Assembly (NCBI RefSeq): GCF_900170035.1
Contig: NZ_LT828550.1
Coordinates: 55,782 to 107,338, forward strand
Direction: 5' to 3'
DNA: 51,557 nt
From: Desulfamplus magnetovallimortis
GTDB lineage: Bacteria > Desulfobacterota > Desulfobacteria > Desulfobacterales > Desulfobacteraceae
Made by a program: the position numbers and the translations under genes. Of the stretch, positions 1-51,557 are shown piece by piece. Positions within the stretch are counted from its first letter, which is position 1; each line of letters starts with the position of its first letter. Under the pieces are notes generated by a model, which made no database searches, was not told the origin of the DNA, and saw only the letters and a list, made by a program, of their open reading frames with translations.

Positions 1-122
1 CAGTTATTGGAAAAACAGTTACCTTGAACAATACACTCTGGACAAGGTGCACTGTTTGCAATCCGGCCAAAAGCTGTAAACCTTTAAATAGTTCTTGCAT
101 TTTCAGATAAAAATAATATAAT

Positions 123-161
123 TGCCTGTTGATAATGTAATTGTACAGGCAGAAAATTTTT
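123..161 (+). terminator. possible intrinsic terminator or attenuator upstream of infC
   Basis: A 7-bp inverted repeat (TGCCTGT at 123-129, ACAGGCA at 145-151) with a 15-nt loop is followed by GAAAATTTTTT. It lies about 45 bp before the infC ribosome binding site. It could end an upstream transcript or act as a leader attenuator. The loop is long and the stem short, so the call is weak. No gene is visible in 1-203. Confidence 0.35.
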
Positions 162-203
162 TAGTATATATCACAGTGAACAGTAACCTATGGGAGGTGT
201 AGG

Positions 204-725
204 ATAGTTAAACAGAGCAATCGGGACAGGACAAGCGTAAACAGGGATATCAGAGCGACAGAAGTTCGCGTAATTGGACCTGATGGAGAGCAGATTGGAG
301 TAATGTCCATTAAGGATGCCCTTCGCAGGGCTGCTGAACATGAGCAGGATCTTGTTGAGGTCTCCCCCAACGCCACTCCACCTGTCTGTAAAATAATGGA
401 TTATGGCCGATATAAGTATGAGACCACAAAGAAATTCCAGGAGGCCAGAAAAAAGCAGAAATCATCCCAGGTTAAGGAGATTAAGGTCAGACCCAAAACC
501 GACACTCATGATCTTGAAACCAAGGTGAAGCATATACGTAAATTTATCGGAAATAATGATAAGGTGAAGGTGACACTTATGTTTCGCGGAAGGGAGATTA
601 CATTGACTCAGCAGGCAAAGGATCTTCTGGCAAAGGTTGCTGAAATGACGGATGAGTTTGCCCAGGTTGAACAGTATCCAAAGTTTGAAGGCCGGACAAT
701 GACCATGATTCTTGCCCCAAGATAG
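204..725 (+). CDS. infC: translation initiation factor IF-3, with non-canonical AUA start
   Basis: IF-3 binds the 30S subunit, prevents premature 50S joining and checks start-codon and initiator-tRNA pairing. The protein shows the family hallmarks: a VRVIGPDGEQIGV-type N-terminal strand, the SPNATPPVCKIMDYG linker segment, VKEIKVRP, and a C-terminal KVTLMFRGREIT. The first ATG (303) would remove about 33 residues of the conserved N domain. The frame is open back to a TGA at 177, and no ATG, GTG or TTG lies in between. A GGGAGG ribosome binding site (192-197) sits 6 nt before an ATA codon at 204, giving 173 aa, the usual family length. IF-3 genes typically use rare starts (AUU, AUC, AUA) so that IF-3 represses its own translation. 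The start is inferred; the product is certain. Confidence 0.95.
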   Translation: MVKQSNRDRTSVNRDIRATEVRVIGPDGEQIGVMSIKDALRRAAEHEQDLVEVSPNATPPVCKIMDYGRYKYETTKKFQEARKKQKSSQVKEIKVRPKTDTHDLETKVKHIRKFIGNNDKVKVTLMFRGREITLTQQAKDLLAKVAEMTDEFAQVEQYPKFEGRTMTMILAPR

Positions 726-802
726 TTCTTTTAATACATGCTTTTTGCCTTGAAAATACCTTTTAACTGTTTCATTTTTTTGTGATTATGGCTTATATAT
801 TA

Positions 803-890
803 AATTTCTTATTGGAAAGTCCATCTAAAGGCTTGTTTTTAAAGGACTTTCGTGCTTCGTTGTGGCAGATGTGTCTGCCATGGCAGTTAT
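803..890 (-). repeat. palindromic repeat family A, single copy
   Basis: Read on the minus strand, this unit has an inner inverted repeat (TGGCAGA, short loop, TCTGCCA), then ACAACGAAGC, then an outer pair (GAAAGTCC and GGACTTTC) enclosing a variable stretch. The same two-hairpin design recurs at 5790-5906, 27730-27963 and 37064-37224. It lies in the 544-bp gap between infC and rpmI and is probably co-transcribed with them. Confidence 0.8.
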
Positions 891-1008
891 AGAGTTTTGA
901 TAAATTAAAAAAACAGATAGTACTGAGACGCATTAATGAACAAAACGGATGGTATGGTGATGCTGTCCCTTCAACAGGGAGATGTATCACCATATCTTTT
1001 TTTTGCTA

Positions 1009-1044
1009 ATGGGTTAACACGACAGAATGGGTTAACACGACAGA
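1009..1044 (+). repeat. 18-bp perfect direct repeat, two copies
   Basis: Two adjacent copies of ATGGGTTAACACGACAGA lie between infC and rpmI. A small hairpin (TCCCT, TCAAC, AGGGA) lies just upstream at about 966-980. No function is evident. It may be a small duplication or a remnant of a mobile repeat. Confidence 0.7.
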
Positions 1045-1101
1045 TTGAATTCGTGTGTTATTGTGCCCGTCAACCAAAAACTTGAAATAATACAACTAAA
1101 C

Positions 1102-1200
1102 CGGCATCCTTACATAACAACCCCAAAAAACACTTTATACTTTTGGGAGTAGATATCTCCGAGAATCGGGGATTTTGTAAACTGAAAGATGAAGGGGTGC
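1102..1200 (+). repeat. palindromic repeat family B, copy 1 (degenerate)
   Basis: The unit begins GGCATCCTTACAT, contains CACTTTATACTTTT and a central TCTCCGAGAATCGGGGA, and ends TTTGTAAACTGAAAGATGAAG. It matches better copies at 16109, 20755, 37773, 40948 and 41194, where ACTTTACACTTTT and AAAGTGTAAA form the arms and GGCAT...ATGCC the ends. It lies 70 bp before rpmI. Confidence 0.65.
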
Positions 1201-1269
1201 AAAGATTTTTTTGGATTGTGGCGTTAGTGCGCCATATATTTTGTAATTTTTAAACAGAGGGATAGGGAA

Positions 1270-1467
1270 ATGCCCAAAATTAAAACAAACAGGGCCGCTG
1301 CAAAGCGCTTTACCAGAACAGGTACCGGAAAATACAAATTCAGAAAGTCTCATGCAAGTCACATTTTGACTAAAAAGACAACTAAGAGAAAACGTTCCCT
1401 GAGACTGGATCAGATTATTGACAAAAGTGACCTGCGTGAAGTCAAGCGCCTGTTACCCAATGGATAA
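1270..1467 (+). CDS. rpmI: 50S ribosomal protein L35
   Basis: A 65-aa, very basic protein starting MPKIKTNRAAAKRF and ending VKRLLPNG. This is the standard length and near-consensus sequence of bacterial L35, a small structural protein of the large subunit. It starts with ATG after an AGAGGGATAGGG ribosome binding site. It lies 21 bp before rplT in the conserved infC-rpmI-rplT order. The gap from infC is unusually wide (544 bp) and filled with repeats, so rpmI and rplT may depend on read-through or on a promoter of their own. Confidence 0.97.
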   Translation: MPKIKTNRAAAKRFTRTGTGKYKFRKSHASHILTKKTTKRKRSLRLDQIIDKSDLREVKRLLPNG

Positions 1468-1488
1468 AAGCTAAGGAGTTATACTGTC

Positions 1489-1839
1489 ATGAGAGTTAAA
1501 AGAGGATTTAAGGCGAGAAGACGTAGAAATAAGGTTTTGAAGCTGGCCAGTGGTTTCAGGGGCGGGCGCAGCAAGCTTTATCGTACAGCGGCTGATTCAG
1601 TGGATAAGGCATTGATGTATGCATATCGGGACAGAAGAGTGCGCAAAAGAGAATTCAGGAAACTGTGGATTGCCAGGATTAATGCTGCTGTCAGAATGAA
1701 CGATCTCTCTTACAGCAAGTTTATTCATGGTCTGAAACTTGCGGATATTGATCTTGATCGTAAGGTTCTTGCTGATCTTGCTGTTTTTGATCCAGCAGGA
1801 TTTTCACAGATTGCAGCGGCAGCTTCTGCTAAACTTTGA
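1489..1839 (+). CDS. rplT: 50S ribosomal protein L20
   Basis: A 116-aa basic protein starting [20 protein letters not shown], with the invariant [13 protein letters not shown] segment and the [11 protein letters not shown] helix. L20 binds 23S rRNA early in 50S assembly. In many bacteria it also represses the infC-rpmI-rplT operon by binding the leader mRNA. No such leader structure could be identified by eye here. The length is typical and the ATG follows AAGGAG. pheS follows after 23 bp. Confidence 0.97.
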
Positions 1840-1862
1840 TGTGAAATAAATTGGGGAGTGTT

Positions 1863-2870
1863 GTGGAAAATAATATTCAAGCAATTGAGAGAAGTGCCTT
1901 TAAAGATATTGAGGCTGTTGATTCCTTTGAAAAACTGGAGCTTCTTGAAATTCGATATCTTGGGCGTAAAGGTTTGCTGACCGCTTTTTTGAGAAATATT
2001 GCCCAGTTGCCGGTTGAAGAGAGACCAGATGCCGGTAAAAATGCCAATCTTCTCAAGAATCGCCTTGAAAAGGCATTCAGGGAGCTTTCCAAAAAACTTA
2101 AATCCAGCAGGGATCTTAAGGGAGGTGGTGTTGATGTAACCCTTCCGGGCAGGACGTTTTTTAGAGGTTCCCTCCATCCGGTAACAAAAATATCCAGAGA
2201 AATTTCAGATATCTTTTCAAGACTTGGTTTTGAAATTGCAGAAGGGCCGGAAGTTGAGACAGATTACTATAATTTTGAGGCTCTCAATATCCCAAAGTAT
2301 CATCCTGCAAGGGATATGCAGGATACATTTTATGTTGCTGAGAATATTGTGCTGCGCACCCATACCTCTCCAACCCAGCCAAGGGTAATGGAAAAACGAA
2401 AGCCACCGGTAAGGATTGTAGCTCCTGGAAAGGTTTACAGATGCGATTCCGATCTTACTCATACACCAATGTTTCATCAGGTTGAAGGCCTTATGGTAGA
2501 TCGCAGGGTCTCTTTTGGTGATCTTAAGGGAACTCTGACCACATTTGTGCATCAGCTTTTTGATGAAGAGATATCCCTGCGTTTCAGACCAAGCTTTTTT
2601 CCCTTTACCGAACCCAGTGCAGAGGTTGATATCCAGTGTGTCATGTGCAGAGGGAAAGGTTGCCGTGTCTGCTCAAAAACAGGATGGCTTGAGGTTTTGG
2701 GCTCGGGGATGGTACATCCTGCTGTTTTTGAAAATGTTGGTTATGATACGCAAATCTATTCTGGTTTTGCTTTTGGCATGGGGATTGAGCGTCTTGCCAT
2801 GCTGAAATATGGAATAGATGATCTTCGGAAATTTTTTGAAAATGATATGCGTTTCCTGGGGCAGTTTTAA
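1863..2870 (+). CDS. pheS: phenylalanine-tRNA ligase alpha subunit
   Basis: The catalytic subunit of the (alpha-beta)2 PheRS, which charges tRNA-Phe. An N-terminal coiled coil (about residues 1-90) is followed by a class II aminoacyl-tRNA synthetase core. That core has [13 protein letters not shown], the motif 2 region ([19 protein letters not shown]) and the motif 3 region ([17 protein letters not shown]). The frame is open to a TTG at 1851, but the ribosome binding site GGGGAG (1853-1858) points to GTG at 1863, giving 335 aa. pheT starts 2 nt after the stop. A CxxC-type cluster ([12 protein letters not shown]) precedes motif 3, as in many bacterial PheS proteins. Confidence 0.96.
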
Positions 2871-2872
2871 TT

Positions 2873-5347
2873 ATGAAAGTGACAATAAGCTGGTTGAAAG
2901 ATTTTACTTCTGCGGACTACACCCCCGCTGAAATGGCTGAACGGCTGACAATGGCAGGTCTTGAAGTTGACTCTGTGTCGGACAGATATGCTTACCTTGA
3001 TAATATATTGGTTGCCCGTGTGGTGCAGGTTGAACAGCATCCTGATGCTGACAAGCTTAGTTGCTGTAAGGTTGATGTGGGAGGAGATAAACTTCTGTCA
3101 ATTGTGTGTGGCGCTCCCAATGTAAGAGAAGGTCTTGTTGTGCCGTGTGCAATGATAGGTTCCGCGCTGCCCGGAGAAATTCTCATAAAAAAGAGCAAGC
3201 TGCGTGGCCAGATTTCCGAGGGAATGCTTTGCAGTGGAGCTGAGCTTAATCTTGATGTCAGCCACTCTGGAATTATGGAACTTGATCCATCTTTTGTGCC
3301 AGGAACTCCACTTGCGGAAGCTCTTGGCTTTTCAGATCATGTTCTGGAAGTTGATCTGACTCCTAACAGACCAGACTGTTTAAGTGTTATAGGCATTGCA
3401 AGGGAGGTTGCAGCATTTAGCAATCCTCCTGCAAAACTTGAACTGCCGGTGTCTGTAATGCCTGAAGATAACCCTTCTGTTGCATCCATTCATGACAATA
3501 TTGCAGTTGATATTCTTGATTCTGATCTCTGCTCCAGATATACAGCAGGCATGCTGGTTGATGTCAAGGTTGGACCATCTCCTTTCTGGCTTCAGGATAG
3601 GCTTGTTGCTGTAGGAATGACCCCTATTAACAATATTGTTGATGTGACAAATTATGTAATGATGGAGACAGGACAGCCACTCCATGCCTTTGACTATGAT
3701 AATATTGCCGGAGGCAGGATTGAAGTAAGGCGGGCTGGGGCAGACACAACCTTTAAAACCCTTGATGGCAAAGATCACGCACTTGAGCCTGACATGTTGA
3801 TGATTTGTGATGGACAAAGACCTGTTGGCATTGCCGGTGTAATGGGTGGGGAAAATTCCGAAATTCTTCCTGGTACGACAAGGGTTCTTGTGGAAAGTGC
3901 ATGTTTTAACCCTGTATCCATAAGAAGAACAGCCAAGCGATCAGGAATAAACACAGATGCATCCCACCGTTTTGAGAGAGGAGTCGATCCCGAGGCAACC
4001 ATGAATGTTCTGAAAAGAGCAATGTTGCTTATGGCGGAGGTTTCCAAAGCTACAATATTGAATGGTCTTGTTGATGAGCATCCTGTAAAGCATGAACCGG
4101 TTAAAATTGATCTTGCTCCCTGTGCATTGAATCAGCGCCTTGGCACTGATATCGGGACAGGGGATATGGTCACTCTTCTGGAAGCAGTTGGTTTTCAAGT
4201 CAACTCATCAGATTCAGCAAAGGCTTTGGATAAAAGTGATTGTGAAGAACATCTCACAGTAAAGGTGCCTTCTTTCAGGGTTGATGTCAGCCGCCCCGAA
4301 GACCTTTCTGAAGAGGTTGCTCGATTGTGGGGATACAATCGCATTGAGACGCGTTTTCCAGATGTACCGGTAAGGGCAAAGGGGCCTTCTCTAAAAATTG
4401 TCATGCGTGAAGAGATAAGGGATATTATGACAGGAATGGGCTTTAGTGAGGCTCTTAACTACAGTTTTAACTCTGCATCTGCCTGTGACTTTATGTCTCT
4501 TGATGCCGATGATAAAAGGCGTTCTGTTGAGACCATTCTCAATCCCATTTCAGAAGAGCTTTCTGTTATGCGCACAACCCTTCTTCCCTGTCTCTTTGAT
4601 AATATGCGTCGAAACAATTCTCAGCAGATTGATACATTAAAGCTTTTTGAAGTTGGTAAAACATTCCTTGCAACCTCTAAAGGAAGTCAACCTCTGGAGA
4701 ATGAGATGTTGGCAGCCCTGTGGACAGGGGAGCGCACTGGAATTTCTTGGCATACAAAACGGTCACAATGTGATTTTTATGATATAAAAGGCGTAGTGGA
4801 GTCTTTATTCAGGGCTGTCGGCATTAATGGCGTCTCCTTTGAAGTGGCGGATTCTGCTGCTTATCCATATTACAGGAGAGGGTATGCTGCAACAATGCAT
4901 TACAAGGGAAAGCTTTTAGGCTCAATTGGTGAGGTCAATGATGATGTGCTTAAAAATTTTAGCCTCAGGCAGGCCGCCTTTGTATTTGAGCTTGATCTGG
5001 ATATGATGTTGTCTTTCTACTCCCACAATACAATGGGAACAACAGACCCTTTACCAAAATTTCCTTCACTTTCAAGGGATCTGACTTTGATACTTGATAC
5101 ATCTGTTGAGTCTGGCTCTGTTCTTGCTGATATTGAGGCTTTTAAGCAGGAGCAGCCATTGCTGGAAGATGTCTTTATTTTTGACCTTTATGAAGGAGCG
5201 CCACTTGCAAAGGGTAAAAAATCCCTATCTTTAAGAGTTGTTTATCGTTCAATGGAAAAGACATTGAAAGAAAAAATGGTAAAAAATATTCATGGTGACA
5301 TCTCCAGAAGAATAATTGAAAAATATGCTGCAGAACTGCCATCATAA
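2873..5347 (+). CDS. pheT: phenylalanine-tRNA ligase beta subunit
   Basis: An 824-aa non-catalytic partner of PheS that binds tRNA and carries editing activity. Visible domains in order are: N-terminal EMAP-type tRNA-binding domain (VVQVEQHPDADKLSCCKVD, about 48-150); B3/B4 editing region with EVDLTPNRPDCLS and the INNIVDVTNYVM / GQPLHAFDYD signature; B5 domain (about 410-490); catalytic-like core; and the C-terminal anticodon-binding FDX-ACB domain ending in the last 95 residues (KFPSLSRDLTLIL). The length is standard. The gene is translationally coupled to pheS (2-nt gap). Confidence 0.97.
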   Translation: MKVTISWLKDFTSADYTPAEMAERLTMAGLEVDSVSDRYAYLDNILVARVVQVEQHPDADKLSCCKVDVGGDKLLSIVCGAPNVREGLVVPCAMIGSALPGEILIKKSKLRGQISEGMLCSGAELNLDVSHSGIMELDPSFVPGTPLAEALGFSDHVLEVDLTPNRPDCLSVIGIAREVAAFSNPPAKLELPVSVMPEDNPSVASIHDNIAVDILDSDLCSRYTAGMLVDVKVGPSPFWLQDRLVAVGMTPINNIVDVTNYVMMETGQPLHAFDYDNIAGGRIEVRRAGADTTFKTLDGKDHALEPDMLMICDGQRPVGIAGVMGGENSEILPGTTRVLVESACFNPVSIRRTAKRSGINTDASHRFERGVDPEATMNVLKRAMLLMAEVSKATILNGLVDEHPVKHEPVKIDLAPCALNQRLGTDIGTGDMVTLLEAVGFQVNSSDSAKALDKSDCEEHLTVKVPSFRVDVSRPEDLSEEVARLWGYNRIETRFPDVPVRAKGPSLKIVMREEIRDIMTGMGFSEALNYSFNSASACDFMSLDADDKRRSVETILNPISEELSVMRTTLLPCLFDNMRRNNSQQIDTLKLFEVGKTFLATSKGSQPLENEMLAALWTGERTGISWHTKRSQCDFYDIKGVVESLFRAVGINGVSFEVADSAAYPYYRRGYAATMHYKGKLLGSIGEVNDDVLKNFSLRQAAFVFELDLDMMLSFYSHNTMGTTDPLPKFPSLSRDLTLILDTSVESGSVLADIEAFKQEQPLLEDVFIFDLYEGAPLAKGKKSLSLRVVYRSMEKTLKEKMVKNIHGDISRRIIEKYAAELPS

Positions 5348-5411
5348 AAATATCGAACCCTTTTGTTGACAAAATAGATTTTTTGGGGTAGTCTTCAAAA
5401 TTAATTCATGG

Positions 5412-5487
5412 GCGGGCATAGCTCAGTTGGTAGAGTACAAGCTTCCCAAGCTTGGTGTCGCGAGTTCGAATCTCGTTGCCCGCTCCA
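5412..5487 (+). tRNA. tRNA-Gly (anticodon CCC)
   Basis: A full cloverleaf can be drawn. The acceptor arms are GCGGGCA (5412-5418) and TGCCCGC (5477-5483), followed by an encoded TCCA end. The D-arm segment is GCTCAGTTGGTAGAG. The anticodon stem CAAGC/GCTTG encloses the loop TTCCCAA, which gives anticodon CCC. The T arm is CGAGTTCGAATCTCG. It reads GGG glycine codons. It lies 64 bp after pheT. Confidence 0.97.
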
Positions 5488-5708
5488 GTGAACTTGATTT
5501 GTTATTTTAATGGCTATTTTTAATAATTCTCATCAAGTCTCTTTATGGATTGCGTATATACAGCAAGTCGTGTTTTTATGTGATTATGCAAACTTAAGTT
5601 TTACGCGATAGTTAATGAGAGATCAAAAACAGATGGGATATTTATAATAACGATCATCGTTGCCCGAACAATGGGTTTATGATTTAATATTTTTGGACAT
5701 CAGGGAAG

Positions 5709-5727
5709 CGGGCATATGCCCGTTTTT
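5709..5727 (+). terminator. intrinsic terminator between tRNA-Gly and rimP
   Basis: The self-complementary stretch CGGGCATATGCCCG (5709-5722) is followed directly by TTTTT. It is the best terminator-like hairpin between the tRNA and the rimP operon. The perfect palindrome leaves a small loop, so a stem of 5 bp with an ATAT loop is the realistic fold. The rest of 5488-5931 holds no gene. Confidence 0.6.
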
Positions 5728-5789
5728 CTGTTTAATGGGGTTGGAAAAACTTTTAGATTCCGTTTTTTTCAAGTCTGTTTTTGGTTTTT

Positions 5790-5906
5790 GTATAAAACAT
5801 ACATGGCGGTTCATCGCCACAATCGAAGTGATGAAAGCCCTTAATTGGTGGGGACTTTCATATAAATGCTAAGTTGTGGCAAATTGGTTTGCCATGGCCG
5901 TTATAT
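5790..5906 (+). repeat. palindromic repeat family A, two units in opposed orientation
   Basis: A plus-oriented unit (ACATACATGGCGG, a TCATCGCCAC palindrome, AATCGAAGTGATGAAAGCC, then GGGGACTTTCATATAA) runs to about 5866. The head half of an inverted unit follows (AAGTTGTGGCAAATTGG, TTTGCCATGGCCGTTATAT). The pair ends 25 bp before rimP, so it probably lies in the leader of the rimP-nusA transcript. Confidence 0.75.
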
Positions 5907-5931
5907 TGATATTTAGAGGGTTGCAAGAGGT

Positions 5932-6417
5932 ATGGGTAAAGATCAAGCCTGGGCAGAATCTGTGATTGCTACCGTAAAAGATATTGCAGAAGATGTGTGC
6001 AGTTCAGAAAATATGGAATTTGTCCATGCAGAGATGCTTTCAGAAAACGGGGGGGCAACTCTTCGTATATATCTTGATAAGCCAGGTGGTATTACCATTG
6101 ATGACTGTATTTACATGAACCGGCAGATGGGAGATCTTCTGGATGTTCATCTTGATGATGTGGGCAGGTACCGTCTTGAAATATCCTCTCCTGGCCCCAG
6201 GCGTCCATTGACAAAATTGCAGGATTTTGAACGTTTTAAAGGTGAACGTGCCAAGATTGAACTCATGTTGCCTGTTGACGGCAGAAAACGTTTTACCGGT
6301 TCTATTGAGGGAGTTGATGAGAAAGGTATGGTTACGCTTCTTGTTGACCAGAGAAGGGTGGCTGTTGGTTTCGACCAGATAAAAAAAGCCAGATTGTCAG
6401 GTACCCATGGGGAATAA
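5932..6417 (+). CDS. rimP: ribosome maturation factor RimP
   Basis: A 161-aa protein of the RimP (YhbC/DUF150) family, needed for 30S maturation. Typical features are an N-terminal alpha/beta domain with ATLRIYLDKPGGITIDDCIYMNRQMGDLLD and the motif YRLEISSPGPRRPLT, then a small C-terminal SH3-like barrel (about 95-155). It is the first gene of the rimP-nusA-infB order conserved across bacteria, with nusA starting 2 nt after its stop. ATG start after GAGGGTTGCAAGAGGT. Confidence 0.95.
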   Translation: MGKDQAWAESVIATVKDIAEDVCSSENMEFVHAEMLSENGGATLRIYLDKPGGITIDDCIYMNRQMGDLLDVHLDDVGRYRLEISSPGPRRPLTKLQDFERFKGERAKIELMLPVDGRKRFTGSIEGVDEKGMVTLLVDQRRVAVGFDQIKKARLSGTHGE

Positions 6418-6419
6418 AG

Positions 6420-7958
6420 ATGCTTATTACAGATGTTAAACGGGTTATTGAGCAGTTGAGCCGTGATAAAGGTATTAATCGGGAAGTGCTGGTTGCAACC
6501 CTTAAAGAGGCAATTGAATCTGCAGCAAGAAAAAAGTTGGGTGCCAGGGCTGACATTGAAGTGCATTATGACGAAAAAACAGGAGAGGTAGAAGTCTTTC
6601 AGTTTAAGGAAGTTGTGGATGAGGTTCATGATCCGGATGTGGAGTTGACCCTTGAAGATGGGCTTGAGTATGACCCTGAATGTGAAGAGGGCGACAGCCT
6701 CGGTATAAAGGTTGACACGTCGCTTTTTGGCCGAATTGCTGCACAGTCTGCCAAGCAGGTGATTATCCAGAAGATGAAAGAGGCTGAACGGAATGCGGTT
6801 TATGATAATTTTATCCATAAAAAAGGTGAAATTATAAACGGCATTGTCCAGCGAATTGATAGAGGCAATATCATTGTTAACCTTGGTCAGGCAGAAGCTC
6901 TTTTGTCATCTCGGGAACAGATGCCAAGGGAAAATTACAAGCGTGGTGACCGCATCCGTGCATATGTTTTGGATGTTATGGAGGAATCACGGGGAGCACA
7001 GGTTCTTTTGTCACGCACTCATCCTGAATTTCTTGCAAAGCTTTTTGCTTCTGAGGTTCCTGAAGTTGCAGAGTCCATTGTTACCATAAGAAGTGCTGCA
7101 AGGGAGCCTGGAATTCGATCTAAGATTGCTGTGAGTTCTTCAGATTCTGATGTTGACCCTGTTGGTGCCTGTGTAGGTATGAAAGGCAACAGAGTTCAGA
7201 GTATTGTTCAGGAGTTAAGAGGAGAAAAGATTGACATTGTCCAGTGGAGTCCCGATGTTGCAAAGTTTGTATGTAATGCCCTCTCTCCTGCCGAAATTGC
7301 CAAGGTTGTTATAGATGAGGAAAACAGGAGCATGGAGATAATTGTCCCTGATGAGTTCCTCTCAATTGCCATTGGTAAAAATGGTCAGAATGTTCGTCTG
7401 GCATGTCGTCTGACAGGGTGGCATCTTGATGTAATGAGTATGGATGAATACAGCCGCAAGCTAAAGAAGATGTACTCTTCTTTTATGAGGATTCCTGAAA
7501 TTACCATTGATGTTGCAGAAAAGCTCTGCCGGAATGGCTTTACCACTTTAAAAGAGATTGTAGATGCATCTGACGATGCATTGTTGTCGGTTTCTGGCCT
7601 CTCTGAAGATGAGGTTGTGTTGATCAAAAAGTCGGCAAAACAGCTTTTTAACTCATCTGATTCTAAATCTGGTGCGGTCAACCATCGTAGGCTTGATATA
7701 AAAGAGAATGAAAGTTCTTTAGAAGATACGTCTGGATCTTCAGGGGAAGAAGTTCCTCCTGTTGGTGATGAACTCCCGAAAACTGATGACCCTCTTGAAG
7801 TTGACGCTACTACTCCAAGTTTTGATGAGCCTCGGAAGGTTGATGAAGCTCTTGAAGAATCTATGGAAGTTTCTGCTGCTCCAGAACTTGATGATCCTTC
7901 AAACGCTGATGGGACACCAAGAGTTGTTGAACCTTCAAAAGTTGATGAGGTGTCATAA
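6420..7958 (+). CDS. nusA: transcription termination/antitermination factor NusA
   Basis: A 512-aa RNA polymerase-binding elongation factor acting in pausing, termination and antitermination. Domains in order: N-terminal RNAP-binding domain (about 1-130); S1 domain (KGEIINGIVQRIDRGNIIV, about 140-200); KH1 (GACVGMKGNRVQSIV) and KH2 (SIAIGKNGQNVRLA); then one helix-hairpin-helix-like repeat (about 355-410). After residue 420 comes an acidic, low-complexity tail rich in Asp, Glu, Pro and Ser, with loosely repeated VDE/DDP units. This is unlike the ordered acidic repeats of E. coli NusA. The reading frame just past the stop continues with similar composition (IDATPDAYG) in a different frame, so the tail may have been trimmed by a past frameshift. 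Confidence 0.96.
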   Translation: MLITDVKRVIEQLSRDKGINREVLVATLKEAIESAARKKLGARADIEVHYDEKTGEVEVFQFKEVVDEVHDPDVELTLEDGLEYDPECEEGDSLGIKVDTSLFGRIAAQSAKQVIIQKMKEAERNAVYDNFIHKKGEIINGIVQRIDRGNIIVNLGQAEALLSSREQMPRENYKRGDRIRAYVLDVMEESRGAQVLLSRTHPEFLAKLFASEVPEVAESIVTIRSAAREPGIRSKIAVSSSDSDVDPVGACVGMKGNRVQSIVQELRGEKIDIVQWSPDVAKFVCNALSPAEIAKVVIDEENRSMEIIVPDEFLSIAIGKNGQNVRLACRLTGWHLDVMSMDEYSRKLKKMYSSFMRIPEITIDVAEKLCRNGFTTLKEIVDASDDALLSVSGLSEDEVVLIKKSAKQLFNSSDSKSGAVNHRRLDIKENESSLEDTSGSSGEEVPPVGDELPKTDDPLEVDATTPSFDEPRKVDEALEESMEVSAAPELDDPSNADGTPRVVEPSKVDEVS

Positions 7959-8042
7959 ATTTGGTGAAACTCCTGCTCGTGGGGCAATTCCAGAGATTGA
8001 TGCAACACCTGATGCTTATGGTGTGCTAGGCAATAGTGTTCT

Positions 8043-8124
8043 TTCAAGGTTTGATTGTCGGGTAGAAAATGCCTTGAACCTTTGAAAAGCCTTAAAAGTC
8101 ACCCGACAGTTTAAACTTGAAGAG
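8043..8124 (+). repeat. palindromic repeat family E, copy 1
   Basis: The arms TCAAGGTTTGATTGTCGGGT and ACCCGACAGTTTAAACTTGA are inverted and enclose about 40 bp. The same arms recur at 31551-31648 and 39243-39310, with a half copy near 29345. It lies in the nusA-infB gap, inside a normally continuous operon. Confidence 0.75.
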
Positions 8125-8179
8125 GCAATAGTGAGAATGAGATGATTTCTGAATCATAAAATTAAATGACAGTCAAACA

Positions 8180-8282
8180 TTGATGAATTCGTACAACGTC
8201 CCCAATGCCAGAATTGATATTGATAATTTCAGAAGGTTTATGGCTAAAAAAAAGATTTGGGATTCTTACAGGTTCATTAAAT
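8180..8282 (+). repeat. dispersed repeat family F, copy 1
   Basis: The segment with GATATTGATAATTTCAGAAGG, TGGCTAAAAAAAAGAT and ATTCTTACAGGTTCATTAA matches 47520-47617. The second copy has better preserved inverted ends (GTAAAAAGTCC and GGACTTTTTAC). It fills the rest of the 417-bp nusA-infB gap. No gene is seen in 7959-8375. Confidence 0.6.
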
Positions 8283-8375
8283 TTTGACAGACTGCTAAAC
8301 TGTTACAGAAAATTTTTTGTGTTGTTTAAAACTGTTTTCTGGAAAAAATATGGTGCGATTTTTTTGGGGGGATAA

Positions 8376-11300
8376 ATGGCAAAAATCAGAGTATATGAAC
8401 TGGCCAAAAAGCTTAACATGACTAACAGGGCTCTTTTGACAAAGCTTGAGGCTATGAATATAGAAGTTAAAAGCCATATGAGTTCCCTTGAAGATGAAAC
8501 TGTGGCTAAAATCAAGGAGAATCTTTTTGGTAATAAACAAAAAAAATCAGATACCAGGGTAAAGGCCTCTGTGATTAGAAGGCGCAAGAAAAACAGGAAA
8601 AATCGTCCTGCCGGTGATGATGTATCAAGCACAGAGAGCTTTGACTCTTCAGCATCATTATCTGTAAAAAATGATATAACCCCTCCTTCAGCATCCGGGA
8701 AAGCATTGGATGACCAGGATAAAACGCTCTCTTCCAAATCCACAGAAGACAATATAGCCTCCCATGAAAATAAATTAGAGGATGCTGCAAATATGCCTGA
8801 AAATAGAAAAGGTGCATTGCCTGGAAGTATGAACAACGAATTGTCAGGCAGTGAACCACCTTTGAAAAACTCCAATACCAGAATAAAGGGAAAAATAAAA
8901 ACAATGTTGCAAAAATTATTAAGCCTGCCCCTTTATCTGAAACATCAGCGTCAACGCCTGATCCTGCCTCTTCTGTTGAATCTGAGCAGCCTTCCGGACT
9001 CCATAATGAATCCTCTTCTGAGCCTGATGCCTTAAGTAATACAAATGAGAACTCCAGGCATGAGTCGTTAGGAGAAGATGACTTTTCTCATGATAAAGAG
9101 AATTTTGATTCAGAAGATTCTTCAGTAAAATCAGGCTCATTTCCCGAAGACTCAAATGAAAAAGAGTTAATGGCTGAAGATGCTTCTTGTGAGGCAGATA
9201 AAACTGCTTCCGAAAACAAGACTGCGGATGATCTATCCGATAGTGAAGCCCGGGAAAAAGCAAAATCCCAGGGGGAAAAACCTGTAGAAAGTGGAAATAA
9301 AAAAGAGACTGACAAGCCCGGAGATTTAGAAATGCCTGACCATTCCGATGGGAGTATGGAACGATCTGATTCTGTTGATATGGATAAAAAAACTCAACAA
9401 GCTTCTTTAACTTCACAATCAAGTGGGAATGAAAATGCAGAATCAGTTCAAAGTGGAGATAGTGACACAGGAAAGGATACTGCTGCAGGTGATAAAAAGA
9501 GAAAGCGAAAGAAAAAATTGAAGAAAAACGAACCTGCAAAAATTATTAAACTGGCTGTTCCTATTCCGGCGCGTCAGTCGAAAAAAAGTGATCATCAGGA
9601 TCGCGTTCCAGAGGCTGCCTCCGCTGCTGCCGGGAAACGCTCCTTGCCGGACAATGACACTGATAATAATATCCCTGTGACTAAAGTCTATGCCAATAAA
9701 ATACCTGCCTCCGGTGTTGAACCATTCCTGCCAGGTGGGGAACTCCCTGATAATGATGACCTCAAGTCAAAACGTAAAAAAGGCAAGGGCAAGAAGAAAA
9801 AAAGAGGTGAAGATGCTGAAGTTATCAATGATGATCTGTTAAAGGGTTCTCCCAGGAAGCGTAAATCTGTTGTTGAGGGCAAGGATCTCTATGATAAGGC
9901 GTTTTCAGGTAAAAAAGGCCGCAAAAAGGATGGCAAGGGAAAACGTTCCAAAGCGCAGAAAACCCAGATTACCGTCCCTAAGGCTATCAAGCGGCGTATC
10001 AAGATTGATGAAACCATTGAACTGTCAGAGCTTGCAAAACGTATGAGCATCAAGGCAAATGAGATGATAGTGAAACTCATGGGTCTTGGAGTTATGGCTA
10101 CGGTTAACCAGACAATTGATTTTGATACCGCAGCCCTTGTTGCTGCCGAGTTTGATTATGAAGTTGAAAGGGCTGCTGCTGTTGAAGATGTATTGATGCA
10201 TATTCACGAGGAAGAAGATCCAGAAAAACTTGTGGGACGTTCTCCTGTTGTTACAATAATGGGACATGTTGATCACGGTAAAACATCACTTCTTGATGTT
10301 ATCAGAAAGTCAAGGATTACAACCGGAGAAGCAGGCGGAATTACCCAGCATATTGGTGCCTATAGTGTTGAGACTCCAAATGGAGGCGTTATCACTTTTC
10401 TGGATACTCCTGGTCATGAAGCATTTACATCCATGCGTTCAAGGGGTGCCCAGGTTACGGATATCGTTGTTCTTGTTGTTGCGGCAGATGATGGTGTTAT
10501 GCCCCAGACCATTGAAGCCATAAATCACTCCAAAGCGGCAAATGTCCCTGTGGTTGTGGCTGTAAACAAGATGGATAAACCTGACGCTGATCCTGACAGG
10601 GTCATGAGGGAGCTTGCTGAGCATGGCCTACTTTCCGAAGATTGGGGCGGTGATGTGATTTTTTCCAAGGTCTCGGCAAAGACACAGATGAATATAGATC
10701 ATCTTCTTGAGATGATTCTTCTTCAGGCAGAAGTTCTTGAGTTAAAGGCCAATCCTGACAGGCTCGCCATCGGTCATGTTGTTGAGGCGCGTCTTGATGC
10801 TGGAAGAGGCCCTGTGGCAACTGTGCTTGTGGAGCAGGGCACCCTGAAGGTTGGTCAACCTGTTGTTTGTGGTCTGCATTCAGGCAAGATCAGAGTCATG
10901 ATAGGGGATTTGGGGCAAGGTATCGAAAGTGCCGGTCCAAGCACACCTGTGGAGATTGTGGGCTTGAGCGGAGTTCCTGATGCTGGTGATGAATTTGTGG
11001 CACTTGCATCGGAAAAGGATGCCAAGCAGATCAGTGAGAGCAGGATGCACAAGGAGAGGGCAAAGGAGCTTGCTAAAAAGAGCAGGGCAAACCTTGAAAA
11101 GCTTTTTGCCAATATGGGTGCAAGCGAGGTAAAAGAGCTTAAACTCCTTATAAAAGCTGATGTTCATGGCTCCCTTGAAGCACTTAATGAGTCACTGATG
11201 AAGCTTGCCCAGGAAGAAGTTGATATAAAAATTGTTCATTCTGGTATTGGTGCAATAAATGAGTCTGATGTATCTCTTGCCGCTGTATCTGATGCCATCA

Positions 11301-11758
11301 TAATAGGTTTTAATGTCCGTCCCACCGCAAAGGTACGTGAAATTGCAAGGGAAGAGAATGTTGATATGCGTTTTTATGATATTATCTACAATATCATTAA
11401 CGATATCAAGGCAGCACTTACCGGCCTTATGCCTTCTACATTCCATGAGAACATTATAGGGCAGGCAGAAGTTCGGGATATCTTTGTCATACCAGGCAAG
11501 GGAACCATAGCAGGTTGTTTTGTCCAGGATGGCAAGGTTGCAAGGGGTGAAAAAATTCGTCTTCTCAGAGACGGTGTTATTAAGTGTGACAGCTATCTAT
11601 CTTCCTTGAGGCGTTTCAAAGATGATGCAAAAGAGGTCACCCAGGGCTATGAATGTGGTATCGGAATTGACAAATATAATGATATCAAGGTGGGTGATAT
11701 TATTGAGTGTTATGAGATAGAAGAGCGCAAGGCAAGTCTCGACAGTCTGAAGGAGTAA
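8376..11758 (+). CDS. infB: translation initiation factor IF-2 (frame interrupted once near 8890-8902)
   Basis: The GTPase that brings initiator tRNA to the ribosome. The N-terminal part (8376 onward, [20 protein letters not shown]) is the classic IF2 N domain. It is followed by a long charged, low-complexity linker, and then by the GTPase with [20 protein letters not shown] and SAKT. Domains II, III and C2 end at 11758. The N-terminal frame runs out at 9035. The GTPase frame is open upstream of its first ATG (9170) and carries the same acidic linker style back to about 8903. Adding one base to either A5 run (8891-8895 or 8897-8901) joins them. If the break is real, the ATG at 9170 could still give an 862-aa IF2 lacking the N domain. 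The gene order nusA-infB-rbfA supports one gene. Confidence 0.93.
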
Positions 11759-11764
11759 TCTTTT

Positions 11765-12294
11765 ATGAAACCCTATCCGAGAGCGGAACGTATCGGAGTT
11801 GCAATTCAGACCGCTCTTTCTGAACTTTTGAGTCGAAAAATCCAGGATCCCAGGATTGCCATGGCAACCATCAGCAGCGTTAAGGTTACACCTGACCTGC
11901 GGGTTGCCTATGTCTATTTTGCTCATTTTGGTGGTGAAAAAAAGGTTAAGGATGCAATGGCAGGCTTCAGACGCTCAAGCGGATATATAAAAAAACACAT
12001 TACACCCAAGCTTGGTTTAAAATATATGCCGGATATTCGATTTGTGCATGATGCTTCCTTTGATTATGGAAGCAGAATAGATGCTCTTCTGAACCAGGTT
12101 GGAGGGACAAAAAAGAAAGTGCCTTTGGGGAGCAGTCAGACCCTTCTGATGCGCAGATCAATGCTTCTAACGATCATGCCAATGGTTCTGATAGCCATGC
12201 CAACGCTTTTGACGATCATGCTAATGCTTCTGACGATCATGCTAATGCTTCTGATGATCATCTTAATGTTTCTGATGAAAAATCCATTGAATAA
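11765..12294 (+). CDS. rbfA: 30S ribosome-binding factor RbfA (with -1 frame change at 12109-12115)
   Basis: RbfA helps 16S rRNA 5' processing and cold adaptation of 30S subunits. Residues 1-115 match the family: RAERIGVAIQTALSELL, DPRIAMATISSVKVTPDLRVAYVYF, then a KH-like fold ending near SRIDALL. In the starting frame the ORF runs on through a hydrophobic repeat and into the truB start. The -1 frame entered at ACA AAA AAG (12107-12115) instead gives a hydrophilic tail ending at TAA 12292-12294, with DDHANAS-type 7-residue repeats. That end is sensible, overlapping the truB start. The site A_AAA_AAG is the canonical E. coli -1 slippery heptamer in the correct phase. A missing A in the A6 run is the plain alternative. 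Confidence 0.88.
12109..12115 (+). promoter_or_regulatory. candidate -1 slippery heptamer in rbfA (A_AAA_AAG)
   Basis: In the RbfA frame the codons read ACA AAA AAG, so the heptamer is in the phase used by dnaX-type -1 frameshifting. Slipping back one base leads into the hydrophilic tail frame that stops at 12294. No clear upstream Shine-Dalgarno-like stimulator or downstream pseudoknot was established. It may instead mark a homopolymer sequencing error. Confidence 0.4.
12169..12276 (+). repeat. 21-bp tandem repeat in the rbfA tail
   Basis: About five degenerate copies of a 21-bp unit, best seen as GACGATCATGCTAATGCTTC plus T. In the -1 frame each unit encodes D-D-H-A-N-A-S. In the RbfA starting frame it would encode a hydrophobic L/I/M-rich stretch, which fits a soluble ribosome factor poorly. 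Confidence 0.85.
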
Positions 12295-13203
12295 CGGTAT
12301 TATTGCCATTGACAAACCAGAAGGGATCTCATCTGCTGCTGTAGTTGCCCGTGTTAAAAAAAACTGGGTGTCAAAAAGGCAGGGCACACAGGCACACTTG
12401 ATCCTTTTGCCACAGGCCTTATGTTGTGCGGGATAAACAAGGGAACCCGTCTCTCCCGCTTTTTGCTTGGAAGTTCAAAAAAATATGTTGCAGGCGTGAA
12501 ACTTGGAGTGCAAACAGACACTCTTGATATAACAGGGGTTGTTACAGAAACCTTTCCTTCTGCGGTAATTGATGGAATTTCCCTTGATCGAATCAATGAT
12601 GTTATTGAGGTTTTCAAGGGTGTTCAGATGCAGCATCCTCCTGTATATTCTGCATTAAAACATAAAGGCAAACCTCTTTATAAACTGGCAAGGGAGGGAA
12701 CTCCGGTCAGAAAACCCCCCAGAAGTATAGAGATCCATTCAATAGAACTTAAGAGCCTTGACAAGCCATATATGACAATATATGTTCACTGCTCAGCCGG
12801 AACATATATAAGAAGCCTTGCCCATGATATCGGACAAAAACTTGGATGTGGTGCATTGCTTCAATCCCTTCGCAGGGTTGAAACCTCTAATTTTTCAGTT
12901 GATGCGGCTGTATCCCTGGAAAAATTTGAATGCATGGAGCAGGAAGATGCTTTTAAATGCATCATTCCAATGACAGAAGCCATTTCTCATATGCCGACCA
13001 TTAATGCTGATCCTGAAATGATGACTCAACTGAAGTTTGGCAGACCATTCAGACCTGCGGATGACTTTTCCTCAGATGATGAGATTTGCAGGCATGAACT
13101 GACTTATTTCAAGGTAGTTGACAGCGATGGCAATCTTGCTGCTATTGTGGAATATGACAGAGAAATTGACTCTTATAATTATAGTTGTGTTTTTGTAAAT
13201 TAG
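12275..13203 (+). CDS. truB: tRNA pseudouridine(55) synthase TruB (with -1 frame change at A8 run 12356-12363)
   Basis: TruB makes pseudouridine 55 in the T loop of tRNAs. The N-terminal piece (ATG 12275) reads NNGIIAIDKPEGISSAAVVARVKK, the family start. The next piece, in the -1 frame, reads LGVKKAGHTGTLDPFATGLM, the conserved catalytic region with the GTLDP aspartate motif. It continues to KYVAGVKLGVQTDTLD, VYSALKHKGKPLYKLAR and a C-terminal domain ending at 13203. One more A in the A8 run would give the normal VKKKLGVKKAGHTG. The run also contains A_AAA_AAC in -1 phase (12358-12364). The start overlaps the rbfA end by 20 nt. No DHH phosphoesterase gene lies between rbfA and truB. Confidence 0.93.
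12358..12364 (+). promoter_or_regulatory. candidate -1 slippery heptamer in truB (A_AAA_AAC)
   Basis: The codons GTT AAA AAA AAC place A_AAA_AAC in -1 phase at the exact point where the TruB frame changes. An A8 run is also a known type of substrate for RNA polymerase slippage. A sequencing undercall of A9 as A8 explains it equally well. Confidence 0.4.
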
Positions 13204-13360
13204 TTGTTAGCATGATTTTCAATGTGCCGTGATATTTTGCATTCCTGTGTTTTCTATCTTCTTCCCTGTCTGAATGGAATATTGGATAAGGAGGTGCAGC
13301 AGGACAGGAGAATAGCAGAGTATCATTTATATTATTTATTCCAATTAAGGAGTTACGAAC

Positions 13361-13630
13361 GTGGTATTATTAGCTGAAAACAAAGAAGAGATGATTGAGC
13401 AATTCAAACAACACGCTACAGATACTGGTTCCCCGGAGGTGCAGGTTGCACTTTTGACCCACAGAATCAGTTATTTGACAGAGCACGTTAAAGTGCATAA
13501 AAAGGATCATCATTCAAGGCGCGGTCTTTTGATTCTTGTTGGAAGACGCCGTAGTCTTCTTGATTATCTCAAGAGAAAAGATATCAACAGATATCGTTCT
13601 CTGATTGAAAAACTTGGTCTTAGAAGATAG
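13361..13630 (+). CDS. rpsO: 30S ribosomal protein S15
   Basis: An 89-aa protein with the S15 signature: [40 protein letters not shown], ending [13 protein letters not shown]15 binds the central domain of 16S rRNA and nucleates platform assembly. It starts with GTG at 13361, 8 nt after the ribosome binding site AAGGAG. The rpsO-pnp order is conserved in most bacteria. S15 usually represses its own mRNA through a leader structure; none was verified in 13204-13360. The stop is followed at once by a 15-bp tandem repeat. Confidence 0.97.
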
Positions 13631-13650
13631 AAGAACGAGAATATTTCAAA

Positions 13651-13746
13651 CAAGAAGACTTCAAGCAAGAAGATTTTAAGCAAGAACATTTTAAGCAGGA
13701 AGATTTTAAGCAAGAAGATTTTAAGCAGGAAGATTTTAAGCAAGAA
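13651..13746 (+). repeat. 15-bp tandem repeat after rpsO, about 6.4 copies
   Basis: The unit is CAAGAAGATTTTAAG with few substitutions. In one forward frame it encodes Q-E-D-F-K repeats, but that frame has no start and is not the rpsO frame. The array starts 20 bp after the S15 stop and ends against a palindrome at 13747. It may be a decayed protein tail or a simple-sequence expansion in the rpsO-pnp spacer. Confidence 0.9.
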
Positions 13747-13773
13747 CGGGGACAGATTTAAAATCTGTCCCCG
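13747..13773 (+). repeat. 27-nt palindrome in the rpsO-pnp spacer
   Basis: CGGGGACAGATTT and its complement AAATCTGTCCCCG flank a central A. A diverged copy lies at 16344-16368, on the other side of pnp. There is no T run, so it is not a standard terminator. It could be a small dispersed palindromic repeat or an RNase III target in the rpsO-pnp mRNA. Confidence 0.8.
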
Positions 13774-14003
13774 AAAGTGCAAAACATCAAAACATCAAAA
13801 CATTAGCATTTTAGCATTTAATAACCTGACCTCTATGGGTGGGATTTTTTAACTGATTTTTTTTTACGGGCGGTATTTTCTGGTCATTGCTGATACCTGA
13901 ATAAGTTCGCATGTGCAGCATCAATGATCTCATTGATGTTGAATGTGCGCGTTTATTCGGTATTGAGAATGCCGAGGAAACCGCCTTTTTTACAGGAGAA
14001 TGT

Positions 14004-16085
14004 ATGGAGACAGTAGTAAGAGCAACCATAAATGGCAGGGAGCTGACAATCAGTTCCGGAAAGATTGCCAAACAGGCATCTGGTTCCGTTGTTGTCCAGT
14101 ATGGCGAAACCATGGTTTTGGTGACAGTTGTGGCATCAAAAGAGTTGAAAGAGGATATGGGTTTTCTTCCCCTTTCAGTTGAATATCAGGAAAAAATATA
14201 TGCTGCCGGCAGAATCCCCGGTAACTATTTCAGAAGGGAAATAGGAAGGCCCAGCGACAAAGAGACCCTTACCTGCCGTCTCATAGACCGACCAATAAGG
14301 CCCCTTTTTGAAAAAGGATATGGATACGAGACACAGATAATTGCCACTGTGCTTTCCATGGACAGGGAAAACGAAGCAGATGTTCTTGCAATGGTAGGAG
14401 CCTCTGCTGCCCTTGAAATATCTGATATCCCCTTTGCCGGACCCATTGCAGGTGTGCGTGTGGCAAGGATAAACGGGGAGTTTGTTGCAAACCCCACCAT
14501 TGCCCAGATGGCTCAAAGTGATATTGAACTTGTGGTTGCCGGTTCCAAAACAGGTGTAATAATGGTGGAGGGTGGAGCCAATATTGTTTCGGAGCAGGAG
14601 ATGCTGGATGCAATATTCTTCGGCCATGATGCCATGCAGCCATTGATTGAGATGCAGCACGAACTTAAAAGTGCCCTTGGCAGGGAAAAACGAATTGTTG
14701 AACCACCACAGGTGAATGCCGAACTTGTTACAAAGGTACGTGAGCTTTCATGGGAGAGAATTCATGATGCTGTGCAGACAAGGGGCAAAATGGAGCGCAG
14801 CAAGGCACTTGACCAGGTCAGATCTGATGTTATGCTTCAGATGGAAGAGGAGTTTGAAGGTAATGAGAAGCAGATTAAAGCTGCTTTCGGCGACCTTGTC
14901 AAAGAGTGCAGCCGACAGATTGTCCTGAAAGAGAAGAGACGAATTGACGGCAGAGCTTTTGATGAGATAAGAGATATTACCTGCGAGGTGGGAAATCTTC
15001 CCCGTCCCCATGGAAGTGCTCTTTTTACAAGGGGAGAGACCCAGGTTATGGGTGTTCTTACCCTGGGTTCCGGAAGGGATGAACAAAGAGTGGAAACCTT
15101 GAGTGGTGAGGAGTCCCGGCCCTTTATGCTGCATTACAACTTCCCTCCGTTTTCAGTGGGAGAGTGTCGTCGTCCAGGTGGCCCGAGCCGCAGGGATATT
15201 GGGCACGGAACCCTTGCCACCCGTGCTCTTGAAAGAATTGTTCCTGTCAAAGAAGAGTTTGAGTACACAATCCGCCTCGTTGCAGAGGTGATGGAGTCCA
15301 ACGGCAGCTCCTCAATGGGAACCGTTTGCGCTGGCACTCTTGCCATGATGGATGGCGGTGTTCCCATAAAAGCACCTGTCTCCGGTATTGCAATGGGCCT
15401 TGTGCAGGATGATGAGAATACTGTTGTGTTAAGTGATATCCTTGGAGATGAGGATCATTTTGGGGATATGGATTTCAAGGTGGCCGGCACCAGAGAAGGT
15501 ATAACAGCTCTTCAGATGGATATAAAAATCAGGGAGCTTTCCCGTGATATTATGGTCAAAGCCCTGACCCAGGCAAGGGATGGTCGTATCCATATTCTGG
15601 ACAGAATGCTTGATACACTTAATGTCTCAAGATCGGAAATGTCTCCCCATGCTCCAAAAATTGTTACACTTAAAATTCATCCTGACAAAATTCGAGACTT
15701 GATAGGCCCTGGCGGCAAGATGATCAGATCAATTCAGGCTGACACCTCAACCACAATAGAAGTTGATGACACAGGTCTTGTGAAAATTTCGGCTGACAAC
15801 GAAAGTAACGGTCAGGCTGCTGAAAAGATAATAAATGATATCTGTCTTGATCCCGAGATCGGAGGCATTTATGAAGGGGAGGTTGTCAAGACAACTGACT
15901 TTGGGGCATTTGTAAGGATCAAAACAGGTACAGATGGCCTTGTTCACATTTCAGAGCTTGCAGCCCATAGGGTGAAAAAAGTTACTGATGTTATTAAAGA
16001 GGGGGAGATGCTCAAGGTAAAGGTGCTTGATATTACAAGGGATGGCAAAATCAGGCTCAGCCATAAAGCAGTCCTGGAGTCATAG
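14004..16085 (+). CDS. pnp: polyribonucleotide nucleotidyltransferase (PNPase)
   Basis: PNPase degrades RNA 3'-5' by phosphorolysis. The 693-aa form starts [20 protein letters not shown], right after an AGGAG site (13994-13998). The frame is open to an ATG at 13911, but that adds 31 non-conserved residues. Two RNase PH domains are visible (first with [18 protein letters not shown]-type sequence; second with [15 protein letters not shown] and [15 protein letters not shown]). They are followed by a KH domain ([14 protein letters not shown]) and an S1 domain ([17 protein letters not shown], ending [12 protein letters not shown]). Length and order are normal. It follows rpsO by 373 bp. Confidence 0.97.
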
Positions 16086-16108
16086 TACAAATGACCCTTA
16101 AATAATTG

Positions 16109-16212
16109 GTATGCTTCATTTCCCAGTTTACACTTTCCGGAGAAAAACTTCTGGGTAGCGGGAATTTCAATCCAGAAAGTATAAAGTACTTTTGGAATAA
16201 TATGAAGGGTAT
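16109..16212 (+). repeat. palindromic repeat family B, copy 2
   Basis: The unit runs from GGTATGCTTCATTTCCCAG, TTTACACTTTCCGGAG, through a variable centre with GGGTAGCGGGAATT, to CCAGAAAGTATAAAGTACTTT and TATGAAGGGTATC. The ends are inverted. It starts 23 bp after pnp and may form a large stem in the 3' end of its mRNA. Confidence 0.75.
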
Positions 16213-16343
16213 CAATGACTCTGTTGATTAAGTGTTTACATATTTGAGTTCACTACAATATAAAGGATATGAAATTGATTTATAACACATTATATTGTGG
16301 TATTTTTTTCAAAAATCGACTAAATCAACAGGCTCATTAATTT

Positions 16344-16368
16344 GGGGACAGATTTTAAATCTGTTCAC
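16344..16368 (+). repeat. diverged copy of the GGGGACAGATTT palindrome
   Basis: GGGGACAGATTT is followed by TAAATCTGTTCAC, a slightly degenerate inverted pair resembling the perfect copy at 13747-13773. The rest of 16086-16593 holds family B and C repeats and no gene. Confidence 0.6.
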
Positions 16369-16420
16369 GTTATTGTTAAATCCTCAAAGTCGGCACCTAT
16401 GATCTTGTAAGAGTTGTCAA

Positions 16421-16566
16421 CACTGTCTGAATCAGGATTCCCAAGATTAACAAGATAAGGCAGGATTATCTATCCTGAGCATCCTATCCATCCTGGTTAT
16501 CCTGGTTATCCTGGTTCAGACAACTGCAATAACTTCTGAAAAAGCAATAAGATGTCGATTTTGAGT
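16421..16566 (+). repeat. dispersed repeat family C, copy 1
   Basis: The element starts CACTGTCTGAATCAGGATTC and includes AAGATAAGGCAGGATTATCT. It then has ATCCTGGTTATCCTGGTT in tandem, and ends TTCAGACAACTGCAAT... AAGCAATAAGATGTCGATTT. Related copies lie at 24989, 41335-41579 (two) and 47325. Its end supplies an ATG (16552) in frame with the downstream gene. Confidence 0.8.
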
Positions 16567-16593
16567 AAATCAAAAAGGGGAATAAAATTAGCG

Positions 16594-17415
16594 ATGCAGA
16601 CATCTTCTTTACCGTCTCTTTCCATATGCCCCCTTGCAAGTGGCAGCAGAGGGAATGCCATCTATGTTTCAGGCGGTAAAAGTGCTGTTCTTGTTGATGC
16701 AGGTCTTTCAGGGGTTGAGATTGAACGCAGGATGGCATTAAGGGGGATATCTCCTCAATCCATAGATGCTGTTGTGGTCTCACATGAGCATACAGATCAT
16801 GTAAAGGGTGCCGGTATTTTTAGCCGTCGTTATAAGATCCCCCTTTATATCAATGAAAAAACATTTAATACTGCATCTCCAAGGCTTGGCAGTGTTAATT
16901 TTCTTAACTATTTCAAGTGCGGCAGGCCATTTAACATTGGTGAGCTTACCATAAATCCATTTTCCATATCCCATGATGCTGCGGATCCATCAGGGTTTAC
17001 ATTTGAAAGACTTAAAGCAAAGCTTTCCATTACCACTGATCTTGGTATTGTGACAAACCTTGTTAAATCTCATCTTAAAGGTAGTTCACTTGTATATCTT
17101 GAGGCCAATCATGATCCTGAAATGTTGCAGTATGGTCCATACCCGTGGCATTTAAAACAGCGTATAAAAAGCAGGCGGGGGCATCTTTCAAATCAGGAGG
17201 CAGGCGAGCTTTTGTGCGAGATACAGGAAGGGGTTGTAAATGGTGATAAGTGTCTCTCCCATGTTATTCTTGCTCATCTGAGCGAGGAGAACAATACACC
17301 TGAAAAAGCACTGGAAACAGTGAACCGTTTTTTAGGGGCATCACATAAGATGCCCCCTGTCAAGGTGGATGTTGCAATGCCGGACACTCCAGGAGAAATG
17401 GTTCATTTGAACTGA
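16594..17415 (+). CDS. metallo-beta-lactamase-fold hydrolase (YycJ/WalJ-like)
   Basis: About 273 aa from the ATG at 16594. The metal-binding motif SHEHTDH (H64, H66, D68, H69) follows a leading beta sheet (CPLASGSRGNAIYV, LVDAGLSG). Further conserved points are YLEANHD and VILAHLSEENNTPE near the C terminus. This pattern fits the YycJ-type branch of MBL-fold proteins, thought to act on nucleic acid; the substrate here is unknown. The frame is also open from an ATG at 16552, but that codon belongs to the end of a family C repeat, so the 16594 start is preferred. No strong ribosome binding site settles it (AAGGGG lies 13 nt upstream). Confidence 0.88.
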   Translation: MQTSSLPSLSICPLASGSRGNAIYVSGGKSAVLVDAGLSGVEIERRMALRGISPQSIDAVVVSHEHTDHVKGAGIFSRRYKIPLYINEKTFNTASPRLGSVNFLNYFKCGRPFNIGELTINPFSISHDAADPSGFTFERLKAKLSITTDLGIVTNLVKSHLKGSSLVYLEANHDPEMLQYGPYPWHLKQRIKSRRGHLSNQEAGELLCEIQEGVVNGDKCLSHVILAHLSEENNTPEKALETVNRFLGASHKMPPVKVDVAMPDTPGEMVHLN

Positions 17416-17552
17416 TTTGAGTGTACCCTTTTTAAACTATTTTTCACCTTTCCAGTCATGTAGAGGGTCTGGTGGATAAGCTTTCATAGTAATAATTTAT
17501 GTTGGATGTTTAAAAAAAGCACACTTCTTTTATTTGTAATTTTCCTGTATTG

Positions 17553-18698
17553 CTATTTCCATGTAAGAGTCTTTACCTTTTCAAGGGTGTATTGGCGGTT
17601 TCCAAGTCCAATTTTTTCAGCGTATTCAAGCTGTATTTCCCAGTTGACATCTGGATAAAGTCCTTTGAACTTATCTTCTCCGGGCTGGATATTTTTTTTA
17701 AGACAGGTTCCGGGAAGGGCTGCTTCTGCATTGATGAGATCCACTGCTGCCTGGTCAATGGCAACCGGGTCATTGGATGCCAGAACGCCTATGTCGCCCA
17801 CAATCGGGCGGTCATTGTAAGACATGCAGTCACATGCAGGTGATATGTCTGTTACGAAGTTGATGAAAAAGCATTTTCCTTCCTTGTTTTTCAAAACCCC
17901 CAGGCTGTATTCCATCATTTTTTCAAGAAAAACAGGAATTGTCTGGTTCCAGCGGATATTGACAGAACCTGTCGGGCATCTTAATATGCACTCTCCGCAT
18001 CCGATACAATCTTCTGTATTGATGGATGCCTTTTTATCTTCAAGTGAAATTGCATTGCCGGGGCAGTGTTCAGCACAGTTGCCACACCCTATGCAATTTT
18101 TTTTCTTGATTGTAGGGCTTACATTGGAGTGTTGTTCAAGTTTTCCTTTTCTGGACGCACAGCCCATGCCAAGATTTTTTAAAGTACCTCCAAAACCCGA
18201 AAGTTCATGTCCCTTGACATGTGCCACTGAAATCAAGGCATCCGCAGATACAATTTCGCTTCCAATGTGGACATAACGGCAATGTTTCTGGTTGATCTCT
18301 ACATCTGTTTCGCTTTTGCCTCTTAGGCCATCTGCAATTATAATAGGTGCGCCATCCATACTTGAATATGAAAATCCGTTTTCAACAGCAGTCTGTATAT
18401 GTGAGACAGTGTTGCTTCTGGTACCTGCATAGAGGGTGTTGGCATCGGTTAGAAACGGAAGTGCCTCTGCTTTGCGAACGGTCTGTATAATCCTTCTTAT
18501 ATAAGGCGGTCTTATAAAAGCAACATTGCCCTTTTCTCCAAAGTGCAATTTTATTGCTGTCAGATCCTTTTTATCAAGTACATCAAGTATGCCGGCTGTT
18601 TCAATCATACGTTGAAGTTTGTCAGGAAGGTTCTCCCTTGAATTGGCTTTAAAATCCGTGAAGTAAACTTTGGATTCATTTGATAAATTTTTTGTCAT
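17553..18698 (-). CDS. DUF362 domain protein with two 4Fe-4S motifs
   Basis: A 381-aa protein with an N-terminal DUF362 domain (KLHFGEKGNVAFIRPPYIRRI, DANTLYAGTRS, HVKGHELSGFGGTLKNLGMG). Two ferredoxin-type clusters follow: CIGCGNCAEHC (about 202-212) and CIGCGECILRC (about 231-241). A C-terminal part with GVLASNDPVAIDQAAVDLI comes last. Such proteins are common in anaerobes and are thought to be iron-sulfur redox or assembly factors; the reaction is unknown. A CAGGAG ribosome binding site precedes the ATG. It diverges from the YkgJ-like gene with only 39 bp between starts. Confidence 0.92.
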   Translation of the reverse strand: MTKNLSNESKVYFTDFKANSRENLPDKLQRMIETAGILDVLDKKDLTAIKLHFGEKGNVAFIRPPYIRRIIQTVRKAEALPFLTDANTLYAGTRSNTVSHIQTAVENGFSYSSMDGAPIIIADGLRGKSETDVEINQKHCRYVHIGSEIVSADALISVAHVKGHELSGFGGTLKNLGMGCASRKGKLEQHSNVSPTIKKKNCIGCGNCAEHCPGNAISLEDKKASINTEDCIGCGECILRCPTGSVNIRWNQTIPVFLEKMMEYSLGVLKNKEGKCFFINFVTDISPACDCMSYNDRPIVGDIGVLASNDPVAIDQAAVDLINAEAALPGTCLKKNIQPGEDKFKGLYPDVNWEIQLEYAEKIGLGNRQYTLEKVKTLTWK

Positions 18699-18737
18699 TT
18701 TAAAAACTCCTGATAATGAGAAGAGTGGTGAATCATC

Positions 18738-19523
18738 ATGTTTAAAAAATCATATGGAATAGATCAGTTAAAGGAACTGGAACGTCTCTATATATTGTAC
18801 GAAAAATATTTTTATCATCAATTATTAGATTTATCTACATCTGAGGATAAAAACAGAGGTCAGCAGTATCAGGGAACGGCAGATTTGGACAGGCGTCGGG
18901 ATGCTCCGCAAAACAGAGAAAGGTCAAAGTGGCATTGCAAAAAAGGATGTGACACATGCTGTACCTGTAATGTTACAATGACATCCCTTGAGTGCGAATA
19001 TATTCTAACGCAAATGTCATTGGATGAGAGGTATAAACTTATATCATTAATATACCAGAATCGTTCTGCCATAAGATATCATCCAGAGGTTACAACCAAT
19101 GGATTTGCACAGATCTGCATGGATGGTGGAGATATACCGATTGAAGATAATGACCCTTCCTGGGGAAAGTGCCCCTTACTGGGTGAAGATCACCTCTGCC
19201 CAATATATGAAAAAAGACCATTTGGGTGCAGAAGCCTTGTTTCCGAGGTTGACTGCTTCAAGAGCGGATATGCAGAGATTTCCCCTTTGACGCTTACTGT
19301 CAACAACATATTCATGCAGTATATTGAGCATCTTGACTCAGGTGGTATCACTGGAAATTTTACCGATATGATGCTTGCTGCTGGCACCTGGGATTCTGTT
19401 ATACATGATGATGAAAAGATTCATATTATATATAACCGGAAGGCACGGCTGTTGATGATTCCGCCGGAACACAGAAATGCTGTAGAACCCCTTCTTAAGA
19501 GTATTTTTGACGGGAAACAGTAG
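18738..19523 (+). CDS. YkgJ-type cysteine-cluster protein
   Basis: A 261-aa protein with the cysteine cluster CKKGCDTCCTC (C67, C71, C74, C75, C77) and the downstream CPLL...CPIYEKRPFGCRS, the typical pattern of the YkgJ (CxxxCxxCC) family. Members probably bind zinc or an iron-sulfur cluster; their role is not settled. It lies back to back with the DUF362 iron-sulfur protein and may share a regulatory region with it. The ribosome binding site is weak. Confidence 0.88.
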   Translation: MFKKSYGIDQLKELERLYILYEKYFYHQLLDLSTSEDKNRGQQYQGTADLDRRRDAPQNRERSKWHCKKGCDTCCTCNVTMTSLECEYILTQMSLDERYKLISLIYQNRSAIRYHPEVTTNGFAQICMDGGDIPIEDNDPSWGKCPLLGEDHLCPIYEKRPFGCRSLVSEVDCFKSGYAEISPLTLTVNNIFMQYIEHLDSGGITGNFTDMMLAAGTWDSVIHDDEKIHIIYNRKARLLMIPPEHRNAVEPLLKSIFDGKQ

Positions 19524-19627
19524 AACTATATTTTTATATTAGCATGATATATCTATATATCATAAAGGAGCATTAATGTAGCGCGCCCCTCATCCTTATC
19601 TTTATAAAGGCTAAAGGGGCTAAGCTA

Positions 19628-20005
19628 TCAGTTTTTCATTATTCTTATATTGATAATCCTTCCACTCTTATCCAGATATGCAATAGCCCTTGCTATGGTT
19701 TTTCCAGAAGACTCACTTACTATTTTTACATTTTCTTCAAAAGTAAGGCCTGGTGTGATTCTTTCAGATGAAGCGTCTTCTGAGCCATCATTAAACGATG
19801 AGGATTGATCCGTGGAATTTTGCTCCTGGGAATCAGAAGCTGCTTTTCTTATCCTGGCCTTATTTCTGTCCGATATTAGTTTTCCTACACCGGAATAGTC
19901 TCCTGTGCTTTCATCATTGCTACAGGCATTAAGTAACAACATTGCAGAAGCAACAAGAAACAATGATGCTTTTATGACAGGTTTGGATTTCATATTGATT
20001 TTCAC
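19628..20005 (-). CDS. small predicted lipoprotein
   Basis: About 125 aa. The N terminus has a positively charged start (KINMKSKPVIK), a hydrophobic stretch and a lipobox LLNAC, so it should be exported and lipid-anchored. The rest is hydrophilic and Ser/Asp/Glu-rich, with a short C-terminal domain (ERITPGLTFEENVKIVSES). The frame opens at GTG 20014, but that codon overlaps the GAGGAGG ribosome binding site. GTG at 20005, 8 nt downstream, or ATG at 19993 is more likely. No family recognised. It lies downstream of the STAS gene on the same strand. Confidence 0.75.
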   Translation of the reverse strand: MKINMKSKPVIKASLFLVASAMLLLNACSNDESTGDYSGVGKLISDRNKARIRKAASDSQEQNSTDQSSSFNDGSEDASSERITPGLTFEENVKIVSESSGKTIARAIAYLDKSGRIINIRIMKN

Positions 20006-20098
20006 GTATCGCACCTCCTCGCCTTGTTTATCAAATGAGTTAGAATATCAAACTGATATTTTCAGTTGGGTATCACGCTGATATTAATAATTGGAGTA

Positions 20099-20407
20099 TC
20101 AAGCCGATTTCTCAACTTTGAATCGTCTGTTTAATCTCATGGTGCTGAAAAGTCCGTAAATATCACTTGAAACATTGATGATTTCAAGAGTACTTCCTTT
20201 TTGGACAAGTGTATTATGAGCGGCAATTATAACTCCAAGTCCTACGGAATCAACCATTTCAACGCCTATAAGGTCAATAATAAGTTTACCCTCACATGTG
20301 TTGATTGCCGACAGAAGTTCCTGTTTGAAATTTTCAGCCATTGAGGCTACTACGCTTGTTCCAGGTTTTATAATGGTGTTTTCACCTTCTTTGATTACTT
20401 CACTCAT
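20099..20407 (-). CDS. STAS-domain protein (anti-sigma factor antagonist-like)
   Basis: A 102-aa single STAS domain. It contains KLIIDLIGVEMVDSVGLGVIIAAHNTL, with the conserved D-S-V/G-L-G loop whose serine is the usual phosphorylation site in SpoIIAA-like proteins. Such proteins regulate partner-switching kinases or sigma factors. No partner kinase or phosphatase lies next to it, so its target is unknown. ATG start after AAGGAGA. It is followed 94 bp later by the small lipoprotein. Confidence 0.9.
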   Translation of the reverse strand: MSEVIKEGENTIIKPGTSVVASMAENFKQELLSAINTCEGKLIIDLIGVEMVDSVGLGVIIAAHNTLVQKGSTLEIINVSSDIYGLFSTMRLNRRFKVEKSA

Positions 20408-20754
20408 TGGTTTTGTATCTCCTTGTTGTTAATAGATTTTGTAATATTAAATTTAGATTTTTACCTCTGATTCTTGTGTTATTTTGGCAAGAGAATCAGA
20501 TGGGCTGTTTTTGTTCTGATTTGTCCGTTTCAGGGTATTTCAGAAAATTTATTCTGGCTGGTGTAAAATTTTAAGTTTACTGTTTTACATAGTTGAATAA
20601 TTGGTTTATGAAAAGAGTAATTTAGAACAGGAATTATTTTAAAATACCATTATAATGTAAACCATTGAAATTGTAAACAGGCTGCAAGATTATCATTATA
20701 GAAAACAGTTATCAAGAAGCACGTTTTTTTTTCGCAAAATTAATATCTGTTTTC

Positions 20755-20861
20755 GGCATCCTTCATTTGAACCCAAAAATACTTTACACTTTTTTGTGAG
20801 AGATTCCCGTCACACAGAGTTTTTCTCTCCGGAAAGTGTAAACTGGGAAATGAAGCATGCT
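20755..20861 (+). repeat. palindromic repeat family B, copy 3
   Basis: Well-preserved unit: GGCATCCTTCATTTGAACCC, AATACTTTACACTTTTTTG, a centre, CGGAAAGTGTAAACTGGG, AAATGAAGCATGC. The long inverted arms could form a stem of over 30 bp with bulges. It sits in the 564-bp gap between the divergent STAS and TamB genes. Confidence 0.85.
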
Positions 20862-20875
20862 GAAATTTGTGTCCA

Positions 20876-20954
20876 TTTCCACGGTAAACGGGCATGATTG
20901 ATTACGTATCAATCACCCCCAAATATAAAACTGATAGTCATTTTCACGGTAAAG
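20876..20954 (+). repeat. dispersed repeat family D, copy 1
   Basis: The unit reads TTTCCACGGTAAACGGGCATG, ATTGATTACGTATCAATCAC, CCCCAAATATAAAACTGATAG, TCATTTTCACGGTAAAG, with TGATTACGTATCA as inner palindrome. It recurs in opposite orientation at 47197-47261 and in part at 41675-41716. It ends 17 bp before the TamB start. Confidence 0.8.
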
Positions 20955-20971
20955 AATAACTTAGGAGTCAA

Positions 20972-23900
20972 ATGAGCCGATTCTTCAAAAGATTTGCTAT
21001 TATTTCGGGCTATTGCGTAATTTTTATTTTTGTAGTCATTGCTTTAGCCATAACATCATCTTTTTTTTATATTAATTCAGAACATTGCAGTCAGATGATT
21101 CAGGAACAGGTTAATTCCCGCATTCCCGGCACAATGGTTTGGAAGAAGTTGAATATCTCCTTTTTTAAAGGCAAGTTAACTATTGATGGTTTTCAGCTTC
21201 TGCTTGATGGAAAAGAGATTGCAGGAGTTGATAAGTTAGATATTTTGCTTGTTCCTTCAGGATTTGCCAGGGGTGAAATAGTGGTGGAACACTTCAATAT
21301 TGAATCCCCCCGTGCAGAAATTTTTATTTCACAGGATCAGAAGATAAATATTCTTGGTGCTTTTCCTGAATCTGTTGAGAGTGACAAGGAACCTCAGCCT
21401 GAATCTGATGTGATGAAAAATATTCACTTTAATGTAATAGTAAACTCTTTAAATATAAAAAATGGAAGATTTACGTACCATTCAGAGGCAGACGCAGTTA
21501 AAGCCACTCTGGATAATCTTGCAGTTACAGGAAAGGCAAATCTTTTTGAAAAAACCGCTGATATTTCCATCTCAACCGGAGATATCAGTTTTGAACAGTC
21601 AGGAGGAGTAAAGAGCAAACTTGAAAAAGTTGCAATGGAAGGTCATTTTCTGGTGGATTCCATCTCTGGATTCTCACTTGTTGTTGACTCTGAAGCTGCT
21701 GATATCGTTATAAAAGGTGAGGCTACCAATCTTTTGCCTTCAGATACTATTTTGTCATCAGAAAACCCTCCCTTTTCACCTGATCTTGATTTTACGCTTG
21801 ATGCAAATATTGTGTCAGAAGAGATTGTCAGGATGTTGTCACTTGAGCATGATATTGGTGGTGGAATTTCAATTCATACAGAAATTCGAGGCAGTATAAA
21901 TGATCCTTATCTCCTTTGTACAATTGAATATCCTGATGGAACACTAATGGGCAGAAAAATTGAAAAATTCTCATTTAAGGGAGTTATGGAAAAAAGGGAG
22001 ATTGTAATCTCTTCACTTGAAATTGACCATCCCCATGCAAAACTGAAAGCAGACGGGAAGGTTTCTCTTGTAAAGGCATTTCCCCAAGGATTTCTGGGTA
22101 CAGAAACAGGAAATAAAGCTTCCACAACCCCAATATCAGCAGATATGGATAAAGAACCATCTTCATCATCTGTAAAAGAACCATCTTCATCATCTGTAAA
22201 ACATCCATCTGTAAAACATCCATCCATTGATCCGGCTGATATTTCCTGGGATTTTTCAATTGCTGGTTCTGATATTGAGCCTGGCATAATACTTGACTCA
22301 GAAGGCATAAAAGGGATTGGTGGCAAATGCGGTTTTACTGCAAAACTTGCAGGCAATATGAACAATCCTGAAGCTCACCTTGATTTTCAGGCAGATGGGG
22401 CAACTTATGAGGGATATCCGGCAGTTGATACAAAATTGAAAGTTTCCCTTGTAGATGGTGTGGTTAATATAGGCAATATGGATATCTCCTCCTGTGGTGC
22501 CAATGTTCAGATTAAGGGAAGCGTTGCAGTTCTTGAAAAGGAGCAGAACGGCTCTTTTGGTAAATATGTGCCAATGGCTTCACCTCTTCTCAATCTTACA
22601 GCAGTTCCAGGGGAGGCTTTTGATATCTCAATAATTTTAAAGGAACTTGGCAGGTTGGGGCTTTTAGATGAACAGAACATTGAAGGAAAGGTTGAATTTA
22701 AAACATCTTTGAAAGGGACGCTTGATAATCTCATTGCAAAGGTTGACCTTACTGCTGAAAATATTAAATACGAAGCTGAAAAGATTGATAAGGTTGACCT
22801 TAAAGCAGAATACAGGGACAAGAAACTTACCATCCCGTCACTTGATGTAACACTTGCTGAAAACAACAATTTAAACGCGAATGGATGGCTTGATGAAAAC
22901 AAACGCTTCAATGTTGTTCTGGCATCAAAGGGGATAGATCTTCTATGCATTGATGCTGTAAGGAAAACTGATATGTTAAAAGGTGTTGCAATCTGTTCAG
23001 TATCAGCTTCAGGTACTTTTGATAATCCTGAAATAAATGGTAATATTTCACTTAAATCTCTTGAGGTTATGGATAAACCCTTTGAGGATTTTACAGCATA
23101 TATATCATTGAAAAACCGGAAAGCAAGGATTGCAGGAAAGTTAAATTTTGATATTGATGCTTTTTTTGATATGGATTCCAGGGATTTTTCTGCTGAAGCT
23201 GTTTTTGCTGACACAGACCTTCTGCCATGGTTCAACTTTGCAGGTGTAAAGGATATTGAAGGCCATACCACAGGGCAGATCAAGGTAAGCGGTAATGCTG
23301 ACTCTCCTGACAAAGTAACGGCACGCTGCAATTTTGATGAGATTTTGGTAAGGCATCAAAAATATGAAAACGCTACTATCAATCTTAAGTTCCTGAAAGC
23401 ATGGAGTGATGGAGATTCATTTGAGGTGGAAAAATTTAAAATCCTTCTGCCGGAGAATGGAGAGGTTGAAATCTCGGCTTTAGGCAGGATTTCAGGTGAG
23501 GTTGTTGCAGATGCAAAAGCCGTTATTCCTGTGAGTACAGCCCCTCTTTTTGTTCCTGATCTTCCCCCCATGGAAGGAACTCTGATAATGGACGTTAATG
23601 GAAAAATGGATCTGGGAAGTCTTAAAAAAGGAACTCAAACTGTCGGGAGTGAAAACTCAGAATCCAAAAACATTAATGAGGCTTCCCTTGATCTTTCAGG
23701 AGCCAGTATCAATGCAAACTTGCAATTTAAGGAGATAGCAGTAACCCTGCCTGAAGATTTTGGTCGTGTTGAGAAGATCAATGGCACAATCACAGGTGAC
23801 TTGAACCGGATTGATATAACAAAGATCAAAGGGCGATTCGGTACTGGAACATTTCTTTTAAAGGGTGGGGCAGAGCTTGATAACTATATGCCGCAAAATA

Positions 23901-24895
23901 TCAACATCTCGTTTAAAACAGAGGCCATTCCCGTTAATATGGTTGAAGGTTTGGCCGCGGATATTTTTTCTGATCTGAAATTCAATGCAACTTTTGATAA
24001 AACAGTTCTGTCAGCTGCCCTTGTTAGCGGTGAGGTGATGGTTGCAAATGGCCTCTGGAATCGTGATTTAAGCGTGGAAAAAGAGGTCTTTTCAACATTG
24101 ACAAGCAGAAAGCGTGAGAGAAAAGTGGCAAAGGAGAAAAAGGAACCTGACCCCCTTCTTGAGAAGATCGCTTTAGATGTGGCAGTAAAGGGCAAAACCC
24201 CTTTTATTGTGGACAACAATCTTGCATATATGGAGATTTATCCGGACATCAAGGTAATGGGCAATGCTGCTTCGCCCGCTGTCTCCGGAAGATCCGAGAT
24301 AAACCCTGGAACAATAAATTATCAGTCCAGTGAATTTACCCTGACAAAGGGTATTATAGACTTTGTAAACCCTTATGTTATTGAACCTGAGCTTGACATT
24401 GAATCCCACAGAAGTGTACGCCAGTGGGATGTGATGCTTGCAGTTTCTGGAACTCCTGATAATCTTGACTTCAAGCTCTCCTCAGACCCGCAACTTGAAG
24501 ATGGCGATATTATATCGCTTCTTCTCAGGGGTAAAACCGTAAGCGAACTTATAAATGCCGAAGGCGGTACAACAATGTCCACAGCAGGGATGCTCTCCCA
24601 GGTTGCAGCATCGGCAGTAAGTGATAATCTGAAAGCTGCCACAGGCCTTGATATTTTTGAGGTGGGTTTTGGAAACTCCACAGATGATAATGGTCTCTCT
24701 GATATGAATGTAACCATGGGTAAGGAGATTACCGACAACATCACAATTAAATATGGAGCAGAAACCAAGGATGGAGAGATGGTCCATAAAACTTCTGCTG
24801 AATACAAGCTTATGGATAATGTTTCGGTAAGCGGTTTTCAGGATTCAGCAGGTCAGTTTGGAGGTGAAGTGCGCTACAGGCTGGAATTCAGATGA
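20972..24895 (+). CDS. TamB-like (AsmA/DUF490 superfamily) envelope protein
   Basis: 1307 aa with one N-terminal membrane helix (about residues 8-32) and a very long periplasmic region of beta-rich AsmA/TamB-like repeats. The C-terminal TamB domain (about 950-1307) includes GRSEINPGTINYQSSEFTL, DFVNPYVIEPELDIES and LSSDPQLEDGDIISLLLRG. TamB-like proteins span the periplasm and work with an Omp85 partner in outer-membrane protein insertion or lipid transport. The next gene is such a partner. AGGAG precedes the ATG. A 24-bp tandem repeat (22151-22228) inserts a KEPSSSSV-type low-complexity stretch around residue 400. Confidence 0.92.
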   Translation: MSRFFKRFAIISGYCVIFIFVVIALAITSSFFYINSEHCSQMIQEQVNSRIPGTMVWKKLNISFFKGKLTIDGFQLLLDGKEIAGVDKLDILLVPSGFARGEIVVEHFNIESPRAEIFISQDQKINILGAFPESVESDKEPQPESDVMKNIHFNVIVNSLNIKNGRFTYHSEADAVKATLDNLAVTGKANLFEKTADISISTGDISFEQSGGVKSKLEKVAMEGHFLVDSISGFSLVVDSEAADIVIKGEATNLLPSDTILSSENPPFSPDLDFTLDANIVSEEIVRMLSLEHDIGGGISIHTEIRGSINDPYLLCTIEYPDGTLMGRKIEKFSFKGVMEKREIVISSLEIDHPHAKLKADGKVSLVKAFPQGFLGTETGNKASTTPISADMDKEPSSSSVKEPSSSSVKHPSVKHPSIDPADISWDFSIAGSDIEPGIILDSEGIKGIGGKCGFTAKLAGNMNNPEAHLDFQADGATYEGYPAVDTKLKVSLVDGVVNIGNMDISSCGANVQIKGSVAVLEKEQNGSFGKYVPMASPLLNLTAVPGEAFDISIILKELGRLGLLDEQNIEGKVEFKTSLKGTLDNLIAKVDLTAENIKYEAEKIDKVDLKAEYRDKKLTIPSLDVTLAENNNLNANGWLDENKRFNVVLASKGIDLLCIDAVRKTDMLKGVAICSVSASGTFDNPEINGNISLKSLEVMDKPFEDFTAYISLKNRKARIAGKLNFDIDAFFDMDSRDFSAEAVFADTDLLPWFNFAGVKDIEGHTTGQIKVSGNADSPDKVTARCNFDEILVRHQKYENATINLKFLKAWSDGDSFEVEKFKILLPENGEVEISALGRISGEVVADAKAVIPVSTAPLFVPDLPPMEGTLIMDVNGKMDLGSLKKGTQTVGSENSESKNINEASLDLSGASINANLQFKEIAVTLPEDFGRVEKINGTITGDLNRIDITKIKGRFGTGTFLLKGGAELDNYMPQNINISFKTEAIPVNMVEGLAADIFSDLKFNATFDKTVLSAALVSGEVMVANGLWNRDLSVEKEVFSTLTSRKRERKVAKEKKEPDPLLEKIALDVAVKGKTPFIVDNNLAYMEIYPDIKVMGNAASPAVSGRSEINPGTINYQSSEFTLTKGIIDFVNPYVIEPELDIESHRSVRQWDVMLAVSGTPDNLDFKLSSDPQLEDGDIISLLLRGKTVSELINAEGGTTMSTAGMLSQVAASAVSDNLKAATGLDIFEVGFGNSTDDNGLSDMNVTMGKEITDNITIKYGAETKDGEMVHKTSAEYKLMDNVSVSGFQDSAGQFGGEVRYRLEFR
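22151..22228 (+). repeat. in-frame short tandem repeats in the TamB-like gene
   Basis: Two identical 24-bp units (AAAGAACCATCTTCATCATC plus TGTA) are followed by two 15-bp derivatives (AAACATCCATCTGTA). They encode KEPSSSSV twice and then KHPSV/I. All unit lengths are multiples of three. Confidence 0.9.
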
Positions 24896-24988
24896 ATAAC
24901 TATCTGCCTTGTCTCTACACTATGTTTCCGGGCTTGGAGTTTTTTATGCCCGGGGTGATTATTGTTGCTTTGTTGACTTATCTTTTTT

Positions 24989-25087
24989 GCTGTCTGAATC
25001 AAGATAACCAGGATGAAAAGGATGTTCAGGATAATTAATCCTGCCTTATCTTTGTTAATCCAGGGTATCCTGATTAAGACAATTTAT
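24989..25087 (-). repeat. dispersed repeat family C, copy 2 (inverse orientation)
   Basis: CTGTCTGAATCAAGATAACC, AGGATGAAAAGGATGTTCAGG, ATAATTAATCCTGCCTTATC, TTTGTTAATCCAGGG and ATCCTGATTAAGACAA match the complement of the copy at 16421. It fills the spacer between the TamB-like and Omp85 genes. Confidence 0.7.
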
Positions 25088-25140
25088 TGAAGTTAACAAA
25101 TTAGAATTATTAATTATTTTTAGAATCATTGGAAAAAACA

Positions 25141-27696
25141 ATGGGGTACAATAAAATTATATGTTTGGTGATGATGGGTTTTTTATTGATCAATGGAGTT
25201 TGCCATGCAGAGGAGAAAGAGGAGTTAGCCACTGATAAAGCTGCCACTGCCCGAAAGTGTATCCATATTGAAGAGTTTAACCTGCATGGCAATAGTGCAT
25301 TTTCAACTGCTCGTTTAAAACTGAGAATGAAAACATGGCACTCATCCCTGATGCCCGGCAGTTTAAACTGTTTCAATGAAAAGTGGCTCCAGAAAGATAT
25401 AAAGGGACTTGTGGAGTTGTACAGGCAAAAGGGATATCCAGATGTTGATATTATCTACTCCCTGAACCGGAGCAGAGATGACTCCTCATCTAACATGGAA
25501 AGTGAGGATGAAAATGCATCCCAAGATAGTAACGGAATCCAGGTTTCAGACAGTTATGTGGCTTCAGATCTTGATATTAATATCAAGATTAATGAAGGTT
25601 TGAAATATGAGCTTCAATTCCAGGGCAACATCTTTTTTTCTGAAAAGGATCTTGAGAAGCAGATTGATCTGGTTGAAAAGGGAAATATTCAGGACTCTGC
25701 CCTGAAAAAAGGCAAGGTCTCCATCCGGCAGAAATACCTTGATGCAGGATTTCAGGATGTCGCAGTCTCATTTGAGAAAAACAGGGTCATTCTGGACGAT
25801 TCCGGCCAGGAGGTCTGGCAGGTTCTTTACAATGTGAATGAGGGTGTCCAAAGTGTTGTCAATGCACTTATTGTTAAGGGCAATCAGAAAATTGATATCA
25901 AGGATATCATGGCAGCCATGTTGATCCGTCAGAAAGGTATGCTTGAGGTTGGCGGATTTAATGAAAAAGTGTTACAAAAGGATATTAACGCCATTGAGCT
26001 ACTATACTTGAGTCGAGGTTTTCTTAATGCAAGGGTTGAGAAAAAAATATCCTTTAAAAAAGAAACTTCTGAAGAGAGTGATATTGAAATAGCTGAAAGT
26101 GAAGTTACAACAGAGAAAAGTGAGAGTGCAACAGCGAAAAGTGACGTTGCAATAACGGAAAAAAATGTTGATATAGCAGAAAAAAACATAAATGATCTTC
26201 AGTATGTGGATATAGAGATATCCATTAATGAAGGAATCCAGACACTTGTTTCCTCTGTGCGGATAACCGGACTTGAGTCATTTGACAACTCTGTTCTTTC
26301 TGTTGATGAACTTTTGTCAAAAATTTCTCTTAAACCTGACCAGCCATTCAGGGAGTACATGATTACAAGCGATGAAAATCTGTTGGGCATGATGGTCTCT
26401 GAAAAGGGTTACCCCCATGTCAAGGTTCATGGCAGTTCAGAACTTAATTCTGACAAAAGTCTTGCAGATATTGTCTGGAAAGTTGAGCCAGGGCAATTTA
26501 TCCGCTTTGGCAATATTAAGTATTCCGGAAATACACGATTAAAAGAGGATGTTCTTGAAAAAAGAGTTGCAGTTGTCCCGGGTGAACCTTTTTCCCTTAA
26601 AAAAGTGCTTTTGACAGAAAAGCAGATAAGGGAGAGCAGCGCTGTTAAATATGTTCAGGTAAAGGCGCCAGGGCTTGCTATGATGGAAAATGCACCTGAT
26701 CTTGAAGTTGAGATTCAGGAGAAAATGCCATATTTTCTTGAGGCAGCAATAGGATATGATACAGAGCAGACCTTTTTTCTGGATACCAAGGTCGGGGACA
26801 ATAATTTTCTGGGCAGAGAAATTGATGCATGGGTTGCAGCCAAAATAAGCGGCATTGGGTACAGAGCGGAAACTGGTCTTGCAAAGCCCTATTTCTGGGG
26901 CAGCAATATCAATGCAACAGGTAATCTTTATGTTGAAGATCAGGAGGAGCTGAATCAGGACTTTGGCACAAAATCCTGGGGTGCAGAGGCTGGTTTTACA
27001 AGACCGCTTTTTACCCGAAAACTTACAGCAGGCCTCACCATGAAATATGAAAACCGCAATACCTACGGTGATGTTGAACCTGAAGAGCAGGATGCAAGGA
27101 ATATAATGATAACTTCTCTTTCCCTTGGATATGACTCAAGGGACTCATCAGTTCGTCCCACAACAGGAATGCTTTCAGCAGCATCTATGGATGTTTTCAC
27201 AGGTTTTGACAGTGATCTTGACCGTTTCCTTAAATACAAGGTTGATTTCAGAAAGTACATTACACCTTTTAAGCATCTTGTGTTTGCATTGAGAACCCGC
27301 CTTGGATATATTCAGCCCTTTGGTACAGAAGATAGTGTGGCAGAAGATCAGCTCTTTTTTCTTGGTGGTACCTCTGATGTAAGGGGATTTAAGGAAAACA
27401 TGCTTGAATATGATTCAAGTGACGATCCGGCAGGCGGCCGTACAACTGCCAGTGCATCCCTTGAAGCCAGAATAGAGCTGCCTGCCCAGTTTGAGCTTAA
27501 CTGCTTTGTGGATACAGGCCGCATTGACGATCTTGAATCAGATGTTGAGTCCAGAGGTTTTCGATCATCTGTGGGCCTTGGATTAAGGTATATAACCCCC
27601 ATAGGGCCTGTGGGGATTCTTTATGGACATAAGCTGGATCCGGATGAAGGGGAGGATTCAGGGCGGATTCATTTAAGTGTTGGATATACATTTTAG
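25141..27696 (+). CDS. Omp85-family outer membrane protein (TamA/BamA-like) with POTRA domains
   Basis: About 851 aa. A signal peptide (MGYNKIICLVMMGFLLINGVCHA, hydrophobic core then AXA-type site) is followed by about five POTRA domains. Each has the pattern of a GN/GF-type strand and a Y-xx-x-G-Y/F helix-turn. The C-terminal 16-strand barrel has the GGTSDVRGF motif (VRGF loop 6) and a final aromatic F. It should insert or assist outer-membrane proteins together with the upstream TamB-like protein. The frame also opens at TTG 25129; ATG 25141 begins the signal peptide cleanly. A low-complexity SE/TEKS/IAEKN stretch interrupts POTRA 3 (about 26070-26190). Confidence 0.92.
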   Translation: MGYNKIICLVMMGFLLINGVCHAEEKEELATDKAATARKCIHIEEFNLHGNSAFSTARLKLRMKTWHSSLMPGSLNCFNEKWLQKDIKGLVELYRQKGYPDVDIIYSLNRSRDDSSSNMESEDENASQDSNGIQVSDSYVASDLDINIKINEGLKYELQFQGNIFFSEKDLEKQIDLVEKGNIQDSALKKGKVSIRQKYLDAGFQDVAVSFEKNRVILDDSGQEVWQVLYNVNEGVQSVVNALIVKGNQKIDIKDIMAAMLIRQKGMLEVGGFNEKVLQKDINAIELLYLSRGFLNARVEKKISFKKETSEESDIEIAESEVTTEKSESATAKSDVAITEKNVDIAEKNINDLQYVDIEISINEGIQTLVSSVRITGLESFDNSVLSVDELLSKISLKPDQPFREYMITSDENLLGMMVSEKGYPHVKVHGSSELNSDKSLADIVWKVEPGQFIRFGNIKYSGNTRLKEDVLEKRVAVVPGEPFSLKKVLLTEKQIRESSAVKYVQVKAPGLAMMENAPDLEVEIQEKMPYFLEAAIGYDTEQTFFLDTKVGDNNFLGREIDAWVAAKISGIGYRAETGLAKPYFWGSNINATGNLYVEDQEELNQDFGTKSWGAEAGFTRPLFTRKLTAGLTMKYENRNTYGDVEPEEQDARNIMITSLSLGYDSRDSSVRPTTGMLSAASMDVFTGFDSDLDRFLKYKVDFRKYITPFKHLVFALRTRLGYIQPFGTEDSVAEDQLFFLGGTSDVRGFKENMLEYDSSDDPAGGRTTASASLEARIELPAQFELNCFVDTGRIDDLESDVESRGFRSSVGLGLRYITPIGPVGILYGHKLDPDEGEDSGRIHLSVGYTF

Positions 27697-27729
27697 GTAT
27701 TGTTTGTTTTTTGTTAAATTGATATAACG

Positions 27730-27963
27730 TACATGGCTGATGACCGCCACAATCGAAGGGATGAAAGTCTTTATGAAAACAGCCATTTGCGGGGACTTTC
27801 ATATAACATACATGGCAGATTTCTGCCACAATCGAAGGGATGAAAGTCGTTTTAAAAACAGGCTGTTACCGAGACTTTCATATAAACATACATGGCAGAC
27901 ACATCTGCCACAACGAAGCATGAAAATCCTGAGAAGGCTTGAATCACGGGGACTTTCTTATAA
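27730..27963 (+). repeat. palindromic repeat family A, three head-to-tail units
   Basis: Three units of about 78 bp start at about 27730, 27807 and 27886. Each has TACATGGC, an inner inverted repeat (for example GGCAGATTTCTGCC), CACAA(T)CGAAG, GATGAAAGTC, a variable spacer, and GGGGACTTTC followed by ATATAA. The inner palindromes differ in sequence between units but keep pairing, which points to selection on structure or on a hairpin-recognising enzyme. Confidence 0.9.
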
Positions 27964-27984
27964 AAAACCTACCTGTGACTAGCT

Positions 27985-28040
27985 GCCGGTATGGAACGAT
28001 ACCGGTGGCATGCCATGAACTATAGCGTTCCATAAAACGG
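27985..28040. repeat. nested inverted repeats in a convergent intergenic region
   Basis: CCGGTAT/ATACCGG (loop GGAACG), the palindrome TGGCATGCCA, and a wider pair ATGGAACG/CGTTCCAT overlap one another. The site lies between convergent genes, so a bidirectional transcription stop is possible, though there is no T run. Alternative folds exclude one another. The remainder to 28186 shows no gene. Confidence 0.55.
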
Positions 28041-28186
28041 ATTTGTTTTTTGTACTCAAAAAGCAAATCAAAATAGCATGTTATAATTTGAAATTTCATT
28101 ATCTGGAGTACCATACAACGAAGCCAAAAAAAACCGAGCGGCTATGACCAAGGCGGTCTGCGTTTACGTGGTTGTTGTACCCATTG

Positions 28187-28936
28187 CTAAGGTTTTATGC
28201 AGAAATCTGGATCATTCCAAAGTCTTTCAAAATAATTCATGTAATACATTGCTCCATGAGCAGGAGCCTTGAACTCATAAGAAATGGTTTGTTGACTCGA
28301 TATTCCGTAAAGGTAAGGGCCGATAAAGACGTGATCATCCACTCTGAAATAAAAATCTTCAGGCAGACTGTCATAATATTTGACCTGAATATTCTCAGGC
28401 TTTGGAGCTATCTTTTGAAGGTCTTCAATCCATTTTTGCAGGTGGAGAATTGTCTGTTTGATCTGTCCGGGTGCTTCTCTCTCGTCGATTTCACGCTGTT
28501 TGACGTTCTCCGAATCTGGATGGTGTGTGACAAATCGAATTTTGAGACCACGTTTCACTTTTTCCCTGATAACCCTATCCTTGGCGTCTCGAAACGACTT
28601 CAATCCCCAAGCTATAATATCAAGATGGTTTTCAAGAGACTCAAAGGCCACGTCAGTGCTTTGATTCATCTTTTGTCTTGTCTCATATATTGCTTCAAGC
28701 CCCCAATGCTCTACAATATTTTTGATTCGGTTCATCCGCACCAGATACTTCGAGGTAAGATATGAAACAACAGAGCTGGCAATCAATGAGCATCCGATGC
28801 TCAATAAAATATTTCTACCGTCCTGATTTTGAGTGAACAGTGCAGCAAACAGGCAAATAACACCAATGCAGCAGATCAGACCGTTTATCAGCGTAGCGTT
28901 TGTCTGCTCAAGTATTTTATTTAATTTGTTTTTCAA
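28187..28936 (-). CDS. two-helix membrane protein with possible PLD-like cytoplasmic domain
   Basis: About 250 aa from a TTG start at 28936, which has an AGGGGGG ribosome binding site 7 nt upstream. The frame opens at ATG 29008, but the extra 24 residues carry no conserved look. Two close transmembrane helices (about 17-36 and 43-62) precede a soluble domain with LKIRFVTHHPDSENVKQRE, a long helix, and FYFRVDDHVFIGPYLYG. The layout resembles non-catalytic PLD-like domains, and the 2TM-plus-effector design resembles some prokaryotic immunity effectors. No HKD catalytic motif is visible. No defence partner is adjacent. Function unknown. Confidence 0.75.
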   Translation of the reverse strand: MKNKLNKILEQTNATLINGLICCIGVICLFAALFTQNQDGRNILLSIGCSLIASSVVSYLTSKYLVRMNRIKNIVEHWGLEAIYETRQKMNQSTDVAFESLENHLDIIAWGLKSFRDAKDRVIREKVKRGLKIRFVTHHPDSENVKQREIDEREAPGQIKQTILHLQKWIEDLQKIAPKPENIQVKYYDSLPEDFYFRVDDHVFIGPYLYGISSQQTISYEFKAPAHGAMYYMNYFERLWNDPDFCIKP

Positions 28937-29068
28937 ATCATTACCCCCCTTTGGTTTTTCCAAGTGTACGCCTTTGTGTATCAGAAAGCAATGGTGGGTG
29001 TCAAACACGATAGGAAAGAATCTCTTGAATCAATTTGTAGCAGAATATGAACGCATTTTCCATTTGTC

Positions 29069-29190
29069 GAGTTACTTTTTTTTGAAGCATGATTTTCATG
29101 ATTAACGGATTATCCTGATTTTTCATAAGGTTAAACCTTAAATCCTTTAATAATGTTTCAAAATTTTCCGAAAAAGTGTACCTGCCTTCT
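29069..29190 (+). repeat. palindromic repeat family B-like element with inner palindrome (partial)
   Basis: TTTTTTTTGAAGCATGATTT, TCATGATTAACGGATTATCC, TAAATCCTTTAATAATG and TTTCAAAATTTTCCGAAAAAG plus TGTAC match the middle of the larger element at 40948-41108. The outer ends are worn. It lies in the 705-bp gap 28937-29641, where no gene is visible. Confidence 0.6.
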
Positions 29191-29440
29191 GAAGGAAGTG
29201 CATTCCGTCTATTATGGCCGATTGCATCGGAGAGATTACTGATGAAGATCAATAAATGTAAAATCTGATGTATGGGTTTTTCATGTTCAATGTGTGGTTG
29301 ACTTTTGGCTTTTTTTGTTAAATATAGACTACTGCTTTTGGAAGTTTAAACTATCGGGTGATTTTTTATGCTATTGAAATGTTCAAGGCGTTTTGTTCCT
29401 GACAATCAGATAGCGAAAGAACACTGCCAGAAAAACGTTT

Positions 29441-29471
29441 TGTAGAGACAAGGCATGACCGTGTCTCTACA
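29441..29471. repeat. GTAGAGAC palindrome (diverged copy)
   Basis: TGTAGAGACA and TGTCTCTACA are inverted around an 11-nt centre (AGGCATGACCG). The same GTAGAGAC/GTCTCTAC ends form the perfect palindrome inside the transposase gene at 51491-51518. A half copy of family E (GAAGTTTAAACTATCGGGTG) lies just upstream at about 29340-29360. Confidence 0.75.
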
Positions 29472-29641
29472 ATTAAACGAATCCTAATTTTTAGCTTTGA
29501 CAATGCACTACATATTATGAGCAGACAGCCCGTGAACTTTAACAAAACACTATCATGTAAATTCTGATTTTGACAATATAATATGTATCGTAAAAGTAAA
29601 TAAAATGTTGATTTTGAAAAGATAATCAATGAGGAGTTGTA

Positions 29642-30349
29642 TTGAAACCTGATTTTAGAACAGCCAAGTTAATGGCAGTTATTTTCACCCCTGAATTCAG
29701 TATCACTGACAGACTTGCCATTGCAAATGCCGTGCAGACCATTTCCGGTGGCAGATTTAATGGCGAGTTTATAAGTGTCCCTGTTGCACAGGATGCAGCA
29801 CCTGAAATTCCCCGCATCATTCTTACCTCCAAAGATGGCACATGGAAATTTGAGGTTTCTCTTTTGAGGAGTAATCTTACTTTTTTTCAGCCTGCCAACC
29901 TTGCTGTCAATGTTCCTACAGTTGTCTCTTTCGGAAAATTTGCAGGTTCGTTTTTCAGTCTCTACCAGAAAAGTATCAATGCAAAGGCAGCAAAGCTTGG
30001 TTTTGTTACGGAAAAATTTATGCCGCTGGACAGGGAAAAGCCATCGGGTATGATTGTGAAAAAATTCTGTAACGAACATTTTGCTCAAAAGGTTTTTGAT
30101 AATACAGAAGCCTTTGAGCTTCATTCCCTTAAAAAATATCCTTTTGACCGTTTTCACATAAACTCATGGGTAAAATTTAAAAGTGCAAAACTTGCAAACA
30201 AGGCCAGAACTCCCATAATACTTGTTGAAAATGACATAAACACATACATGGAAGGTCAGGAAGGAGCAGATTTCAAAGCAGATGACATTATGACTTTTTT
30301 TTCTGCCATTCCAGATCACCTGGAGAGCATTTCCGCTCTTTTTTTCTAA
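29642..30349 (+). CDS. conserved-looking hypothetical protein, first gene of a three-gene operon
   Basis: 235 aa, TTG start 5 nt after GAGGAG. No transmembrane segment. The early region (LMAVIFTPEFSITDRLAIANAV), followed by PRIILTSKDGTWKFEVSLLRSNLTFF, resembles the layout of the sporadic TIGR04255 family (a strand, helix, then a strand pair with a S-x-D-G turn). That resemblance is by eye only. The gene is 26 bp from the next ORF, which overlaps the third, so the three are probably one transcript. Function unknown. Confidence 0.8.
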   Translation: MKPDFRTAKLMAVIFTPEFSITDRLAIANAVQTISGGRFNGEFISVPVAQDAAPEIPRIILTSKDGTWKFEVSLLRSNLTFFQPANLAVNVPTVVSFGKFAGSFFSLYQKSINAKAAKLGFVTEKFMPLDREKPSGMIVKKFCNEHFAQKVFDNTEAFELHSLKKYPFDRFHINSWVKFKSAKLANKARTPIILVENDINTYMEGQEGADFKADDIMTFFSAIPDHLESISALFF

Positions 30350-30375
30350 CACACTTCAAAAGAGAAGATAAAAAG

Positions 30376-31134
30376 ATGTTTACAGCAGGATCAAATAAAA
30401 GAAGCTCTGACTCTTCGGCATTTATTTTTTATGAAGATCAGGATACTACAAGCAGGCCATTTATTGTTGAACACTCCTGGCCATCGGGATTGAGTGAATA
30501 CTCCTGTTTTATTGATAGGAGATCAGGTACCGATTCTGTTGATTCAAAAGGCAATGCAGGTATTAGATTAAAAGATGGTGGCCGTATTCTGGCAAACGGG
30601 AAAAGAGTTCTGTCATTAAAAGATGGCTCCGCCATCCTGAAAGAAGACCCCCTCTCCTTTATGGATGAAAATACAATCACCCTGGGCAAGAGAACCACAA
30701 CCCCATATTTTGATCTAAATAAATTTATTTATTCCCAGAGAAACAGAAAAATAAAAGAGTCAATTTATGATCTGGAGCTTGATACTGTAACATCTGACAG
30801 CTCATCAGAGTTTTCTGAAATCCAGCAGATTCTTGAAGAGAGTGAGGATATCTCAAGACCTGAAATCTACTATCTTAAGTGTGTTCGCGACCTTCCTTGT
30901 GTTGAAGCTGTTTTTTACCAGACAATGCCGGAATTAAAATGTATCTCAACTGTTTTGACAACAAGGGATCTTGATGTGACAGAAAGAATCTACGACATTG
31001 AAATCCGCGTTTCTGAAAAATATACAGGGGAGCAATTCTACTTCAGGGTGGACTGGCTCCATGATAATGTTGATTTGAATTCAATAATAAAGGACAAGAG
31101 AGTTCTTTTTCATAAAAGGAGTATTGATGCCTGA
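30376..31134 (+). CDS. hypothetical protein, second gene of the operon
   Basis: 252 aa, soluble, mixed alpha/beta by composition. N-terminal half is Ser/Asp/Lys-rich with short repeated phrases (GGRILANGKRVLSLKDGSAIL). The C-terminal half is more structured (PEIYYLKCVRDLPCVEAVFYQT, ERIYDIEIRVSEKYTG, YFRVDWL). No known family recognised. The last codon and stop overlap the start of the next gene (ATGCCTGA), which suggests translational coupling and matched amounts. Confidence 0.8.
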   Translation: MFTAGSNKRSSDSSAFIFYEDQDTTSRPFIVEHSWPSGLSEYSCFIDRRSGTDSVDSKGNAGIRLKDGGRILANGKRVLSLKDGSAILKEDPLSFMDENTITLGKRTTTPYFDLNKFIYSQRNRKIKESIYDLELDTVTSDSSSEFSEIQQILEESEDISRPEIYYLKCVRDLPCVEAVFYQTMPELKCISTVLTTRDLDVTERIYDIEIRVSEKYTGEQFYFRVDWLHDNVDLNSIIKDKRVLFHKRSIDA

Positions 31135-31543
31135 TAAAGAGGCTCATTTTGAAATTATAGACAAAAATTACAAGGCATTGATGCATTTGTCCTCCCCTGA
31201 CCCGTCAGAGCACATAGAGTGGTCAGTGATTATTATCTATTACATGGCATTGCACTATATTCAGGCCTATTTTGATGCTACATGCGAGGAGCACTATTCA
31301 AATCACATGTCACTTCAGAACAGAATGAGGGAGGTGCCTCAGTTGCGAAGTATTTATGGCAGATACAGACAACTTGAAGATGATTCAAGAAAAGCACGCT
31401 ATGATGGTGAAACATTCAATATATATACACTGAGAAACGAGACTTTAAAAAGCTTTCAGAAGATTCAGGATTTAGTTTTGAGCTGGCTGGAAAATACAGA
31501 CAGAAACTCCTATAATCTTTATAAGCTCTTTCCACCCAATTAA
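31127..31543 (+). CDS. small HEPN-like alpha-helical protein, third gene of the operon
   Basis: 138 aa, ATG at 31127, 5 nt after AAAGGAG. The pattern resembles HEPN-type proteins: an N-terminal helix with EHIEWSVIIIYYMALHYIQAYF, a SNHMSLQNRM turn, then YRQLEDDSRKARYDGETF and a C-terminal helix. The canonical HEPN RNase motif R-x4-6-H is not clearly present, so nuclease activity is doubtful. HEPN proteins are common in toxin-antitoxin and defence loci. This is inference from pattern and context. Confidence 0.75.
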   Translation: MPDKEAHFEIIDKNYKALMHLSSPDPSEHIEWSVIIIYYMALHYIQAYFDATCEEHYSNHMSLQNRMREVPQLRSIYGRYRQLEDDSRKARYDGETFNIYTLRNETLKSFQKIQDLVLSWLENTDRNSYNLYKLFPPN

Positions 31544-31550
31544 CTTAATG

Positions 31551-31648
31551 CTTCTTCAAGTTCAAACTGTCGGGTAATTTTTGAGGATGATTACTTGAAA
31601 TTGTGCATTTTTAAGTGCTGCTCTACCCGACAGATAGACCTTGAAGGA
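31551..31648 (+). repeat. palindromic repeat family E, copy 3
   Basis: CTTCTTCAAGTTCAAACTGT plus CGGGT, then a centre, then CTACCCGACAGATAGACCTTG plus AAGG. Inverted arms as at 8043 and 39243. It begins 8 bp after the HEPN-like gene and ends before the cytochrome ribosome binding site. Confidence 0.75.
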
Positions 31649-31664
31649 AAAATCAGGAGAGATT

Positions 31665-32122
31665 ATGAAAATTATTTATCTATTCTTTTTTTAGTTTTAA
31701 CATTTTTGGGGCTTATTTACCCTGCATCCGGAGATGACAAGACGTTTGTGGGATCAAAGATTTGCAGTGAGTGCCACGAGGAGCAACATACTCATTTTGA
31801 AAACTATGCAAAGAAAGCCACATCCTATGAAAGCATTGCTGTAATGCGCAGTAAATTGACTGAATCAGAGTTTGAATCGTGTTTTGAATGTCATACCACA
31901 GGTTATGGCAAACCTGGAGGATTCATATCTGAAACAGAGACTCCGGAACTTAAAAATGCCGGTTGTGAAGTGTGTCATGGCCCTGGAAGTGTTCATGTGG
32001 AGTCCCAGGACCCGGAGGATATAATAACAGAGCTTTCCATTGAAGATTGTAATCACTGCCACAGCGAAGATCGAGTTGATGCATTTGATTTTAAGCCATT
32101 GCTTTTTGGCGGTGCTCACTGA
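31665..32122 (+). CDS. four-haem c-type cytochrome (cytochrome c554-like), frame interrupted in a T7 run
   Basis: Four CxxCH haem sites (CSECH, CFECH, CEVCH, CNHCH) in about 150 residues. The spacing fits the cytochrome c554/c' type. It should be periplasmic and carry electrons. An ATG at 31665 with AGGA ribosome binding site starts MKIIYLFFF and hits TAG at 31692. One more T in the T7 run (31686-31692) would join it to LVLTFLGLIYPASG and give a textbook signal peptide. Without the extra base, the haem frame opens only from 31595, inside a family E repeat and with a poor start. The likely true gene is therefore 31665-32122 with one base missing. The haem chemoreceptor follows. Confidence 0.85.
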
Positions 32123-32383
32123 TCTTTTCAAGGAAGAATATAACAGACAATATCATCAACTATAGTATTCCAGATAATTCAATTGATAATGGAAAAGTCT
32201 AACCATCTGTTATCTGTATTAATTTTTTTACCAAAAAATATAATATTTTTCTGGAAAGCTATATGAGTATTATGTAGCTATTGATTCGGGAAGGTTCTGC
32301 AAGAAAGCTCTTTCTTGAAGAATGATAAAATTTTCTGTATCCGCTTTTTTTAGTGGGTCAAAAATATAATAAGGGGTCAAACA

Positions 32384-34048
32384 GTGTCTTTTATAACAAA
32401 AAAATTATGGCTTCACTTTATGTCATGTATATCTGTTATTGTTATTCTTGTGTTTGCGATTTTTGTCTGGAATATTGTTAAATCGCAAAATTCATTACAT
32501 ACAATCCAGGCAGGGCAACAGAATATGATGCTTGCAGATGCTGTGGAAGGTGGCATGTTTGATGCCTTGGCCATTGGCGATAATGATGTGGTTAAAACAC
32601 AGTTTAAACGGCTTCATGATAATCTTTCCGGGCTAAAAGTATTTGTGTATGATTTTAACGGCAAGATATCATTTACAACAGATTCCGGATATGAACATAA
32701 GCAGATTATGGATATTGTAGGCATTGAGGCTGGTTCTGCTCTTAAGGCTCTGCTTGAAAATGGCGATAGTTCCGATTCAATGTATAACGGAAGATTTGAC
32801 GGAGAGCCTTTTACCATATCACATAAAGTTATTCCCAATGAAAAGCGATGCTTTCACTGTCATGGAAGCTCAAGAGAGATACTTGGTGGAATTACTGTCT
32901 GCTCTTCAGAAGCTGAATCACTTGCAAATATGCAGTACTCCCGCAATATAAGCCTTTTAATTGGAGTTGTAGGGCTTATTGCAATTATTGTGATGATCTG
33001 GGTTCTTTTTCACTATCTTGTAAATACCAGATTATCACTTGTGACAGCTATATCCCAGCAGATGAGCAAGGGCGATTTTACAACAGACATTGTGGTAACC
33101 GGAAATAACGAAATCAGCACCATTCTTATGGGCACAAAAAAATTGAATGCTGAACTCAGCAGCATGATACGCAGGGTGATTGAGAACTGTAATGATCTCA
33201 ATCTTTTTTCCTTGACCCTTGAAGATGTCTCCTCAACTTTATCGACTCATGTTACTGAAACATCTGGCAAGTCTCAGAGGGTTGCATCTTCGGCCGAAGA
33301 GATGAGCAGCTCTCTTCAGACCATTGCCTCTGCAATGGAGGAGACAACAGTCAATGTAAGCATGATGGCATCTGCGGCTGAGGAGATGCATACAACAGCC
33401 GGTGAAATTTCAAAAAGTACAGGACAGGCAAAATTCACAATTGAAAAGGCAGCAGAAGCTTTTATGCATACTGCAAATGTTGTTGATGAGCTTGGTAAGG
33501 CTGCCTCTGCCATTGATGAAGTCACGAACGGAATTCGCGAAATATCAGAACAGGTGGGGCTGCTTGCGCTTAATGCCAAAATCGAGGCTGCCAGGGCAGG
33601 TGAGGCAGGCAAAGGATTTGCCGTTGTTGCAGCAGAGATTTCCGATCTTGCTGTGGAGACTTCAAACTCCACAATAAAGGTTGATGAAACCTTAAGATGG
33701 ATGAAGCAAAAGGCACATGAGACAGTCACAAGCATTCAGGATATTTCAAAAACAGTTGAAGATTCCCGCGATGCCATAACGACAATTGCCTCGGCAGTTG
33801 AGGAACAGGCCATAACTACTCAGGAGATTTCAGGCAACATAACACAAATTTCCACAGGGGTTTCCGATGTCAACCAGACAGTCAACCAGGGAGCTGCCAC
33901 AGCAAAGGAAGTAGCCGCTGACATTACGGTTATCAGCAGTGCAGCAAGCCAGATTCGGATTGATGGTGAAACCGTGAGTGAAAAGTCCGTGCAGTTGAAA
34001 AAAATGGCAGAAGAGCTGGCAGGTATGATGTCCAGTTTTAAGGTATAA
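32384..34048 (+). CDS. methyl-accepting chemotaxis protein with c-type haem sensor motif
   Basis: 554 aa, GTG start after AAGGGG. Membrane helices at about 10-28 and 190-213 enclose a periplasmic sensor with a CFHCH haem-c motif (C156, C159, H160). A HAMP-like segment and a long helical signalling domain follow. The hairpin tip reads [28 protein letters not shown]. It should bind haem covalently in the periplasm and signal redox state, oxygen or NO to CheA; ligand unknown. It follows the four-haem cytochrome by 261 bp, where nothing else is seen. Confidence 0.92.
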
Positions 34049-34201
34049 TGCAGTAATGCAATAGTCATTATATCGATTTTAGCTAAGTGTCTGATTTTAT
34101 TGAACTCTTAAAAATATGGGTTGTAATAAAATCAATAGGTTATGGAAAATCGATATAATGTCGGATCAAATATGGCTTTTATCAATTAAACCAATGCTGC
34201 C

Positions 34202-34537
34202 TTAAATAGATATTTTGCCAAGTGAAAATGTTATTAAAGCTGTCAATCCAATCATTAACAAAAAAAGTGTGATTAAAAAAATTCTGTCTGACTTTGAAAG
34301 AGTTATTTCAAGTTTTGGAAAAAGTTGTTTTGTCAAAATTCCGAAAATTAAAAAATTGCTCAACAGTAAAAATGGATTTTTTGATGCTGTTACTATTGCT
34401 GGTTGTAGTTCATTGCCATGTATATAAATTTCTATGAAAGATAACAGTGCTAAAACTGGCAAATTCAATATAAACCATGTACCAATATAGAGAGATAGCA
34501 CAAGGAACCGCTTTGAGTCAGAGCTTCGATTTTTCAT
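34202..34537 (-). CDS. small hydrophobic membrane protein
   Basis: 111 aa with three likely transmembrane helices (about 11-33, 52-70 and 84-107). A basic N terminus (MKNRSSDSKRF) suggests cytoplasmic orientation. No family recognised. It lies 13 bp after the SDR gene on the same strand, so it is probably the last gene of that operon. An overlapping shorter upstream start (ATGG ATG) leaves the exact start open. Confidence 0.6.
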   Translation of the reverse strand: MKNRSSDSKRFLVLSLYIGTWFILNLPVLALLSFIEIYIHGNELQPAIVTASKNPFLLLSNFLIFGILTKQLFPKLEITLSKSDRIFLITLFLLMIGLTALITFSLGKISI

Positions 34538-34550
34538 CCATAATTACCTG

Positions 34551-36293
34551 TTACCAGTCAATGGGAAAGTAGTCCTTCAGAAATTTTCCGCACCAATGCT
34601 TTCCTGTAATAATACCATGAAAAAAGGGATCACACACCCTTGCAGCTCCGTCAACAATATCAAGGGGGGGCTGGAAATCGTGGCGTTCCTGTTTGAGTTT
34701 TGCCAGAATGGCAGGATCTTCATCAGTGACCCATCCTGTATCAACTGCATTCATGAAAATCCCGTATTTTGCAAGCCCGTCGGCGGCTGTATGGGTGAGC
34801 ATGTTAAGGGCGGCTTTTGCCATGTTGGTGTGTGGGTGACGGCTTCCTTTTTTAAATCTTAGGAATTTTCCTTCCATGGCAGAGACATTAACAATGTGTT
34901 TTTTACCTGTGTAATCCTTTTTCATAAGATCGGTAAGGCGGTTGCACAGCACAAATGGAGCAACAGAGTTCACAAGCTGGATCTCCAGCATCTCAGAGGT
35001 CTCTATCTCCCCAAGCTTTAGCCGCCATGAGTTTGTCTTTCTTAAATCTACCTGCTGAAGGTCGGCATCAAGTTTCTCTGTCGGAAATGCACTCTGAACA
35101 TCAAGGGAATGATCACAGGAATATGGAAACTGTGATAGCTTGGCAGACATGCTCAATCCAATTCCTGAAGAGGTGCTGGTTTGTTGATTGTAGTTTGCAG
35201 GCAAAACACCTTTAAGGAGTGTATCTGCTTTCATGGCTGGGTCTTCGTCTATTATATCTGTTTTTTCAGATGTCTTTTCTGTTGTTTCAGCTATCTCTTC
35301 CGTTTCTTTGTATCCTCCATTGTTACCACCAAGTTGAAACAGGCACTCCTGATAATCATAAAGAAGGGCTTGAACATCCGGTGGAAAATCAGATATCTCT
35401 ATGTTTTCATTTTCCATCAGGTGTGCATAGAATCCTGGTGGACGCCGGACAGTCTGGGCAGCATTGTTGATGAGTATATCAAGTCGCTGATATGTTTTTT
35501 CAATAAAATCAGCAAATATCTCAACACTTGGGATATGGCGAAGATCAAGACCGTATATATGAAGTCTGTGCTTCCATTGAGAAAAATCTGGCTCCCTGGA
35601 AAAACGCAGGGCAGAGTCCTTGGGAAACCTTGTTGTTGCAATTACCCTTGCTCCTGCCCGAAGCATCATAAGGGTTGCCTGATACCCAATCTTAAGTCGC
35701 GATCCTGTTATCAGGGCTGTCTGGCCTTTAAGAGAAGCAGTCTGAAAACGTTTTTGATAATTAAACTCTGCACACTCAGGGCACATGGTATCATAAAAAT
35801 GGTGAAGTTTTGTAAATTCTGCTTTGCATACATAGCAGTTGCGGGGGCTTTTGAGTTCAGGAGGTTCATTTTCAGAATGATTTTTTGAGCAGAAGATAGG
35901 TGCATCTTCCGAGTTGGAATTAGCTTGTTCATCGGATGCACCTGAAAAGGCTAAATGCTTATGATCTCCATATGAAATCTGTACAGGAGCAACAAAAACC
36001 TCAGCTTCCCTTGCTTTACGGATTCCTGTTGCAGCCCTCAATTTTTTCTCCTTTTCTGCAACTGCAACTCTTTCCAGCCTTTTTTTCTCTTTGTTTCGTT
36101 TTTTTATCTCCTTGCGGTCAGGGCGGGATATTTTTCCTGCTGCTGTAACAAGGGCTATCCTCTCCTTTTCAGTGAGCATGGCCAGAATCTCTGAATTTTC
36201 TGCAATTTTTTCCATAATGGGAATGCAGTCAAGTATCTTTGTCAGTGTATCCTGTTTATTTATGTTTGTGGTATTTATTGTTGTATTATTCAC
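34551..36293 (-). CDS. short-chain dehydrogenase/reductase with N-terminal zinc ribbon
   Basis: About 580 aa from GTG 36293, the first plausible start after the acyltransferase stop; the frame is open far upstream but inside that gene. Residues 30-100 are charged and helical. A four-cysteine ribbon follows (C153, C156, C171, C174). The Rossmann domain begins [12 protein letters not shown] (TGxxxxIG, about 196-204), with NNAAQT and [10 protein letters not shown]. The expected catalytic Y-x3-K is T-x3-K here (HTNMAKAAL), so the usual active-site Tyr is missing. An acidic insert lies between the NNAAQT and VSAM motifs. Substrate unknown. Confidence 0.85.
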
Positions 36294-36340
36294 TATATTT
36301 TGCGTCCTTCTCAGGCATAATATTTTTTGGGCATTGTGAA

Positions 36341-37735
36341 TCAGAATTTGATAAAGATTAAAAGGCAAAGGAATATTGCATAAATTCCGGCAACTGACAA
36401 GCGTGGATATGGTTTTATGGCATAATGGCTGATGCCAAGGCTTATTAAAATGGAAGCAGCGCATACAATTATAAACTTGAGAAAAATCTGACCGCTTTTC
36501 CAGTAACTTAGAAGCAACTGAAACAGTATCACAATTACAAAATGAACAAGATATATATAGTATGAATTTGATGCCATCATCTTGCCAAAACGTGAAGGGC
36601 GGTTCCAGTAACGAAGGGCGATGGATGTAAATGCCGCAATAAATGAGATGCAGAGAAATGACCGGGCAAGAACACAAAAAAAGAGTTTGCCAGGCGAGAA
36701 ATTTGTCATCACTTCCTTAAAAAGTCCAAGCATGATCAATGAGAGGAGAAATGAGGCTGCTGTCCAGAGGGCAGGATGTCCTGGTATTCTGATGGCATTT
36801 GGCCACCCTTTTTTAAAGGCATAAACGCCCATGCAGAAGCAGAGAATATATGTGACAATTTTTTGAGGCTGGAATTGGAATATATTTCCAATGGTGACCC
36901 AGGGATCTGGATTATATGGGGTTGCAAGGAGTATAACTCCTATAAAAGTCGCTATTGTTGAAAAAATTCCAATGGCAACAAGGAAGGTCAGTAATGATTT
37001 TGAAGAGGATTCTGTAGATGGTTGTTGCGGCATTTTTGTTATCTTTTCTTTTTTCTGGTTTGCATATAACGGCCATGGAAGAACCATTTGCCACAACGAA
37101 GCATGAAAGTCCTTTGGAGCCTTAAAAGACGGGGACTTTCTTATAAACGGCCATTGAAAAACCATTTGCCACAATGAAACATGAAAGTCCTTAAGAAGGT
37201 TAAAAAACGGGTATTTGTTTATAAATCCGAACATTATAAAAAAGAGAAGCAGCAGGGATATAAACCACAAATGAGATTGATGGGGCCGGTTGAATGAAAG
37301 TATGACACCTGTGTAAAATTCTCCGGCAATTTGCATATATTCCACCCAGTATGAATAAAAGCTTTTGTATATTAATACATTGCTGCTTCTGTAGTGATAA
37401 ATGAACTGAAAAAGAGGGGTTACAATGGGGAAGCATATCAAAACCGGAAGCCCCAGTCTTTTGAATTTTGCCTTGATAAACTGCTTGAATCCATTTTTAA
37501 GTATGGAGGGCGTGGCAAAGTAACCGGCAATAAAAAAAAGGATCGGCATGAGAAAAACATCAAGGATGATCATAAGTATGTCAAAGAAAACAGAAGTTGC
37601 ATCCTTGACGCACCACCAGGGAGCTGCCTGGCTGTAACTTACAGCCGCATGCAGAACAACTACCATGAGCACCATAAGATATCGCAGGTTATCAAGAAAA
37701 ACCACCCTGTTTTTGCTGTCTGTCTGAACAGTCAT
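36341..37735 (-). CDS. acyltransferase family 3 membrane protein carrying repeat-derived residues
   Basis: 464 aa with about ten transmembrane helices and the acyltransferase-3 start ([20 protein letters not shown], with the conserved H). Such proteins transfer acyl or succinyl groups to periplasmic glycans or lipids; the substrate is unknown. GGGAAAGG precedes the ATG. Residues about 170-224 are encoded by two family A repeats in frame (37064-37224). They yield two related peptides, [16 protein letters not shown] and [16 protein letters not shown], in the loop after the [12 protein letters not shown] helix. The stop lies 47 bp before the SDR start. Confidence 0.88.
37064..37224. repeat. palindromic repeat family A, two units inside a coding region
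   Basis: Two units (TATAACGGCCATGG..., CCATTTGCCACAACGAAGC, ATGAAAGTCC, spacer, GGGGACTTTCTTATAAACGG, then a second unit to about 37224) lie within the acyltransferase gene on its minus strand. They keep its frame open. Elsewhere the same element is intergenic. Confidence 0.9.
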
Positions 37736-37772
37736 AATACCTTTCCCTTTTACGGTTTTATCAATTTAATTG

Positions 37773-37877
37773 GGCATGTTTCATTTTTCGCTTTACACTT
37801 TTGTGATTCGTATTCCCTTTTTCAAAGGCTTTACATCTGAAAAGTGTAAAGTACTTTTGGATGAATTAAGGATGCCT
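37773..37877 (+). repeat. palindromic repeat family B, copy 4
   Basis: GGGCATGTTTCATTTTTCGC, TTTACACTTTTGTGATTC, a centre, GAAAAGTGTAAAGTACTTT, GGATGAATTAAGGATGCC. It lies between the divergent acyltransferase and aminotransferase genes. Confidence 0.85.
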
Positions 37878-38012
37878 TTAATTGTATGGAAAATTATAAT
37901 TGTGAAACATGTTTTAAAGCAGAAATCTCCGTGATATAAGAGCACCTTGAAAAATTCAAATATTTCACAAATAGTACACTAAAATACTATGATAAAAGTC
38001 AAGGATAAAAGA

Positions 38013-39218
38013 ATGAAATACAATTTTGATGAAATAATTGATCGTGCAGGCAGTGGCTCTGAAAAGTATGACAATCGGGAGAAGCTTTTTGGCTCCAGCG
38101 ACATTATTCCCATGTGGGTTGCTGATATGGATTTCAGGGCGCCTGACTTTATTACAGATGCTCTTATAGAAAAAATAGAACAAGCCGTATATGGATACTC
38201 CATGAAGGGTAAAAACTTTTTTTCCTCTGTTGCCGGATGGATAAAAAGAGAGCATGGATGGGAGATCAAAAAGGAGTGGTTGAGTTTTAGCCCGGGCGTA
38301 GTCTCAGCACTTTCAATGTCCATCCTTGGAATGACAGAGCCAGGAGATGAGATTGTTATCCAGCCTCCGGTTTATCATCCATTCTATTTTGTGGTAGAAG
38401 ATAACAACAGAAAACTTGTGAAAAATCCTCTTGTTCTGAAAGAGGATCGCTATGGCATGGACATTGACCATCTGAAATCTGTTGTTTCTGAAAAGACGAA
38501 AATGCTTCTTCTTTCCAGTCCCCACAATCCAGGTGGTATGGTCTGGACAGAGGATGAACTCCGTGAGCTTGGAAATTTTTGTGTGGAGAGAAAGATCATA
38601 ATAATTTCCGATGAGATACACTGTGATCTGGTCTCAAAGGGGCATCACCACACTCCCATGGCAAGTATATCCGAAGAAATTGCCGATATAACAATAACCT
38701 GCATGGCTCCAAGCAAAACATTCAACATTGCAGGACTTGCGGCATCGGTGGTATTGATTTCCAATCCGGAACTTATGGCAAAATATAAAAAGACGCTCAA
38801 TGCCATTCATGTGGGGGGTGGCAATATCTTTGGTAATGCTGCAATGATAGCTGCCTATGAAAAAGGTGATTTATGGCTTGAAGAGGCTCTTGATTATATT
38901 GGAGCAAATATTGATTATGCCGAACATTTTTTCAGGGAGAAGGTCTCAGGAATCAAGATGATGCGTCCGGAAGCATCATATCTGTTGTGGCTTGATTGCC
39001 GTGAACTTGGCATGGAACAGGATGAGCTTTGCAGCTTTTTTATCAAAGGTGCAGGAATTGGTCTTAACGATGGCACCATGTTCGGGTTGGAGGGCAAAGG
39101 ATTCATGAGGATGAATGTTGCATGTCCAAGAGCTGTGCTTGTCCGTGCCCTTGATAATCTTGGAAATGCTTTGGAAAGACTCCGTGTTAATAAAGGTGTG
39201 GTTGTCAGGTGGAAATGA
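38013..39218 (+). CDS. PatB/MalY-type PLP-dependent aminotransferase (putative C-S lyase)
   Basis: About 401 aa from ATG 38013 (AAGGA 7 nt upstream); the frame also opens at ATG 37989. Fold type I PLP enzyme with IPMWVADMDF, PPVYHPFY, SPHNPGG, SDEIHCDL and the Schiff-base lysine in APSKTFNIAGL. The combination WVADMDF plus PPVYHPF marks the MalY/PatB (cystathionine beta-lyase) branch of family I aminotransferases. It probably cleaves C-S bonds of cysteine conjugates or cystathionine. It stands alone, facing away from the acyltransferase. Confidence 0.93.
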   Translation: MKYNFDEIIDRAGSGSEKYDNREKLFGSSDIIPMWVADMDFRAPDFITDALIEKIEQAVYGYSMKGKNFFSSVAGWIKREHGWEIKKEWLSFSPGVVSALSMSILGMTEPGDEIVIQPPVYHPFYFVVEDNNRKLVKNPLVLKEDRYGMDIDHLKSVVSEKTKMLLLSSPHNPGGMVWTEDELRELGNFCVERKIIIISDEIHCDLVSKGHHHTPMASISEEIADITITCMAPSKTFNIAGLAASVVLISNPELMAKYKKTLNAIHVGGGNIFGNAAMIAAYEKGDLWLEEALDYIGANIDYAEHFFREKVSGIKMMRPEASYLLWLDCRELGMEQDELCSFFIKGAGIGLNDGTMFGLEGKGFMRMNVACPRAVLVRALDNLGNALERLRVNKGVVVRWK

Positions 39219-39242
39219 TTTTAAATCTTTGAATTGCCTGAA

Positions 39243-39310
39243 AAATCATCCGACAGTTTAAACTTGAAGAAGCACTCACTGTTCGTTCAAAGTTTAACTG
39301 TCGGGTAGCC
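39243..39310 (+). repeat. palindromic repeat family E, copy 4
   Basis: AAATCATCCGACAGTTTAAAC, TTGAAGAAGC, a short centre, TTCAAAGTTTAACTGTCGGGT. Near-perfect inverted arms. It lies between the convergent aminotransferase and aldehyde dehydrogenase genes, where it could form a hairpin in both transcripts. Confidence 0.85.
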
Positions 39311-39325
39311 ATTTTCCTCTTCAAG

Positions 39326-40840
39326 CTATTTTAAAAAGAGTTTGTATGCAAGGCGATGCACAATATTGCCATAGGGCGGATAAACAAGCTTTCCGCTGTT
39401 TATCCGGGATTTCATCATCACCCCTTTTGCCTTGGAAAAGGCTAAGAAGCCTTCATGGCCGTGATATTGACCCATACCTGACTCACCAATACCACCAAAG
39501 GGAAGATCGTCTTGTGGAACATGTGCCAGGGTATCATTGATAAGCACACCCCCTGAATGGGTGTGTGTCAGTACATAGTCAATATTTTCCTGGTTGTAGT
39601 CAAAATAGTACAGGGCAAGGGGTCTTGGGCGATTATTTACAAAGTTCACTGCCTCATGGAGGGAATCACAGGGAAGAATGGGTAGAAGAGGCCCGAATAT
39701 CTCTTCCTGCATCACCTTCATTTCATCTGTTGTATTCAGGATGAGTGTTACCGGCATTTTACGTGTATTTTCAAAGTTTTCACCTGCCGGATTGACAGAG
39801 ATAATCTCGGCACCTTTAGATCGTGCATCTGCAACCATCTCCTGAAGTCTTTCATACTCCTGACTGTTTATAATGGAGGTGTACTGTGGATTGTTGAGCA
39901 TTGTTGGGAACATCTTTTTGACGCTTTTTTTGAAATGTTCCACAAACTCATTTATGCGTAATCTGGGGCACAGTACATGATCAGGTGCCACACATGTCTG
40001 TCCCATATTGAAAATTTTACCAAATGCAATGGGCAGCACAGCCTCTTTCATGGGAAATTTGTCATTTATGATGGCAGGGGTTTTGCCGCCAAGTTCAAGG
40101 GTCACAGGTGTCAGATTGCTGGATGCTGCCCGCATTATCAGGCGTCCAACCTCTGTTGAACCGGTAAATACAAGATGATCCCATGGTTTGCCTGAAAATG
40201 CGGAACCTGAACCTTCATCTCCTGTCATTACAGTTACGTGATCTTCATCAAAGAACTCCTGGAACATGTTTTTTAAAACATCTGCCGTGGCCGGAGTATT
40301 TTTGCTCATTCTTATCATTGATCTGTTTCCAGCACCAAGAATACCTGCAAGGGGTCCAACAGAAAGATAGAGAGGATAGTTCCAGGGGGTAATAATGCCA
40401 ACAACTCCAAGGGGCTGATAGATCACCATGGCTTTTGCAGGCTGGAAAAGCATCCCCACTTTTCTTGGAGATGGTTTCATCCATTTTTTTACATGTTTTC
40501 TTATGTACCTTATGTTTTCCACTGCCGGAATTATTTCCGCAAGCAGGGACTCATCCTCGGAACGGCACCCAAAGTCATCATCAAGTGCATTGGTCAATTT
40601 TTTTCTGTACTTCATCAATCCATTTTCAAGGGTTTTCAGGTGAGAAATCCGTTCCTTTGCAGATGGCATGGGATTTGCCATAAATGCTGCTTTCTGGGCG
40701 TTAAACATTTTGTCAAGGGGGCTTGAATCCACTATTTCCATGATCTCTGTATTGCCTGAAATTTGAGAACTGCTGCAATCTGTTGCTTTTCTTATGGGTA
40801 TGATCATTTTGAAAAATCGCCTTATCAATCCTGTGGTCAT
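39326..40840 (-). CDS. aldehyde dehydrogenase (coniferyl-aldehyde/class 3-like)
   Basis: 504 aa NAD(P)-dependent aldehyde dehydrogenase. Visible motifs are ITPWNYPLYLSVGPL, FTGSTEVGRLIM, the general base in VTLELGGKTPAI, the catalytic cysteine in GQTCVAPDHV, and EEIFGPLLPIL. The C-terminal PFGGIGESGMGQYHGHEGF is typical of the class 3/coniferyl group. It oxidises aldehydes to acids; substrate unknown. The start is uncertain: ATG 40840 is the longest, with an internal ATG 11 codons later. Neither has a strong ribosome binding site. Confidence 0.92.
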   Translation of the reverse strand: MTTGLIRRFFKMIIPIRKATDCSSSQISGNTEIMEIVDSSPLDKMFNAQKAAFMANPMPSAKERISHLKTLENGLMKYRKKLTNALDDDFGCRSEDESLLAEIIPAVENIRYIRKHVKKWMKPSPRKVGMLFQPAKAMVIYQPLGVVGIITPWNYPLYLSVGPLAGILGAGNRSMIRMSKNTPATADVLKNMFQEFFDEDHVTVMTGDEGSGSAFSGKPWDHLVFTGSTEVGRLIMRAASSNLTPVTLELGGKTPAIINDKFPMKEAVLPIAFGKIFNMGQTCVAPDHVLCPRLRINEFVEHFKKSVKKMFPTMLNNPQYTSIINSQEYERLQEMVADARSKGAEIISVNPAGENFENTRKMPVTLILNTTDEMKVMQEEIFGPLLPILPCDSLHEAVNFVNNRPRPLALYYFDYNQENIDYVLTHTHSGGVLINDTLAHVPQDDLPFGGIGESGMGQYHGHEGFLAFSKAKGVMMKSRINSGKLVYPPYGNIVHRLAYKLFLK

Positions 40841-40947
40841 TTGTGAGTGACCAGTTAGTATTCAGTGTGAATGATTTTTGGTGTGAACGCAGTTTTTTTG
40901 ATTTAACTTAATTAATATAGCTCTGTTTTAAAAAATGTTCAACAGAT

Positions 40948-41108
40948 GGGCATTTTTCATTTATCGGTTTACACTTTTTTTTGAACCATGATTTTCTCGA
41001 TTACAGGATTACCTTGATTATAATCATGTTAATCCTGTAATCCTTTTAATCATGGTTCAAAATTTTCAGAAAAATGTAAACTACTTTTGAGTCTATATGA
41101 AAGATGCC
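40948..41108 (+). repeat. palindromic repeat family B, copy 5, with another palindrome nested in it
   Basis: Outer arms GGGCATTTTTCATTTATCGG, TTTACACTTTT ... AAAATGTAAACTACTTTTG, TGAAAGATGCC. The centre is replaced by a second palindrome of about 80 bp (TTGAACCATGATTTTCTCG, GGATTACCTTGATTATAATC, GTAATCCTTTTAATCATGG plus TTCAA). This centre also appears near 29080 and, in part, near 47260. Confidence 0.8.
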
Positions 41109-41193
41109 AACAGATGATTCTATTTTGTAAAAAAAGAGCAGAAGATGTGGTGATGTTGTATGATTTGAGAGGTTTGACTTTCAGGATAAAAAT

Positions 41194-41299
41194 GGGCATA
41201 CTTCATATCCTTACAAAAGTACTTTACACTTTTTTGGGGGGAACACCCTGAAAACGTAGTTTTGTTTCAGAAAGTGTAAAGTGATTATGAAGTATGCCT
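41194..41299 (+). repeat. palindromic repeat family B, copy 6
   Basis: GGGCATACTTCATATCCTTAC, AAAAGTACTTTACACTTTTTT, a GC-rich centre, CAGAAAGTGTAAAGTGATT, ATGAAGTATGCC. Inverted ends and arms as in the other copies. Confidence 0.85.
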
Positions 41300-41334
41300 A
41301 AAATTGATACCTATGGCCTCTTGAGCCTTGTCAA

Positions 41335-41579
41335 CACTGTCTGAATCAGGATTCCCAAGATTAACGAGATAAGCCAGGATGATATTTCTTGAACATCTTT
41401 TTTATCCTGGTTATCCTGATTTAGACAAATTCCGCAACTGGAAAAAAGCAATAAGATGTCGATTTTGAGTTAATAGGATAAGGCAGGATTATCTATCCTG
41501 AACATCTTTTTTATCCTGGTTATCCTGATTCAGACAAATTCCGCAACTGCAAAAAAAGCAATAAGATGTCGATTTTGAG
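41335..41579 (+). repeat. dispersed repeat family C, two tandem copies
   Basis: The first copy (41335-41471) has CTGTCTGAATCAGGATTCC, AGATTAACGAGATAAGCC and AATAAGATGTCGATTTTGAG. The second (about 41472-41579) repeats TTTTTATCCTGGTTATCCTG, ATTCAGACAAATTCCGCAAC and the same AATAAGATGTCGATTTTGAG end. With families B and D they fill 40841-41682, an 842-bp gap with no gene. Confidence 0.85.
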
Positions 41580-41682
41580 AATATTACAGATTTTTTTTCA
41601 TAATAACTCCTGTGATGTGTTGACAGTAGGAGAAACCCCGGGTTTTGCAGCTTAAACAGATGACGTAACGAAACAGGCATGA

Positions 41683-42438
41683 TTGATTGTGTATGAATTT
41701 TTCTCAAATATAAGCCAGGGACAAGGCTCACAAGTGCCGGAATGCCGTGGACGGAAAATACGGTTGACAGTCTCTCATGAACAAGACATTTGTTCTCCTG
41801 GGGTGGGAAGGCTTTTTGTTGTTTGTCTCACCGTGCTGATAATACTTTTTGGAATGCTTTTGGGGATATTTCCAGGAAACCATTTAAAAGGGAACCTTCA
41901 TGCCGCCAATTTAAGCGAATATGATATAAAAGCCGCATTTGTCTATAATTTCTGCCTCTTTACCGAATGGCCAGCCGATACTTGCCCCGCTCCGGATACT
42001 CCAATTTATCTTCTTGTTGTGGGAAATGATGATCTCAGGGACTCTTTTCTCAAAATTAATGGAAAAAAAGCAGGAAAAAGAACCCTTGATGTCACATTTT
42101 TCAATCCCCGTGAAGACATTCTGTACAATCCCCGTGAGGACACTCTGTTCAATCCCCATGAGAATACGGTGGATGAAAAGGCACTCAGACGTTTTCATAT
42201 GGTTTTTTTCAGTGAGGATGTTGATGCTAAATTTTTGACAGAGATGATTATGGTTATTGGAGACTATCCTGTTCTGACACTTGGTGAGACAAGAGATTTT
42301 ATCCAGAAAGGTGGGATGGTGAATTTCTTTGAAAAAAACATGCGCCTTTTATTTGAAGTTCATAACAATCGTGTCATGACAAGTCATATCCGCTTAAGTT
42401 CCAGGCTGTTGAAGCTGGCAATAATTGTCACTGATTAA
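41683..42438 (+). CDS. YfiR-like (DUF4154) periplasmic protein
   Basis: Up to 251 aa. The conserved part runs from LSEYDIKAAFVYNFCLFTEWP to GGMVNFFEKNMRLLFEVHNN and the final SSRLLKLAIIV, the YfiR/DUF4154 pattern. YfiR proteins are periplasmic regulators of membrane-bound signalling enzymes. The ATG at 41683 lies in a family D repeat fragment. A signal peptide begins with VGRLFVVCLTVLIILFGMLL at GTG 41803, so that start is more likely. Three 24-bp tandem units (42100-42171) encode FNPREDIL-type repeats. It lies 52 bp before the TonB-dependent receptor and probably shares its operon. Confidence 0.85.
   Translation: MIVYEFFSNISQGQGSQVPECRGRKIRLTVSHEQDICSPGVGRLFVVCLTVLIILFGMLLGIFPGNHLKGNLHAANLSEYDIKAAFVYNFCLFTEWPADTCPAPDTPIYLLVVGNDDLRDSFLKINGKKAGKRTLDVTFFNPREDILYNPREDTLFNPHENTVDEKALRRFHMVFFSEDVDAKFLTEMIMVIGDYPVLTLGETRDFIQKGGMVNFFEKNMRLLFEVHNNRVMTSHIRLSSRLLKLAIIVTD
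42100..42171 (+). repeat. in-frame 24-bp tandem repeat in the YfiR-like gene, three copies
   Basis: The units start at 42100, 42124 and 42148 and encode FNPREDIL, YNPREDTL and FNPHENTV. They sit in a variable loop of the DUF4154 fold, between the central strands. Confidence 0.9.
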
Positions 42439-42502
42439 TTTTGTGTTTCCTGTTGTCACTTGTACCATGGGATAGTTAAATCAACATATTATGGAGCCTT
42501 TC

Positions 42503-44788
42503 ATGATATCTTTATTAATGAATACCTGCCTGATCTTTACGTTGACCCTCATCATGACTCATTTTACTCTCGTTGATTCAGTTGTTGCACAGACCAATGG
42601 AGATCAATCCTTTCCCGTTGTTAATACCAACGGTGCTATACTCAATCATACCGGAGATACACACTGTAATACCGGAGATATATCCAATGATGCTTATGCT
42701 ATGCTCACTAATGCTGATGCAATGCTCACTAATGCTGATGCTGTGCTCAATAATGCCGATGTTATGCTCAATAATGCCGATGTTATGCTCAATAATGCCG
42801 ATGATATTGATCTTTTGAGTATAAATATTGAAAACCTGATGGATATGCAGGTTACTTCTGTCGGTAAAAAACAGCAGGTGCTCTCAAGCAGTGCTGCTGC
42901 CATTCACGTCATAACTGCGGAGGATATCAAACATTCAGGGGTAACCTCCATTGCAGATGCCCTCAAACTGGTACCGGGGCTTCATGTGGCAAGACTTAAT
43001 TCCGATAAATGGGCAATCAACAGTCGGGATCTTGGCAGTCGATTTGCTGAAACTCTTCTTGTTCTCATAGATGGCCGAAGTGTTTACACTCCCTCTTTTT
43101 CCGGTGTCTATTGGGAGGTTCAGGACACTCTGCTTGCAGATATAGATCGCATCGAAGTGATTCGGGGACCCGGTGCAACACTGTGGGGAGCCAATGCCGT
43201 TAATGGGGTGATCAATATCATCACCAAAAGCAGTAAAGAGACTCAGGGGGGGCTTGTTGAGGCTGGGGCAGGAGACCTGGAGCATCGTTTTGGCTCTGTC
43301 AGATATGGCACTGCAATTACAGACAATGTTAATGCAAGGATTTTTTGCAAGGGCTTTGACCGTGAATCCCTTACCCATCCGGACGGAAGTGAATCGACCA
43401 GGGGGTGGGAGAGTTTCCGTGGAGGGTTCCGCATGGATGCCGACATTACCAGTCAGGATTTGTGGACGCTTCAGGGTGAACTCTACAGCGGAGATATCTA
43501 TCAGTGCATGAAGGAGCTCCCTATTCTTCCCGTGTCTGATTTTATGGTGGAAGAGACACCATCAACGGGTTACTCTTTTGCCATTGAGGATCACAGTGAA
43601 GTTTCAGGAGGCCATATTCAGATGGCATGGCAAAAAATCCTGTCATCTTCTTCTGAGTGGGATCTTCAGCTATATTATGATCGTATGTACAGAAAAGAGT
43701 TGTTCATAACCGAAGAGAGGGAGAGTGTGGATCTGGAATTTGAGCACCGCTTTTCACCAATGAGCCGCCATGACGTTGTGTGGGGGCTTAGATGCAACCA
43801 TACCTGGGATCACTTTGACGATACATTGATGATGTCCGCCGTCCATGACAGTGACAGAAATACCCTGTTCAGTCTTTTTGTTCAGGATGAATTTCTTCTC
43901 ATACCAGATACCCTGTGGCTCACTCTGGGCACGAAACTGGAGCATAACGAAGTTACAGGAAGTGAAATTCTTCCCGGTATCCGACTCTTCTGGTCACTCA
44001 GTAACAGTCATAAGCTGTGGGGGGCTGTTTCCCGGGCGGTTCGTAATCCCTCAAGGCTGGAACGGGATGGAGAGGCAATGCCTTATCTATCACCTCCATT
44101 CAGCCTTGAGATGTCGGAATATCCATATACAAATTATCTGCCAGTTGTCTATTCACTGTCCGGTGGAGAATGGTTTGAATCGGAAAGATTGTTATCATGG
44201 GAAGCCGGATATCGCTTTATAGCCTCTTCCAGCTTTTTTGCTGATATTTCCCTCTACTACAACAGATATAATAACAGCAGATCCTTTGAAGTGGATGAGT
44301 TGATTATTCATGATGACTGGATTGAGCAGAAAATACGTTTTGTTAACGGCCCGTCATGGCAAACCTGGGGCGGCGAGTTGTCCCTGGCATGGAATCCATT
44401 GGATTGGCTCAAGCTGGACATGGCGTATTCCTTTCTGAGGCGGCAGCTCAACTCTGAAGCAGAAGTGAGCAGCAAGGCTCCGAACCATCAGTTTTCACTA
44501 CAGGGAACCCTCTCTCCCCTTGACAGCATAAACTTCCATTGTAGGCTCAAGTATGTTGATGATTCTTCTCAGGTTCTCTGGAGTGCACCCCCTGACTTTC
44601 TTTACGATATTGATGCATACACCACCCTTGATTTTGCTGTAATCTGGAAGGCCACTTCCCATATTGATATATCTTTATCTGTTCAAAATCTGCTGGATGA
44701 AGCACATGTGGAGGCAGTACAGGAGGTATGGATACCTCCGGAAGAGGTAAGACGCTCCATATATGGGAAAGTCACCTGCTCATTTTAG
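42503..44788 (+). CDS. TonB-dependent outer membrane receptor
   Basis: About 761 aa from ATG 42503, with GGAG 6 nt upstream (an ATG at 42491 is in frame but overlaps that site). Signal peptide MISLLMNTCLIFTLTLIM, cleaved near VVAQ. A plug domain follows (VTSVGKKQQVLSSSAAAIHV, ALKLVPGLHVAR, IEVIRGPGATLWGANAVNGVINIITK). The rest is a beta barrel ending YGKVTCSF with a terminal Phe. Its partner genes suggest it may serve signalling as well as uptake; the ligand is unknown. A 21-bp repeat (42701-42802) adds MLTNADA-type units before the TonB-box/plug region. Confidence 0.93.
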   Translation: MISLLMNTCLIFTLTLIMTHFTLVDSVVAQTNGDQSFPVVNTNGAILNHTGDTHCNTGDISNDAYAMLTNADAMLTNADAVLNNADVMLNNADVMLNNADDIDLLSINIENLMDMQVTSVGKKQQVLSSSAAAIHVITAEDIKHSGVTSIADALKLVPGLHVARLNSDKWAINSRDLGSRFAETLLVLIDGRSVYTPSFSGVYWEVQDTLLADIDRIEVIRGPGATLWGANAVNGVINIITKSSKETQGGLVEAGAGDLEHRFGSVRYGTAITDNVNARIFCKGFDRESLTHPDGSESTRGWESFRGGFRMDADITSQDLWTLQGELYSGDIYQCMKELPILPVSDFMVEETPSTGYSFAIEDHSEVSGGHIQMAWQKILSSSSEWDLQLYYDRMYRKELFITEERESVDLEFEHRFSPMSRHDVVWGLRCNHTWDHFDDTLMMSAVHDSDRNTLFSLFVQDEFLLIPDTLWLTLGTKLEHNEVTGSEILPGIRLFWSLSNSHKLWGAVSRAVRNPSRLERDGEAMPYLSPPFSLEMSEYPYTNYLPVVYSLSGGEWFESERLLSWEAGYRFIASSSFFADISLYYNRYNNSRSFEVDELIIHDDWIEQKIRFVNGPSWQTWGGELSLAWNPLDWLKLDMAYSFLRRQLNSEAEVSSKAPNHQFSLQGTLSPLDSINFHCRLKYVDDSSQVLWSAPPDFLYDIDAYTTLDFAVIWKATSHIDISLSVQNLLDEAHVEAVQEVWIPPEEVRRSIYGKVTCSF
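42701..42802 (+). repeat. in-frame 21-bp tandem repeat in the TonB-dependent receptor, about five copies
   Basis: The units start at 42701, 42722, 42743, 42764 and 42785. The first two encode MLTNADA and the last three MLNNADV-like units. They lie between the signal peptide and the plug domain, where the TonB-interacting segment normally lies. Confidence 0.9.
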
Positions 44789-44922
44789 TTTTTATTGGGC
44801 ATCCAATCAAAAAAAATGGCATCTTTCATTTAAGAATCACTCTGAAATAACTTGCCCAAAACATACCCCAACCCTCTCTACATGAATGGAGAGGGGGATA
44901 ATGGAATAGTTGAGGAAAAAGA

Positions 44923-47154
44923 TTGAATTACCAGGCAGAGAACCTCTCCATCCGGACCAAAATCGTGATCATGCTGTGCGCCACTGCCATCATGACGCTT
45001 ATCTTTGTTGTGACAGCGCTTGTTGTATATGAAAAGCGGAGTATCAAAAAAAATCTGACTTCAGAACTTATCTCCATAGCCGATGTGGTGGGCCTTAATA
45101 ATGGCGCTGCCCTGATATTTAATGACGACAAGGCAGCCTCTGAGAATCTCTCATTTCTTTCAGCAAAAAAATCCATTGCAGCCGCAATCCTCTACGACCA
45201 ATCCGGCACTGTAAAGGCATCCTACCACAGAGAAGGCAACACATTTAATGAAATGCCCAAAAACATTGATTCCATTCTGCATCAGATAGAAGAAGACAAG
45301 ATAGACTCCCACACTGCTGTCCACTCATTTCAGACCAACGGATACCTTAATGTGATTCGGCATGTTCATGCACAGGAGATGCACATGGGCTACATCCATC
45401 TTATGGATGATATGCAGAGCATCCGAGACCGTCTGCTGTCCTACTATTTGCTTTTATGTTTTGTGGTATGTATAACTTTTGTATTGGTGATATTCATGGC
45501 ATCCAGACTTCAGCTCCTTTTTACTGCACCACTATTTAAATTGATGGACTCCATGGAAAAGGTTATATCGGAAAAAAACTACAATGTAACAATCAGGGAG
45601 GGGGGTAAAGATGAGTTCGGCACTTTGATAGGTCACTTCAATAAAATGCTCCATGAGATACAGTCAAGGGATCAGGAGCTGAAGAGCTACAGTGCCGACC
45701 TGGAACAGCGTGTGGCATTGAGAACCAATGATTTGCTACAGGCCAAAAAAGATCTTGAAAAGAGTGTAAATGAGCTTGAAGTGGCCAAGGAGTCGGCTGA
45801 GGCAGCAAACCGGGCCAAATCGAGATTTCTGGCCAACATGAGCCATGAGATTCGTACCCCCATGAACTCTGTGTTGGGATTTCTGAGCCTGAGCCTTGAA
45901 GATGAAACCCTGCCGGAGCTTCATCGAAAACAGCTCACCATAGCCCACAACTCTGCCAATTCCCTTTTATCTCTTCTGAGTGAAATACTGGATTTAAGCA
46001 AAATTGACAGTGGAAACCATACCTTTGATGAAAAACCTTTCAGCCTTAGACAGATGCTTGACAATTTGATCAGGCCATTTTCCGTGCAGGCCAGGGCAAA
46101 AAAACTTGAACTTACCGTTTCTGTTGCCACCGGAGCCGTTGACCTTGTGATTGGGGACATTTCACATGTCAGCCAGGTTCTCAATAATCTCATAAATAAT
46201 GCCGTAAAATTTACAGAAAAAGGAAAAGTAAGCATCAAAGTGGAATCTGCCTACCCTGATGCACTTCTTAGGCAGCAACATGAAATGGAGTCATCTTTAA
46301 ATTCTTCTGCCGGGGATGAAATTACCGGTGATATAGATGAAGTTCCCGGTGATCTAACGGAAGGGGAATCCCCGCCCATTGAAGTGATTCTCTTCTCCAT
46401 TGCCGATACCGGCATTGGAATTCCTGCAAACAGGCTTGATATCCTGTTCGACCCCTTTACCCAAGGTGATGTCTCCACCACAAGAAGATATGGCGGAAGC
46501 GGCCTTGGAACGGCAGTGGCAAAGCAACTTGTGGAGTTTATGGGAGGTCGCATCTGGGTTGAGAGTACCATGGGGGAGGGGAGCAGATTTTTCTTTACTA
46601 TTCCATTCAGGCTTGCGTCAAAGAATTTGCTAACGCCCAATGCTGCTCAAGCTTTTGCCCATGATTCTGGAAAGACTGGCAATCTACGTAATGCCCATGA
46701 CTCTGGAAAGACGAGGAATCTACGAAATACCCATGATTCTGAAAAGATGTCTGATAATATGGCAACTCTACGAATTGCCCACGATTCTGAAAAGACCGGA
46801 AATTTACGCACTGCACATGATTATGAAAATAGGGGAGAGGGAGATAAAGATAAAAAAACAGACCCTGCTCCGGTCGTGGAGGAAATTGCCGAAAATAGAT
46901 TTTTTCTGACCCCATTTCTTGAAAATCCGGGGAATGAGGAAAGGATTGAACATCTCAAGGCAGAACTTGAAGGGCTTAAAAAAGCGTGCGGTGAATATTC
47001 ACCGGACGCCACAGAACCTTTTGTCATAGCCCTTGAAAAGATTGTTGAGCCATCGCTGCTTGTGCCAATCCGAAACCGGATTGATCAGTTTGATTTCGAT
47101 GGTGTCATTGAAGATGCTGACTTGCTGGCTGAAAAGCTTGGGCTGTCATTGTGA
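44923..47154 (+). CDS. membrane-bound sensor histidine kinase
   Basis: 743 aa from a TTG start after GAGGA. Two transmembrane helices (about 13-33 and 171-193) enclose a periplasmic sensor. HAMP (about 195-250), a coiled coil, HisKA with phospho-acceptor in MSHEIRTPMNSVLGF, and HATPase with NNLINNAVKF, DTGIGIP and GGSGLGTAV follow. There is no receiver domain. Instead a tail of 12-residue repeats (AHDSGKTGNLRN type, 46657-46827) leads to a helical end with FDFDGVIEDADLLAE. This end resembles what follows receiver domains in hybrid kinases. It probably acts with the YfiR-like protein and receptor; target unknown. Confidence 0.92.
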   Translation: MNYQAENLSIRTKIVIMLCATAIMTLIFVVTALVVYEKRSIKKNLTSELISIADVVGLNNGAALIFNDDKAASENLSFLSAKKSIAAAILYDQSGTVKASYHREGNTFNEMPKNIDSILHQIEEDKIDSHTAVHSFQTNGYLNVIRHVHAQEMHMGYIHLMDDMQSIRDRLLSYYLLLCFVVCITFVLVIFMASRLQLLFTAPLFKLMDSMEKVISEKNYNVTIREGGKDEFGTLIGHFNKMLHEIQSRDQELKSYSADLEQRVALRTNDLLQAKKDLEKSVNELEVAKESAEAANRAKSRFLANMSHEIRTPMNSVLGFLSLSLEDETLPELHRKQLTIAHNSANSLLSLLSEILDLSKIDSGNHTFDEKPFSLRQMLDNLIRPFSVQARAKKLELTVSVATGAVDLVIGDISHVSQVLNNLINNAVKFTEKGKVSIKVESAYPDALLRQQHEMESSLNSSAGDEITGDIDEVPGDLTEGESPPIEVILFSIADTGIGIPANRLDILFDPFTQGDVSTTRRYGGSGLGTAVAKQLVEFMGGRIWVESTMGEGSRFFFTIPFRLASKNLLTPNAAQAFAHDSGKTGNLRNAHDSGKTRNLRNTHDSEKMSDNMATLRIAHDSEKTGNLRTAHDYENRGEGDKDKKTDPAPVVEEIAENRFFLTPFLENPGNEERIEHLKAELEGLKKACGEYSPDATEPFVIALEKIVEPSLLVPIRNRIDQFDFDGVIEDADLLAEKLGLSL
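46657..46827 (+). repeat. in-frame 36-bp tandem repeat in the histidine kinase, about five copies
   Basis: The first unit begins at 46657 and encodes AHDSGKTGNLRN. Later units vary (AHDSGKTRNLRN, THDSEKM, AHDSEKTGNLRT, AHDYENR), with one longer unit in the middle. They join the ATPase domain to the C-terminal helical segment. Confidence 0.88.
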
Positions 47155-47196
47155 AGTTTGATTTCAAATAGCACAATCATGCTCATCCCTTAATCC

Positions 47197-47261
47197 TTTA
47201 CCGTGAAAATGACTATCATTTTTATATTTGGGGGTGATTGATACGCAATCATGCCCGTTTA
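47197..47261 (-). repeat. dispersed repeat family D, copy 2 (inverse orientation)
   Basis: TTTACCGTGAAAATGACTATC, ATTTTTATATTTGGGGGTG, ATTGATACGCAATCATGCCC plus GTTTA match the complement of 20876-20954 closely. It begins 43 bp after the histidine kinase. Confidence 0.85.
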
Positions 47262-47324
47262 ATCAAGGTTCAAAATTTGGCTGAACCTTCATCTATACGA
47301 TTAAGAAAATTACATAATTACTCA

Positions 47325-47490
47325 AAATCGACATCTTATTGCTTTTTCCTGTTTGCTGAATTTGTCTAAATCAGGATAACCAGGATAAAAAAGATGTTCA
47401 GGATAGATAATCCTGCCTTATCTTTGTTAATCTTGATTCAGACAGCATTGACAAATTTCAAGAGGTTATATGTGTCGATTTTGAGTGATT
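47325..47490 (-). repeat. dispersed repeat family C, copy 4 (inverse orientation)
   Basis: ACTCAAAATCGACATCTTATT, GCTTTTTCCTGTTTGCTG, TTGTCTAAATCAGGATAACC, AGGATAGATAATCCTGCC and TTATCTTTGTTAATCTTGAT reproduce the complement of the copies at 16421 and 41335. It lies in the 475-bp gap before the formate dehydrogenase; no gene is visible there. Confidence 0.85.
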
Positions 47491-47519
47491 AATTATAACG
47501 ATCAGATTAATATTGATGG

Positions 47520-47617
47520 TATCGTAAAAAGTCCAAAAAGCCAAAGTCGATATTAATAATTTCAGTGGGTTACGGCTAAAAAAATCCCAAAATCGGACTT
47601 TTTACAGGTTCATCAAT
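47520..47617. repeat. dispersed repeat family F, copy 2
   Basis: GTAAAAAGTCC (47524-47534) and GGACTTTTTAC (47595-47605) form inverted ends around CGATATTAATAATTTCAGTGG and GGCTAAAAAAATCCC. It matches 8180-8282. It directly follows the formate dehydrogenase stop on the minus strand and could end that transcript. Confidence 0.75.
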
Positions 47618-47629
47618 ATTGGGAATATT

Positions 47630-50455
47630 TCATATCTTTGCCAGTGCCACAGCACACGCCTTGTATTCAGCGGTTAAAGTATTGGGGTCAAAGGCCGGAT
47701 TGGTAAGCCAGTTGGCATTGCCCTCTCTGAAATGAAACGCCATCCAGACCATTCCCTCTGGAACCTCCGGCGTCACCCTTGCCCTTACCTTTACCTCACC
47801 ACGCCTTGAATATACCTTGATCATCTCGTTGTGGGCAATATCAAGGGCTTTGGCATCTGCAATTGAGATGTCCGCTGTCTCTTCCCCCAGAACTTCGTTA
47901 AGACCTTCGCATCTGCCTGTCTGGGTTCTTGTGTGGTAATGGTAGAGCCGTCTGCCGGTGCTGAGTACAAAGGGATACTCCTCATCAGGCACTTCAGCAG
48001 GAGGAGTCCATTCAACAGCCATGAAGCTGCCCTTACCTTTGGTAAATCTTCCTTCCATATGAAGAATCGGGGTTCCCGGGTGTGCTTCGGTGGGGCATGG
48101 CCACTGTAGGCCGTCTTTTTCTATGCGGAGATATTTGATGCCGCCAAGGTTTGGAGCCAGAACAGATATCTCATTGTCCCATATCTCCTGTGCTGAGTCA
48201 GATTTCCAGTTGTGTCCCATTCTTTTTGCAATCTGCTTGAATATCCACCAGTTGGGCTGGGCATATCCGGGGGCCGGGCTTGCTGTTCTGACACGGCTTA
48301 CCCTGCGTTCACTGTTGGTAAATGTGCCGTCATTTTCGCTCCATGCTGCTGCGGGAAAAACAACATCTGCAAAACGGGTGGTTTCGTTTTCAAAAATATC
48401 CTGACATACCATAAATTCGGCAGATGCAAGTTCATGTTCCACCTTGCGGATATCAGGTTCTGTATTGGCAAGATTTTCGCCAAAAATGTAAAAACCTCTA
48501 ACTTTTTTATCAACAAGGCCGTCCATCATCTGGGGAATCATAAGGCCGTTTTTGTCTGGAAGCTTTTCAACACCCCATGCTTTTGCAAATTTTTCACGGG
48601 ATTTTGCATCAATCACTGCCTGATACCCAGGGAAAACATTGGGAAGCGCCCCCATGTCACATGCACCCTGTACATTATTTTGTCCCCTCAAAGGATTAAC
48701 TCCGCCGCACTCAACACCCATATTGCCAAGGAGCATCTGGAGATTGGCAATGGACATTACGTTGTTTTTTCCGCAGGTATGTTCTGTAATTCCAAGTGTG
48801 TAGCAGACCATCACAGGTTTTACAGATGCCAGAAGGCGTGCTGTTTTCTTTATTGTTTCAGCATCAATACCGGAAATTTCAGCAGCCCTTTCAGGCGGAT
48901 ATGTCATTGCACATGCCTTTAGTGCTTCAAAATCATCGCAGCATCTTTCCACAAATTCGTGGTCATATAGATCTTCTGTTATAAGTACATTCATAAGGCC
49001 GTTGAGAAGGGCAATATCGCTTCCCACTTTCAGGGGAAGATGAAGATTTGCAAAATCAACCAGCTTGTGTTTTCGGGGATCAACAACTATGAGCCCTGCA
49101 CCGTTTTGTACTGCATTTTTAAGAAAAGTTGATGCCACAGGGTGGGCTTCTGTCATGTTGGAGCCTATCACCATGAACATCTTTGCCTTTGCAAACTCGT
49201 TAAAGGAGTTTGTCATTGCACCGGAACCAAAAGAGGTCGCCAGACCGGCGACAGTTGGAGCATGTCAAGTTCGGGCACAATGGTCGATATTGTTGGTCTT
49301 GAAAACTGCCCTGAAAAGCTTCTGCATCTGGTATGAGTCTTCATTTATACTTCGGGCACAACTTACACCTGCCAGGGCATCAGGCCCGTGATTTTCAATG
49401 ATTTCAGTAAATTTTTGGGCAACAAGATCCAGAGCCTCGTCCCAGGTTGCAGGGCGAAGTTTGCCTTTTTTACCTGTTCCGTCATTATCTTCATCTGCAT
49501 TGCCGTTTCCAGCGTTTCCCCTGATAAGAGGAGTTAAAAGGCGCTCTTTGGAGTAGATAAAATCATAGCCAAAGCGCCCTTTAATGCACAATCTTCCCAT
49601 GTTGGGAGCGCCATCTTCAACACCTGTCACCTTTACAATCTTTTTATCTTTTACATGGAGAAGCTGCTGGCATCCAACACCACAGTAGGGGCATGTTGTT
49701 CTTATTTTTTGAGTTTCCCAGGGGCGTCCATGTCCCATGGCTTTTTTCTCAACAAGGGCACCCACAGGACATGCCTGAACGCATTCTCCGCAGAATACGC
49801 AGTCAGAACCCATAAGAGTGTCATCGGTACCTGCAATTATTTTGCTGTCGCTGCCTCTGTATCCAAAGTCGATTGCCCTGTTCACCTGTACCTGATTGCA
49901 TGCAGCAACGCATCGTCCGCACAGAATACAACGGGTGCTGTCCCTTATTATAAAAGGGTTATCACGTTCGGCAGGAACCATCATGGCCGGCTGGGGTTCT
50001 CCTGTTGTTCTTCCCTTTACCTGGTAACGGTATGCAAGATTTTGAAGTTCGCAATCTCCCCAGGCAGGACAGAGATCTTCATTCTGGTCATTTACAAGGG
50101 TTTTCATCTGGAAATCAGTCCATGACTCTTCTTTGGATGAGCCAATGGCGCAATTGTGATTGCCGGAATTGAGCATAAGTTCCAGAATTGTTTTTCTGTG
50201 GGAGATAACCTTTGGGGATTCTGTTCTGATTACCATGCCTTCAGCAGCAGGGGTTGTGCAGGATGCTATGAGATCCTTTCTGCCTTCCATCTCCACTATG
50301 CAGATACGGCATGCGCCTGTGGGCGTTGTTCCCTTAAGGTGGCATAGTGTAGGGATATCAATTCTGTATCGTTGTGCCACTTCAAGAATGGTCTCGCCAG
50401 GCTCAAAAAGGCAGGTATGACCGTTGATAATTATGCTGTTACTTTGTTGCATCAT
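47630..50455 (-). CDS. fdhA: selenocysteine-containing formate dehydrogenase, alpha subunit
   Basis: About 941 aa with an in-frame TGA (49265-49267) read as selenocysteine, residue 397. Domains in order: N-terminal 2Fe-2S (CHLKGTTPTGACRIC...C); NuoG-like His-Cys3 cluster (HNC...CPAWGDC); two 4Fe-4S motifs (CILCGRCVAAC, CVFCGECVQAC); 4Fe-4S/Mo-bisPGD entry (CPYCGVGC...CIKG). The active site reads CART-U-HAPTVAGLATSFGSG, and the C-terminal dinucleotide-binding domain ends near 47630. It interconverts formate and CO2 using Mo or W. ATG 50455 follows GGGAGG; an ATG lies one codon later. No beta or electron-acceptor subunit gene lies next to it. Confidence 0.95.
49236..49267 (-). promoter_or_regulatory. 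bacterial SECIS hairpin after the Sec UGA
   Basis: On the minus strand, TGA is followed by 12 nt and then GTCGCC-GGTCT-GGCGAC, a perfect 6-bp stem with loop GGTCT. The E. coli fdhF SECIS loop bound by SelB also carries GGUCU at a similar distance. With the CARTUH context, this makes recoding of the UGA very likely. Confidence 0.92.
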
Positions 50456-50525
50456 TTTTTTATAGCACCTCCCAAATTCGAGTTTCTTCAATCTTGCCCG
50501 TGTTGCAGTCTATTTGATTAAGGAA

Positions 50526-50549
50526 CGCTATGCCAAATGTGGCATAACG
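50526..50549. promoter_or_regulatory. candidate operator upstream of fdhA
   Basis: An imperfect palindrome, CGCTATGCC-AAATGT-GGCATAACG, lies 71 bp before the fdhA start and is the main symmetric feature of the 227-bp spacer. It has the size of a dimeric regulator site. A molybdate/tungstate or formate regulator would make sense, but the sequence is not matched to a known consensus. Confidence 0.45.
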
Positions 50550-50682
50550 AATGGGAGAATATAGGATAAGATATTTTTTGTCAAGAATGGTCTGTGAAGA
50601 AGAGATGAAAAAAAGGATAATGAAAAAGCGGTGTAAAAGAGGCTAATAATAACCTTTTGGGGGGAGGTTTTTAGTTGTTTTT

Positions 50683-50880
50683 CTATCCGCCTGCAATTAG
50701 GGGCAGAAGATATATGACAGCATTATCAGGTATTTTTGTGGTCTCAAAAAAGGGAGAAGAGACAAGTTTTCCGTTCAATCTTACAGCAGCGCAGAAATTT
50801 GTATGAGGCAGTTGATTTAGAAGATCCCTGACACTCATGTCATTTTTCCATTCCATTTTTTTATCATCGACAGTTATCAT
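50683..50880 (-). CDS. ThiS/MoaD-type sulfur carrier protein
   Basis: 65 aa beta-grasp protein ending in the required Gly-Gly (LPLIAGG). It begins MITVDDKKMEWKNDMSVRDLLNQL and has the AVRLNGKLV strand typical of ThiS/MoaD. The C-terminal thiocarboxylate would donate sulfur to molybdopterin or thiazole. It lies 227 bp upstream of the Mo/W-dependent fdhA on the same strand, so a pterin-cofactor role is likely. MoaD and ThiS cannot be told apart by eye. The ribosome binding site is weak. Confidence 0.88.
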   Translation of the reverse strand: MITVDDKKMEWKNDMSVRDLLNQLPHTNFCAAVRLNGKLVSSPFFETTKIPDNAVIYLLPLIAGG

Positions 50881-50989
50881 TGTTTTTCCATGTTTTGGTT
50901 TTATGTAGATTATGGTATCATATAGCCGTAAAGGGTCAAGGATTTCAATAATATGAGTATTTTTCAGGATTGCGGGGAAATTGTTGATA

Positions 50990-51557
50990 ATGGAAAGGTA
51001 TAAAAATAAATACCGGATTGATTCGGCACGGCTGAAAAAATGGGATTACCGTTGGGCAGGTTCATATTTTATAACCATTTGTACACAAAATAAAATACAT
51101 TATTTTGGGGACATAAAAAACGGTAAAATGTCATTGTCTAATATCGGAACCATTGCAGATATATTGTGGCATGAAATTCCCAATCATACCATCAATGTGA
51201 CATTAGGTGCGTTTACGGTAATGCCCAATCACATTCATGGGATATTGATATTATCAGGTGTGTATGATGATACATTATGTAATGCCGGTGCAGTAAATAA
51301 TGGCGGTTTCGTAAATAATATGGGTGCCGTAAATAATGCCAATGCTGCAAATAATATGGGTACAGTCAATCATTCCAATACCGCAAATAATGTCGATACC
51401 GTTAATAATGCCGATACCGTCAATGATGTCGATACCGTCAATGATGTCGATACCGTCAATGATGTCGATACCGTCAATGATGTCGATACCGTAGAGACGT
51501 TGCATGCAACGTCTCTACAGCAACAACACGCACAACAATCAAATCACCCATCCGGAC
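50990..51557 (+). CDS. REP-associated tyrosine transposase (IS200-like), 3' end beyond window
   Basis: The frame is open from ATG 50990 (MERYKNKYRIDSARL) to the window edge (189 codons). It shows the Y1 transposase start of RAYT proteins: WDYRWAGSYFITICTQNKIHYFGDI, and the metal-binding HUH-type motif in AFTVMPNHIHGIL (H-I-H). RAYTs act on short palindromic (REP) repeats as single strands. After the HIH motif comes a long Asn-rich repeat and then a 28-nt palindrome in frame. The catalytic tyrosine helix should lie beyond the window. Confidence 0.88.
   Translation, partial: MERYKNKYRIDSARLKKWDYRWAGSYFITICTQNKIHYFGDIKNGKMSLSNIGTIADILWHEIPNHTINVTLGAFTVMPNHIHGILILSGVYDDTLCNAGAVNNGGFVNNMGAVNNANAANNMGTVNHSNTANNVDTVNNADTVNDVDTVNDVDTVNDVDTVNDVDTVETLHATSLQQQHAQQSNHPSG
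51413..51490 (+). repeat. 18-bp tandem repeat in the transposase gene, 4.3 perfect copies
   Basis: The unit GATACCGTCAATGATGTC starts at 51413, 51431, 51449 and 51467, encoding D-T-V-N-D-V. Degenerate relatives extend back to about 51290 (for example GTAAATAATATGGGTGCC). It interrupts the transposase between the HIH motif and its C-terminal part. Confidence 0.93.
51491..51518. repeat. perfect 28-nt palindrome inside the transposase gene
   Basis: It begins GTAGAGACGTTGCA and reads identically on the other strand, ending at 51518. It follows the tandem repeat directly and stays in frame (V-E-T-L-H-A-T-S-L). A diverged relative lies at 29441-29471. Confidence 0.92.

Follow-up and report, generated by a model that had tools for sequence, protein, structure and literature searches.

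Two units of a dispersed repeat family lie in frame within an acyltransferase gene of Desulfamplus magnetovallimortis

How does a repeat that is intergenic elsewhere come to encode part of an acyltransferase? The question is raised by one locus in the window (the whole stretch of 51,557 nucleotides analysed here), where, according to an earlier note based on the letters alone, a mobile palindromic repeat termed family A has created protein sequence. The 464-aa gene product matches Acyl_transf_3 (PF01757, Pfam) with 89.7 bits, above the curated cut-off of 31, and its best fold match, HGSNAT, is weak (E 0.19). Its nearest homologues are 49-51% identical over the whole protein. None of the nine same-genus genomes searched has a close homologue; the only homologue among them, in G004, is 30% identical. 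The contig scan for homologues used the gapped alignment A1 as query, and the homologue set comprised 21 loci in named genomes, 17 of which were tried and 15 aligned (L069 and L078, shorter than 250 aa, were left out; L071, L079, L080 and L081 were unused). The spacing between the conserved residues W157 and F288 is 131 residues in the acyltransferase versus 75-82 in these 15 homologues and 79 in the three nearest (Olavius Delta 3, Desulfobacterales HSG2 and SURF_7). The excess over the three nearest is 52 aa, or 156 bp, which is exactly 2 x 78. The insert starts with the third base of codon 171 and ends with base two of codon 223, and the codons without it read F-G-L-Y-A-N where HSG2 has F-A-L-Y-A-N. 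In a second alignment, made from another search, the peptide is missing in 8/8 homologues. Judged by these alignments, two family A units are inserted in frame in the acyltransferase gene (Table 1), as the note had claimed, and both 10-residue peptides that it named are present in the translation. Its limits, 37064-37224 and residues 170-224 (about 54 aa), give the right place for an insert that the homologues make slightly shorter. The note had tied a repeat origin to the absence of these residues from relatives without family A, and homologue genomes without family A do lack the stretch: family A was not found in the homologue-bearing genomes G016, G019 and G037, with the own genome as positive control, and was found in 0/6 genomes reached via homologue loci, the three nearest included.

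Table 1. Coordinates of the acyltransferase gene, its insert, other family A copies and conserved proteins with in-frame family B (positions refer to the window unless a locus is named)
Feature	Position	Strand	Basis or remark
Intergenic family A unit	810..888	+	profile hit; no 100-aa ORF there
Two overlapping, opposed, diverged intergenic family A units	5797..5902	.	profile hits
Intergenic array of three family A units	27726..27962	-	profile hits
Acyltransferase gene, PF01757, 464 aa	36341..37735	-	ORF and translation
In-frame insertion of two family A units, +52 residues	37068..37223	-	missing in all 15 aligned homologues
Upstream unit (first in coding order), more diverged	37146..37223	-	best copy outside the array 79.5% in the scanned 2.41 Mb; hairpins lost
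Downstream unit, nearer other copies	37068..37145	-	97.4% to G000:C8:165888-165971 (L005); first hairpin intact
TsaD with in-frame family B	L088:9189-10328	+	own genome, NCBIfam equivalog
CbiD with in-frame family B	L278:1508-3064	-	own genome, NCBIfam equivalog
TruA with in-frame family B	L288:1520-2389	-	same-genus G008, NCBIfam equivalog
HypF with in-frame family B	L283:866-3637	+	same-genus G008, NCBIfam equivalog
RsmH with in-frame family B, at C-terminal end	L286:1816-2871	-	same-genus G008, NCBIfam equivalog

The insert belongs to an abundant repeat family. The two units of the insert stand in tandem, 78 bp each, head-to-tail in exact 78-bp register and in gene-sense orientation, and are identical at 64/78 bases (82%). 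A 161-bp query has at least 44 matches in the own genome, more than chance would give (best outside the window E 2.9e-42; 40 of 298 first-look candidates scored), and no match in plasmids and phages. A profile search of 2.41 Mb of the own genome (C1, C2 and C4 whole, C5 1-219000 and the window, with 6,700 masked bases) found 236 units in 155 arrays at E <= 1e-5, from which about 650 units would be expected genome-wide by proportion. The other copies in the window lie between ORFs, as the note had stated. Across 58 genomes, with at most 15 candidates scored in each, matches occur in six, the own genome counted among them: they are clear in the same-genus G001 and weak in G002 and G008, and amount to one copy in G010 and 21 bases in G024. 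Near-full units are mostly 77-81 bp long. Lengths of 78 or 81 bp prevail in type 1, where 30/49 near-full units are divisible by three and 31/49 are open in the acyltransferase frame; type 2 units are mostly 79-80 bp, with 6/84 near-full units divisible by three. Two intergenic copies fold into two internal hairpins, GAAAGTCC...GGACTTTC and TGGCAGA...TCTGCCA-like, and do so better than shuffled sequences (z -2.5 and -4.5); the element ends are TATA and CGTT. The description of the insert as palindromic holds only in part: the downstream unit retains its 8-bp first hairpin, the upstream unit has lost its hairpins and folds no better than shuffles, and neither does the whole 161 nt (z -0.57).

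The outer flanks of family A are nearly fixed, with TT before (96-99%) and A-T-A/T after (76 and 50 arrays, first 1.24 Mb); TT stands on either side, possibly as a duplication or as part of the element itself. One copy, G000:C1:1002193-1002273, is nested within another copy and thus provides a natural empty site, which reads TT^ATA with a duplication not beyond TT (rows read by eye). The flanks thus point to TT^ATA as the insertion site, with no clear duplication of the target, and the acyltransferase insert conforms to this rule. As for the claim of a mobile palindrome creating protein sequence, the insertion is supported by homologues, and mobility is suggested by dispersed near-identical copies, a conserved site and the one nested insertion. 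Abutting units are of different subtypes in 10/45 pairs, each with close copies far away, which implies that arrays grow at least partly by new insertions. Separate searches with the element halves for an autonomous partner yielded seven candidate pairings, all weak and unconvincing. Entry as a preformed dimer was rejected because full-length matches of the 161 bp elsewhere reach at most 84%, with no dimer source among the 40 of 298 candidates scored. Serial insertion at a regenerated right end, which would make downstream units younger, is not supported, with 16 pairs for it, 23 against and 6 ties (n=45). Four Y1 transposase matches occur in the genome, and no family A unit lies in those four loci (within 1.5 kb).

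Family A is probably a non-autonomous mobile element of small size, mostly 78-81 bp, that carries two internal hairpins and inserts at TT^ATA, duplicating no more than TT of the target. Loop codons of the acyltransferase gene would have received two units, most likely in two events. Each of these units, 78 bp or 26 codons long, is stop-free in that frame and orientation, so that the gene stayed open and its predicted product gained 52 residues; the open 464-codon ORF would permit reading through, as the note had argued. Most in-gene insertions would be lost or avoided, with that in the acyltransferase tolerated and drifting neutrally while its frame stays open. With its hairpins, its fixed site and its ends free of terminal repeats, family A recalls single-strand IS200/IS605-type transposition, and a transposase of that kind may act on it in trans. 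As an account of the acyltransferase loop this is, taken whole, highly probable. We count as established the in-frame insertion of 156 bp that homologues lack, the repeat family to which it belongs, the preferred target site and the second protein described below; we infer that the units transposed in two separate events, and that the loop is translated and neutral in the cell.

The head-to-tail arrangement of the two units in exact 78-bp register is what would be expected if a single unit had inserted and then been duplicated in tandem within the gene, by slippage or unequal crossing over, before the copies diverged. We consider this unlikely, since the units are 82% identical to each other, yet a copy on another contig matches the downstream one at 97.4%, and since abutting pairs elsewhere include different subtypes in 10 of 45 cases; gene conversion by another copy could mimic this evidence. 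The insert appears instead to have arisen in two events, with the upstream unit first. The shared sequence could also be read in the opposite direction, with the peptide as an old acyltransferase loop and the genomic repeats as copies that escaped from this gene. Nothing beyond the shared sequence was found in favour of such an origin, which is hardly credible when the peptide is missing in 15/15 homologues, the upstream unit is an outlier that shares no more than 79.5% with any copy in the scanned 2.41 Mb whereas identities of 95-100% are frequent among intergenic copies, and a family A unit also lies inside an unrelated protein of the CPBP/Rce1-like group.

What the insertion did to the protein can be approached from the gene and from the inserted residues. 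Just one copy of the acyltransferase gene is known in the genus, as might be expected if it were a dying pseudogene that is still open by chance. This is very improbable for a gene with 464 uninterrupted codons that retains the 31 invariant columns found across all 16 aligned rows (itself and 15 homologues), although it does so by definition of the columns, and whose AlphaFold2 model has a confident core. In that model (16 sequences; mean pLDDT 78.6), values fall below 50 at 179-182, 191-211 and 213-237, with confident helices on either side, which agrees with the predicted loop between helices of the earlier note. The inserted stretch is probably a flexible, disordered, non-conserved loop. 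Recruitment of this loop for a new enzyme property, kept by selection, could be argued from the frame of the upstream unit, still open after about 16 substitutions, and from the recurrence of similar loops in a second membrane protein (CPBP/Rce1-like). Against this, the frame of the upstream unit survives in 45% of random simulations, and the numbers of changed residues match random substitution (11 vs 10.8 expected; 5 vs 5.8). Selection for a new property has very little probability, and nothing points to it; the inserted peptide seems to have changed as if neutral, with no selection evident beyond the open frame.

Tolerated insertions of family A are rare. Only 3/155 arrays fall within ORFs that extend 50 residues or more beyond them on either side, while 5,423 of 7,877 TTATA sites (69%) fall in ORFs of at least 200 aa, an ORF set that is a crude stand-in for genes; this suggests that in-gene hits are purged or avoided. 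A laxer criterion of 25 residues on either side gives 6/155 arrays, three of them in short or doubtful frames, and none of the 43 arrays in the 37 first-search loci, which partly overlap places on the scanned contigs, is in an ORF with 30 residues on either side. One of the three in-ORF arrays is a reverse-orientation copy in a YhdP/AsmA-like ORF (C1:735295-739608), a region too variable in four same-genus homologues to prove insertion and similarly long in one of them, L228. Another reverse copy, in a ParA-like ORF (C1:947315-948805; E <= 1e-4), falls below the 1e-5 cut and is uncounted, and its tail is masked.

The same family A peptide does occur elsewhere in the genome, where the note had suggested looking for it. 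A CPBP/Rce1-like protein (C1:5183-6229; L082:5183-6229, minus strand; PF02517) carries it in the same frame and orientation. The element is missing at this site in 18/18 covering homologues, two of which have other loop residues (19 homologues were aligned; L221 begins past the site). In the same loop, a unit of a different repeat, family B (SKRSWPDAIPATPEHENRVCFHGKK), follows almost directly after the family A unit, and the first 29 codons of this gene match yet another repeat (C2:35145, C12:155809).

In the scanned 2.41 Mb, family B has 202 arrays with 282 units altogether. Nine arrays have 50 or more residues of an ORF on either side, eight of them in ORF sense, and the ninth sits in a doubtful 163-aa frame. 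The full SWP-TPDHEN-FHGK pattern is present in five of the eight sense arrays and part of it in the other three (by eye). A genus search placed family B in open frames of at least 290 residues for 5/23 own matches and 9/21 matches in G008, each of which was inspected, and 5/10 host proteins pass an NCBIfam equivalog cut-off (Table 1). The TsaD loop is long in most same-genus relatives even without a clear repeat, which suggests that some sites are permissive for other reasons. TsaD proteins of the genus (L297-L305) have two loops of highly variable length, serine- and asparagine-rich in several genomes, and relatives outside the genus have short turns at those two positions. The genus may host at least two dispersed hairpin-like families that are repeatedly read in frame inside conserved, partly essential proteins, as a large-genome counterpart of Rickettsia, with some subtypes (family A type 1 of 78 or 81 bp; family B SWPD-TPDHEN-FHGK) shaped to be frame-keeping and stop-free, as selfish DNA adapted to translation. 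We regard this wider reading as possible, if doubtful.

Palindromes within protein genes have been described chiefly in Rickettsia and Wolbachia; REPs and MITEs provide further examples. RPE-1 to RPE-3 of Rickettsia and the Wolbachia palindromes are small hairpin repeats that are intergenic and in frame in conserved genes (PMC2229807, PMC10969869, PMC3767692), and a Rickettsia guanylate kinase that contains an RPE is reported to be translated and to be active, at an altered affinity (PMC2229807). Family A resembles them in being both intergenic and in frame in genes, with the stretch missing from homologues. RPEs are about 100-150 bp long with terminal inverted repeats (about 12 bp), whereas family A is 78-81 bp long, with two internal hairpins, TATA...CGTT ends and a TT^ATA site, and its in-gene share (3/155 arrays) is far lower; its host also has a 6.7-Mb genome and belongs to another phylum-level group than Rickettsia. 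Family A works like an RPE and is probably a different family, set apart by length and end structure, and it is not filed as an RPE for that reason. GTAG-/CGTC-tagged REPs with RAYT are hairpin repeats found at times in ORFs, singly or as dimers (PMC3733652), much like family A. The family A consensus, however, ends in neither GTAG nor CGTC, and no RAYT-type tyrosine transposase flanked by the repeat lies near family A (4 Y1 loci, 1.5 kb). MITEs such as ERIC and the 107-bp Correia element are described as non-autonomous, many-copied and with open frames fused to genes (PMC2229807). Family A is likewise small, non-autonomous and high in copy number (236 units in 2.41 Mb) but, compared with MITEs as described there, lacks terminal inverted repeats (its ends differ) and a clear target duplication. 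PARCELs are palindromic coding units of about 25 codons; they form tandem tracts of a 25-residue amphipathic repeat, in ORFs to which no function is assigned (PMC2996958). Family A is also a palindromic coding unit, of 26 codons, but unlike PARCELs it occurs as one or two units in known enzyme families (PF01757, PF02517).

A literature search found no earlier report for this bacterial group, most subscription papers being outside its reach. Family A is a well supported further case of in-frame palindromes, a phenomenon itself established in Rickettsia; of greater interest is that in-frame repeats extend over two families and several conserved genes. With hundreds of copies, frame-keeping and non-keeping subtypes, and relatives with other insertions, the rate of gene hits could be measured, and the same system would show which of them persist and whether the elements become adapted to being translated. 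Alignments and structure models of proteins from this group should allow for loops that may be mobile DNA of recent origin.

The window holds other repeats as well. Intergenic family B-like units lie at 20884-20955 and 47195-47262. A dispersed repeat of CCAGGATAACC-like units in both orientations occurs at 16386-16570, 24991-25060, 41300-41584 and 47315-47500, and another, around CCCGACAGTTTAAAC, at 8046-8127, 29327-29360, 31543-31586 and 39193-39307. A tandem array of 15-bp units (13624-13762) stands ahead of the ORF at 13911.
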